Shown here: one piece after another, positions 1 through 44,304 of the stretch
How the letters are laid out: every line of letters begins with the position of its first letter
Position numbering within the stretch: the first letter of the stretch is position 1
NCBI RefSeq assembly: GCF_000188195.1
Contig: NZ_GL831075.1
Span: forward strand, 1-44,304
DNA from: Succinatimonas hippei YIT 12066
Lineage (GTDB): Bacteria > Pseudomonadota > Gammaproteobacteria > Enterobacterales > Succinivibrionaceae
Direction: 5' to 3'
DNA length: 44,304 nt
Translations under genes and position numbers: made by a program
Notes under the pieces: generated by a model
Told to the model about the DNA's origin: nothing
Seen by the model: the letters and a program-made list of their open reading frames with translations, nothing else
Databases searched by the model: none

Positions 1-628
1 TCCATTGTATACCTTTTCTCTATCATCAATGCCTTCTGTATGAGACGATTATGTTCGGCAAGTCTGTGTATAAGCTCAAGATCGCTGCTTGTCAGATAAG
101 AAAGCCATCTGCAGAAACGATTGACACTCTTTATATCCTGCGTGTTTTGCTTCTTTATCCATTCTTTCCATTTGGGAAGCTCTACCGTGAAGATATCAGC
201 ATCATCCGTATAAATTTTACCATAGGTAAGCTCTTGCAGCTGATAACGGGTCAGATAGGCATCCACATCATCAAATAAATTAAAATTAAGCAGGTTGACT
301 ATTATGCACGGTCTTAGCACATGGCAGCTTTCTTAGGTTTTAAGCCTTTCGGTGTAAAGTTTACCGAATCAATAATGCTGCCGTCATCTATTTGGGCAAG
401 AATATCCATACGGCAGGCTTTACCGTCATCCTTAACGGAATCAATCTCACGGTTAAGGAATGTACGCTTGTTGATGACAATGGATCGACCTTTGTCATAT
501 GATTCAAAAAGTGAGTTTAGAAGAGAAATAAGATATTTTTCATGGCCCTCAACGCCGAAAAGAGCCTTAAAGAATCTGTCATTGAGACGATTTTTGAGAA
601 TGCGCTCTTTATTGTTATGTTGTATCAC
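1..628 (-). pseudogene. Rpn/PD-(D/E)XK nuclease-family putative transposase, disrupted and cut by window edge
   Basis: The N-terminal half (628 down to 314) reads as a typical start of the Rpn family of recombination-promoting nucleases/putative transposases, with NRLNDRFFKALFG and RMDILAQIDDGSIID. In intact members this is followed by the nuclease core (an I-E-V-Q type strand), which is missing here. The frame instead runs into an unrelated tail (SVNFTPKGLKPKKAAMC) and stops. A different frame on the same strand, from about 325 to base 1, resumes the family's C-terminal half (LRPCIIVNLLNF, then FDDVDAYLTRYQLQELTYG and TVELPKWKEW) without a stop to the edge. I infer an internal deletion or rearrangement with a frame change that removed the catalytic core. 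The far C-terminus is outside the window. Confidence 0.75.
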
Positions 629-661
629 GCTTTTTCCTTAGTATTGAGAAGAATAACAAGA

Positions 662-695
662 TAAAAAATAAAAAACCGGGATATTAACCCCGGTT
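662..695 (-). terminator. Intrinsic terminator after the ilvD-like gene
   Basis: On the minus strand AACCGGG (674-680) pairs with CCCGGTT (689-695), followed by a long T-rich run (675 down to 662). It closes the TRAP/dehydratase operon. Confidence 0.8.
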
Positions 696-716
696 GTAAA
701 AAAGAAACACTTAAAA

Positions 717-2387
717 TTAATCGCGAGTCTTAATGATAGCTCCTAAGGATGATGATGCAACATTTCTACGATAGTGGTAGAGATAGCCTTCAACCTTGTT
801 GTCAGGCATCGAAGCACCTTCCTTACGGCGAGCTTCAAAGTCAACTTTAGCTTCGATAATACCTTTATCAACGTCAATGGAGATTTCATCGCCGTTTCTT
901 AGATATTTTATAGGACCGTCATCGTAAGCTTCAGGTGTGATGTGTCCGACAAAGCAGCCGTTGTTAGAACCGGAGAAACGTCCGTCGGTGATAACGCAAA
1001 CCTTGCTGCCTAAATTCATGCCGACTAAAAGTTTCATTGCTTTGTACTGCTCCGGCATTCCGGGACCGCCGCGCGGGCCGGCATTGCGGATAACAACGAC
1101 ATCGCCTTCATGAACTTTGAGGGCTCGAATACCGTCCAATGCATCCTGCTCATTTTCAAAAATAACGGCTTTACCCGTAAATTTGTGGGCTTCTGCAGGA
1201 ATGGCCGAAGGTTTGGTAACTGCGCCTTCAGGAGCTAAGTTGCCGTGCAAAATGGCAATGCCGCCCCATTTGTGAACCGGATTGTCAATAGCATGAATAA
1301 CATCGCGGTTGCGGTTTTCAAAGTGTTCAAGATTTTCTTTTAAGGTCTTGCCGGTGCAGGTGACATTGTCCAGATATAAAACCGACTGCATTTCTTTCAT
1401 GACTGCAGGAACACCGCCTGCTTCATAGAAATCAAGCAGGGTATATGCGCCTGCCGGAATCATTGCTACCAGGTGCGGAGCTTCGAGAGCTGTTTTTCCG
1501 AAATCATCAATGGTAAAGTCGACTCGTGCTTCATAGGCGATAGCAAGCATATGCAAAACGGCGTTGGTGGATCCGCCGATTGCCGAGTTAACGCGAATGG
1601 CGTTTTCGATTGTCTTACGATTTACTACATCTCGCGGCTTAATATCTTTTTTAACCAAGTCTACAACTGCATATCCTGAGTTGAATGCAGCCTGCATTCT
1701 TTGTGAGTATACGGCAGGAATTGCTGCAGTACCGGGAAGAGCCATGCCCATGGCTTCAGCTAGACAGCACATAGTGTTTGCGGTACCGAGCATAGCGCAG
1801 GATCCGATGGTGGGAACGGCATTATTTTCAAGCCAATCAAATTCCTTTTGGGTGATTTTTCCTGACTTTAAGGCGCCTTCGGATTGCTGAATAATCGAGT
1901 GATCGATGTATTCGCCGCCGTAAGGATTATTCTGCTTCATACGCCCCGGCAAGGCAGGTCCGCCGTTGACGAAAACCGACGGGATATTAACGCGAAGAGC
2001 ACCAAGAAGCATACCGGGAACGATTTTGTCGCAAGAGCCCAACAGCACAAGTCCGTCAAGACGGTGCGCCTGAACCATGGTTTCAATATCATTGGCGATA
2101 TCTTCACGTCCCGGAAGAATATATTTCATGCCGTCATGCGCCATGGCGATTCCGTCACAGGCACCGATGGTTCCGAACTCAAGCGGGGTTCCGCCTGCTG
2201 CATAAATTCCTTCTTTGACGCGTTTGGTCATATCTTTTAGGACTACATGGCCGGGACATATGTCATTAAAGGCATTGACTACGCCTATAAGCGGTTTTTT
2301 CAGTTCTGCGTCAGTAAATCCGCCGGCTTTGTACAATGCGCGGACATTGGCCCACTCGGGACCTTGCATAATATCTTGACTACGCAT
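717..2387 (-). CDS. IlvD/Edd-family dehydratase (probable sugar-acid dehydratase)
   Basis: This 556-residue protein belongs to the iron-sulfur dehydratase family that includes dihydroxy-acid dehydratase (IlvD), phosphogluconate dehydratase (Edd) and pentonate dehydratases. Three cysteines at the expected spacing (C44 in NDICPGH, C119 in GSCDK, C197 in GSCAMLGTANTM) should bind the cluster, and K121 is the lysine that is carbamylated in characterised members. The length fits the shorter IlvD class. No ilv biosynthetic gene is nearby. It is the last gene of a dctP-dctQ-dctM operon near a GntR/FCD regulator and a 2-hydroxyacid dehydrogenase, so I infer it dehydrates an imported sugar acid to a 2-keto-3-deoxy acid. 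A role in branched-chain amino acid synthesis cannot be excluded. An SD (TAGGAGAT) precedes the start. Confidence 0.85.
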   Translation of the reverse strand: MRSQDIMQGPEWANVRALYKAGGFTDAELKKPLIGVVNAFNDICPGHVVLKDMTKRVKEGIYAAGGTPLEFGTIGACDGIAMAHDGMKYILPGREDIANDIETMVQAHRLDGLVLLGSCDKIVPGMLLGALRVNIPSVFVNGGPALPGRMKQNNPYGGEYIDHSIIQQSEGALKSGKITQKEFDWLENNAVPTIGSCAMLGTANTMCCLAEAMGMALPGTAAIPAVYSQRMQAAFNSGYAVVDLVKKDIKPRDVVNRKTIENAIRVNSAIGGSTNAVLHMLAIAYEARVDFTIDDFGKTALEAPHLVAMIPAGAYTLLDFYEAGGVPAVMKEMQSVLYLDNVTCTGKTLKENLEHFENRNRDVIHAIDNPVHKWGGIAILHGNLAPEGAVTKPSAIPAEAHKFTGKAVIFENEQDALDGIRALKVHEGDVVVIRNAGPRGGPGMPEQYKAMKLLVGMNLGSKVCVITDGRFSGSNNGCFVGHITPEAYDDGPIKYLRNGDEISIDVDKGIIEAKVDFEARRKEGASMPDNKVEGYLYHYRRNVASSSLGAIIKTRD

Positions 2388-2401
2388 TTTTATCTCCTAT
2401 G

Positions 2402-2429
2402 AAAAAAACAGCAGGTCGAGCCTGCTGTT
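2402..2429 (-). terminator. Intercistronic terminator-like hairpin between dctM and the dehydratase
   Basis: On the minus strand AACAGCAGG (2421-2429 complement) pairs with CCTGCTGTT across a five-base loop and is followed by seven T residues (2408 down to 2402). The SD and start codon of the dehydratase begin only a few bases later. Transcripts must read through it to reach that gene. Confidence 0.8.
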
Positions 2430-2455
2430 TATGTATTTAGATGTTGTTAAGTTCA

Positions 2456-3736
2456 TTACTTCATTAAGTTCGGTAAGAACATAACGATTTCCGGAATGAA
2501 GGTAATAAGCATCAAATCGATGAGCATGATGATAATGAATGCTACGATACCTTTCAAAATAACTTCCATTGGTGAATCGGAAATTCGTGAAGCCACGAAG
2601 AGGTTGATTCCCAAAGGCGGAGTAATGAAGCCGATTGCCAAGTTGGTAACCATGATAAGGCCGAAGTGGATCGGATCAAGACCGATAGAGGTTGCTACCG
2701 GCAAGAGGATCGGAGCCAAAACCAAGATGGCAGGAGTGGTATCCATGAAGCAGCCGACGATGAGCAAAATCAAGTTGATAAGGAGCAGAATGACGATCGG
2801 GCTGTCGGAAACAGTCATCATCATCTGGGTTACCATAGTCGGGATCTGCTCAATGGTGATGATCTTGGTAAATGCGGTAGCGCATCCCAAGATAACCATG
2901 GTAGTTGCGGTGGTGGAGCAAGATGTTCCGATTGCCTTAATCAACTTTTTAGGCGGAAGCTCGCGGTAAATGAAAGCACCGCAGACGTATGCGTAAATTG
3001 CAGCTACGGCAGCAGCTTCAGTCGGAGTGAAGAGACCAGCGTAAATACCGCCTAAGATGATTACCGGGTTAATCAATGCCCACTTTGCTTCCCAGGTGGC
3101 AGCCCAAGCTTTTTTACCGTCAAACGGCTCTTTTGAACCGGTGTAGCCGTGTTTCTTGGCAAACCAATAGCAGTAACCGATTAATGAAAAACCGATTAAG
3201 AGGCCGGGTAAGAAACCGCCCATGAAGAGGGAGGTAACGGAAGTACCGGTGGATACGCCGAAAATAACCATAGGAATTGACGGCGGAATGATAACACCGA
3301 TAGATCCAGCGCAAGCAACCAAGGCCAGAACGAAGGACTTATCGTAACCTAGTTTTAACATGGTCGGAATAACCATGGTACCGACTGCGGCTACGGTAGC
3401 AGGACCTGAACCTGATACTGCAGCAAAGAACATGCAGACTAAAACGGTAACAATGGCCAAACCGCCGGTGATGCGGCCGAAGAATACGTTGCAAACATCA
3501 AGAATACGACGGGAAACACCGCCGGCACCCATCAAGTCGCCTGCCAGAATGAACAAAGGAATGGCGAGGATCGGGAAAGAGTCGCAGCTGGTAATTAATG
3601 CCTGCGGAATGGAAGTTAAGCTTAAAGTGTCGCCTACCATCAAAGCAAACATACTGGCTACGCCCAAGGCGATACCGACAGGCACGTTGAGAATTAACAG
3701 AACAATAAGGGCGATTAATAGAGTCAGACCTACCAT
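2456..3736 (-). CDS. dctM: TRAP transporter large permease (DctM type)
   Basis: This is the 426-residue ion-coupled transport subunit of a tripartite ATP-independent periplasmic transporter. It is hydrophobic throughout, with about 12 membrane segments, and has DctM-family signatures such as FPILAIPLFILAGDLM, AAVSGSGPATVAAVG and GSIGVIIPPSIPMVIFG. It works with the DctQ-type small subunit encoded 12 bases upstream and the DctP-type binding protein before that. The companion dehydratase and the carboxylate-type binding protein point to an acidic sugar substrate. The identity is firm; the substrate is inferred. Confidence 0.95.
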   Translation of the reverse strand: MVGLTLLIALIVLLILNVPVGIALGVASMFALMVGDTLSLTSIPQALITSCDSFPILAIPLFILAGDLMGAGGVSRRILDVCNVFFGRITGGLAIVTVLVCMFFAAVSGSGPATVAAVGTMVIPTMLKLGYDKSFVLALVACAGSIGVIIPPSIPMVIFGVSTGTSVTSLFMGGFLPGLLIGFSLIGYCYWFAKKHGYTGSKEPFDGKKAWAATWEAKWALINPVIILGGIYAGLFTPTEAAAVAAIYAYVCGAFIYRELPPKKLIKAIGTSCSTTATTMVILGCATAFTKIITIEQIPTMVTQMMMTVSDSPIVILLLINLILLIVGCFMDTTPAILVLAPILLPVATSIGLDPIHFGLIMVTNLAIGFITPPLGINLFVASRISDSPMEVILKGIVAFIIIMLIDLMLITFIPEIVMFLPNLMK

Positions 3737-3748
3737 AATTTATTCTCC

Positions 3749-4264
3749 TTATAAATTCTCAAGGTCAGGCTCTGCCGGATCTTCATACGGATCGCCTAAG
3801 TGTTTAATACGGTAAATGATTGTCTGCAGTTCGCGGATGGCGGTTAAGGCAAAACCGACGCAAGGCGCAGAGTAAACAATCCACATCGGGATCTGCATTG
3901 CAGGTGAAAGCTGGCCCAACATATACTGGCGAACGGCAAGACCCCAGGCAAAATAAACAATAACAATTGAGAAGATCAAGAAAATGCAGTCACCGATAAT
4001 GACTACATAACGGCGCCATGCTTTAGGGAAGAAATAAAGTCCAGCATCAATTTTGATGTGACGCATAACTTTAGCGCCGTAGCTGATACCAATGTAAACA
4101 AGCCATACGAACATATAGCGGGCTAATTCTTCGGACCAGGACAATGAAGCTTGCATTACATAACGCATGAATACCTGGATGCCGAGAACAATCGTGAGAA
4201 CGGACATCAGCGTAATGCAGATGAACATCTCAAGCTTCTCATCAAGTAACTTAAGTAATTTCAT
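3749..4264 (-). CDS. dctQ: TRAP transporter small permease (DctQ type)
   Basis: This 171-residue inner-membrane protein has four predicted membrane segments and the DctQ motif VFMRYVMQASLSWSEELARY near the second segment. I chose the ATG at 4264, giving MKLLKLLDEK. An in-frame ATG at 4297 lies inside the stem of the hairpin at 4285-4316 and is unlikely to be used. It pairs with DctM, which follows 12 bases later. DctQ bridges the periplasmic binding protein and DctM in characterised TRAP systems. Confidence 0.92.
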   Translation of the reverse strand: MKLLKLLDEKLEMFICITLMSVLTIVLGIQVFMRYVMQASLSWSEELARYMFVWLVYIGISYGAKVMRHIKIDAGLYFFPKAWRRYVVIIGDCIFLIFSIVIVYFAWGLAVRQYMLGQLSPAMQIPMWIVYSAPCVGFALTAIRELQTIIYRIKHLGDPYEDPAEPDLENL

Positions 4265-4284
4265 AATTATTATCCGAGTTACAG

Positions 4285-4316
4285 AAAAAGTGGCCATTTT
4301 TTAATGACCACTTTTT
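4285..4316 (-). terminator. Hairpin between dctP and dctQ
   Basis: A 14-bp stem with one wobble (4285-4298 with 4303-4316, TTTT loop) ends in T residues on the minus strand. It lies between the binding-protein gene and the membrane-subunit genes. Such a hairpin would raise the amount of DctP relative to DctQM by partial termination or 3'-end protection; that function is inferred. Confidence 0.75.
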
Positions 4317-4334
4317 TGGAGTCAAGAATATGGA

Positions 4335-5333
4335 TTAATACTCTTTATTGAGGATCTTGTCCAAGAGTTCAGGATGTTCCATCTTTTCACGGATTAAGTC
4401 ATAAACTTTGCCGTCGATGGCCATCTGACGCCACTGATCCTTTTCAGCATCGGTAACTTCGATAACTTCGCAGCCTGCATCCTGGAATTTCTTGACAGAC
4501 AAGGCGTTAAGTTCGGTAGCACGAGCACGCTGTGCAGTCTGGTAGGCGGCAGCTGCTTTATCCAAAGCCTGCTGTAATTCAGGATCGAGAGAGTCATAGC
4601 GTTCCTGGTTGATGTACAAGCAGTGAGGGCTGAATACGTGGCCGGTTAATGAAATGTAGTGCTGAACTTCATAGAGTTTGTTGGAGTCGATAATGGAAAG
4701 CGGGTTTTCCTGAGCATCGATAGTACCTTGCTGCAAAGCGGAAATAACTTCGGTGAAGGCCATCGGGGTCGGGTTGGCACCGTAGGTGCGCCACAATGCG
4801 ATCTGAATTTCGGTCTCCATTACGCGCAGTTTCTGGCCTTTAACATCGGCAGGAACTTTTACCGGAACTTTATTGTTGGTGTAGTGACGGAAGCCGTTTT
4901 CAAGAGCTGCTAAATATTTAAGACCTTTCTTTTCGGACTGCTTATTGATTGAAAGACCTAATTCGCTGTCCATGCACTTCCAAGCTTCATCCATGGTATT
5001 GAAAAGGAAAGGAGCGTCCCAAACATAAAGGTCGGGGATCATGGATGCCAAAACTGAAGGCATAGTCTGAACCATGTCGATATCACCCAAAATGGTGGAT
5101 TCGGTTACGACACGGTCATCACCTAACATATTGTCAGGGAAGTGTTTGATGATAAGGCGACCACCGGATTCTTTGTTAGCGACATCGATCAAAACTTGAG
5201 CAGCGTCTTTTGACGGCTGGTTGGTAACGTTAGCAAAACGTAAGGTTACGGTGTCGGCAGCCATTGCTGAGGTTGCGGTCATAACGGCGACTGCGACGCT
5301 GGCCATTAAACCTAACATTTTCATTTTTTTCAT
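4335..5333 (-). CDS. dctP: TRAP transporter substrate-binding protein (DctP family)
   Basis: This 332-residue periplasmic solute receptor has a clear signal peptide with cleavage after SAMA (residue 25). The segment KLRVMETEIQ holds the family's conserved arginine (R170), which in solved DctP proteins forms a salt bridge with the substrate carboxylate. GANPTPMAFTEVISALQQGT is the other family signature. It is therefore expected to bind an acidic ligand. The start chosen is the ATG at 5333, with GGAG at 5342-5345 eight bases upstream; a TTG six bases earlier is less likely. It is the first gene of the operon, upstream of dctQ, dctM and the dehydratase. Confidence 0.94.
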   Translation of the reverse strand: MKKMKMLGLMASVAVAVMTATSAMAADTVTLRFANVTNQPSKDAAQVLIDVANKESGGRLIIKHFPDNMLGDDRVVTESTILGDIDMVQTMPSVLASMIPDLYVWDAPFLFNTMDEAWKCMDSELGLSINKQSEKKGLKYLAALENGFRHYTNNKVPVKVPADVKGQKLRVMETEIQIALWRTYGANPTPMAFTEVISALQQGTIDAQENPLSIIDSNKLYEVQHYISLTGHVFSPHCLYINQERYDSLDPELQQALDKAAAAYQTAQRARATELNALSVKKFQDAGCEVIEVTDAEKDQWRQMAIDGKVYDLIREKMEHPELLDKILNKEY

Positions 5334-5363
5334 ATACAAAACTCCGGTAAATGATATTTTTAT

Positions 5364-5390
5364 AACATTAAAGGCTTGCGCTTTAATGTT
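5364..5390. promoter_or_regulatory. Perfect inverted repeat in the dctP leader
   Basis: AACATTAAAG (5364-5373) and CTTTAATGTT (5381-5390) are exact complements separated by GCTTGCG. The repeat sits between the dctP -10 element and its SD, close to the expected transcript start. It could be an operator for the divergent GntR/FCD regulator or a 5'-terminal mRNA stem-loop. The sequence does not decide between them. Confidence 0.55.
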
Positions 5391-5481
5391 GTAGATTATA
5401 AAAACATCTTGAAAAAAAATTTTTGACTAACAGCTAAATTTTGACTTGTGCATCATAGATATGAGATCTTGATATTTGATT

Positions 5482-5497
5482 TGTGAGTTTGATCATA
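5482..5497. promoter_or_regulatory. Candidate CRP site upstream of dctP
   Basis: TGTGA-N6-TCATA matches nine of the ten core bases of the CRP consensus TGTGA-N6-TCACA. It lies about 85-100 bp upstream of the dctP -10 element, a position compatible with activation. It is a consensus match only. Confidence 0.45.
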
Positions 5498-5839
5498 TTT
5501 AAAAAAATTGTTTGTGCACATCAGAACCCGCGATTTAAAGGCAAAACCAAAATAAATTTGTCTTGTATGTTAGATTGTATTTTGTTCTTTATGATAGCCG
5601 ATAGATCAGATCTTTATTTAAGCTTTTTGTTTTTGCGGCAATGCAAACCGGATATTTTATAAATAAAAAAAAGATATATTTATATCATTTTTATTTATGT
5701 TTTAGTGTTTTTATAAAATGCAAAAACACATAAAAATCTGATTTAAATGTAAACAGCATAATTATTTACCGTACATCTGGTGATAATATAAAATGATCAG
5801 ACTATATAAGAAAAACCGTCAAAATATTTAGGGAGAGAT

Positions 5840-6550
5840 ATGGAGATAAAAAAAGAGGACATGGACAGTATTAAATCCTTGTCTGAAGTGACGGCGGATA
5901 CAATTGTCAAGCATATCGTTAGCGAAGGACTCGGCAAGGGTGATAAGTTACCTAACGAAAAGATTCTTTGCGAGCTTTTAGGCGTCGGACGTTCTACTTT
6001 GCGTGAAGCTGTAAGAATGCTTTCTTCGCGCAATATTTTAGTAGTTAAGCACGGATCCGGGATTTATGTAAGCGATAAGCCCGGTGTGTCGCAGGATCCT
6101 TTAGGCTTTACCTTTATAAAAGATAAAAAGCGTCTTGTTCATGATTTAGTTGAGTTTCGGATGATTCTTGAGCCGCGAGTTGCCGCGTTGGCCGCGCAGA
6201 ACCGCACTAAAGAACAGCTTATAAAACTTGAAACTCAGGCAGCTGTTGTTGAAGAGTTGATTGAGCAGGGAAAATCGCATGCTCAGGCTGATTCTGAGTT
6301 TCATTCTTTATTGGGGGAAATGAGCGGCAATAGTGTCTTACCTAATCTTGAACCGATAATTTTTAAGGCTATCGATCTGTTTATTGATTTATCACAATCA
6401 AAATTATCTCATGACACTATAGGTGAGCATCGGGCTATAGTTGATGCAATAAGATCCGGAAAATCAGTAGATGCAAACGATGCTATGGTTGCGCATTTAC
6501 TTAATAATAAAATTTTTATTTTAAAGGTCTTAGAGCAGGAAAATTTTTAA
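5840..6550 (+). CDS. GntR-family regulator, FCD (FadR-type) subfamily
   Basis: This 236-residue regulator has an N-terminal winged helix-turn-helix (about residues 13-79, with LPNEKILCELLGVGRSTLRE and the wing HGSGIYV). An FCD ligand domain (about 100-226) carries the D/H residues that bind metal in this subfamily (DSEFH, EHRAIVDAI, VAHLL). FCD regulators usually sense small organic acids. The gene is divergent from the TRAP/dehydratase operon and convergent with the hydroxyacid dehydrogenase gene. I infer that it controls the operon, the dehydrogenase gene, or both, and responds to the imported acid or an intermediate. GGGAGAG precedes the start. Confidence 0.92.
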   Translation: MEIKKEDMDSIKSLSEVTADTIVKHIVSEGLGKGDKLPNEKILCELLGVGRSTLREAVRMLSSRNILVVKHGSGIYVSDKPGVSQDPLGFTFIKDKKRLVHDLVEFRMILEPRVAALAAQNRTKEQLIKLETQAAVVEELIEQGKSHAQADSEFHSLLGEMSGNSVLPNLEPIIFKAIDLFIDLSQSKLSHDTIGEHRAIVDAIRSGKSVDANDAMVAHLLNNKIFILKVLEQENF

Positions 6551-6559
6551 AAACTTTTC

Positions 6560-6616
6560 AAAAATAAAAAAGGAGAACTTAACGTTCTCCTAAAAAAGCC
6601 CTCTTGGTAAGAGGGC
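6560..6616 (-). terminator. Tandem intrinsic terminators after the hydroxyacid dehydrogenase
   Basis: Two hairpins stand in series on the minus strand. GCCCTCTT/AAGAGGGC (6598-6616) is followed by six T, and AGGAGAAC/GTTCTCCT (6571-6591) is followed by a T-rich run (6570 down to 6560). They also separate this gene from the convergent GntR gene. Confidence 0.85.
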
Positions 6617-6639
6617 CAAAGGACACCAAAAATTAGTAA

Positions 6640-7608
6640 TTAAAGCTTGTTGACCGGGCAACGGGCTTTCTCACCTAAAACACCGCGTACTGCTTCTTCA
6701 GCGCACTTGGTCTTAAGATCGGAAGCTGCCTGTACGGAATACCATGCCATGTGCGGAGTGATAACGATGTTCGGAGCACTGCGCAGCGGGCTGTCGGCCT
6801 CAAGCGGCTCTTTGCAGGTTACGTCAATGCCGGCACCGCCTAAGTGACCTGACTTCAAAGCATCAGCCAATGCGGCTTCGTCAACCAAACCGCCGCGGGC
6901 TACGTTGATGAGCATGGCGCCTTTCTTCATTTCTGAGAAGGTCTTTGCGTTCATCATCTTGGCATTGTCAGCATTTAATCCGCAGTGCAGGGAAATTACA
7001 TCGGCATTCTTAAGAACTTCTTCTTCAGAGCAGCAAGTAATGTAAGAGTATTCAGTGTTGCTCTTAACATGATCGGTATAGATGTCATAGCCGATTACCT
7101 TGCAGCCTAAAGCGTGTACACGATGGGCAAAAGCAAGACCGATACGGCCTAAACCGATAATACCGACGGTTATAGTTGATAAACGTGAAATAGGGGCCAT
7201 TTCGGCATAATCCCATCTGCCTTCTTTAACCTGGGAGTTTGCCTGGCAAACTTTACGAGTAACAGCCATCATGAGGGCCAAAGCCTGATCGGCAACTTCA
7301 AAGGTACCGTAATCAGGGACGTTGCAGACCTGAACACCGTGCTTGGTGGCGGCAACGAGATCAACATTGTCAACGCCTACGCCGTAACGTACAACGGTCT
7401 TTAAGGTCGGGATAGCGGAGAAGACTTTATCGGTCAAAGGAGCGTACTGGTTGCAGACTGCGACTGCGCCTTGGCAATTAGCAATAACGTCATCTTCAGT
7501 TTTGCACTGAACTAATTTGTAAGCGATTCCGGCTTTGTCGAAAACTGCCTTTTCTTCGTTGATGTTGGCGTGATCGCAATCAGTAATGAAAATCTTAGTA
7601 TCTGCCAT
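6640..7608 (-). CDS. D-isomer-specific 2-hydroxyacid dehydrogenase (CtBP/SerA-like)
   Basis: This is a 322-residue cytoplasmic NAD(H)-dependent oxidoreductase that interconverts a D-2-hydroxyacid and a 2-keto acid. The nucleotide-binding motif is G152-L-G-R-I-G157 with D175 ending the following strand, which favours NAD. The catalytic triad of the family is present: R238 in NVARGG, E267 and H286 in ITPHMAWYS. The C-terminal style resembles bacterial C-terminal-binding-protein-like members. I chose the ATG at 7608, preceded by GAAGG; an upstream TTG would swallow that SD. It neighbours the GntR gene and probably belongs to the same acid-sugar pathway. The precise substrate cannot be read from sequence. 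Confidence 0.88.
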   Translation of the reverse strand: MADTKIFITDCDHANINEEKAVFDKAGIAYKLVQCKTEDDVIANCQGAVAVCNQYAPLTDKVFSAIPTLKTVVRYGVGVDNVDLVAATKHGVQVCNVPDYGTFEVADQALALMMAVTRKVCQANSQVKEGRWDYAEMAPISRLSTITVGIIGLGRIGLAFAHRVHALGCKVIGYDIYTDHVKSNTEYSYITCCSEEEVLKNADVISLHCGLNADNAKMMNAKTFSEMKKGAMLINVARGGLVDEAALADALKSGHLGGAGIDVTCKEPLEADSPLRSAPNIVITPHMAWYSVQAASDLKTKCAEEAVRGVLGEKARCPVNKL

Positions 7609-7628
7609 GATAAAACCTTCAAAAATCA

Positions 7629-7932
7629 AGGAGTTGGGTTAAAACATACAGCTTTAAATCTGTAATTGCCTGATATTAACGGAAATTTAGTACTCTAAAA
7701 CCGTTAATAGATCTGATGAGTTATATTATTAATTAAAAATTGACAATTTTGACAAGATCCTTTTGTAATTGTGATTTATGCACACTTTTTTTATGGTTTT
7801 CTACAGGATTAGAAGATACGAAGATTTTTAATTAAGAATAAAAGTGAAAAAATTTGGAGCTAGAGATCTGATGATATAAAAAAGAACAAGCCGCAACAAA
7901 ATTGCAGTTGCGGCTTACGGTACGGTTATTAA
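7629..7932. promoter_or_regulatory. Promoter region of the hydroxyacid dehydrogenase, with two 11-bp repeats
   Basis: There is no gene in these roughly 300 bases. AGATCTGATGA occurs twice, at 7709-7719 and 7864-7874. Its first eight bases also occur on the opposite strand at 5606-5613 before the dctP operon. The ppk terminator occupies the distal end (7878-7916). The repeats are candidate regulator sites shared across the island. Confidence 0.4.
7878..7916 (-). terminator. Intrinsic terminator of ppk
   Basis: On the minus strand AAGCCGCAAC pairs with GTTGCGGCTT (7907-7916 with 7888-7897) across a nine-base loop, and is followed by GTTCTTTTTT. Confidence 0.8.
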
Positions 7933-10047
7933 TTACTTTGAATTTTTCTTATTAGAAGCAGTATCTTGGTTTTTTGTTTTTTCCGTATAAAGCTTTGATT
8001 CAAGCTGCTGCAGGTAAGTGTGAATGGCAATTTGACTTCTTACCGGGACGGCGTTTTCTCCTGCTTTTACGTATTCATTTTTCTGATCTTTATCAATAAT
8101 TCTGGCTTTTTGATTATCATTGCACTGAATACGGAAAATAGTATTGATACGATCTCTAAGATCCGCATCAAGCACGGGGGCTCCGACTTCAATTCGGTAA
8201 TCAAGGTTGCGCGTCATCCAATCTGCAGATGATATATAAAGCTCAGGATTATTGTTATTGCAGAAAATCATAACGCGCGGATGCTCTAAGAACCTATCCA
8301 CGATTGATGTAATGTAGATGTTGTCGGAAAGTCCCTCAATACCCGGGCGCAATGAGCACATGCCGCGGACTACGGCTCGAATTTTTACCCCGGCCTGGGA
8401 TGCTTTATACAGACGATCGACTATTCCCAAATCTACCAGGTTATTTACTTTGAAATTGATGTAAGAAGGAAGACCGGTAAGAGCATTTTCAATCTCGCGG
8501 TCAATCATGGCGTAAATGCGCTTTCTGGCATTAATCGGAGATACGAGCAGATTTGAAAAATGCGGACGGGTATACGGATATTCAATGAATTCAAAGACGT
8601 TTTCAACTTCTGCAGTAATTTGCGGGTTGACGGTAAAGAGGGCAAAATCGGTATAGATTTTGGCAGTTTTTTCATTGAAGTTTCCGGTTCCGATATGCGC
8701 ATAACGTACGGTTTTTCCGTTTTCCTTTCTTGTGATAAGACATAATTTTGAATGTATCTTCAAAGTAGGAAGGCCGAAAAGAACTTTTACTCCTGCGTTA
8801 GTTAGACGAGATGCCCATTGAATGTTATTGGCTTCGTCAAAACGAGCTTTTAACTCGACAACTACGGTTACGCGCTTGCCGTTATTTGCAGCATCGATAA
8901 GAGAATCAATGACACGGCTGTTTGATGCAACACGGTAGATATTTATCTTTATCGATCTTACTTTATGGTCGTATGAAGCCTGACGCAGTACTTCGGTGAA
9001 GTATTCAAAAGAATAATACGGATAATAAAGCAGGATGTCCTTTTGAGCGATTGCTTCAAAAGGGGTGGCGGCAAGATCAAAAGCTGTCGAATGAATAGAC
9101 GGCAGGGAAGGATTTTCCATGTCATCGCTGCCGACGCTGGGGAATGATAAAAAGTCTTTGAAATTATGATAGCGATTACCGGGCATTAACGAGTCGATTT
9201 CACTCATTTTTAATTTGCCCGCCATAAATTCCACTATATCTTTGGGCATTGCCCTGTCATACGCAAAACGTACCGGTTTGGCGTTAAGGCGCTGTTTTAA
9301 CGAATCGGACATGGTTTCAAGCACGCCTTTGTCGACCGAGCTTTGCAGATCGTATTCTGCATCACGATTCATCTTTATGGAGTAAGCTTCGATATTGTCG
9401 TAATCAAAATATCCTTTAAAAATCGTGTCAAGTCCGATGCGGATAACGTTATCAAGAAACATGAGGGTTGTTTCACCCTCGGTATCCGAAGGCATACGGA
9501 TAAAGCGCGGAACGGTATCTGACGGAATTTCGATTAAGGCGTAAGTATCGCCTTTTTTGTTGAACATCTTGACCAGCAGATAGGTATATTGGTCTTTTAA
9601 AAATGAAACAAGATCGATACTTTCAGTAACGATAACCGGTCTTATATGCTTTAAAACGTGACGCTTAAAATAGGATTTAATCCATTTTTTTTGTTCTTCG
9701 TTAATTTGGTTTTCATCTTTTAAGAAAATTTTCTTTTTGGCCAGTTCATCTAAAAGGTCATTATAAATTTTGTTCATGACCTTTTGATAATCACTGGTCG
9801 TACTTTGGACTTTGCGCAAAAGCTTGGCAGTTTCTTCACTGTTGCCTTTTTCTTTATTGATAATGATTTGACGTTTTAAATCGGCAACTCTTACTTTGAA
9901 GAATTCATCCTGATTGCTTGAGTAAATGCCTAAAAATCTGACACGCTCAATTAAAGGAACCGACTTATCGGAAGCTTCTTGTAAAACACGGGCATTAAAG
10001 GAAAGCCAGCTGATTTCCTTAGGGATATAAGTATTCATATTTTCCAT
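7933..10047 (-). CDS. ppk: Polyphosphate kinase 1
   Basis: This 704-residue enzyme reversibly transfers the terminal phosphate of ATP to polyphosphate. The N-terminal domain begins with the conserved ISWLSFNARVLQEA. The catalytic core has the phospholipase-D-like fold with H432 in KIHSKLCLIT (the autophosphorylated histidine, E. coli H435) and H589 in EHPRVMIF (E. coli H592). GTGNFNEKTAKIYTDFAL and SSADWMTRNLDYRIEV are further signatures. The length is normal. No ppx gene follows, unlike the ppk-ppx pair of E. coli. A second in-frame ATG lies nine bases downstream and the exact start is uncertain. Confidence 0.97.
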   Translation of the reverse strand: MENMNTYIPKEISWLSFNARVLQEASDKSVPLIERVRFLGIYSSNQDEFFKVRVADLKRQIIINKEKGNSEETAKLLRKVQSTTSDYQKVMNKIYNDLLDELAKKKIFLKDENQINEEQKKWIKSYFKRHVLKHIRPVIVTESIDLVSFLKDQYTYLLVKMFNKKGDTYALIEIPSDTVPRFIRMPSDTEGETTLMFLDNVIRIGLDTIFKGYFDYDNIEAYSIKMNRDAEYDLQSSVDKGVLETMSDSLKQRLNAKPVRFAYDRAMPKDIVEFMAGKLKMSEIDSLMPGNRYHNFKDFLSFPSVGSDDMENPSLPSIHSTAFDLAATPFEAIAQKDILLYYPYYSFEYFTEVLRQASYDHKVRSIKINIYRVASNSRVIDSLIDAANNGKRVTVVVELKARFDEANNIQWASRLTNAGVKVLFGLPTLKIHSKLCLITRKENGKTVRYAHIGTGNFNEKTAKIYTDFALFTVNPQITAEVENVFEFIEYPYTRPHFSNLLVSPINARKRIYAMIDREIENALTGLPSYINFKVNNLVDLGIVDRLYKASQAGVKIRAVVRGMCSLRPGIEGLSDNIYITSIVDRFLEHPRVMIFCNNNNPELYISSADWMTRNLDYRIEVGAPVLDADLRDRINTIFRIQCNDNQKARIIDKDQKNEYVKAGENAVPVRSQIAIHTYLQQLESKLYTEKTKNQDTASNKKNSK

Positions 10048-10178
10048 AGCAGTAAAATTTCCGGTTCTTATATTATAAAGATGCGTTACAGATAAAACTT
10101 TGCTGTACTTAAAAGCTTTTAACGCTTGTAAGACAAAACATATCCATTATAGACATTGATTGTTAAGTAAAAATTAAA

Positions 10179-10898
10179 TTAAGGATTTTTCTTATCTGAA
10201 GATCCGCTGTCGACTTTTGTTTCGTTTTGCTCTGAATTATTTGAGACTTTTTCCTGTTCTTCTTCAGCTTTTGTAAGTTGTAAAAACGCATAAGAAGAAG
10301 GATTTGTAAGATTGTAAAGCGACTGTCTTGCGGTAATGCTGCCAAGACGAGCGGAGTATTCAAGCAGTTTGGCGCCTATAGGAAGAGTCTCTTTTTTTTG
10401 GATAAAGATTCTGCCGGCTCGTTCATAGCCGTTTTCGGGACCTTCGATATTAATTACTCTTTGCAGCCAGAAAGCACCTTCGGTTAAGTTCCCGTTAATA
10501 TAAAAGCCTCTGGAAATTCTTGCTGCTTGTCCGGGCCTGGTGATCATAGCGTTGAACGCAGAAGAATCTCCTAGCCGCAGCGCTTTTTGCGCGCATTTTT
10601 CAAAAGCGCGGTTGGCATTTTTTTTCTGAAGAGAATAGGGCTCAGGATAGTTTTGATCCCGATAACTTTTTTTATAGCGATCAATAATAGACTGCAGATT
10701 ACTTATGTCGCCTTTTACACAGAGATTGGCATCATCAATGAATGTTTGTTCTAAGTCACTTATTTGCGTTATTTCTTCATTCTCGGTTTTATTTTTAATA
10801 TTTTCATTAGTTTCATCTTGGATAGAGCATCCAGAAAGGATGCCCATTCCGCAAACGAATAAGACAGAAATAACAGTTTGTGTCTTAGTTTTTAACAT
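10179..10898 (-). CDS. Lipoprotein of unknown function, Sel1/TPR-like
   Basis: This 239-residue protein has a signal peptide ending in the lipobox LSGC (C24), so it should be lipid-anchored. The mature part has an acidic linker, then helical segments reminiscent of Sel1/TPR repeats (for example RAGRIFIQ and AKLLEYSARLGSITARQSL), and a polar Ser/Lys-rich tail. I do not recognise a named family. It starts six bases after the bamE stop, so the two are co-transcribed, which may hint at an envelope role. The acidic residues after C24 do not include an aspartate at +2, compatible with outer-membrane sorting. Confidence 0.8.
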   Translation of the reverse strand: MLKTKTQTVISVLFVCGMGILSGCSIQDETNENIKNKTENEEITQISDLEQTFIDDANLCVKGDISNLQSIIDRYKKSYRDQNYPEPYSLQKKNANRAFEKCAQKALRLGDSSAFNAMITRPGQAARISRGFYINGNLTEGAFWLQRVINIEGPENGYERAGRIFIQKKETLPIGAKLLEYSARLGSITARQSLYNLTNPSSYAFLQLTKAEEEQEKVSNNSEQNETKVDSGSSDKKNP

Positions 10899-10904
10899 CG
10901 GTTC

Positions 10905-11339
10905 TTATTCTTCTGAGGCAGTTTCCGTACTGTCGTTAACGGCATTACTGCTTGATGTTTTAAGAATTTTATCAAGAGAAATTTTGCTTACGTCTGTTGA
11001 CGGTTCATTAAAGCTTGCAGGCTTTTCAAAATCACCGGAAATATCAACTAAGGTTGCTCCGTTGAACAGAACAATAAGATTTTTTATCTGCGGATCATCC
11101 CAGCCTTCTCTGAAATAATGCACGTAGTACCATCTTGAATTATCAAAAGGATCTACGAGCATCGGAGTTCCTAAAATAAAACGTACCTGTTCGGCGGACA
11201 TTCCGTAATGTAATTTATTGATGTTTTCCTGTTCGACAAAATTGCCTTGAGCTAAATCGGCACGATAGGCGCAACCTGAGGAAAAAACAGCCAAAGAGGC
11301 AATCAAACTTGAAATTAATAAGAATTTACGAGAACGCAT
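10905..11339 (-). CDS. bamE: Outer membrane protein assembly factor BamE
   Basis: This 144-residue lipoprotein is the small BamE (SmpA/OmlA) subunit of the beta-barrel assembly machine. The signal peptide ends in SSGC (C23). The core motif INKLHYGMSAEQVRFILGTP, followed by RWYYVHYF, is diagnostic. I start it at the ATG at 11339 (MRSRKFLL), with AAGG nine bases upstream; longer in-frame starts would add an unlikely N-terminus and overlap the grpE promoter. A Ser/Thr-rich tail of about 40 residues extends beyond the usual fold. It is divergent from grpE and upstream of an unknown lipoprotein. Confidence 0.93.
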   Translation of the reverse strand: MRSRKFLLISSLIASLAVFSSGCAYRADLAQGNFVEQENINKLHYGMSAEQVRFILGTPMLVDPFDNSRWYYVHYFREGWDDPQIKNLIVLFNGATLVDISGDFEKPASFNEPSTDVSKISLDKILKTSSSNAVNDSTETASEE

Positions 11340-11393
11340 AAAATTAAACCTTAAATTAACTATCAGCATTTTAGCAAAAAATAAAGACAGTCT

Positions 11394-11422
11394 CTTGAAA
11401 TTAAAAAAACACATCCCCATTT
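11394..11422 (+). promoter_or_regulatory. Sigma-32 heat-shock promoter of grpE
   Basis: CTTGAAA (11394-11400), a 14-base spacer and CCCCATTT (11415-11422) match the RpoH consensus CTTGAAA-N11-16-CCCCATNT perfectly. It would give a leader of roughly 140 bases before the grpE start. Confidence 0.88.
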
Positions 11423-11567
11423 GTTAAACAAAATGATTTTTGCAAAATTTGGTCCGTTTTTATTTGACTTGAATTTTATTTTTAAGTTTTTAATTTACGG
11501 AGTTTATTTTTGCAGCAAAAGTCTTGTTTAAGACTGATGAAGATAATAATCATCGTGAGGATTTGAA

Positions 11568-12239
11568 ATGACCGAGGAAAAGCAGCCTGAAGAAATGAAT
11601 GTTAACGCAGAAGCACAAGTTCAAGAGACAACAAATGCTCAGCCTGATGAAAAAGTTGTTTTGCAGCAAGGAGAAGAAACAGCTAAATCTGATGCTTCTT
11701 CACAAGCACAAAATGCAGAACAGGAAGAGGCTCAAGCAAAAGAAGAAGATCCTCATGTCACAATTGCGGCTCTTAAATCGCAGCTTGAAGTTTTAGCCAA
11801 ACAGGCATTAAGTGATAAAGAAAAAATGCTGCGTGCTGTTGCTGAGGCTGATAATTCAAGAAAGAGAGCTGAAGCTGATGTTGAGCGTGAACGCAAATAT
11901 GCTTTGGAGAAATTCGTTAAAGCATTAATTCCGGTCGTTGATTCTCTTGATATGGCTCTTGAAGCGGGAAAGAGCAAAACTGAAAATGCCGAAGATGCTA
12001 TGGTTCAAGGTGTAGAAGCGACTTTACGTTTATTCTTAAAAGAACTTTCTTCCTTCGGTGTTGAAAGAATCAATCCGGTAGGTGAGCCTTTTGATCCTAA
12101 CGTTCATCAGGCAATTTCCATGATCCCGAGCAAGGACGTTAAGCCTAACTGCATTGTTTCCGTGATGCAAAAGGGCTTTATCTTAAACGGTCGTGTGGTT
12201 CGTCCGGCAATGGTGATGGTGGCAAGAGCCGCAGAATAA
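11568..12239 (+). CDS. grpE: Nucleotide exchange factor GrpE
   Basis: GrpE releases ADP from DnaK. The protein has 223 residues: a long acidic Gln/Glu-rich N-terminal extension (about 1-60), a coiled-coil dimerisation helix (about 62-110), the conserved ALEKFVKALIPVVDSLDMAL, and the C-terminal beta-wing domain ending in NGRVVRPAMVMVA. The N-terminal extension is longer than in E. coli. GAGGA precedes the ATG. It is the first gene of a grpE-dnaK-dnaJ cluster under a sigma-32-type promoter. Confidence 0.97.
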   Translation: MTEEKQPEEMNVNAEAQVQETTNAQPDEKVVLQQGEETAKSDASSQAQNAEQEEAQAKEEDPHVTIAALKSQLEVLAKQALSDKEKMLRAVAEADNSRKRAEADVERERKYALEKFVKALIPVVDSLDMALEAGKSKTENAEDAMVQGVEATLRLFLKELSSFGVERINPVGEPFDPNVHQAISMIPSKDVKPNCIVSVMQKGFILNGRVVRPAMVMVARAAE

Positions 12240-12254
12240 AAAATGTAACGGGGA

Positions 12255-12282
12255 CTTGAATTTTAGTTTTTAGTCTCCATAT
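12255..12282 (+). promoter_or_regulatory. Second sigma-32-type promoter, upstream of dnaK
   Basis: CTTGAAT (12255-12261), 13 bases, then CTCCATAT (12275-12282) differs from the RpoH consensus by one base in each element. It lies between grpE and dnaK and would let dnaK be induced independently of grpE. Confidence 0.75.
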
Positions 12283-12357
12283 TCAGTAGCAGAAAGATTT
12301 TAATCCGTCTCCAAATAAAACAATAAAGACGGTACTAATTAGCGGAGAAATTAAATT

Positions 12358-14292
12358 ATGGGAAAGATTATCGGTATTGACTTAGGTACTACCAACTCAT
12401 GTGTTGCCGTGCTTGACGGTGATAAAGTACGTGTATTGGAGAATTCAGAAGGTCGCCGTACAACTCCTTCCATCGTTGCATACGCAGAAGACGGAGAGAT
12501 TTTGGTTGGTGAAGCGGCAAAGCGTCAGGCTGTTACCAATCCTAAGAACACTTTGTTTGCAATTAAGCGTTTAATCGGTCGTCGTTATGATGATGCCGAG
12601 GTTCAGCGCGACATTTCCATCATGCCGTTTAAGATTATTAGAGCAGATAACGGAGATGCTTGGGTAGACGTAAGAGACAAGAAATTAGCTCCTCCTCAGA
12701 TTTCAGCCGAAGTTTTGAAGAAGATGAAGAAAACTGCTGAGGATATTTTAGGTGAGGAAGTTACCGAAGCCGTTATTACCTGCCCGGCTTACTTTAATGA
12801 TTCACAGCGTCAGGCTACTAAGGATGCCGGACGTATTGCCGGACTTGACGTAAAGCGCATCATCAATGAGCCGACTGCAGCTTCAATCGCTTATGGTGAA
12901 GATAAAGCCAAGGGTGAGCAGAAGATTGCTGTTTACGACTTAGGTGGCGGTACTTTTGATATCTCCATTATTGATATTGATGAAGTAGACGGTGAAAAGA
13001 CCTTCGAAGTTTTGGCTACTAACGGTGATACTCATTTAGGCGGTGAAGATTTTGATAATCGCATCATCAATTATTTAGTTGATGAGTTCAAGAATGAGCA
13101 GGGTGTTGACTTACGTCAGGATCAGCTTGCATTGCAGCGTTTGAAGGAAGCTGCCGAAAAGGCTAAGATTGAGTTGTCTTCATCACAGCAGACTGATGTC
13201 AACTTGCCGTACATTACTGCTGATGCAACCGGCCCTAAGCACATGAATATCAAGATCACTCGTGCCAAACTCGAGTCTTTGGTTGAGGATTTGGTTAACA
13301 AGACTTTGGACCCGGTTCGTACTGCTTTGAAAGATGCAGGTTTGTCTCCCAGCGACGTTGATGACGTTCTTCTTGTCGGCGGTCAGACCAGAATGCCGAT
13401 GGTTCAGAAACTTGTAGCCGATTTCTTCGGTAAAGAACCGCGTAAGGACGTTAACCCGGATGAGGCGGTTGCTATCGGTGCTGCAATTCAGGGCGGTGTT
13501 TTGTCAGGAACCAAGAAAGACGTCTTGCTCCTTGACGTAACTCCGTTGTCCTTGGGTATTGAGACTTTAGGCGGAGTGATGACTACTCTTATTGAGAAGA
13601 ACACCACTATCCCGACCAAGAAGTCTCAGGTGTTTTCAACCGCAGAAGACAATCAGCCTGCCGTAACTATTCATGTGCTGCAGGGTGAGCGTAAGCGTGC
13701 TGCAGATAACAAGTCTTTAGGTCAGTTTAATCTTGAGGGCATTTCTCCTGCACCGCGCGGAATTCCTCAGATTGAAGTTACTTTCGATATTGATGCCGAC
13801 GGCTTGATTCACGTATCAGCTAAAGATAAGAATACCGGTAAAGAGCAGAAGATTACCATTAAGTCTTCATCCGGTTTGTCTGAGGAAGATATCAAACGTA
13901 TGGTTCGTGAAGCAGAAGAGCACTCTGCAGAAGACAAGAAGTTTGAAGAGCTTGCTGCTGCACGTAACCGTGCCGATGCAACCGCTCATGCAATGCGTAA
14001 GCAGCTTCAGGATGTAGGCGCCAATGTCTCAGCTGATGATAAGGCAAAAGTAGAGAAAGCTTTAAGCGAACTTGAACTTGCAATTCGCGGTGATGACAAG
14101 GATAAGATCGAGAATGCTGAAAAAGCAGTTTTGCAGGCAGGTCAGACCTTAATGCAGGCAGCTCAGGCTCAGGCACAGGCTCAGCAGGCTTCACAGCAGC
14201 AAGCTAATGCAGGTGCCGGCGCTCAGGACGGTCAAAAGAAAGACGATGTCGTCGACGCCGAGTTTGAAGAAGTAAAAGACGACAAGAAGTAA
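12358..14292 (+). CDS. dnaK: Chaperone DnaK (Hsp70)
   Basis: This 644-residue ATP-dependent chaperone has the actin-like ATPase domain ([34 protein letters not shown] and [11 protein letters not shown]), the interdomain linker [15 protein letters not shown], the substrate-binding domain, a helical lid and an Ala/Gln-rich disordered tail ending in [12 protein letters not shown], which matches the EEVK-type C-terminus of the family. The length is normal. GGAG precedes the ATG. It cooperates with the flanking GrpE and DnaJ. Confidence 0.99.
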
Positions 14293-14318
14293 TCTGTATA
14301 AAGATAGATGACTACACT

Positions 14319-14347
14319 AAAGGCAGGAGTGTAAAGCTCCTGCCTTT
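14319..14347 (+). terminator. Strong hairpin between dnaK and dnaJ
   Basis: AAAGGCAGGAG (14319-14329) pairs perfectly with CTCCTGCCTTT (14337-14347). The following bases (CAATGTTCTT) are only moderately T-rich, so it may act as a partial terminator or an RNA-stabilising stem that favours DnaK over DnaJ. Confidence 0.7.
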
Positions 14348-14422
14348 CAATGTTCTTAATAAAGATTTTAATTTTTAATCTTCTGTAAATCTTTTTAAGT
14401 GAAAAGCAGAAACTTTTAATCT

Positions 14423-14451
14423 CTTGGTATTTTTTAGTCTTGTCCACATTT
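14423..14451 (+). promoter_or_regulatory. Candidate sigma-32-type promoter of dnaJ
   Basis: CTTGGTA (14423-14429), a 14-base spacer and CCACATTT (14444-14451) match the RpoH consensus at five of seven and six of seven defined bases. It lies 28 bases before the dnaJ start, after the dnaK hairpin. It is weaker than the two upstream promoters. Confidence 0.5.
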
Positions 14452-14478
14452 GGATAACGATAAGTTTATGAGGGATAT

Positions 14479-15660
14479 ATGGCAGACAAACGTGATTATT
14501 ATGAAGTGCTGGGGGTTGCAAAAGATGCTGATGAGGCAACCATTAAGCGCGCGTTCAAACGCCTTGCCATCAAGTATCACCCCGATCACAACAAAGATCC
14601 TGATGCCGGAGAGAAATTCCGTGAAATAAACGAAGCCTATCAGGTTTTATCCGATCCGCAAAAACGCCAGGCTTATGATCAGTTCGGCTTTGAAGGCATT
14701 AACGGTCAAGGTGCAGGCGGTGCCGGTTTTAGCAATGCGGATTTTTCTGACATCTTTGGAAATTTCGGCGATATTTTCGGTGACATTTTCGGCGGAGCCG
14801 CCGGAGGGAGAGCAAGACGCGGACCTCAAGTGGTTCCTGGAAATGACTTACGTGTCCGTTTGACTCTTACTCTTGAAGAAGCGGTTCGCGGAGTCACAAA
14901 GAAGATTAATATTAAAACTCGCGTGCGTTGTGAAAAGTGTAACGGCACGGGAGGAACCGGTAAGAAAACTTGTCCTACTTGCCACGGAAGCGGACAGGTT
15001 CACATGCGTCAGGGCTTTATGAGTATTGCTCAGATTTGCCCGCAATGTCATGGAACCGGTGAGATAATCGAAAATCCGTGCACCGAGTGTCACGGAACCG
15101 GAAGAGTTGAAAAGACTAAGATGCTAAGCGTCAATATTCCGGCGGGGGTTGACGTAGGAGATCGTATCCGTCTTCAGGGTGAGGGTGAGGCTGGTCTTAA
15201 CGGGGCTCCGGCAGGAGACTTGTACGTTGTCGTCGATGTTAAACCGCATAACATTTTCGAGCGTGACGGAAACGATCTTTCATGTGAGGTTCCTGTAAGT
15301 TTTACCACTGCTGCATTAGGCGGGAAAGTAGAAGTCCCGACATTGGACGGACGCGTTACGATTTCCGTTCGTCCGGGAACTCAAACAGGCACGGTTATGC
15401 GTCTTGCCGGCAAAGGCGTAAAATCGGTGCGCAGCAGTACGAAAGGTAATTTATATTGTAGGATCATCGTTGAAACTCCGGTCAATCTTACTTCGTACCA
15501 AAAGGATTTGTTAGCAAAATTTGAGGCATCTTTAAACGGAGAAGAAAACGGGAAGGAAATTGATCCGCAGGCTCAGGCTGCGGCTCGTTCTTCGCATACT
15601 CCTAAAAGTGAAGGATTCTTAAATAAAGTTAAGAAATTCTTTGATGATATAGCAAAATGA
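14479..15660 (+). CDS. dnaJ: Co-chaperone DnaJ (Hsp40)
   Basis: This 393-residue protein stimulates DnaK ATPase and delivers substrates. It has the J domain with the HPD motif ([10 protein letters not shown]), a Gly/Phe-rich linker (about 75-115), the zinc-binding domain with four repeats ([32 protein letters not shown]), and the C-terminal substrate-binding domains. All eight zinc cysteines are present. It is the third gene of the chaperone cluster. Confidence 0.98.
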
Positions 15661-15754
15661 TCCTTTTCCTAATACCTTTGATATGGGTAAGGGAAAATGA
15701 TAGACTTAATTGCAGAAGATTGAGTTCAATCTTAAAGTTTTATGTTTTTTTACG

Positions 15755-15781
15755 GCGTCCTTAAAGGGACGCTTTATTTTT
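15755..15781 (+). terminator. Intrinsic terminator directly upstream of the greA SD
   Basis: GCGTCC (15755-15760), loop TTAAAG and GGACGC (15767-15772) are followed by TTTATTTTT. The greA SD (AAGGA) begins at the next base or two. It can terminate dnaJ transcripts, act as a greA leader attenuator, or do both. E. coli greA also has leader terminators, which give rise to the small RNA GraL. Confidence 0.75.
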
Positions 15782-15793
15782 AAGGAAAAAGCA

Positions 15794-16285
15794 ATGGAAC
15801 AAACTCCGATGACCGCTCGCGGTGAGATGCTCTTGCGTAAAGAGCTGGAGCGTTTGAAGCTGGTCGAGCGCCCGCGTATCGTCGCTGCAATTGCTGAGGC
15901 TCGCAGTCACGGTGATTTAAGTGAAAATGCGGAATATGATGCAGCAAAAGAAGAACAGGGATTGTGCGAAGCTCGTATTAAAGATATCGAAGCTAAGCTG
16001 GCTACTGCCAACATCATTGATGTAACAAAATTAAAGCCTGCAGGCGGTGCCCCGTTAAAAGTCGTGTTCGGATGTACGGTTACGGTAATTGATGTAGATA
16101 CCGATAAAGAAGTGACTTATAAGATAGTAGGTGAGGATGAGGCTGATATTCAGTCAAATTTAATTTCTTATAAGACACCAATTGCTAAAGGTCTTTTAGG
16201 CAAGATTGAAGGTGACGAAGCGCAAATTAATATTCCGCGCGGACAAGTTACTTATGAAATTGCCGAAATAAAATACGAAAATTAA
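15794..16285 (+). CDS. greA: Transcription elongation factor GreA
   Basis: GreA stimulates RNA cleavage by backtracked RNA polymerase. The protein has 163 residues with the N-terminal coiled coil. Its tip carries the acidic residues that reach the active site (around [16 protein letters not shown]), and the C-terminal FKBP-like domain ends in the GQVTYEI region. I chose the ATG at 15794 with AAGGA upstream. A longer in-frame start at 15710 would translate through the leader terminator and is rejected. In E. coli greA lies near the same yhbY-rlmE-ftsH region. Confidence 0.97.
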
Positions 16286-16292
16286 TTTTTAT

Positions 16293-16322
16293 AAAAGGCG
16301 CTGTTTTTACCGGCGCTTTTTT
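16293..16322 (+). terminator. Intrinsic terminator of greA
   Basis: AAAAGGCGC (16293-16301) pairs with GCGCTTTTT (16313-16321) with one wobble, followed by a short T-run. The run ends four bases before the start codon of the next gene and occupies its SD position. Confidence 0.8.
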
Positions 16323-16325
16323 CAT

Positions 16326-16637
16326 ATGCAAAAAATTATTTTATCTTTATTATGTCTCTTGCTTCCGTTAGCGTCATTTGCCGATGTGGGAGCAAATTGT
16401 ACCTTTAACGGTATTCCTCTGTACGGAAAAGTAAAAATAGTCAATGCTTTTGCCGATATTAAAGTAAAAAAGGTAAATTCTTTTCCCGATTTAAAGGTTA
16501 AATTCGTGTCGGCTTTTCCTGATTCATGCGGAAAGTGGCAGATAGTTAATTCGTTTCCGGATTTTACAGTGCAGTTCGTTAATGCTTTTGAGGATGTCAG
16601 TATTAAAGAAGTTTCGTCATTTCCGGGAGTAAATTAA
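16326..16637 (+). CDS. Small exported protein of six 11-residue repeats
   Basis: This 103-residue protein has a signal peptide (cleavage likely after SFA, residue 19). Residues 35-102 are six tandem copies of an 11-residue unit with pattern x-V-x-x-V-[NS]-[AS]-F-x-[DG]-x: KVKIVNAFADI, KVKKVNSFPDL, KVKFVSAFPDS, KWQIVNSFPDF, TVQFVNAFEDV and SIKEVSSFPGV. A two-residue CG insert sits between copies 3 and 4. Alternating hydrophobic residues suggest a small beta-solenoid in the periplasm. C25 and C68 could form a disulfide. I do not recognise a named function. No SD is visible, because the greA terminator T-run sits there. A good terminator follows. Confidence 0.75.
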   Translation: MQKIILSLLCLLLPLASFADVGANCTFNGIPLYGKVKIVNAFADIKVKKVNSFPDLKVKFVSAFPDSCGKWQIVNSFPDFTVQFVNAFEDVSIKEVSSFPGVN

Positions 16638-16660
16638 AACCCGTAATCGGGTTTTAATTT
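16636..16660. terminator. Bidirectional terminator between the repeat protein and yhbY
   Basis: AAAACCCG (16636-16643), loop TAAT and CGGGTTTT (16648-16655) form a perfect stem with A on one side and T on the other, so it can serve both convergent genes. Confidence 0.85.
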
Positions 16661-16677
16661 AAGAGGAAAAAACTTTT

Positions 16678-16968
16678 TTAGCGAGGAAGGATGAATCTGC
16701 TTTCTTCTTTTCTTTGTCTAAATAAAGTTGCGATTCTTCCTACGACTTGGACCAATTCGGCGTTGACGGCTTCAGCGGCTTTAGCGGCTTGTTCTTTGCG
16801 TCCGTCTCCTGCATTAAGTTTGATTTTAACAAGCTCGTGGTGCTCAATCGTGCTGTCGAGCTCTTTGATGACAGCCTCGGATAATCCGTCATTTCCCAAA
16901 AGGATAAGAGGATTTAAAGCATGAGCTTGAGCTTTTAAAAATTGGCGCTGACGTGAATTTAAAGGCAT
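16678..16968 (-). CDS. yhbY: YhbY family ribosome-associated RNA-binding protein
   Basis: This 96-residue protein is a single CRS1/YhbY (CRM) domain: MPLNSRQRQFLKAQAHALNP, then the turn LLGNDGLSEAV, and a GRKEQA...VGRIATLF segment. E. coli YhbY associates with pre-50S ribosomal particles. It is divergent from rlmE, another 50S maturation gene, in the same arrangement as E. coli. Confidence 0.93.
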   Translation of the reverse strand: MPLNSRQRQFLKAQAHALNPLILLGNDGLSEAVIKELDSTIEHHELVKIKLNAGDGRKEQAAKAAEAVNAELVQVVGRIATLFRQRKEESRFILPR

Positions 16969-17100
16969 ATTTTTAACCCTGATATGAAAAAATTAAGCGT
17001 ATTGTACACAAAAGTCAGTCTTATTATTATATTAAATCATCATTATTTGTATAATAAGTAAATTGTCTTACGACTTTATATTTTTAGATTAAGGATTTTC

Positions 17101-17787
17101 ATGCCGGCACGTAAAAGAACCGCAAGTCAGACCAGATGGCTTAAGGAGCATTTTTCCGACCCTTATGTAAAAGAAGCGCATAAGCGCGGATTAAGGTCTC
17201 GTGCCAGTTTTAAGCTTGAAGAACTGCAGCAGCGAGATCGACTTATAAAAGCAGGAAATATAGTGGTTGATTTAGGAGCAGCCCCCGGCGGTTGGTCGGA
17301 GTTTGCAGTTAAATGCGTCGGAGAAAAAGGCAAAGTCATAGCCTGTGATATTTTGCCGATAAGACCGATCCGCAATGTAACCTTTTTACAAGGCGATTTT
17401 AGAGATGAAGCCGTGTTTTTAAAGCTTTATTCCATGATAGGTGTCGGTGCTGATGTCGTGTTGTCTGATATGGCTCCTAACATGTCGGGAACTACGGCAA
17501 TCGATCAGCCGCGCGCTATGCTTCTATCGGAGCTTGCTCTTGATATGGCTCGACGCGTGTTAAGAATCGGCGGCTCTTTTGTTGTAAAAGTTTTCACGGG
17601 AAGCGGCTCTCAGGAATATCTTGCCGAATTAAGAAAAGATTTTTCCACGGTTAAAGTAAGAAAACCTGATGCGTCACGTGATCGTTCGCGTGAGGTATAT
17701 ATGGTGGCGACCGGTTTTAAAGGTCATCCTTTAAACGGAGTGGCTCCTGACAAATTTGATGAAACCGATGCCAAAATCGGTAATTAA
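17101..17787 (+). CDS. rlmE: 23S rRNA 2'-O-ribose methyltransferase RlmE
   Basis: RlmE (FtsJ/RrmJ) methylates U2552 of 23S rRNA using S-adenosylmethionine. This protein has 228 residues with the SAM-binding motif [14 protein letters not shown] and the K-D-K-E catalytic tetrad at K38, D123, K163 and E198, one residue off E. coli numbering. It lies 12 bases before ftsH, as in E. coli. I looked for a sigma-32 promoter upstream, as known for E. coli rlmE-ftsH, and saw no convincing match. Confidence 0.97.
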
Positions 17788-17799
17788 TAAAGGGGAATT

Positions 17800-19797
17800 A
17801 TGGCCAAGAACCTTATATTGTGGCTTGTTATTGCCGTTATTTTGATGTCTCTCTTTGATTCTTTTACGACAAGAGAGTCGACCGGACGGACTATGGATTA
17901 CACGACTTTCGTACGTGAGGTCGAACAAGATCAAATTCAGGAAGCTGTTTTTGACGGTCAGGTTATTAACGGTATAAGGCGCAGCGGTGAAACTTTCGTT
18001 ACCGTTATGCCTATTCACGATAACGCTATTTTAAATACTTTGATTTCTCATAATGTGAGAACTTCAGGTACCAAGCCGGAGGAAACCAGTCTTCTTACTT
18101 CTATTTTGATTTCCTGGTTCCCGATGCTGCTGTTAATCGGCGTGTGGATTTATTTCTCGCGTCAAATGCAGGGCGGAGGAAAGGGCAATCCTTTGTCTTT
18201 CGGTAAGAGTAAGGCGAAGCTTTTAGGCGAAAATCAGATTAAAACCACGTTTGCCGATGTTGCAGGCTGCGATGAGGCTAAAGAAGATGTCGAGGAGTTG
18301 GTTGATTTCTTAAAAGATCCGTCAAAGTATCAAAAATTAGGCGGACGTATTCCTCGCGGTGTTTTGATGGTAGGGCCTCCCGGTACCGGTAAGACTTTGT
18401 TGGCAAGAGCAATTGCCGGTGAAGCCAAAGTACCGTTCTTCTCGATTTCCGGATCTGATTTCGTTGAAATGTTCGTTGGTGTCGGTGCTTCACGTGTTCG
18501 TGACATGTTCCAAACAGCCAAAAAGAATGCCCCTTGCATCATTTTTATCGATGAAATTGATGCCGTAGGTCGTAAGCGCGGCGTCGGTTTAGGCGGCGGA
18601 CATGATGAACGTGAACAGACCTTAAACCAGCTGCTTGTTGAAATGGACGGTTTTGAGGGATTTGAGGCGGTTATCGTTATTGCAGCAACAAACCGTCCTG
18701 ACGTTTTGGATCCTGCTTTGCTGCGTCCGGGACGTTTTGATCGCCAGGTCGTTGTAGGTTTGCCTGATGTCCGCGGTCGTGAACAGATTTTGAAAGTTCA
18801 TATGCGTAAAGTTCCTTTGGGATCTGACGTTGACGCCGCAGTTCTTGCTCGCGGAACTCCCGGCTTCTCCGGTGCGGATTTGGCTAACTTAGTAAACGAG
18901 GCAGCATTGGCTGCAGCTCGCGCTAATTTGCGCGTCGTTTCCATGCAGCAGTTTGAAGAGGCTAAAGATAAGCTCTTAATGGGTGCGGAGCGTCGCTCTC
19001 TTGTAATGAACGATCATGAAAAGGCCAATACTGCTTATCATGAAGCAGGGCATACGATTGTCGGACGCTTGGTTCCCGAACATGACCCGGTGTATAAAGT
19101 ATCGATTATTCCCAGAGGCAGAGCTTTAGGCGTGACAATGTACCTTCCGGAACAGGATCGCTACAGCCAGTCCAAGCAATACCTTTTATCAAATATTTCT
19201 ACTTTATTTGCAGGTCGTATTGCTGAAGAGATGATGTTCGGCGAAGCTGCGGTAACTACAGGGGCCTCAAATGATATTGAACGTGCAACGGACATTGCAC
19301 GTCGTATGGTTACACGCTGGGGCATGAGTAAGCGTTTGCCGCCGATGCAGTTTGATCAAGATAGTGAGCGCAGTATGTTCCTGGGCGGCGGTACTACTCA
19401 GACGATGCCGTTGTCGGATAAGACTACTTTGATAATTGATGAGGAAGTCAGCAAGATCATCAATTCCTGCTATGAAAAAGCGGAAAAACTGCTTCAGGAA
19501 AACAAAGACATTTTAGAGGCTATGAAAGAAGCCTTATTAAAATACGAAACTTTGGATGCCGAGCAGATTGATGATTTAATGGCGCGTCGTCCGTGCCGAG
19601 CACCGTCATCAAGTTCCAAGGATAATGTAGGCGGACAGACTCCGAATGCAGGTAATGCGTCGTCTTCCAATCAGGGGCAAACATCACAGCCTCCTAAAGA
19701 AGAAGGAACACAAAACGGCGATTCTTCAAATAACAGCGATGTTCCTAAAATCAATGAAGAAGGCGCTGGAGATAAGGAAAACCCTTCTCAGAATTAA
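17800..19797 (+). CDS. ftsH: ATP-dependent membrane protease FtsH
   Basis: This 665-residue inner-membrane AAA+ metalloprotease has an N-terminal membrane helix (about 5-20), a periplasmic domain, and a second membrane helix (about 105-122). The AAA module has Walker A GPPGTGKT at 192-199, Walker B (IIFIDEIDA) and the arginine-finger region RPGRFDRQV. The protease domain has the zinc motif HEAGH at 414-418. The last 60 residues are a Ser/Asn/Gly-rich disordered tail, longer than in E. coli. In enterobacteria FtsH degrades sigma-32 and LpxC. It is followed by a clear terminator. Confidence 0.98.
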
Positions 19798-19806
19798 AAA
19801 TGAACT

Positions 19807-19830
19807 AAAGCCGTTTTTTAGACGGCTTTT
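19807..19830 (+). terminator. Terminator hairpin between ftsH and the folP-like gene
   Basis: AAAGCCGT (19807-19814) pairs with ACGGCTTT (19822-19829), followed by a T. It lies just before the folP-like start, so it may only partly stop read-through. Confidence 0.75.
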
Positions 19831-19859
19831 GCACATTCGGCATAGGCGAGGACTTTTCT

Positions 19860-20702
19860 ATGAAGCTTCATCTTAAAGGCGAGGATCTTGAACTTTATTC
19901 TCCCCGTATTATGGGGGCCCTTGTAGTTCATCCCGGAGAGATAGGATCCGTAGAGGATTTTGTTAGAAAAGCTAAGGAAATGCAGGAGGATGGTGCTGAT
20001 TTTATCGAAATCGGTCTGCAGGTAGAGGAAGGTATTCCTGAAGAAGCTGATGAACTTACAAAACTCGTTCCAATTGTTAAAGCCGTAGCGCAAAATACGT
20101 CTTTATATGTGGCAATTACAACAAAGTATCCGTCAGTGATGAAGTCGGCTGTAGGTGCGGGAGCATGTCTTATCATCGATCCTGATGCATTAAAAGCTAA
20201 AGGAGCTCTTGAGACTGTTGCAATGCTTAAAGTTCCGGTATGTCTGGTTTTTGATCACAATATAGATTTTGACACAGAAGGATCTCTTGATCCTATGGGT
20301 GACATCTCTGCGTATTTATACGAAAGAATTGATGCCTGCCTTAATGCCGGAATCGATAGACGTAATTTGTTAATAGATCCTTCTTTAAGTCAGTCAGCTC
20401 CGATTGAATCTAAATTAAAACTTATAGGACGTCTTGAGACGCTTAAAAGCTTTGCTCTTCCGATGACAATGGCAATGCCTCGCTCCATTCCGCATGCGGA
20501 TAATTATTTAAATGAGCATTTTTCTGCTGCAGTGGCAGCTTGTCTTTTTTGCGTTAACTCCGGAGTTAATATTATAAGAACTGAGAGAGTTGCGGAGATG
20601 GCTTTGGCACTTGACACTTGGCAGGCAGTTAATAAAAGTGCTCGTCCGTTTAAGCTTACTAAGGCTATTGCTTCAAGATTCAAGCGTAAGCATGCAAATT
20701 AA
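19860..20702 (+). CDS. folP: Dihydropteroate synthase homologue with degenerate active site
   Basis: This 280-residue intact frame lies between ftsH and glmM, exactly where E. coli has folP. It aligns along its length with dihydropteroate synthase (MKLHLKGEDLEL at the start, PVCLVFDH, AGIDRRNLLIDP, GVNIIR). The functional motifs are changed. The pterin loop NVTPDSFSDGG is VVHPGEIGS (22-30) and shortened. DxGGESTRPG becomes EIGLQVEEG (50-58). SVDT becomes AITT (85-88). DPGFGFGK becomes DPSLSQSAP (173-181). The catalytic SRK lysine is gone (MPRSIP, 206-211), and RxHD is RTERV (240-244). Only D173 and R240 remain. It reads as a pseudoenzyme or repurposed TIM-barrel. Residual synthase activity is unlikely. 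Confidence 0.85.
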   Translation: MKLHLKGEDLELYSPRIMGALVVHPGEIGSVEDFVRKAKEMQEDGADFIEIGLQVEEGIPEEADELTKLVPIVKAVAQNTSLYVAITTKYPSVMKSAVGAGACLIIDPDALKAKGALETVAMLKVPVCLVFDHNIDFDTEGSLDPMGDISAYLYERIDACLNAGIDRRNLLIDPSLSQSAPIESKLKLIGRLETLKSFALPMTMAMPRSIPHADNYLNEHFSAAVAACLFCVNSGVNIIRTERVAEMALALDTWQAVNKSARPFKLTKAIASRFKRKHAN

Positions 20703-20731
20703 CGGTTTTAAAATCAAAAAGGAAAAAATAA

Positions 20732-22075
20732 GTGAAGCGTAAGTATTTCGGTACCGACGGTGTACGCGGGCGTGTCGGACAATATCCTATAACCCCTGAT
20801 TTTGTCTTAAAACTGGGTATGGCTGCAGGAAAAGTCCTTTCAAGGAAAAAAGGCGGCAAGGTTATTATCGGCAAGGATACCCGTCTTTCAGGCTATATGC
20901 TTGAAGCAGCTTTAGAGTCGGGATTTAGTGCAGCAGGTGTTTCTACCGTTCTGTTAGGACCGATGCCCACCCCTGCTATTTCTTATCTTACTAAAGCTTT
21001 CAGAGCTGATTTAGGTGTTGTGATAAGCGCTTCGCATAATCCCTATTATGATAATGGAATAAAGTTCTTTTCCCGAGAGGGAACTAAGCTTCCTGATGAG
21101 GTGGAGCTTGAGATTGAGAAAATACTGGAAAGCGATATTGTGCTGGCCGATTCTGCTGAATTCGGCCGCGCTTATCGTCAGGAAGATGCTCCGGGACGTT
21201 ATATAGAGTTTTGCAAGAGTTCATTTGCTAATCATATGAGCTTAAGCGGATTAAAGATTGTTATCGATTGTGCCAACGGAGCTACCTATCATGTAGCTCC
21301 GATGGTATTTAGAGAGTTAGGCGCTAAAGTTATTACCATTGGAGATCGTCCTGATGGCATCAATATTAACGACGGTGTCGGATCCACTCATCCTGAGGCT
21401 TTAATAGAGAAAGTTTTAGCGACGAAGGCCGATTTGGGTATTGCTTTTGACGGTGACGGTGATCGAGTGATGATGGTCGATTCTCACGGTCATCTTTTAG
21501 ATGGTGATGCACTTTTATATATCATCGCAAAAGATCGTTTTGTTCAAAATAAATTACACGGCGGAGTCGTCGGTACCTTAATGTCAAATTTAGGTCTTGA
21601 ATTGGCATTAAAACGTGAAGGCATCGAATTTACCAGATCTGCAGTGGGTGATCGTTACGTAATGGAAACTCTGCTTGACAAAAAATGGAATTTAGGCGGA
21701 GAAAACAGCGGTCACATCATCTGTCTTAATTATGTTTCTACCGGCGATGGCATTGTGTCGGCTTTGCAGGTATTAAAGGCAGCAATTCGTCAGGGCAAGT
21801 CTCTTGAGGATCTGGTAAGATCTCTTGATATGTTCCCGCAGGAGCTTGTTAATCTGCGTTTGTCGGCAGGTTTTGATGCTTTGTCGGATGAAAAAGTTTT
21901 ATCTGAAGTTAAAGCTGTGGAAAATGAACTTGGTTCTCGCGGACGCGTGTTGTTGCGTAAGTCCGGGACAGAGCCGGTGGTCCGTGTCATGGTTGAAGGC
22001 GAAGATCGTGAATATGTGCATCGCTTGGCTCAAAGAATTTCCAATGTGATTCGCCATCAGGCGGAAGAAGCATAG
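20732..22075 (+). CDS. glmM: Phosphoglucosamine mutase
   Basis: GlmM converts glucosamine-6-phosphate to glucosamine-1-phosphate for peptidoglycan and LPS precursors. The protein has 447 residues with [13 protein letters not shown] at the start, the phosphoserine loop [14 protein letters not shown] with S101 (E. coli S102), the metal-binding DGDGDR, and the sugar-binding GGENSGHI. The C-terminal [15 protein letters not shown] binds phosphate. It starts with GTG, preceded by AAGGA, 29 bases after the folP-like gene. Confidence 0.98.
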
Positions 22076-22145
22076 ATCTTTACAAATAGGCGCAGAACTA
22101 GTATCATGCATGCCCACAAGTAAGATCTTTTAACAGGTCATTAAA

Positions 22146-22499
22146 ATGTACGAGATTGTTATTGTTGTTTTTCTTTTAGTCGCCGTTGCCATGGTTGCTT
22201 TAATTTTGGTTCAGCAAGGTAAAGGCGCAGGCATGGGGGCATCTTTCGGTGCCGGTGCTTCTAATACTGTATTCGGTGCAGTCGGTTCTGGTAATTTTTT
22301 AACCCGCAGCACATGGCTTTTGGCAATCGTGTTTTTTGCCATCTGCTTATTTATCGGTTGGTTGCAGAAAGATCATTCCGTGCAGAATGATTCTTTTACC
22401 AATATTTCAAGTGAGAGTGAAATTTCAACTCCGGTTGAGAATAAGACTCCCGCTGATGTTCCGACTGTTGATGGTGACGTTCCGTCTGTCGGCGAATAA
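22146..22499 (+). CDS. secG: Preprotein translocase subunit SecG
   Basis: This 117-residue inner-membrane protein has two membrane helices (about 3-20 and 55-75). Between them lies the conserved cytoplasmic loop VQQGKGAGMGASFGAGAS with FGAVGSGNFLTR. A polar Ser/Pro/Asp tail follows. It is the last gene of the conserved rlmE-ftsH-folP-glmM-secG series. The tRNA-Leu gene that follows secG in E. coli is absent here. Confidence 0.95.
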   Translation: MYEIVIVVFLLVAVAMVALILVQQGKGAGMGASFGAGASNTVFGAVGSGNFLTRSTWLLAIVFFAICLFIGWLQKDHSVQNDSFTNISSESEISTPVENKTPADVPTVDGDVPSVGE

Positions 22500-22521
22500 T
22501 TTTTAAGTTAAAGATACTATT

Positions 22522-22550
22522 AACCCTGTACTTTAAGTACGGGGTTTTTT
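22522..22550 (+). terminator. Intrinsic terminator of secG
   Basis: AACCCTGTAC pairs with GTACGGGGTT (one wobble) and runs into six T (22545-22550). The convergent ygfA gene ends immediately beyond. Confidence 0.85.
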
Positions 22551-22554
22551 ATAT

Positions 22555-23154
22555 CTAGTACTTTTTGATAAACACTAGGTGCCGGGTTGGGGTTATGATT
22601 TCATCAAGCGGCATATCCCAATCTTCTGAGGGGACTTCATCTACATATTGAAAGTCATGTGCAAGTCCGATAAGAACGCAGTTGGCACTGACCTTTTTTA
22701 ATAATCGATCATAATAACCGCCGCCCATTCCCAAGCGATTACCTTTAACATCAAAAGCCAGTAACGGAATTAGCAGCACTTCAAAAAGATCCGGGGTGAT
22801 TAATTTGTCGCGGTAGGTTAAAGGTTCAAGGATCCCAAAGCGGTTTTTAACTAAACAACTTTCGTCATCATAAGTATAAAATTGCATTTGGCCTTTTTCT
22901 GTCGGGTGAATGACAGGCAGAGCTACGGTGTGCTTTTTAGCTTTTAGATAATTATTTAAAAGCATAGTGTTTATTTCGCCGTTAAGCCCGACATAAGAGC
23001 CGATTGTTCTTCTTTCTTTAAGTAAAGAAAGAGTAATAACTTTCTCAAAAATATGGGATTCGGCATCACGTAATGCTTTTTCCGACAGCATAAGCCGTGA
23101 TGTACGCATGCGTTTTCTTAAAGCGTCACGCTTTAACTTAGTCTCGAGAGTCAT
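22555..23154 (-). CDS. ygfA: 5-formyltetrahydrofolate cyclo-ligase
   Basis: This 199-residue enzyme uses ATP to convert 5-formyl-THF (folinic acid) to 5,10-methenyl-THF. The ATP/substrate motif RLGMGGGYYDRLL, the earlier SYVGLNGEI and the YxK-type region are present. The start at 23154 overlaps the end of zapA by 17 bases, so the two are translationally coupled. In E. coli the 6S RNA gene lies between zapA and ygfA; that space does not exist here. It shows that folate cofactors are handled in this cell, which bears on the degenerate folP upstream. Confidence 0.94.
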   Translation of the reverse strand: MTLETKLKRDALRKRMRTSRLMLSEKALRDAESHIFEKVITLSLLKERRTIGSYVGLNGEINTMLLNNYLKAKKHTVALPVIHPTEKGQMQFYTYDDESCLVKNRFGILEPLTYRDKLITPDLFEVLLIPLLAFDVKGNRLGMGGGYYDRLLKKVSANCVLIGLAHDFQYVDEVPSEDWDMPLDEIITPTRHLVFIKKY

Positions 23155-23446
23155 TTAAATTTTTCTTTATGATGCGGATAAGACTTTTGGCTTCTCTTTG
23201 AAAAGGAGTAGAGGCCCCAAGATAACTTTGTAGGCGGTTTTGACTTTCAATGGCAGTTAAGATTGCCGCTTGGGTTATAGATAAATTAGGGGTTTTTCTT
23301 AAGATATCGGCGCTGATATTTTGTACTTGTTCGATGGATTTTTTTAGATCGTTTTCCTGCTTTTTGGCGCAGCGCAAAGTAAATTTATTCCCCATAATCG
23401 TGAAGGTTATGGAGGTTAATTCATTACCGCTTACCTGATCTTCCAT
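23138..23446 (-). CDS. zapA: Cell division protein ZapA
   Basis: This 102-residue protein promotes FtsZ bundling at the division site. It has the ZapA N-terminal beta domain (ITFTIMGNKFTLRCAKKQEN), then a long coiled-coil helix (LKKSIEQVQNISADI and AAILTAIESQNRLQ). It overlaps ygfA by 17 bases, forming a two-gene operon. The length is typical. Confidence 0.92.
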   Translation of the reverse strand: MEDQVSGNELTSITFTIMGNKFTLRCAKKQENDLKKSIEQVQNISADILRKTPNLSITQAAILTAIESQNRLQSYLGASTPFQREAKSLIRIIKKNLNDSRD

Positions 23447-23523
23447 CGTGTTACTCCTTAAAGATTTAAGAACATTTTAGCATCTGCTATTGAAGACAGG
23501 AATTTAGCAAAAAATCTTTTTAC

Positions 23524-23554
23524 AAAAAAAAGAAAGAGCTGTGCGCTCTTTCTT
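23524..23554 (-). terminator. Intrinsic terminator of the QueD-like gene
   Basis: On the minus strand AAGAAAGAGC (23545-23554 complement) pairs with GCTCTTTCTT and is followed by seven T. It separates this operon from zapA. Confidence 0.85.
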
Positions 23555-23585
23555 ATGGTAATTACAAGATTACTGGTTTAAAACC

Positions 23586-24152
23586 TTAGGCTTTACGCCA
23601 TCCGCATTTAGGACAAACGCCGTTTTCATTAAGAGCGACCCCGCAAAGAGGGCAACGTGCTCTGCTTTCTTGAGCAGGAAATTCTGCACAGGCGGCATTT
23701 ACCCCGCTAGTGAAGGTGAGTTTGACGATGTTAAGTTTGTCTTTAAGCAGATCATAGACAATTTTAATCATGCCTTCGACCGTCATAGTTTCTTTAGTTA
23801 CAACCAAGCGGCAATCAGGATAGGCAGTTGCAAGTTCGGTTTTAAAAGCATCACCTTTCATTTTATTAGAAGGAGCGCCGTTTTTAATGCCTTGTTTTTC
23901 GTAAACGTCAAGAATGGCCGGTAAAAGCGGGTCGTCTTCACGCAAAATTAATGCATGATCGAAGTTTTTAAGGACAGCCCAAGCGGTTTTTTGAATTTCG
24001 TTGCAAGGAAATACCATGTTAACTCCGGGTTCAATAGTGTCTTCAACTTCAATAGTTAAAACACCGGTATGTCCGTGCAGATATTGAGCTTCACCTTGGA
24101 ATCCGTAGAAACGGTGAGCGTACTGAAGATCGATTTTGGTAATACTGCGCAT
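23586..24152 (-). CDS. PTPS/QueD-family protein lacking the catalytic Cys, fused to a zinc ribbon
   Basis: This 188-residue protein has the 6-pyruvoyl-tetrahydropterin/6-carboxytetrahydropterin synthase fold signature. The zinc histidines H13 (YAHRF), H26 and H28 (LHGHTG), the DH pair in NFDHALIL, and the pterin-binding glutamate in TMTVEGM are present. The catalytic cysteine, normally CxxxHGH, is alanine (A22 in EAQYLHGH), and the ExxHGH glutamate of PTPS-III is glutamine. The C-terminus carries a CPLC...CPKC zinc ribbon (C167, C170, C180, C183) absent from standard QueD. An SD (AAGGAGA) precedes the start. It follows a Fur-family gene by 27 bases. It may act on a pterin by another mechanism or no longer be a synthase. 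Confidence 0.82.
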   Translation of the reverse strand: MRSITKIDLQYAHRFYGFQGEAQYLHGHTGVLTIEVEDTIEPGVNMVFPCNEIQKTAWAVLKNFDHALILREDDPLLPAILDVYEKQGIKNGAPSNKMKGDAFKTELATAYPDCRLVVTKETMTVEGMIKIVYDLLKDKLNIVKLTFTSGVNAACAEFPAQESRARCPLCGVALNENGVCPKCGWRKA

Positions 24153-24179
24153 GATATATCTCCTTTTGCCGTATCGGCA

Positions 24180-24584
24180 TTAATAATTATGTTTTTTATG
24201 TAAATCTTTTTGACAATCAGGACAAAAACCTTTGAATATAATGTCGTGCCCCGTGAAGATGAATCCGTGTTTATTAGCGATATGATCTTCAAGGTGGTGG
24301 TTATAGGGCATGTCCACATCAAAAATTCGACCGCAGCGTTCGCATTTTACGTGGTAATGCAGGACGGTACGGAATTCAAAATTATCTGGGCTTCCGGGAA
24401 CCTCAATCTTATGGATTTGACCTTGTTCAGAAAGTCTGTTCAGATTCCGGTATACGGTAGCCTTGCTTATATTAGGATGCTCATGGGTCACCGCTTCGTA
24501 AATTTCCTCGGCGCAGGCATGACCTTTAAGGTTTTTTACCTTTTCTAAAATTAGGGCGCCTTGAATGGTGTTGCGGTTTTTCAT
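24180..24584 (-). CDS. Fur-family metal-responsive regulator (Fur/PerR/Zur type)
   Basis: This 134-residue regulator has the winged helix with ISKATVYRNLNRLSEQGQI and the PerR/Fur-type metal region LHYHVKCERCGRIFDVDMP. Four structural zinc cysteines are present (C81, C84, C121, C124), and the C-terminus is His-rich. Which metal or signal it senses cannot be decided from sequence; the short N-terminus resembles PerR. It is co-directional with the QueD-like gene 27 bases downstream, and the upstream region contains repeated AATAATTATT motifs that could be its own operator. Confidence 0.9.
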   Translation of the reverse strand: MKNRNTIQGALILEKVKNLKGHACAEEIYEAVTHEHPNISKATVYRNLNRLSEQGQIHKIEVPGSPDNFEFRTVLHYHVKCERCGRIFDVDMPYNHHLEDHIANKHGFIFTGHDIIFKGFCPDCQKDLHKKHNY

Positions 24585-24605
24585 AATTATTCCTAATAAT
24601 TATTC
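24583..24605. promoter_or_regulatory. Candidate Fur/PerR-type operator overlapping the regulator start
   Basis: ATAATTATTC and AATAATTATTC stand in tandem (24583-24605). The second contains the 10-bp palindrome AATAATTATT and resembles the AT-rich half-sites of Fur and PerR boxes. The location fits autoregulation. Confidence 0.4.
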
Positions 24606-25071
24606 TTTATTGATATTAAATATTATTAAGTAATAGTTTGCAACTTAGTTGATAAATGATCTCAAAGAAAAATCCTATTTCCTGTGTTTTTGTGTATTGG
24701 GTATTTAAAAAAAGAAACGTTAAATATACTCATAGAGCAGCTTTTTGGCTCTCTTAAAAAGAGAAACTGATTGGTAGATTAAGTTTTAAACCTAGTGAAT
24801 ATTTAAATGTAAATTTTATGTAAAATTTTTTTGAAAAGCCTCATATATACGGACATTTGGTCAAGAAATGTTTTTATAACGAAAAAAATAACGTATAAAA
24901 TTTGTTCCCTTAAATATATGGAGTACGGCTACAAGCCCATGTTGCATGAAATTTTTAAAGCTGAAATTATCAAGCTTTAATTCGTGATATCAGGATGCAA
25001 CAAAACTCAAAACTCCTAATTTTGAGTAAAGTTTTCACGGATAAAGAAGAAAATTAATAGCGGAAAAAGTC
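24606..25071. other. 466-base non-coding region with nested inverted repeats
   Basis: No gene is credible here. From 24941 to 25001 GTTGCAT and ATGCAAC enclose a second perfect pair, TTAAAGCT (24955-24962) and AGCTTTAA (24973-24980). Directly after it ACTCAAAA (25005-25012) pairs with TTTTGAGT (25020-25027). The stacked hairpins could be a leader structure of the following membrane-protein gene, a small RNA, or a mobile-element remnant. The rest of the stretch is AT-rich without recognised motifs. Confidence 0.45.
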
Positions 25072-25683
25072 ATGAGTAAAGACAGTCTTGTTATTTTAAA
25101 AGCTTTTGGATGTTTTATCGGAGCATCTTTAACTTGTTTTATTACTTTTGGAGTGGCTTTTGCAGATACTATTTTGTTTCCTGAAGACAAGTTTTCAGAG
25201 CAAGGTCTTGTGGAAAACACGCAAACTTTTCTTCTTTTGGCCTCTGCTGCAATTTATTGTTTTATAGGAAGACAGGCTCCCAATAAATTTTATATATTGA
25301 TAAGCGGTTTTCTTGTCTGTCTTATGATTAGAGAGCTTGATGCCTTTTTTGACACTTATTTATTTCATGGCAGCTGGGTTTATTTTGCTTTAGCTGCTAC
25401 GGCTTTGTTCGTTTACTCAAGTCTGCGTTCAGGATATAAAAAGGTTATTGATGATATTAGCTCCAGCTTGGAAAAGTATTCATTTTACTGGCTGTTTGCC
25501 GGCGTTACGGTAGTTTTGATTTTTTCGCGTATGTTCGGAATGAAAGTATTCTGGGAGAATGCTTTAGGTCCTAATTTTCATGTGGATATGAAGAGACTTG
25601 TTGAAGAAACCGCTGAATTATGGGGTTATTTCATAATTATGGCTTCAGCTTTGGTTTGTCTTATTGAGTACAAGAGAAAATAA
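25072..25683 (+). CDS. Integral membrane protein of unknown function
   Basis: This 203-residue protein has about six membrane segments (roughly 9-29, 52-67, 73-88, 103-118, 138-156, 183-199). Charged residues cluster at the membrane edges and look conserved: EQGLVENTQ (43-51), RELDAFFD (87-94) with H99, and RLVEETAELWGY (175-186). The spread of Glu, Asp and His near membrane borders recalls membrane hydrolases, but I do not recognise the family. It stands alone, with a terminator behind it and structured non-coding DNA before it. Confidence 0.75.
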   Translation: MSKDSLVILKAFGCFIGASLTCFITFGVAFADTILFPEDKFSEQGLVENTQTFLLLASAAIYCFIGRQAPNKFYILISGFLVCLMIRELDAFFDTYLFHGSWVYFALAATALFVYSSLRSGYKKVIDDISSSLEKYSFYWLFAGVTVVLIFSRMFGMKVFWENALGPNFHVDMKRLVEETAELWGYFIIMASALVCLIEYKRK

Positions 25684-25731
25684 GGCAAAAATTTTCTCTA
25701 TCTTTTTTTAAATCGTAGGTTCCTCATTGGT

Positions 25732-25760
25732 TGCTATTAAGGCTTATCAATGAGGTTTTT
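25732..25760 (+). terminator. Intrinsic terminator after the membrane-protein gene
   Basis: CCTCATTG (25732-25739) pairs with CAATGAGG (25748-25755), followed by TTTTT. Confidence 0.8.
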
Positions 25761-25832
25761 GTTTATATATTCTTTTGTTTTTTTAAGTTTGTCTTTGCCC
25801 TAACTTAAGATAGAGTAAATTTTTTTAGAAAA

Positions 25833-26708
25833 TCAGATTGAATAGGCTTTACAGATCTTTTCTTTTAAAAAATTAAAATGTTTAAGTTCAGATAATCCGT
25901 CTTTCCATACTAATGATAAAGTTGCATCAGGAAAGTTAAGGTTATCATCATTAAGAGTAATGATGCTTTTTGTGAATTCGTAATCAAGATCGGTCAACAG
26001 TTCAGGAACAATCGCAAAACCGACATTATGAGATACTAATGATAAGGCATAATAATAATTATCGACCTCCCATGCATTGGGAGATATGGTAATTCCCTTG
26101 GCATCACGACTTAGATTTGAGCAGATAACGATTTGGCGATGTTTAGCTAAAAGATCACGCGTTATCTCTTTTTGATCTGCAAGCGGATGATGTTTTCCTA
26201 CAATAATACGATTGGGAACCTGACGTAAATGGGTGAAATTAAACGGCAGGGTCTCGTTATGATTAAAATAAAGAGCAACATCCAGATCGTATTCAAGCAT
26301 GAGCTCTTTTACTTCAAAAGAAGAAATCGGGGACAAGCGCAAAGCAAGATGAGGAAATGCCTCTGCATATTGGCGTAAGACATGGAAAAGCTCTGCATCA
26401 TATATAGAAAAATCAATTCCGAAATGAAGACTTGGCTGGGCCGTGTCATGAAGTGCCATAGCTCGTTCGTAAAAGATTTCGCCGTCTTCAACCAGCTTTT
26501 TTACATGTTTTAAAAGTAGGGCGCCGCGCTCGGTAAGTTCAATTTTATGTCCGCGTTTAAACAGTTGATAATTAAGATCGTCCTCTAAATCACGGATATA
26601 TCCTGAAATTACCGATTGAGCTTTGCCCATATGCCGCGCAGTTTGGGAAAAAGATCCTAATTTGGCGGCTAAAACGAAGGCTTGAAGCTGGTTGAAGTTA
26701 AAGTCCAT
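25833..26708 (-). CDS. LysR-family transcriptional regulator
   Basis: This 291-residue regulator has the N-terminal helix-turn-helix (FNFNQLQAFVLAAKLGSFSQ, then TARHMGKAQSVISGYIRDLE) and a C-terminal periplasmic-binding-like effector domain from about residue 90. It lies 29 bases downstream of an MFS transporter gene on the same strand, which is unusual because LysR genes are more often divergent from their targets. It may control that transporter operon, including itself. The effector is unknown. Confidence 0.9.
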   Translation of the reverse strand: MDFNFNQLQAFVLAAKLGSFSQTARHMGKAQSVISGYIRDLEDDLNYQLFKRGHKIELTERGALLLKHVKKLVEDGEIFYERAMALHDTAQPSLHFGIDFSIYDAELFHVLRQYAEAFPHLALRLSPISSFEVKELMLEYDLDVALYFNHNETLPFNFTHLRQVPNRIIVGKHHPLADQKEITRDLLAKHRQIVICSNLSRDAKGITISPNAWEVDNYYYALSLVSHNVGFAIVPELLTDLDYEFTKSIITLNDDNLNFPDATLSLVWKDGLSELKHFNFLKEKICKAYSI

Positions 26709-26737
26709 TTTTTCTCCTTTTAAGTGAGGAGTATTTT

Positions 26738-27901
26738 CTAAGCTATAGCAAATAGTCTTCTTTTATAAATAATAATGAATGACAATGCTAATGACATCAA
26801 GCCTAATGCGCCGAATGCTCCGTTTAAGGTTATGAGCTCAGACATGAAGCCGATTAAAGCAGGGCCTAAAATCAAAGCTCCGTACCCGCAAGTTGAAATT
26901 GACGATACGGCCGCTATGACCGGCATGCTCTGTTGCTTTCCAGCAAGCGAAATGCAGATAGGCATAATATTGGCTAGAGCAAAACCCAAAACCATAAAGC
27001 AGGCGTAGATAATAATTAAATTTTGCGCAAAGTATACGGCTATAAGTGCGGTAGCGCAGAGGCTTACTCCGCCCAACACGACTTTGTAGTTTTTAAATTT
27101 ACCGATTAAATAAGCTCCTGAAAAACGACCGGCGGCCATAGCGATAATTAGGACAATATAGGCGGAGCTGGCAAATCCGATACTGATATCGGTTTTTTGC
27201 AATAAGAAAAGACCTGACCAATCAAGCATTCCGCCTTCAACCATATAAATAAGGCTTGAAATAAATGCAAAGAAAATTACGGCACCTTTGGGCAGTACGA
27301 ACATTTTCTCTTTGTGCTTTTTATCAGAGTTAAAGATCGCTACGCTGCCTATGTTGCGTAAGGCATTTAATGTTATTCCGGTTAAAATTACGGACGGAAT
27401 AGCTATTGCTGCAAAAATACTGAATTTTAAGAAAATTAAAGCGCAGATAATGGCAAGAGCTATGATTTCTCCTAATGAATAACATCCGTGCATTGACGGC
27501 AGCAATATCCTTTTTGTCGTTTTCTCAAGATGTGTTCCGTAAATATTTCCACCGACTTCAACGCATCCTAACGTTAAACCGAAAATAAATACTGTTGGGG
27601 CAAGCAGATGAATCGGGGGCATTGCTGCAAGCAGCAATAAAGATCCCGTAAGCGCAGCCACCGAAAGTGACAGCGCATTCTGGATGCCGGCAAAACTTAT
27701 AAAAAACGAAATAAGAAGCATTCCTATGATTGAGCCGGTGCCCATCAAAAGAATGATGCGTGAGAGCTCTAAATGAGTTAAAGAAAGCTCTTCTTTAATA
27801 TAAGGCACTAAAGGTGCCCATGACGCAATTGCAAATCCTGCAAGTGCAAAAGCGGCGCGTGCCGCAAATACTGTTCCTGCAGGACGATTAGCGCAGAACA
27901 T
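26738..27901 (-). CDS. MFS transporter, YbjJ-like
   Basis: This 387-residue protein has 12 predicted membrane helices of the major facilitator superfamily. The segment GFAIASWAPLVPYIKEEL near the N-terminus and the later GCVEVGGNIYG and GRFSGAYLIGKF resemble the YbjJ group, for which no substrate is firmly known. It heads a two-gene operon with the LysR regulator and is divergent from rluB. Confidence 0.85.
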   Translation of the reverse strand: MFCANRPAGTVFAARAAFALAGFAIASWAPLVPYIKEELSLTHLELSRIILLMGTGSIIGMLLISFFISFAGIQNALSLSVAALTGSLLLLAAMPPIHLLAPTVFIFGLTLGCVEVGGNIYGTHLEKTTKRILLPSMHGCYSLGEIIALAIICALIFLKFSIFAAIAIPSVILTGITLNALRNIGSVAIFNSDKKHKEKMFVLPKGAVIFFAFISSLIYMVEGGMLDWSGLFLLQKTDISIGFASSAYIVLIIAMAAGRFSGAYLIGKFKNYKVVLGGVSLCATALIAVYFAQNLIIIYACFMVLGFALANIMPICISLAGKQQSMPVIAAVSSISTCGYGALILGPALIGFMSELITLNGAFGALGLMSLALSFIIIYKRRLFAIA

Positions 27902-28214
27902 AACTAACCTCCTGTTGATGTTTCCGTATATATATTATCAATCAAAATTTAATTATAAAAAAGTTAGTTTTCATCAGAATTCTGATGGATGAAGCTATAA
28001 AAGATTTAATGTTTTTTTGGCTGTTTTTTCAGTAAGGTACGATGCCTGCTGCGATGATTTCTTTCATAGAAAAAAGTCAGTATGTTAAAATATCTTATTA
28101 AGCTTTAATGCTGATTTAATTTACGATTGTGTGAAGAATTCAATTGTGTTTCTGCACGGTCGTAACGTTGTAGATTCCTCCTAAAATGCGGAGGATTTTT
28201 TTTGAAGGTGTAAT
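27902..28214. promoter_or_regulatory. Divergent MFS / rluB promoter region
   Basis: These 313 bases hold no gene. They contain the promoters of the divergent MFS operon and rluB and the terminator at 28176-28203. No plus-strand gene ends in this stretch, so that terminator can only act on transcripts begun here. Confidence 0.6.
28176..28203 (+). terminator. Leader terminator (attenuator candidate) of rluB
   Basis: TCCTCC (28176-28181), an eight-base loop and GGAGGA (28190-28195) are followed by eight T. The rluB SD GAAGG starts at the next base and the GTG start is at 28215. Because the upstream gene is divergent, this must regulate the rluB leader or end a small RNA. Confidence 0.75.
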
Positions 28215-29237
28215 GTGAGCGAAAAACTGCAAAAAGTCTTGGCAAGACAAGGCCTCGGATCACGTCGTGAATTAGACGCATTGATTGCAGCCGGAAGAGT
28301 TGAGGTTAACGGAAAAGTCGCAGCGGTTGGCGATCGGGTAGAAGGACCTTTGACAGTAAAGATTGACGGTAAAGTAGTATTAACGCCGTTATCGGAAAAA
28401 CCTAAATGCCGTGTGCTTATGTACTATAAGCCAGAAGGTGAAGTCACTACTTATAAAGATCCTGAAGATCGTCCTACGGTTTTTGATCATTTACCCCGTC
28501 CTGACGGAGGCCGCTGGATTTATGTAGGTCGTCTTGATTTAAATACGTCAGGTTTACTGCTGTTTACTACGGATGGTGAGCTTGCAAATGCTTTGATGCA
28601 TCCTTCAAAGGAAATTGAGCGTGTTTACGCTGCACGTATTTACGGTGAGGTAACCGATAAGCAAATTGCCGCATTGAAACAAGGTGTGATGCTTGAAGAC
28701 GGAAAAGCTTCTTTTGATAAAGTTGTTTTTGTAGGTGGTGAGGGACGTAATCAGTGGTATCACGTTTCTTTAAAAGAAGGACGTAATCGTGAGGTACGTC
28801 GTTTATGGGAAGCTGTGGGCTTACAGGTCAGTCGTCTTATCCGTATTCGCTATGCCGGAGTGGATCTTGATAATAAATTAAGAGCAGGAAAATATCGTGA
28901 GCTTACTTTAAGCGAGATTAATAATTTAAGAGCGGCAGTCGGTCTTAAAGCTCTTGAAAGCAGCGAGATTGCCCGTACTTCTTTAGCTTCAATGAGCAAT
29001 GATAAAAAGCATGCCCTTGAAAAATTTGCCAAACATAAAGCCAATATTAAAGCCGCAGGTCGTAAAGCTTTAAATGCATCGCATAATCCTTTCAGAAAAG
29101 GAAGAGCTGATGACAAAGATCGAAATCCGTACGGCTCCCGTTCCGGAAAGTATGTTTACGGAGACGCCAAGCGTTCATCTTACGGAAGAAAGGATAACGG
29201 CAGGTTTGCAAAACGCTTTAGTAAAAACGACCGTTAA
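28215..29237 (+). CDS. rluB: 23S rRNA pseudouridine synthase RluB-like (RsuA/RluB family)
   Basis: This 340-residue protein has an N-terminal S4 RNA-binding domain (SEKLQKVLARQGLGSRRELD). The RsuA/RluB catalytic domain has the active-site motif GRLDLNTSGLLLFTTDG, where the first Asp is catalytic, and EGRNREVRRLWEAVGL. The long basic Arg/Lys/Gly/Ser tail (about 250-340) is typical of RluB rather than RsuA or RluF. The start is GTG with GAAGG upstream. E. coli RluB modifies U2605 of 23S rRNA. Confidence 0.92.
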   Translation: MSEKLQKVLARQGLGSRRELDALIAAGRVEVNGKVAAVGDRVEGPLTVKIDGKVVLTPLSEKPKCRVLMYYKPEGEVTTYKDPEDRPTVFDHLPRPDGGRWIYVGRLDLNTSGLLLFTTDGELANALMHPSKEIERVYAARIYGEVTDKQIAALKQGVMLEDGKASFDKVVFVGGEGRNQWYHVSLKEGRNREVRRLWEAVGLQVSRLIRIRYAGVDLDNKLRAGKYRELTLSEINNLRAAVGLKALESSEIARTSLASMSNDKKHALEKFAKHKANIKAAGRKALNASHNPFRKGRADDKDRNPYGSRSGKYVYGDAKRSSYGRKDNGRFAKRFSKNDR

Positions 29238-29248
29238 TATTCTTAGGA

Positions 29249-29274
29249 ATGCGCATATCTTGCAATATGCGCAT
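29249..29274. repeat. 10-bp perfect inverted repeat after rluB
   Basis: ATGCGCATAT (29249-29258) and ATATGCGCAT (29265-29274) flank CTTGCA. A T-rich stretch follows about 10 bases later, so it may be the rluB transcript end, although it is not a canonical terminator. Confidence 0.5.
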
Positions 29275-29402
29275 AATAGTGTATATTTTTATTACTGCCA
29301 TAAGGCATAAGTCGATAAAGTATTAAAAAAAGTGTCACCTGACAGTTGTTTCTCTTTTATAAATTTATTTTCCTTTCTTTTAACCGTTAAAGAAGTAAAG
29401 CT

Positions 29403-31022
29403 ATGGATCCTGTAGTCGCTCATCATGTCATGTTTGACATGGCGTGGGTAAATGATCCGACTGCATGGTTGGGTCTTTTAACTCTGGTTGTTATCGAAAT
29501 CGTTTTAGGTATTGATAACTTAGTATTTATCGCTATTCTGTCGGCAAAATTGCCAAAGCATCAGCAGGCGAAAGCTCGTTATGCCGGTTTGGGCGGTGCT
29601 TTAGTCATTCGTCTCATTTTGTTGACATTCATTTCGTATATCGTGTCTATGACTAAACCGCTTTTCAATTTAGGCGATTTTGCAGTGTCAGGACGTGATA
29701 TCGTAATGATGATAGGCGGTATTTTCCTTTTATATAAAGCAACGCATGAGCTTCATTCAAAACTTGAAGGTTTTGACGAAGAACTGTCTGCAAGTAAAGC
29801 GGCCGGTCACGCCTTCGGTTTGGTTGTGCTTCAGATCATGGTATTAGACGCGGTATTCTCGCTTGATGCCATCATTACAGCCGTAGGTATGATTGACCAT
29901 GTCTTTATCATGATATTTGCCGTAGTTATAGCTATGGGCATCATGACATTGGCAAGTAAGGCTATAACCGAATTCGTAAGCCATCATCCGACTTTGGTTA
30001 TTCTCTGTTTAGGCTTCCTCTTGCTTATCGGTTTCAGCCTTATCATGGAAGCTTTGCATTTCCATGTTCCTAAGGGATACCTCTATGCCGCAATCGGTTT
30101 CTCGATCCTCATTGAAATCTTTAATCAGGTCGCGCGTAAGAATACCCTAAATTTGGGTTCTGGCGTTAACTCAATGCAAAGCCGAGAAATCGCCGCTAAC
30201 TTAGTGCTGAGGCTTCTTGGTTCTAATCAGAATCAGGTTCAAACCTTAAAAGAAGCTATCGTTTCAAAAACAGGATCTTCTGTTTTTAACACCCAGGAAA
30301 AAGAGATGGTGTCACGCGTATTGCAGTTATCTTCACTGCCGGTAAAAGCCGTAATGACCGCGCGTCCCGATCTTGAAATGGTAGATCTTGATGATGATTA
30401 TGAATCATTGAAAAAAGAGGCTTTGTCTTTAACTCATTCTCGTTTGGTCGCCTATAAAGACGGACAAAAAGATCAGCCTTTAGGCTATATCAGAAGAATT
30501 GACATTCTGACTCAGGGCTTGTCCCTTGGGAAGAATCAGCTGCCTCTTTCTCAGAAGGTTCGTCAGCCGCTTTATTTGCCTGAGACTGTAAATATTTTAA
30601 AGGCTCTTGAAGAGTTTAGAAAAGCAAAGAAAAACATCGCCTTTATTTTTGATGAGTTCGGTAATTTTGAAGGTGTCGCGTCACTTCACGACATTATGGA
30701 AGAAATCGCAGGTGAACTTCCTGATCAAACCGAAATACCTGAAATCGTCAGAATTCGTCCCGGCGTTTTCAGAATTGAGGGTGATGCCATATTGACTGAC
30801 ATAACCCGTGTTACCGGATTTACCGTGCCGGCAAACGATCAATATCATACTATGGCCGGATTTATTCTTGATTATTTACAAAGAATGCCGGAGCTTGGTG
30901 AAAAGATCGCTCTTGCTAAATGGTCAATTGAGGTCATCAAGGTTGACGGTAATTCAATTGAAGCCGTACGCCTTACTAACTTGGCGCAAGCTGCAAAAGC
31001 CGGTGAAGTAAAAAAAGCTTAA
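29403..31022 (+). CDS. TerC-CBS-CorC/HlyC domain membrane protein (YoaE/YegH-like)
   Basis: This 539-residue protein joins a TerC-type membrane domain (about 15-260, with ten-residue signature VLGIDNLVFI and FSLDAIITAVGMI) to a pair of CBS domains (about 315-440) and a C-terminal CorC/HlyC transporter-associated domain (about 455-535). E. coli YoaE and YegH have the same order. TerC-domain proteins are linked to metal (manganese) handling; the role of the CBS fusion class is poorly defined. I looked for a yybP-ykoY manganese riboswitch upstream and saw none. A terminator follows. Confidence 0.9.
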   Translation: MDPVVAHHVMFDMAWVNDPTAWLGLLTLVVIEIVLGIDNLVFIAILSAKLPKHQQAKARYAGLGGALVIRLILLTFISYIVSMTKPLFNLGDFAVSGRDIVMMIGGIFLLYKATHELHSKLEGFDEELSASKAAGHAFGLVVLQIMVLDAVFSLDAIITAVGMIDHVFIMIFAVVIAMGIMTLASKAITEFVSHHPTLVILCLGFLLLIGFSLIMEALHFHVPKGYLYAAIGFSILIEIFNQVARKNTLNLGSGVNSMQSREIAANLVLRLLGSNQNQVQTLKEAIVSKTGSSVFNTQEKEMVSRVLQLSSLPVKAVMTARPDLEMVDLDDDYESLKKEALSLTHSRLVAYKDGQKDQPLGYIRRIDILTQGLSLGKNQLPLSQKVRQPLYLPETVNILKALEEFRKAKKNIAFIFDEFGNFEGVASLHDIMEEIAGELPDQTEIPEIVRIRPGVFRIEGDAILTDITRVTGFTVPANDQYHTMAGFILDYLQRMPELGEKIALAKWSIEVIKVDGNSIEAVRLTNLAQAAKAGEVKKA

Positions 31023-31042
31023 GCTAAAAACGATGTTTATGG

Positions 31043-31074
31043 AAAGGGGTGGCAAATTAAATGTCACCCTTTTT
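31043..31074 (+). terminator. Intrinsic terminator of the TerC-CBS gene
   Basis: AAAGGGGTGGCA (31043-31054) pairs with TGTCACCCTTT (from 31062) with wobbles and ends in a T-run up to 31074. Confidence 0.8.
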
Positions 31075-31082
31075 GCTTTTGC

Positions 31083-31709
31083 TTACTGTAATTTTTCTCC
31101 TGCAAGGATATCTACGGCATCCTGAAGCAGCTTCCATTTCCCGTCCTTAAATTCAAATACGGTTACGGCACAGTTTTTCTGTTCACGGGTTTTTCTGAAA
31201 AACTGGGGCGGAAGTTTTTGTACAGCCATGATCACTGCGCGGATAAAACCTCCGTGACTAACGATTAAAATGTTTTTGTTGCCGTCTGCTTCGTTTTTTA
31301 TTTCATCTAAAAATATTTGTGCTCTTTTGACAATGCTAGGAATTGATTCACCTCTTTCAGGAGGAATAAAAAATTCCGGATTCATCAAGTAATTATGTAA
31401 TGGATGATGCGGGTTTTTGCGTATATCCGGAATAAAATCTCCTTCACAAACACCGTAAGATATTTCAATTACCCGATCATATTTGAAAAGAGGACAATTT
31501 TTCTGACCCTTTAAGGCTCGTAATGCTGTTTCTTTGGTACGAATGAGCGGACTGTAATAGCATTTGTCAAAGTTAATGTTAGAAATGGCAAGGCTTGCCT
31601 GTTCAGCTTGATTTTTACCAAAATCATTAAGCGGAATATCTGCTTGTCCCTGAATTTTGTCTTCAAGGTTCCAGTCGGTCATTCCGTGACGCATAAAATA
31701 AAGTTTCAT
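31083..31709 (-). CDS. Histidine phosphatase (phosphoglycerate mutase-like) family protein
   Basis: This 208-residue protein has the catalytic RHG motif at residues 7-9 (MRHGMTDWN), the second histidine in VSHGGFIRA, and the conserved LNDFGKNQAEQA. The branch includes phosphatases such as CobC and PhoE as well as dPGM-type mutases; the length fits the phosphatases. No cobalamin genes are nearby. The substrate is unknown. Confidence 0.88.
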   Translation of the reverse strand: MKLYFMRHGMTDWNLEDKIQGQADIPLNDFGKNQAEQASLAISNINFDKCYYSPLIRTKETALRALKGQKNCPLFKYDRVIEISYGVCEGDFIPDIRKNPHHPLHNYLMNPEFFIPPERGESIPSIVKRAQIFLDEIKNEADGNKNILIVSHGGFIRAVIMAVQKLPPQFFRKTREQKNCAVTVFEFKDGKWKLLQDAVDILAGEKLQ

Positions 31710-31857
31710 GCAAAATTCCTAGTTTGTTAATGTTAGAAATAATTTTAAATGCAAAAATGGTGCTTTTTACGCAGTTTTAAGAAAAAAGCAGGATTTCCGC
31801 ACATAATATTTTTAAACTGTTTGGTTAATGTTGAGATAGATAATTAGAGAGTTAAAA

Positions 31858-32364
31858 ATGAACGCTGAGAAAATTTCTGCAGTTTGTCAGGCAATGATTG
31901 ATTACTATTCAGGTGATCCTAAAAGAATTCAACATTTTGTGAAGGTTCATGCTTTTGCTAAGTTAATAGCAGAAAAAGAAAATTTATCCGAAAATGAGGT
32001 TTTTGTTATAGAAATCGCTGCATTAGTTCATGATATCGGTATTAAAAACGCTGAAATTAAATACCACTCCAGCATGGGTAAATATCAGGAAAAAGAGGGA
32101 CCTTCTGAAGCTAAAAAACTTCTGGAGACTCTTAATATTGACGCACAGATAATTGATAGAGTCTGTTATTTAGTCGGACATCATCACACTTATAAAGCTA
32201 TTGACGGCATTGATTATCAAATTTTGGTTGAGGCGGACTTTTTAGTGAATATTTACGAGGATTCCTTGCCTAAAAGTTCGGCAGCAAGCATTTTATTCAA
32301 AATATTTAAAACAAGAACCGGCATTCGTTTGTTAAAAACAATGTACGCTTTAGAGAACGTTTAA
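31858..32364 (+). CDS. HD-domain phosphohydrolase
   Basis: This 168-residue cytoplasmic protein has the HD metal motif: a first histidine near H31 (KVHAFAKLIA), H58-D59 (ALVHDIG), and a late aspartate D127 (VEADFLV), plus the GHHH stretch at 107-110. Such proteins hydrolyse nucleotides or other phosphate esters. It stands alone between a histidine phosphatase and the convergent kinase gene. I cannot assign a substrate. Confidence 0.85.
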   Translation: MNAEKISAVCQAMIDYYSGDPKRIQHFVKVHAFAKLIAEKENLSENEVFVIEIAALVHDIGIKNAEIKYHSSMGKYQEKEGPSEAKKLLETLNIDAQIIDRVCYLVGHHHTYKAIDGIDYQILVEADFLVNIYEDSLPKSSAASILFKIFKTRTGIRLLKTMYALENV

Positions 32365-32396
32365 AAGAAAAAACTCCGTAACATACGTTACGGAGT
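32361..32396 (-). terminator. Intrinsic terminator of the LyxK-like operon
   Basis: On the minus strand ACTCCGTAAC (32387-32396 complement) and GTTACGGAGT form a perfect 10-bp stem with a four-base loop, followed by TTTTTCTTTTAA. The T-run overlaps the end of the convergent HD gene. Confidence 0.85.
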
Positions 32397-32433
32397 AAAG
32401 GTACTATGGAGAGGAGTATTTATAAGGAAAACG

Positions 32434-33903
32434 TTATTTTGCCAATTTTTCGTTTATCTCTAGGAACTCAGCATACCTTTCGCGCAGATATGCATTGAGT
32501 TTAAGATCCGGCTCAATAATTTTCATTGGCTGCAATGTCTGCTTGATTGCATCATAGTAGTCGGAATAATATCCGGCGCCTACAGCCGCACAAATAGCAG
32601 CAGCCTTGCATCCTGTTTGTTTTACCGTTGAAATTTCAATCGGCATATTGGCAGTTGATGCGTAGATCTTCATCCACGGCTCTGAGTTGGTCGGACCGCC
32701 GTTCATACGAATGGTCGTGGCGTTGGGGGTTATTTGTAAAATCTTGTCCTGATTTAAGGTATGGGAGAAAACAATACCCTCGTAAATAGCATAAACCACA
32801 TCTTTAATCGTATGGTGAGCCTGCAGACCGTAAAGATTGGCATTCATGCCTATCTGGTAATTTGAACCGAACAGATAAGGCAGGAAGAATAAACTGGTTT
32901 TCTTAAATGCTTTTTGTATCTCGTCAACATACTTATTGCACTCGTCAAGGCTTAAGTGAGAAATGACATTATCACGCCACCAAGAGAGGTTTGATGCCGA
33001 GGTAGGAGAGCCTTCATGGACGAAGAACAATCCCGGGATGCAGTAGCGACCCCAAACGTAGTGATGAGCTTTTTTAGGTATTGATTTACTTACGGCTGTT
33101 GCAATTGACCAGGTACCAGCTGCGGCACTTATTGCGGTATCATCAACGACACCTGAGGCAATTGCAGCTGATACTACGTCAAAGAATCCGCCGAATACCG
33201 GGGTTCCTGCAGCAAGTCCTAATTCTTCAGCAGCTTTTGCGGTAATTTTGCCGCATTCTTCTGAAGATCCTACGATAGGTGCAGTTTTGTTCTCACATTC
33301 TTCAACGCCGAATAAGGACATTAATTTAGGATCGTATTGTCCCGTTTGAATGTTATACATATTACTGCCGGAGATATTGGTGATTTCAGCACCGATCTCT
33401 CCGGTCATACGGAAACGAACGTAGTCGTGCACCATTAAGATGGCTGCAATTTTATCGTAATTTGTTCTTTCGTTTTGCTTTAACCAACTTAAAAGTGAGA
33501 CAGGATGTCCCGTCCAGATTTGCTGCATGCCGTAAGGATATGCTTTATCAGCAGTGCCGTCGGCAAGCCATTTTAAAACGATATCTACAGAACGTGTATC
33601 TGAGGAGATGATGCCGTTACGAACCGGATTTCCGGCTTTGTCAATTGCATATAAACCTTTACCGTGGGAGGAGAAAGATACGCCTTTGATGTCTGCCTTA
33701 TCAATACCGGCTTTTTTAACAGCACCGCCAGTGACGATACAGACGGCTTTCCACATCTCATCCATGTTTCTTTCGGCAAAACCTTCGGCTTCGCTTAAAA
33801 GATTTGCGGTATGCTCGCATACTGCGATTTCTTCACCGGCAAGATTATAAATTCCGGCTTTGATGACAGTGCCGCCTAAGTCAACTCCAAGGAAATAACT
33901 CAT
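32434..33903 (-). CDS. lyxK: FGGY carbohydrate kinase, probable L-xylulokinase
   Basis: This 489-residue kinase has the FGGY phosphate loop GVDLGGTVIKAGI, the segments SFSSHGKGLYAID, IWTGHPVSLLSWLK and VHDYVRFRMTGE, the catalytic D242 in GGFFDVVSAAI, and MNGGPTNSEPWMKI near the ATP site. These follow E. coli L-xylulose kinase LyxK (YiaP) closely, more than D-xylulokinase XylB. It is the last gene of a sugar ABC transporter operon, and an L-xylulose-5-phosphate 3-epimerase homologue is encoded 7.6 kb away. The product would be L-xylulose-5-phosphate. GGAG precedes the start. Confidence 0.85.
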   Translation of the reverse strand: MSYFLGVDLGGTVIKAGIYNLAGEEIAVCEHTANLLSEAEGFAERNMDEMWKAVCIVTGGAVKKAGIDKADIKGVSFSSHGKGLYAIDKAGNPVRNGIISSDTRSVDIVLKWLADGTADKAYPYGMQQIWTGHPVSLLSWLKQNERTNYDKIAAILMVHDYVRFRMTGEIGAEITNISGSNMYNIQTGQYDPKLMSLFGVEECENKTAPIVGSSEECGKITAKAAEELGLAAGTPVFGGFFDVVSAAIASGVVDDTAISAAAGTWSIATAVSKSIPKKAHHYVWGRYCIPGLFFVHEGSPTSASNLSWWRDNVISHLSLDECNKYVDEIQKAFKKTSLFFLPYLFGSNYQIGMNANLYGLQAHHTIKDVVYAIYEGIVFSHTLNQDKILQITPNATTIRMNGGPTNSEPWMKIYASTANMPIEISTVKQTGCKAAAICAAVGAGYYSDYYDAIKQTLQPMKIIEPDLKLNAYLRERYAEFLEINEKLAK

Positions 33904-33929
33904 GGATTTATACTCCGAAATCTTGACTG

Positions 33930-33956
33930 AAAAACCGGAGAACTTATGTTCTCCGG
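33930..33956 (-). terminator. Intercistronic terminator-like hairpin between the permease and kinase genes
   Basis: On the minus strand CCGGAGAAC (33948-33956 complement) and GTTCTCCGG form a perfect 9-bp stem with a four-base loop, followed by TTTTT. The kinase start is 27 bases beyond the T-run. Confidence 0.8.
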
Positions 33957-33975
33957 AATTGAAAGAAATATCTTG

Positions 33976-34953
33976 TTAGCTGCGGGCTTTCTTCTTTTCA
34001 GTACCGACGTAAATTGCAAAGAGAATGATGATGCCCTTGATAACGTTCTGAACGTAAGGGTTGATGCCGATTAAGTTCAAACCGTTATTCAATACGCCAA
34101 GGAGCAATGCGCCCATCAGAGTGCCGAGAATAGTTCCTTTACCTCCGTTCATAGCAGCACCGCCTAATACTACTGCAGCGATGGCGTCCAATTCAAAAGC
34201 AACACCTGCGTTAGGCTGACCGGACATCAAACGGGAGGTGATGATTAAGCCTGCTAAAGCAGAAGTTAAGCCTGAAATAGTGTAAACTAGGAACAGAATA
34301 CGTGAAACTTTAATACCGCTTAAGCGTGATGCTTCATAGTTACCGCCGGTTGCATATACGTGACGGCCGAACGGAGTATGATTCAATACGATATAAGCGA
34401 TGGCATAAACGATTACGGTGATAATGATCGGAGTTTCAATGCCGAGAACACTGCCGCGGCCGAAGAAAGCAAATGCCTGATCAATGCCAGCAATCGGGTA
34501 ACCGCCGGTATAGATGAGGGCTAGACCGCGGGCAATAGTCATCATTGCCAAAGTAACGATGAAAGGAGGCATCTTAGCGTATGCAACCATCATACCGTTT
34601 AAGCCGCCTAAAACGCAGCCCAAGGCAATACCGGCTACGATAGCAACGGTCATCGGCATGCCGCCGGCCATAAGACCTGCCATAATAGTGCCGGACAATG
34701 CCATTACTGAACCTACGGCAAGGTCGATACCGCCCGTTAAAATAGCGAAAGTCATACCGACGGCGATAATGGCGTTAATTGACACCTGACGACCGATATT
34801 TGACAGGTTGTTGTAGGTAAGGAAGCTGTCGCTTACAACGGTCATAATAATGAAAACGAGCAGGAATCCGATTAACGGATAGAAAATCGGTTGTTTGCTA
34901 AGAGCTTTAAAGGTGCTCATGGCTTTAGAGTCTTGAGAAACTTGAGTGTTCAT
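33976..34953 (-). CDS. Sugar ABC transporter permease (RbsC family)
   Basis: This 325-residue permease has about 8-10 membrane segments. RbsC-family signatures are TGGIDLAVGSVMALSG, the GGLNGMMVAYAKMPPFIVTL loop that contacts the ATPase, and LGGAAMNGGKGTILGTLMGA. It starts two bases after the ATPase gene stop. The transporter class imports pentoses, ribose-like sugars and polyols; the companion enzymes suggest a pentitol or L-xylulose. Confidence 0.93.
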   Translation of the reverse strand: MNTQVSQDSKAMSTFKALSKQPIFYPLIGFLLVFIIMTVVSDSFLTYNNLSNIGRQVSINAIIAVGMTFAILTGGIDLAVGSVMALSGTIMAGLMAGGMPMTVAIVAGIALGCVLGGLNGMMVAYAKMPPFIVTLAMMTIARGLALIYTGGYPIAGIDQAFAFFGRGSVLGIETPIIITVIVYAIAYIVLNHTPFGRHVYATGGNYEASRLSGIKVSRILFLVYTISGLTSALAGLIITSRLMSGQPNAGVAFELDAIAAVVLGGAAMNGGKGTILGTLMGALLLGVLNNGLNLIGINPYVQNVIKGIIILFAIYVGTEKKKARS

Positions 34954-34955
34954 TC

Positions 34956-36452
34956 TTATTTGTTTCCTGTAGCGTATAACATGATGGTATTGGAGTTAAT
35001 GTCTTCACCGGTTAAATCGGCGACGATTGCGCCTTCCCTGAAAACTTCAACTCGGTCACATACACCGATAATTTCCGGCAGCTCGGATGAGATCATGATG
35101 ATCGAAATGCCTTGTTCGGTAAGCTTGCGCATCAGCTCGTAAATTTCAGCTTTAGCGCCAACGTCAATGCCGCGAGTCGGCTCATCGAAAATGAGCACTT
35201 TGCAGTCATTGTTTAACCATCTGCCGATGACTACTTTCTGCTGGTTTCCGCCGCTAAGATTTTGAACTGCGGTCTCATGGCTAGGGGTTTTAACTCTGAC
35301 CTTTTTAATCAAATCTTTTGCGGTTTCCACTTCTTTTTTATCATCGATGAATATTTTGCCGACTATCCACTTGGAGTAGTTGTTCATGGCAATATTCTCA
35401 GTGATGGAAAAAGGTAAAATCAGACCTTCGGCTTTACGATCTTCAGGCAGCAAACCTATTCCTTTTTGCAAGGCCACGTCAGGAGAGCCTAGAGTCTCTT
35501 TTTTGCCGTCAAGAATTACTTCTTTAGAGTAAACCGGATCGGCTCCGATTAAAGCGCGGGCAGTCTCAGTACGACCGGCTCCGACCAAGCCGAAGAAACC
35601 TAAAATTTCGCCTTTGTAAAGTTTGAATGAACTCGGTTTACCGTGCTTTTCACGAATAAGGTTGTTAACTTCAAGAATAACTTTTTCGTGAGGAGGAACT
35701 TCTGGTTTAGGAGGATAATTGTTTTCAACTTTGCGTCCGACCATCATTTCGACCAATTCGTCGACATTGGAATCTTTAACCGGTTTCGTGCCGACATAGG
35801 TTCCGTCGCGCAAAACGGAAATGGTGTCGCAAATTTCGAAAATCTCATCAAGGTGGTGCGAAATGAAGAACATTCCAACGCCTTTTTGCTTAAGTTCGCG
35901 CATGATGTCGAACAAGTGATCGGCTTCTTTTGGCGTAAGAGTTGAAGTAGGCTCGTCAAGTACTAAGATTTTGGCGTTAAGTGACAAAGCCTTTACGATT
36001 TCAACGAATTGCTGCTCTGCGACACTAAGTTGTTCTACAGGAACGTCAACATTAATATGAACGTCGAGTCGGTCAAGGATCTTTAATGTTTCGACGCGCA
36101 TTTTTGCAAAATCAATTAATCCGAATGCATTTTTGATTTCGCGATTTAAGAAAATGTTTTCTACTGCGTTTAAGTAAGGAATTAAGGATAATTCTTGGAA
36201 AATAATGCCGATGCCTGCGTCAATGGCATCTTTATAATTGCCGAACTTGACTTCTTTACCTTCAACGAAAATTTTGCCTTCATCATTACTGTAAATACCG
36301 CACAAAATCTTCATTAAGGTCGATTTGCCCGCTCCGTTTTCTCCCAGAAGCGCGTGAATTTCACCTTTGTCCAAGGTCAAAGAAATGTTATCAAGTGCTT
36401 TTACACCTGGGAAAGATTTACTAATTCCTTGTAATTCTAATAGTCTTTCCAT
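34956..36452 (-). CDS. Sugar ABC transporter ATP-binding protein (RbsA family)
   Basis: This 498-residue protein has two fused ABC domains. The first has an intact Walker A (GENGAGKST), a signature-like LSVAEQQ and Walker B (ILVLDEPTS). The second has the degenerate Walker A typical of RbsA/MglA (GLVGAGRTET), with LSGGNQQK and VLIFDEPTRG. I chose the ATG at 36452 (MERLLELQGI), preceded by AGGGG; a longer frame to 36500 would cross the hairpin at 36469-36497. It lies between the binding-protein and permease genes. Confidence 0.94.
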   Translation of the reverse strand: MERLLELQGISKSFPGVKALDNISLTLDKGEIHALLGENGAGKSTLMKILCGIYSNDEGKIFVEGKEVKFGNYKDAIDAGIGIIFQELSLIPYLNAVENIFLNREIKNAFGLIDFAKMRVETLKILDRLDVHINVDVPVEQLSVAEQQFVEIVKALSLNAKILVLDEPTSTLTPKEADHLFDIMRELKQKGVGMFFISHHLDEIFEICDTISVLRDGTYVGTKPVKDSNVDELVEMMVGRKVENNYPPKPEVPPHEKVILEVNNLIREKHGKPSSFKLYKGEILGFFGLVGAGRTETARALIGADPVYSKEVILDGKKETLGSPDVALQKGIGLLPEDRKAEGLILPFSITENIAMNNYSKWIVGKIFIDDKKEVETAKDLIKKVRVKTPSHETAVQNLSGGNQQKVVIGRWLNNDCKVLIFDEPTRGIDVGAKAEIYELMRKLTEQGISIIMISSELPEIIGVCDRVEVFREGAIVADLTGEDINSNTIMLYATGNK

Positions 36453-36463
36453 AGTAACCCCTA

Positions 36464-36497
36464 TAAAACCATCCTTATTAACTAGTAATAAGGATGG
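36464..36497 (-). terminator. Hairpin between the binding-protein and ATPase genes
   Basis: CCATCCTTATTA (36469-36480) and TAATAAGGATGG (36486-36497) form a perfect 12-bp stem, followed on the minus strand by TTTTAT. It stands immediately before the ATPase SD, mirroring the dctP-dctQ junction. Confidence 0.75.
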
Positions 36498-36531
36498 CAA
36501 GAATTAATTATTTACTTATGAAAACAAAGAA

Positions 36532-37449
36532 TTACCAGGAGAAGCCCTTAGCATTTTCTTTGGTGATCAAAGTAACATCAATAGGGATTTCTTTAGGAAC
36601 ATTGGCGCCCCAGTATTTAGCGAGGGCGATACCGATACCTACGCGGACCTGGTCACGAGGATACTGTGCTGAAGTACCGATGAATGGGGAGTTGCCTTTT
36701 GCGATTTCTTCAACAGCCTGCGGGTTACCGTCAACGGAGGTAAGTTTGATATCGCGGCCTGAGGACTGAATTGCTGACAGGGCGCCAAGTGAACCTTCAT
36801 CGTTTACGGAGAACATACCCTTGAGGTTAGGAGCAGACTGGAGAATGTTCTCAGTAACGTTCATAGCGATAGCGCGGTCTTGCTGTCCGTTCTGGACGGT
36901 TACAATCTTGATCTTAGGATAATCCTTCAGAGCATCTTTACAGCCGCGGACACGTTCCAAAATAGGAACTACAGGGATACCGTCAAGAATTGCAACATCG
37001 CCTTCGCCGCCGATGGAGTCAGCTAAGAACTTGCAAGCTTTCAAACCTGCATCATAGTTCTTTGAACCGACGAATGAATCGATAGGGCCTTCTGCTTGAG
37101 CGTCAATTGCAACAGTGACTACGCCGGCCTTGTTGGCGTCAATAACTGCTGACTGGATGCCTACAGAGTCGGTCGGGTTAAGCAGCAGAATGTCAATATC
37201 TTTCTGGAGCATATCTTCAACGTCACTAATCTGTTTTGAAATGTCGTGACGAGCGTCGGTAATAACGACTTCAGCACCAACTGATGCGCAAGCTTCTTCC
37301 AAAGCTTCCTTCATGGTGACGAAGTAAGGGTTATTCATTTCCTGGAAAGACATACCGATTTTCAGCTTGTCGGCTGCATTTGCGCCAAAGGAAAAAGAAG
37401 CAATGGCAGCAGTGGTAGCTACAGCTAAAATGGTTTTGGTTAATTTCAT
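36532..37449 (-). CDS. Periplasmic sugar-binding protein (RbsB family)
   Basis: This 305-residue protein has a signal peptide ending in ANA and the type I periplasmic-binding fold (KLKIGMSFQEMNNPYFVTMK, then LLLNPTDSVGIQSAV, VAIDAQAEG and LTSVDGNPQAVEEI). The ATG at 37449 is preceded by AAGGAG; longer starts add an implausible leader. It heads the ABC transporter-kinase operon and is divergent from the LacI regulator, with a LacI-type palindrome 54 bases upstream. The ligand is inferred to be a pentose-related sugar or polyol. Confidence 0.94.
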   Translation of the reverse strand: MKLTKTILAVATTAAIASFSFGANAADKLKIGMSFQEMNNPYFVTMKEALEEACASVGAEVVITDARHDISKQISDVEDMLQKDIDILLLNPTDSVGIQSAVIDANKAGVVTVAIDAQAEGPIDSFVGSKNYDAGLKACKFLADSIGGEGDVAILDGIPVVPILERVRGCKDALKDYPKIKIVTVQNGQQDRAIAMNVTENILQSAPNLKGMFSVNDEGSLGALSAIQSSGRDIKLTSVDGNPQAVEEIAKGNSPFIGTSAQYPRDQVRVGIGIALAKYWGANVPKEIPIDVTLITKENAKGFSW

Positions 37450-37855
37450 AGACAACTCCTTAAGTTTTTTTACATGCAACGCTGCCTAATAAAATAGGGC
37501 AATGACAACGTTAACATGAATTTAATATATTAATTTTGGTGCATGCTTTTCGTGATCGGGGACTAAAAAATCGACATTTTAGTAATAAATATATAATTTA
37601 TGTGACATGTATAGAATTTATAAAAATAAATAAAGTACAAAAAAATAATCCGTGTAAAGAATTTATTAATTTTTAATTGTTTGTTTTATAAAGTGTTTGT
37701 ATTTTAATGTCGAACAGTATCTGTAGCTTAAGGCAAGAGTCCTAGCGATAGTTTCTCAATTTTTTGAGACCGAACTTACACATTAAATAAAGGCATTTAA
37801 TATTATATATTTATTATGTTTTTAGAAAATTTTTTCTGTGTTTCTGAGGATACTT
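37450..37855. promoter_or_regulatory. Divergent control region of the ABC operon and LacI gene
   Basis: These roughly 400 AT-rich bases hold no gene. TGACAACGTTAACA at 37503-37516 is the clearest element. The remainder shows no further motif that I can defend. Confidence 0.55.
37503..37516. promoter_or_regulatory. LacI-family operator before the ABC transporter operon
   Basis: TGACAACGTTAACA is an imperfect palindrome centred on AACGTT with TG and CA ends, typical of LacI/GalR operators. Its centre is about 60 bp before the binding-protein start codon, and it resembles the perfect palindrome at 39221-39234. Confidence 0.7.
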
Positions 37856-38857
37856 ATGAAAAATAATAAAGAAAAAGAAGTTACTATCGTTGATATAGCT
37901 AAGTATCTGCAACTGTCGAATATTACGGTATCACGCGCATTCTCAAATCCTCAGCTTGTAAAGCAAGAAACCAGAGAATTGATTTATGAAACAGCCGCCA
38001 AACTGAAGTATCGTCCAAATGCTTTTGCCCGCAGTTTAAAGACCAATTCAAGTAAATTAATCGGGGTTATTACCGACAGTACGTATAATCCCGTGTATGC
38101 TCAAGTTGTGAAAGAATTGTGCGAGAAAGCAGACAAGAACGGATATACCTTAATGATGTTTGAAACCGCTGGCAGCTCAATCAATGAAGAAAGAGCGCTT
38201 GATGCCTTATTCAGTTATAAAGTAGCCGGAATCGTGTTATCGGTAGTTCATGATATAAAAGGGTACAAGCCGTCTTACGTACAGCGGGCCCGTGGCTATA
38301 ACATTCCCTTGGTGCTTTTGGATCGTGATATAGACGGTTATCGCTTGCCCGGTGTGTTTTTGAATAATTATGAAATAGGGGTGAAGTGCGGCAATTATTT
38401 GGCTCAAAAGGAAATTAAAAAGTTGCTGATTGTAGGCGGACCTGAGGAATCTTTGATTACTCAGGAGCGTATTAAAGGAATTTTATCGATTCTTGAAACA
38501 AAGCAAGTCGATTATGAAATCGTTTATGCGGATTATGCTTATGATAAAGCAAAGGAAAACTTAAAGACTTATTTTAAGACGCTTCCTAATCCCCCTTCTC
38601 ATTTTGTAGGAATTAACGGACTCATTTCTCTTGCCTTTATCGGTATGTGCAGGCAATACGGCATAAAAGACGTGGATTATTTTTCAATTGATGAGGTTCC
38701 TTATGCTAAGGACTTCGGTTTTGATATTCCTTGCGTCTATTCAAGTCCTTTTGAATGGGGGCAGAAGATCTCGGAATTGCTGTTTAATCTTATAGAGAAC
38801 AATAATTCGTCTAAGTTTAATGAAAGACTATATGTATTAGGAAAAGTAATTGCTTAA
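37856..38857 (+). CDS. LacI-family transcriptional regulator
   Basis: This 333-residue regulator has an N-terminal helix-turn-helix (VTIVDIAKYLQLSNITVSRA), the hinge RPNAFARSLKTN, and a periplasmic-binding-like effector domain starting LIGVITDSTYNPVYAQVV. I place the start at the ATG at 37856, with TGAGGA six bases upstream; the in-frame codon at 37838 adds residues without an SD. It lies between the two gene groups that carry LacI-type palindromes, so it probably represses both until its sugar inducer arrives. Confidence 0.92.
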   Translation: MKNNKEKEVTIVDIAKYLQLSNITVSRAFSNPQLVKQETRELIYETAAKLKYRPNAFARSLKTNSSKLIGVITDSTYNPVYAQVVKELCEKADKNGYTLMMFETAGSSINEERALDALFSYKVAGIVLSVVHDIKGYKPSYVQRARGYNIPLVLLDRDIDGYRLPGVFLNNYEIGVKCGNYLAQKEIKKLLIVGGPEESLITQERIKGILSILETKQVDYEIVYADYAYDKAKENLKTYFKTLPNPPSHFVGINGLISLAFIGMCRQYGIKDVDYFSIDEVPYAKDFGFDIPCVYSSPFEWGQKISELLFNLIENNNSSKFNERLYVLGKVIA

Positions 38858-39288
38858 TAGCAAAAGGAATAATGGGTAAAGTCTATTATGGTCGGAACTC
38901 TGTCTGCAGCCGTTTTGTGGGTGCAGTTTGCAGCAGCATGATAGGGTAAAAGATCTATACAAATTCTATAAACTTTAAAGTAAAAAGAACTAAAAGTAAG
39001 GAATATTAAGCTGTAATCAAATATTTTTACATTATATATCAAATGGTTGTTTATAGAAACATTCTTCGATGTGATTTTACGGGGCGTAATCGTAGCTCTT
39101 TATAAGAAAAGCAAAATTCAGCCAAAAATATGTCGTAATTCTCAAAATAAAGCTTCAATTTTTTTTATTGAACAAGTTTGCAACATAGATCACTATCTTT
39201 TTATTTTTTTAAAACAATAATGATAACGTTATCATTTAAAGACAAAAGCTACATTTTCGTGGCTTATTAAAACATGAGGACAAAAAAT
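38858..39288. promoter_or_regulatory. Intergenic region before the polyol dehydrogenase
   Basis: These 431 bases have no convincing gene. Near the dehydrogenase they hold a weak CRP-like site (TGCAA-N6-TCACT, 39179-39194) and the perfect LacI-type palindrome (39219-39236). I saw no clear terminator for the LacI gene. Confidence 0.5.
39219..39236. promoter_or_regulatory. LacI-family operator before the dehydrogenase gene
   Basis: AATGATAACGTTATCATT is an 18-bp perfect palindrome with the LacI-type core TGATAACGTTATCA. Its centre is about 61 bp before the dehydrogenase start codon, the same distance as the operator before the ABC operon. Confidence 0.8.
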
Positions 39289-40362
39289 ATGGCTCAAATT
39301 CCGGCAAAGATGAAGGCACTGGTAAATCACGGTCCGCACGATTATCGTTTGGAAATGATTGACACTCCTATGCCCGGTCCTAATGAAGTTTTGATTAAAG
39401 TCGGCGCATGCGGTATCTGTGCCGGTGACATCAAGTGCGAAGCAGGCGCAAAGATGTTCTGGGGAGAGAATCCTTGGGTTAAGACCCCGGTAGTCCCTGG
39501 CCATGAGTTTTTCGGTACCGTAGTAGCTATGGGCGAAGGCGCAGAAGAGCATTTCGGCGTTAAGATGGGTGAACGCATTCTTGCCGAGCAGATTCTTCCT
39601 TGCGGTAAGTGCAGATTCTGCAAATCAGGCCAGTATTGGATGTGCCAGCCTCATGACATGTACGGTTATCAGGGTAAGATCGCCGACGGTGGTATGGCTG
39701 AGTACATGCTTTTCCATCCGAATTCAGTTATTCATAAGATTCCTGATGCTTTGTCTCTTGAAGACGCAGCTTTTATTGAGCCGATGGCTTGCTCAATGCA
39801 TACTACCGAAAGAGCTAACATTCAATTTGAAGACGTCGTAGTTTTGGCAGGTGCCGGTACTTTAGGTCTCGGTATTGTTCAGGCTGCAGCATTGAAGCAT
39901 CCTAAGAAGCTAGTTGTTCTTGATACTATTGAGGCTCGTTTGGAACTTGCCAAGAAGTTCGGTGCCGATGTTGTCATTAACCCGGCAAAAGAAGACGCTT
40001 TGAAGGCAATTCTTGATATGACTGACGGCTATGGCTGCGATGTTTATATTGAAGCCACCGGCAATCCGAGAGGCGCGGTTCAGGGTCTTGAAATGACCAG
40101 AAAGTTAGGCCGCTTCGTTGAGATGAGCGTATTCGGTGCTGACGTAACTGCCGACTGGTCAATTATCGGTGATCGTAAGGAACTTGATATTTTGGGCGCT
40201 CACTTAGGACCTTATTGCTACGACACCGTAATCTCTTTACTTGAAAGAGGCTTGATTACTTCTAAGGGCATCGTAACTCATACTTTCGATCTTGATCATT
40301 GGAAGGAAGGCTTCGAGACCGCTCACGGCAAGGATGCAATTAAAGTAATTCTTAAGCCGTAA
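39289..40362 (+). CDS. Zinc-dependent medium-chain dehydrogenase, probable polyol/pentitol dehydrogenase
   Basis: This 357-residue NAD(P)-dependent alcohol dehydrogenase has catalytic zinc ligands C44 (GICAGD), H72 and E73 (PGHEFFG), four structural-zinc cysteines C105, C108, C111 and C119, and the Rossmann motif VVLAGAGTLGLGIVQAA. The sequence style resembles polyol dehydrogenases annotated for erythritol or threitol. With a LyxK-like kinase in the same presumed regulon, oxidation of xylitol or L-arabitol to L-xylulose is the most economical role; that is inference. The ATG at 39289 has GAGGA eight bases upstream; the in-frame ATG at 39274 overlaps that SD. Confidence 0.88.
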   Translation: MAQIPAKMKALVNHGPHDYRLEMIDTPMPGPNEVLIKVGACGICAGDIKCEAGAKMFWGENPWVKTPVVPGHEFFGTVVAMGEGAEEHFGVKMGERILAEQILPCGKCRFCKSGQYWMCQPHDMYGYQGKIADGGMAEYMLFHPNSVIHKIPDALSLEDAAFIEPMACSMHTTERANIQFEDVVVLAGAGTLGLGIVQAAALKHPKKLVVLDTIEARLELAKKFGADVVINPAKEDALKAILDMTDGYGCDVYIEATGNPRGAVQGLEMTRKLGRFVEMSVFGADVTADWSIIGDRKELDILGAHLGPYCYDTVISLLERGLITSKGIVTHTFDLDHWKEGFETAHGKDAIKVILKP

Positions 40363-40428
40363 TTGAGAAATGTTGAGGAAATCAGTGTTTCTCAACAAGC
40401 GTTTTATTTATCTGAAGTAAAATGTATT

Positions 40429-40471
40429 GCCTATATGGGAGTGAAAACAGCACTGTCATATAGGCTTTTTT
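40429..40471 (+). terminator. Intrinsic terminator of the dehydrogenase gene
   Basis: GCCTATATG (40429-40437) and CATATAGGC (40457-40465) pair perfectly, with an inner AGTG/CACT stem, and are followed by six T. It separates the dehydrogenase from the next gene, which begins 44 bases later. Confidence 0.88.
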
Positions 40472-40514
40472 GTATCAGATCCGGTCTTTATCAACATTTT
40501 TAAGAAGGTTTGTT

Positions 40515-41522
40515 ATGAAAGTAAATAATGCTTTAAAAGTAACCGTCGTTTGTTCTCAACTTTTGCTTGCCTCTTCAGTTTTTGCTGCAGAATCTAAATC
40601 TGCCGATGTTTTTTATTACAATTTAACCGATTCTTTCATAGCAAATCTTGACAAGATTCTGACACAGGAAGGATCAGAGCAGGGAATAAATTTAAAAAAA
40701 TATAACGCGGCAGATGATGCCTATGCGCAAAGTGAAACTTTGGATATTGCGCTTGCCGATAAAAAAAATACTCCCCTTTTAATTAATTTGGTTGATTCTT
40801 CTTACGCTGGTGAATTTTTGGCATCTTTACCTAAAGATACTACTCGCCAGATTATTTTCTTTAATCGTAATGTAAGTGACGCAGTTTTAGCTTCATATGA
40901 TAATGCGTGGTTTGTCGGAACCTCTCCGCGTGAGTCAGGTCGTTATCAGGCAGAAATCTTGGTTTCTTATTTAAAAGCCCACCCTGACTATGACAAAAAT
41001 AAGAATGGGGTTTTGGATTTGGTGATGTTAAAAGGTGAGCAGACCCATCTTGATGCTGTGTTGAGAACCCAGGAGGTTTTGAAGGTTCTAAACGAACAGG
41101 GAATTAAATATAAAGTAGTATTTAGTGCTAACGCAAATTGGCAGTTCCAAAAAGGCTTTGATTTTATGGACCAGGCGGTAAGTTCTCTTACTTTCAATAA
41201 TATTGAGGCTGTAGTCTGCAACAATGATGCAATGGCCATGGGAGCAATCACCGATCTTAACCAGTACGGTTACAATCTTGAAGATGCAAACAAATATATT
41301 CCGGTTCTGGGTATTGACGCTATTCCTGAAGCAAGAAAAGCCGTAGAGGAAGGAAGAATGCTCGGGACAGTGTGCAATGATGCGACCAAGTTAAGCGAAG
41401 TATTGGTAACGATGGTAAAGCTTGATACTAAAGACTCAGAGGAAATATCTAAAGCAATCGGATTGCCTGTTTTAGATAAAAGGATCTCAATTCCGTATCA
41501 CAAGATTTGCAATGCGCAATAA
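40515..41522 (+). CDS. Periplasmic sugar-binding protein, MglB-like
   Basis: This 335-residue exported protein has a signal peptide ending in VFA. It aligns with the galactose-binding protein MglB, including the EF-hand-like calcium loop (DKNKNGVLD, then LVMLKGEQTH) and CNNDAMAMGAI. The N-terminal ligand region is divergent. No permease or ATPase gene is adjacent, so it either feeds the RbsAC-type transporter encoded at 33976-36452, a transporter elsewhere, or a sensor. AAGAAGG precedes the start. It is followed 27 bases later by the UlaE-like gene. Confidence 0.85.
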   Translation: MKVNNALKVTVVCSQLLLASSVFAAESKSADVFYYNLTDSFIANLDKILTQEGSEQGINLKKYNAADDAYAQSETLDIALADKKNTPLLINLVDSSYAGEFLASLPKDTTRQIIFFNRNVSDAVLASYDNAWFVGTSPRESGRYQAEILVSYLKAHPDYDKNKNGVLDLVMLKGEQTHLDAVLRTQEVLKVLNEQGIKYKVVFSANANWQFQKGFDFMDQAVSSLTFNNIEAVVCNNDAMAMGAITDLNQYGYNLEDANKYIPVLGIDAIPEARKAVEEGRMLGTVCNDATKLSEVLVTMVKLDTKDSEEISKAIGLPVLDKRISIPYHKICNAQ

Positions 41523-41549
41523 TATTAAATTTGCATGAGGAGTTTATCC

Positions 41550-42410
41550 ATGAGAATTCATCCGCTTGGTATATATGAAAAAGCGCTGCCTAAAGATTTG
41601 ACATGGAAAGAGCGTTTTGAAATCGCAAAACAATCAGGTTTTGACTATGTTGAAATGTCAGTTGATGAAACTGATGAACGGTTATCGCGCCTTGATTGGA
41701 CTAAACAACAGCGTAAAGATTTCGTGTCAACCAAGATTGATTGCGGTATTTTGACCCCGTCAATGTGTCTTTCCGGTCATAGAAAATATCCTTTTGGCAG
41801 TCATGATCCTAAAATCCGTCAAAGAGCGTATGACATCATGGCTAAAGCTATTGAGCTTGCCAATGATTTAGGTATTCGCAATATTCAGCTTGCAGGTTAT
41901 GATGTTTATTACGAAGAACAGGATGAGGGTACTTTGGAACGTTATGACGAAGGTATGCGTAAAGCAGTTGAAATGGCTGCAGGTGCTCAAGTTATGCTTG
42001 CTACAGAAATTATGGATACTCCTTTTATGAGTTCAATTACCAAGTGGCAGCGCTGGAATAAAATGCTTAATTCACCGTGGTTCGGTGTTTATCCTGATGT
42101 CGGTAATTTAACTGCTTGGAATAATGATTTGGATCAGGAACTTTCAAGCGGAATTGACAAGATCACGGCTATTCATTTGAAAGAAACTTTACCGGTAAGC
42201 AATACTTGCAAAGGACAGTTTAGAGATTTGCAATTCGGTGAAGGTACTGTTGATTTTGTTAATATTTTTAAGATATTAAAGAAATTAAATTATCGCGGCA
42301 GCTTTATGCTTGAGATGTGGGGGGACAAAGTTGATGACCCTATCGGTAAGATAGTAAAAGCCCGCGAGTATATTGAACAGAAGATGGCTGAGGCAAATTA
42401 CCAGCCTTGA
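41550..42410 (+). CDS. ulaE: L-xylulose-5-phosphate/L-ribulose-5-phosphate 3-epimerase (UlaE/SgbU family)
   Basis: This 286-residue TIM-barrel epimerase closely follows E. coli UlaE/SgbU: PLGIYEKALP, VEMSVDETDERLSRLDW, MCLSGHRKYPFGS and IQLAGYDVYYEEQ. The metal-binding set of the family is visible in TEIMD, YPDVGNL, AIHLKET and MLEMW. It converts L-xylulose-5-phosphate to L-ribulose-5-phosphate, the step after the LyxK-like kinase. The start is the ATG at 41550 with GAGGAG seven bases upstream. No 4-epimerase (AraD/UlaF) is in the window, so the next step must be encoded elsewhere. Confidence 0.92.
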   Translation: MRIHPLGIYEKALPKDLTWKERFEIAKQSGFDYVEMSVDETDERLSRLDWTKQQRKDFVSTKIDCGILTPSMCLSGHRKYPFGSHDPKIRQRAYDIMAKAIELANDLGIRNIQLAGYDVYYEEQDEGTLERYDEGMRKAVEMAAGAQVMLATEIMDTPFMSSITKWQRWNKMLNSPWFGVYPDVGNLTAWNNDLDQELSSGIDKITAIHLKETLPVSNTCKGQFRDLQFGEGTVDFVNIFKILKKLNYRGSFMLEMWGDKVDDPIGKIVKAREYIEQKMAEANYQP

Positions 42411-42438
42411 TTTTAAATTTGTTTTACGATTAAGTACT

Positions 42439-42469
42439 AAGCCGAACGGGAGTCTCATTCGGCTTTTTT
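42439..42469 (+). terminator. Intrinsic terminator of the epimerase gene
   Basis: AAGCCGAA (42439-42446) pairs with TTCGGCTT (42459-42466), followed by further T residues. Confidence 0.88.
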
Positions 42470-42556
42470 ACGTATTGAGTATCCTTTTGTTGCTATGCAA
42501 ATTGGTATAATTCAGTAGTGAAAATTAAGTCAAATAGTAAATTTTAGGAGTCGGTC

Positions 42557-43039
42557 ATGTTTTTTGTAAAAGATAAAGGCGAGCCCATATATGCAGCGAT
42601 GAGCGGTCATGTCGTATCTATAGGTGATGTTGATGAGCCGATTTTTGCAGGAAAAGTCGTAGGTGACGGTGTTGCGATCATCCCTGCTGACGGTGATGCT
42701 GTAGCTCCGATTTCAGGTGTTATTTCGTTTATCTCAGATCAAAAACATTCATACGGTATTACCGGAGATAACGGTATTGAAGTTTTGCTGCATATTGGTA
42801 TTGATACTGTTAAGCTTGAAGGAAACGGTTTTACTCCATTAGTAAAAAAGGGTGAGAGAGTTCAGGCAGGTCAGCCTATTTGTAAAGTTGATTTGGATTT
42901 TTTAAGACAGAAGCGTTTTGATATCACCTCTCCGCTGATTATTACATCAGGCTCTGTTGACAGAATTAAGCGTTTAACTTTAAGAACCGGACAGGCAGTG
43001 GCAGGAGAAACTGTGTGCATGCGTTATGTCGTAAGATAG
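42557..43039 (+). CDS. crr: PTS glucose-type EIIA domain protein (EIIA-Glc, Crr-like)
   Basis: This 160-residue cytoplasmic protein has the EIIA-Glc fold with the active-site pair H64 (KHSYGIT) and H79 (VLLHIGIDTVKLEG), equal to H75 and H90 of E. coli Crr. In E. coli phospho-EIIA activates adenylate cyclase, and the unphosphorylated form inhibits transporters of non-PTS sugars. There are no ptsH or ptsI genes next to it, unlike E. coli. Its place beside a carbon-catabolic island with CRP-like sites may be meaningful or chance. Confidence 0.92.
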   Translation: MFFVKDKGEPIYAAMSGHVVSIGDVDEPIFAGKVVGDGVAIIPADGDAVAPISGVISFISDQKHSYGITGDNGIEVLLHIGIDTVKLEGNGFTPLVKKGERVQAGQPICKVDLDFLRQKRFDITSPLIITSGSVDRIKRLTLRTGQAVAGETVCMRYVVR

Positions 43040-43057
43040 TCAATAACGGGTTTAAAT

Positions 43058-43633
43058 ATGCGCTATTTAGTTTTATCTGATATTCACGGCGGAGCAGAGG
43101 AAACTGCTCTTGCTTTAGAGTTTTATAAAAAGTTTTCCTGTGATGCAATTGTCCTTTTAGGTGACCTTTTAAATCATGGTCCGCGTAATAAAATTCCCGG
43201 CAGTTACGCGCCGATGGAAGTAACTACACTTTTAGATCTTTATAAGGACAAGATTGTAGCAGTAAGGGGTAATTGTGACGGGGAGGTTGACGGAATGATG
43301 TTTTCCTTCCCGTGTAATGCCCCTTACGGTTATTTGTTTATAGAAAAAGACGGAAAAATTCGCAGAATTTTTTATACTCACGGACATCTTTATGATTTTA
43401 AGACTGAAGATGGAATAAAAAAATTAGGTTTAAAGCGCGGAGATATTGTTTTGTCCGGACATACTCATATCTCAGGCGTTTTTGAATATGCGAACGGTAT
43501 CATTAATATCAATCCTGGTTCTATTTCAATTCCTAAAGGAGGGACCGCTGCAGGCTTTGGTGTTATTGATAATGATCAGATCTCTTTATATGAATTAAAC
43601 GGTACAAAAATCAAAGAATTTAAGCTTTGGTAA
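43058..43633 (+). CDS. yfcE: YfcE-type metallophosphoesterase
   Basis: This 191-residue protein has the five blocks of calcineurin-like phosphodiesterases: SDIHG (D8, H10), GDLLNHGPR, RGNCD, THGH and SGHTHI. The closest named relative is YfcE, whose E. coli member hydrolyses phosphodiester model substrates with Mn2+. It starts 18 bases after crr, so the two may be co-transcribed. The natural substrate is unknown. Confidence 0.9.
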   Translation: MRYLVLSDIHGGAEETALALEFYKKFSCDAIVLLGDLLNHGPRNKIPGSYAPMEVTTLLDLYKDKIVAVRGNCDGEVDGMMFSFPCNAPYGYLFIEKDGKIRRIFYTHGHLYDFKTEDGIKKLGLKRGDIVLSGHTHISGVFEYANGIININPGSISIPKGGTAAGFGVIDNDQISLYELNGTKIKEFKLW

Positions 43634-43731
43634 ATGTTTTTGAGAAGTAAATAGTATTTTTGAATTTTTCTTGTTTTCAAAAATACCAGATCGGGTATTA
43701 TCAACTCATCTGATTAATTTAGGAGAATAAA

Positions 43732-44187
43732 ATGTTCGCGTCAAATATTGCCTTGGCTAAAAAATATGATTATCTTGCCGAAAAGTTCACTAAAGCTTAT
43801 GACTGGCTTGCCAACAATGACGTTACCAAGATGGAAGATGGTCGTTATGATATTTGTGATGGAGTGTTCGCTTTAGTTCAGCGTTATACCACCATGCCGT
43901 TTGAAAAGGCTCGTTTTGAAGCCCATAACGATTATTTTGATATTCAGTATATTGCAGAAGGTGAAGAGTCTTTTGGCGTTGCCCTGCGTTCTGACTGCGA
44001 AGTAGAAGAAGAGAAACTTGAAAATGATTGCATTTTCTTCAAGGCTCCTAAGTTCTATACTCCGGTAAATCTTAAGAAAGGCGATTTCGTCGTTGTTCCT
44101 CCAGAAGAGGTTCACCAGCCGCGTGCTGCTTATCAGGGTAAAGAAATGCCGGTTGTAAAAGTAGTAGTAAAAGTAGCAGTTAAATAA
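43732..44187 (+). CDS. YhcH/YjgK/YiaL family protein
   Basis: This 151-residue cupin-like protein has FEAHNDYFDIQYIAEGEE and the later VVVPPEEVHQPRAA, holding the conserved metal-type histidine of this family. Members sit in sugar-acid and pentose operons; YiaL lies in the E. coli yia operon with LyxK. A role in the sugar pathways of this window fits but is unproven. GGAG precedes the start. Confidence 0.88.
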   Translation: MFASNIALAKKYDYLAEKFTKAYDWLANNDVTKMEDGRYDICDGVFALVQRYTTMPFEKARFEAHNDYFDIQYIAEGEESFGVALRSDCEVEEEKLENDCIFFKAPKFYTPVNLKKGDFVVVPPEEVHQPRAAYQGKEMPVVKVVVKVAVK

Positions 44188-44304
44188 TTATTGCTGGTTT
44201 TCTTTAGAAAAGCTCGGTTTGGTCTCCGGGCTTTTTTTATTTGTAAAAATATAAGCTAGAGCCAAAAAGATTAAAAACTGATATGAAGTGACCGGTGTCA
44301 ATAC
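44188..44304 (-). CDS. C-terminal fragment of a convergent membrane-protein gene (cut by window edge)
   Basis: On the minus strand an open frame runs from the window edge to a TAA at 44190-44188. Its 38 residues consist of a hydrophobic segment (SYQFLIFLALAYIF) and a lysine-rich polar tail (TNKKSPETKP), as expected for the last membrane helix and cytoplasmic end of a membrane protein. Its stop codon directly abuts the stop of the YhcH-type gene. Too little is present to name it. Confidence 0.4.
   Translation of the reverse strand, partial: VLTPVTSYQFLIFLALAYIFTNKKSPETKPSFSKENQQ
44209..44236 (+). terminator. Intrinsic terminator of the YhcH-type gene
   Basis: AAAGCTCGG (44209-44217) pairs with CCGGGCTTT (44226-44234) with one wobble, followed by T residues. 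If the convergent fragment is real, this lies inside its coding end. Confidence 0.75.

Follow-up and report, generated by a model that had tools for sequence, protein, structure and literature searches.

Sulfonamides act on dihydropteroate synthase (DHPS), the product of folP, and both folate synthesis and resistance are predicted from the folP found in genomes. In solved DHPS the pterin is held by D96, N115, D185 and K221, the equivalents of D56 and R255 pair as a salt bridge, and dimers are formed through helices alpha6-alpha9 (PMC3098144). The pABA/pyrophosphate site is built by loops 1 and 2 (PMC6057106). Homologues with doubtful synthase activity are described from mycobacteria. M. leprae folP2 fails to complement an E. 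coli folP mutant (PMC1971073), and M. tuberculosis FolP2 is predicted to be defective, its deletion raising sulfamethoxazole susceptibility (PMC7809127). By analogy, mycobacterial FolP2 (M. leprae FolP2; M. tuberculosis Rv1207, PDB 2VP8) may be regarded as the closest precedent for the gene described here, which was termed DEG (degenerate folP). In both, a non-synthesising homologue would stand beside a working, motif-complete synthase. The mycobacterial proteins belong to another lineage and another gene position, and with DEG the apparent loss of catalysis concerns the copy which occupies the ancestral locus. FolP2 and DEG are not orthologous, as the profile of DEG gave 154 bits to E. coli FolP and 27 bits to 2VP8. 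A literature search, conducted mostly outside subscription papers, returned no relevant paper on DHPS as a pseudoenzyme or on folP in Succinivibrionaceae.

The window analyzed is the whole stretch of 44,304 nucleotides from Succinatimonas hippei YIT 12066. DEG and its conserved neighbours are arranged in it as follows.

17101-17787, + strand: rlmE (ftsJ), conserved neighbour upstream
17800-19797, + strand: ftsH, conserved neighbour upstream
19860-20702, + strand: DEG, degenerate folP (pseudo-DHPS), 280 aa; assigned from frame, profiles, relatives, model and alignment
20732-22075, + strand: glmM, conserved neighbour downstream
22146-22499, + strand: secG, conserved neighbour downstream

The frame of DEG is uninterrupted from the ATG at 19860 to the stop codon which ends at 20702, and the gene is situated between ftsH and glmM, followed by secG, as described in the original prediction made from the sequence of the window. 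The 62-base gap between ftsH and DEG contains a hairpin with an 8-bp stem (19807-19829), possibly a weak terminator or attenuator. The search for RNA families, including riboswitches, gave no match in the window at the gathering cut-off. Further upstream (16326-16637, + strand) a small protein is encoded which starts like a signal peptide, contains an internal repeat of the V-N-S-F-P-D-x-x-V-K-F-V type and gave no NCBIfam match.

Profile searches placed DEG in the superfamily and outside the synthase models. It scored 83.2 bits with Pterin_bind (PF00809) against a gathering cut-off of 25.5, only 91 bits with the DHPS equivalog TIGR01496 (cut-off 162.6) and 112 bits with PRK11613 (cut-off 455). 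The Sul1-Sul4 models gave at most 48.5 bits against 600 required, and the second folP of the same genome was far below as well, so neither protein is of Sul type. The best sequence match of DEG was a gammaproteobacterial FolP, and the nearest solved structures were gammaproteobacterial DHPS with about 30% identity. The PF00809 methyltransferases (MetH pterin domain, MtvB-like) share the Pfam family and the barrel with DEG but gave no close match, the DEG profile reaching MetH-type chains with E 0.14-0.46. One genome (G037) possesses a third PF00809 match, which was found to be an MtvB-like methyltransferase beside a corrinoid-activator-like gene and unrelated to DEG. In this genome, of the same order, MetF-like, MtvB-like and RACo-like corrinoid-activator genes stand in a row (L051:3025-7467) and form a corrinoid methyltransferase cluster which matches PF00809.

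The original prediction had proposed that the structure be predicted. The AlphaFold model of DEG was confident (pLDDT 89.9), and this predicted model was superposed on 6day with Z 33 and an rmsd of 2.0 over 247 residues, consistent with the TIM-barrel fold of DHPS. Functional DHPS (FolP of TIGR01496/PRK11613; E. coli 1AJ0, X. albilineans 6DAY) therefore resembles DEG in fold, length and gene position, and shares with it the equivalents of D185 and R255. The difference is in the active site, where DEG lacks most of the pterin, pABA and pyrophosphate ligands. Residues were called from an alignment of 26 DEG and 46 functional FolP proteins, in E. coli numbering. In this alignment DEG is devoid of N22, E60-P64 (loop 2), D96, N115, M139, H140, most of G187-K192 (the GFGFGK loop), K221, S222, H257 and D258. 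The residues which are kept or newly fixed in the pocket include the following, all from the alignment.

20007-20009, + strand: E50, Asp-to-Glu change at E. coli D56
20376-20378, + strand: D173, equivalent of the pterin-binding Asp D185 of E. coli, kept
20478-20480, + strand: P207, new invariant residue at the Ser of SRK (26/26)
20577-20582, + strand: R240-T241, R255 kept and followed by a new invariant Thr at the Val of RVHD (26/26 each)

The replacement of most DHPS motifs, as claimed from the sequence of the window, was thus confirmed by comparison with functional FolP, and the motif positions given for it were correct. The further claim that only D173 and R240 remain was slightly too strong. 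Both are kept, the former in 25 of 26 relatives and the latter in all 26, and so are T88 (T97 in E. coli), D107 (D116), P174 (P186) and R208 (R220). D56 is conservatively changed to Glu in 25 of 26 proteins, S219 is Pro and V256 is Thr in every one, and S94 is Ala (A85 in DEG) in 22. The columns of D96 and K221 show no common replacement and that of N115 shows hydrophobic replacement only. Loops 1 and 2 (N22, T62, R63, P64) which form the pABA/pyrophosphate site in DHPS, are shortened and variable in the 26 DEG proteins and do not match those of a functional FolP. Of the pterin-pocket ligands D96, N115, D185, K221 and R255, DEG has the equivalents of D185 and R255 only, so the pterin pocket is incomplete too. 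Intact motifs in close relatives would have pointed to an error in the present sequence. Every relative in the clade shows the loss, among them isolates and one genome assembled as a single contig, and sequencing error was therefore excluded.

On the basis of these residues, dihydropteroate synthesis is very probably not performed by the copy at the textbook locus, and annotation by locus or by Pfam match would be misleading here. That DEG still makes dihydropteroate with other residues as catalysts appears very improbable. The DHPS fold and the two kept ligands agree with such an activity, but loops 1 and 2 are shortened and variable, D96, N115, K221 and H257 are gone, and a normal FolP is present in the same genome. 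The latter, termed INT, is located at G000:C63:6923-7753 and contains all motifs. It scored 332 bits with TIGR01496, over the cut-off, and 348 bits with the stricter PRK11613, under the cut-off. The genome search thus bore out the earlier suggestion of a second synthase, and we infer that INT is the working enzyme. FolK (two copies) and FolB were also found in the genome. As intact FolP, FolK and FolB are present, the loss in DEG does not lead to the prediction of a folate scavenger, and the scavenging proposed in the original prediction found no support. Sulfonamide insensitivity at the DEG locus, also raised there, would be irrelevant to the cell if INT is the synthase. A zupT-like gene adjoins INT in the loci read, and a uvrD-like gene does so too in G000 and G019. 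In G000 (L052:6923-10876) INT is followed by the gene of the ZupT-like zinc transporter and by that of the uvrD-like helicase, the latter being convergent, and the folP-uvrD neighbourhood was seen again in G019 and G013. No close donor of INT was found among the sampled gammaproteobacterial FolPs, the best of which showed 56% identity.

To understand the distribution of the two genes, PF00809 was searched over 57 Succinivibrionaceae genomes, comprising 40 of the DEG branch, 16 of a sister branch and one other (G013). The DEG branch represents seven genera on the Anaerobiospirillum/Succinivibrio side of the family, and its named relatives include isolates. DEG was found in 38 of the 40 branch genomes and none of the 38 copies has an internal stop. 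The two genomes without DEG are 59% and 87% complete and have no full glmM in the assembly. INT was likewise found in 38 of 40, one of these being a fragment at the end of a contig. In 18/18 loci fetched from relatives DEG precedes glmM, with ftsH on the other side in 16/18, once after a gap of about 1 kb; of the remaining two loci, one is at a contig end and in the other ftsH was not found within 2.8 kb. All 16 genomes of the sister branch possess a single intact FolP along with MetH, and the order ftsH-folP-glmM was observed in 11/11 loci fetched from them. G013 has folP only, adjoining a uvrD-like gene as INT does elsewhere, and glmM was not found in it.

The branches also differ in methionine synthesis genes. 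MetH is present in 0/40 genomes of the DEG branch, in which the PF00809 search gave no frame of MetH length, and full-length MetE is absent from most of them, mostly with MetE-C-terminal-like proteins of about 380 aa instead. In the sister branch MetH is present, and MetE occurs in all but one genome. A link of DEG with methionine synthesis was considered and rejected. DEG also occurs where full-length MetE is encoded (three genomes) and where PF01717 proteins are absent altogether (the two g10 genomes), so the traits were regarded as co-inherited and not as explanatory.

In the phylogenetic tree a branch with support of 100/96 separated DEG and sister-branch FolP from INT and the outgroup FolPs. 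DEG (100/100) and INT (100/99) were each monophyletic. AU tests left the alternatives unrejected, with p from 0.14 to 0.36 (DEG joined with INT 0.19; INT with sister-branch FolP 0.14), and the tree alone therefore does not settle which copy is native. Two signatures, YERIDACLNAGIxR in helix alpha5 and GxLxxFxSF in helix alpha6, are shared by DEG and sister-branch FolP and are absent from INT and the outgroups. The conserved gene order indicates that DEG occupies the ancestral site. As the same locus carries the single intact folP in the sister branch, the native folP is most likely DEG, which INT would have freed from catalysis. The active FolPs of the sister branch (e.g. L007, L016, L020) are thus like DEG in locus and in the alpha5/alpha6 signatures, and unlike it in that their catalytic motifs are all intact and they occur as a single copy per genome.

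DEG is retained under purifying selection. Between close relatives its dN/dS was 0.05-0.17, far from neutral; ftsH or glmM showed 0 to 0.06 in the same pairs, mostly under DEG. DEG also evolves faster than INT, with mean identities of 0.43 and 0.56 over the same 153 genome pairs. The faster rate is what a decaying pseudogene or an assembly artefact might show, but this reading is hardly credible. The frame is open in 38/38 genomes, dN/dS is far below 1, isolates carry the gene, and 23 columns are invariant among 19 DEG proteins which are each 35-55% identical to the window protein. The open frames, the low dN/dS and the new set of invariant residues bear out the retention under selection which had been proposed.

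Mean column entropy was used as the measure of constraint, and the structural parts of DEG to which it refers are as follows.

20295-20345, + strand: helix alpha5, residues 146-162, core of SEFxYERIDACLN(AGIxR), the most conserved helix of DEG
20403-20453, + strand: helix alpha6, residues 182-198, signature RLKxxGRLxTFxSF
20637-20699, + strand: basic C-terminal extension, residues 260-280, a low-confidence predicted helix

Functional FolP shows its strongest conservation in the active-site loops (entropy 0.40-0.66), and its helices vary. In DEG loops 1, 2, 6 and 7 are the most variable part (2.30), and low values are found in alpha5 and alpha6, with the signatures SEFxYERIDACLNAGIxR and GRLxTFxSF. 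These two helices were picked after viewing the DEG alignment, in which they gave 0.90 against 2.01 for the other helices (p 3e-8); only those tests which used the sister branch or INT and the outgroups are partly independent. Sister-branch FolP gave 0.66 against 1.19 (p 2.5e-4) in a small set of 8 thinned sequences, and neither INT (1.68 against 1.54) nor outgroup FolP (1.71 against 1.47) had lower values in the two helices. The pattern was the same when only polar helix positions were taken (DEG 0.79 v 2.34, sister branch 0.75 v 1.45, INT 2.18 v 1.86), exposure being judged by residue polarity in other FolPs and not by solvent accessibility. Constraint has moved in DEG from the active-site loops to alpha5/alpha6. 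The near-invariant residues of alpha5 (S150, E151, Y154, E155, D158, A159, N162) have the spacing of one helix side. Docking of the C-terminal tail on this stripe was considered and weakened, as some sister-branch FolPs have the stripe without a long tail and others have a tail and a weaker stripe; the extension itself occurs in several sister-branch FolPs.

The pocket residues raise another reading, in which DEG is a new enzyme or a small-molecule sensor with a rebuilt floor (E50, A85, D173, P207, R240, T241), alpha5/alpha6 serving stability or oligomerisation. The new near-invariant residues at former pocket columns fit it, and the conserved barrel floor (E50, D173, P207, R240, T241) leaves room for a ligand. 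We consider it unlikely nevertheless. The rim loops, which carry the pABA/pyrophosphate sites, are just the most variable part, the columns of D96, K221 and N115 gained no shared polar residue, and an E-R pair which is buried may have a structural role only. Among the other functions offered in the original prediction, a structural or regulatory role fits best, because constraint moved to alpha5/alpha6 and not to a new rim pocket; a new catalytic role would fit less well.

A regulatory role could also be exerted on INT itself, if DEG formed mixed dimers with it across the DHPS dimer face and tuned its activity or stability. DEG and INT co-occur over the branch, incomplete assemblies aside, and alpha6, a part of the dimer face (PMC3098144), is conserved in DEG. 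The dimer also uses alpha7 and alpha8, which show no special conservation in DEG (1.89 and 1.57), so that the dimer face as known does not by itself account for the constrained face. Moreover, alpha5/alpha6 of INT are unconstrained and the same constraint is found in the sister branch, where INT is absent. Such a partnership is therefore distinctly unlikely.

The explanation that we hold, with modest confidence, to be the probable one is that native folP lost catalysis after INT took over, and that the alpha5/alpha6 face was kept for an older non-catalytic role. DEG would have descended vertically in the lineage as its native folP. INT, acquired horizontally or derived from an old duplicate, would have settled elsewhere in the genome in the ancestor of one Succinivibrionaceae branch and taken over dihydropteroate synthesis. 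The native protein would then have lost catalysis and kept its fold and the alpha5/alpha6 face, whose older second role, most simply protein binding, would now be the sole job of the old copy. As unusual conservation of alpha5/alpha6 is found already in sister-branch FolP, which is still active, this role probably predates the loss of catalysis, and the face may bind a putative protein partner. Only tentatively can this be extended to a general statement, that FolP of Succinivibrionaceae has a second, non-catalytic alpha5/alpha6 function which is present in the active enzyme and was isolated by evolution where another FolP took over synthesis. If true, the pseudo-DHPS would be a natural separation-of-function mutant in which a moonlighting function of this classic drug target becomes visible. 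A pseudoenzyme kept over seven genera, with a constrained face shared with active relatives, makes such a hidden second role of FolP directly testable.

Near DEG, the window encodes a QueD/PTPS-like protein (23586-24152, - strand), which gave 41.7 bits to QueD against a cut-off of 89 and has a C-terminal zinc ribbon. It carries GEAQYL before the HGH motif, without the cysteine usual there. Like DEG, it is a homologue of a pterin enzyme with changes in the active site.
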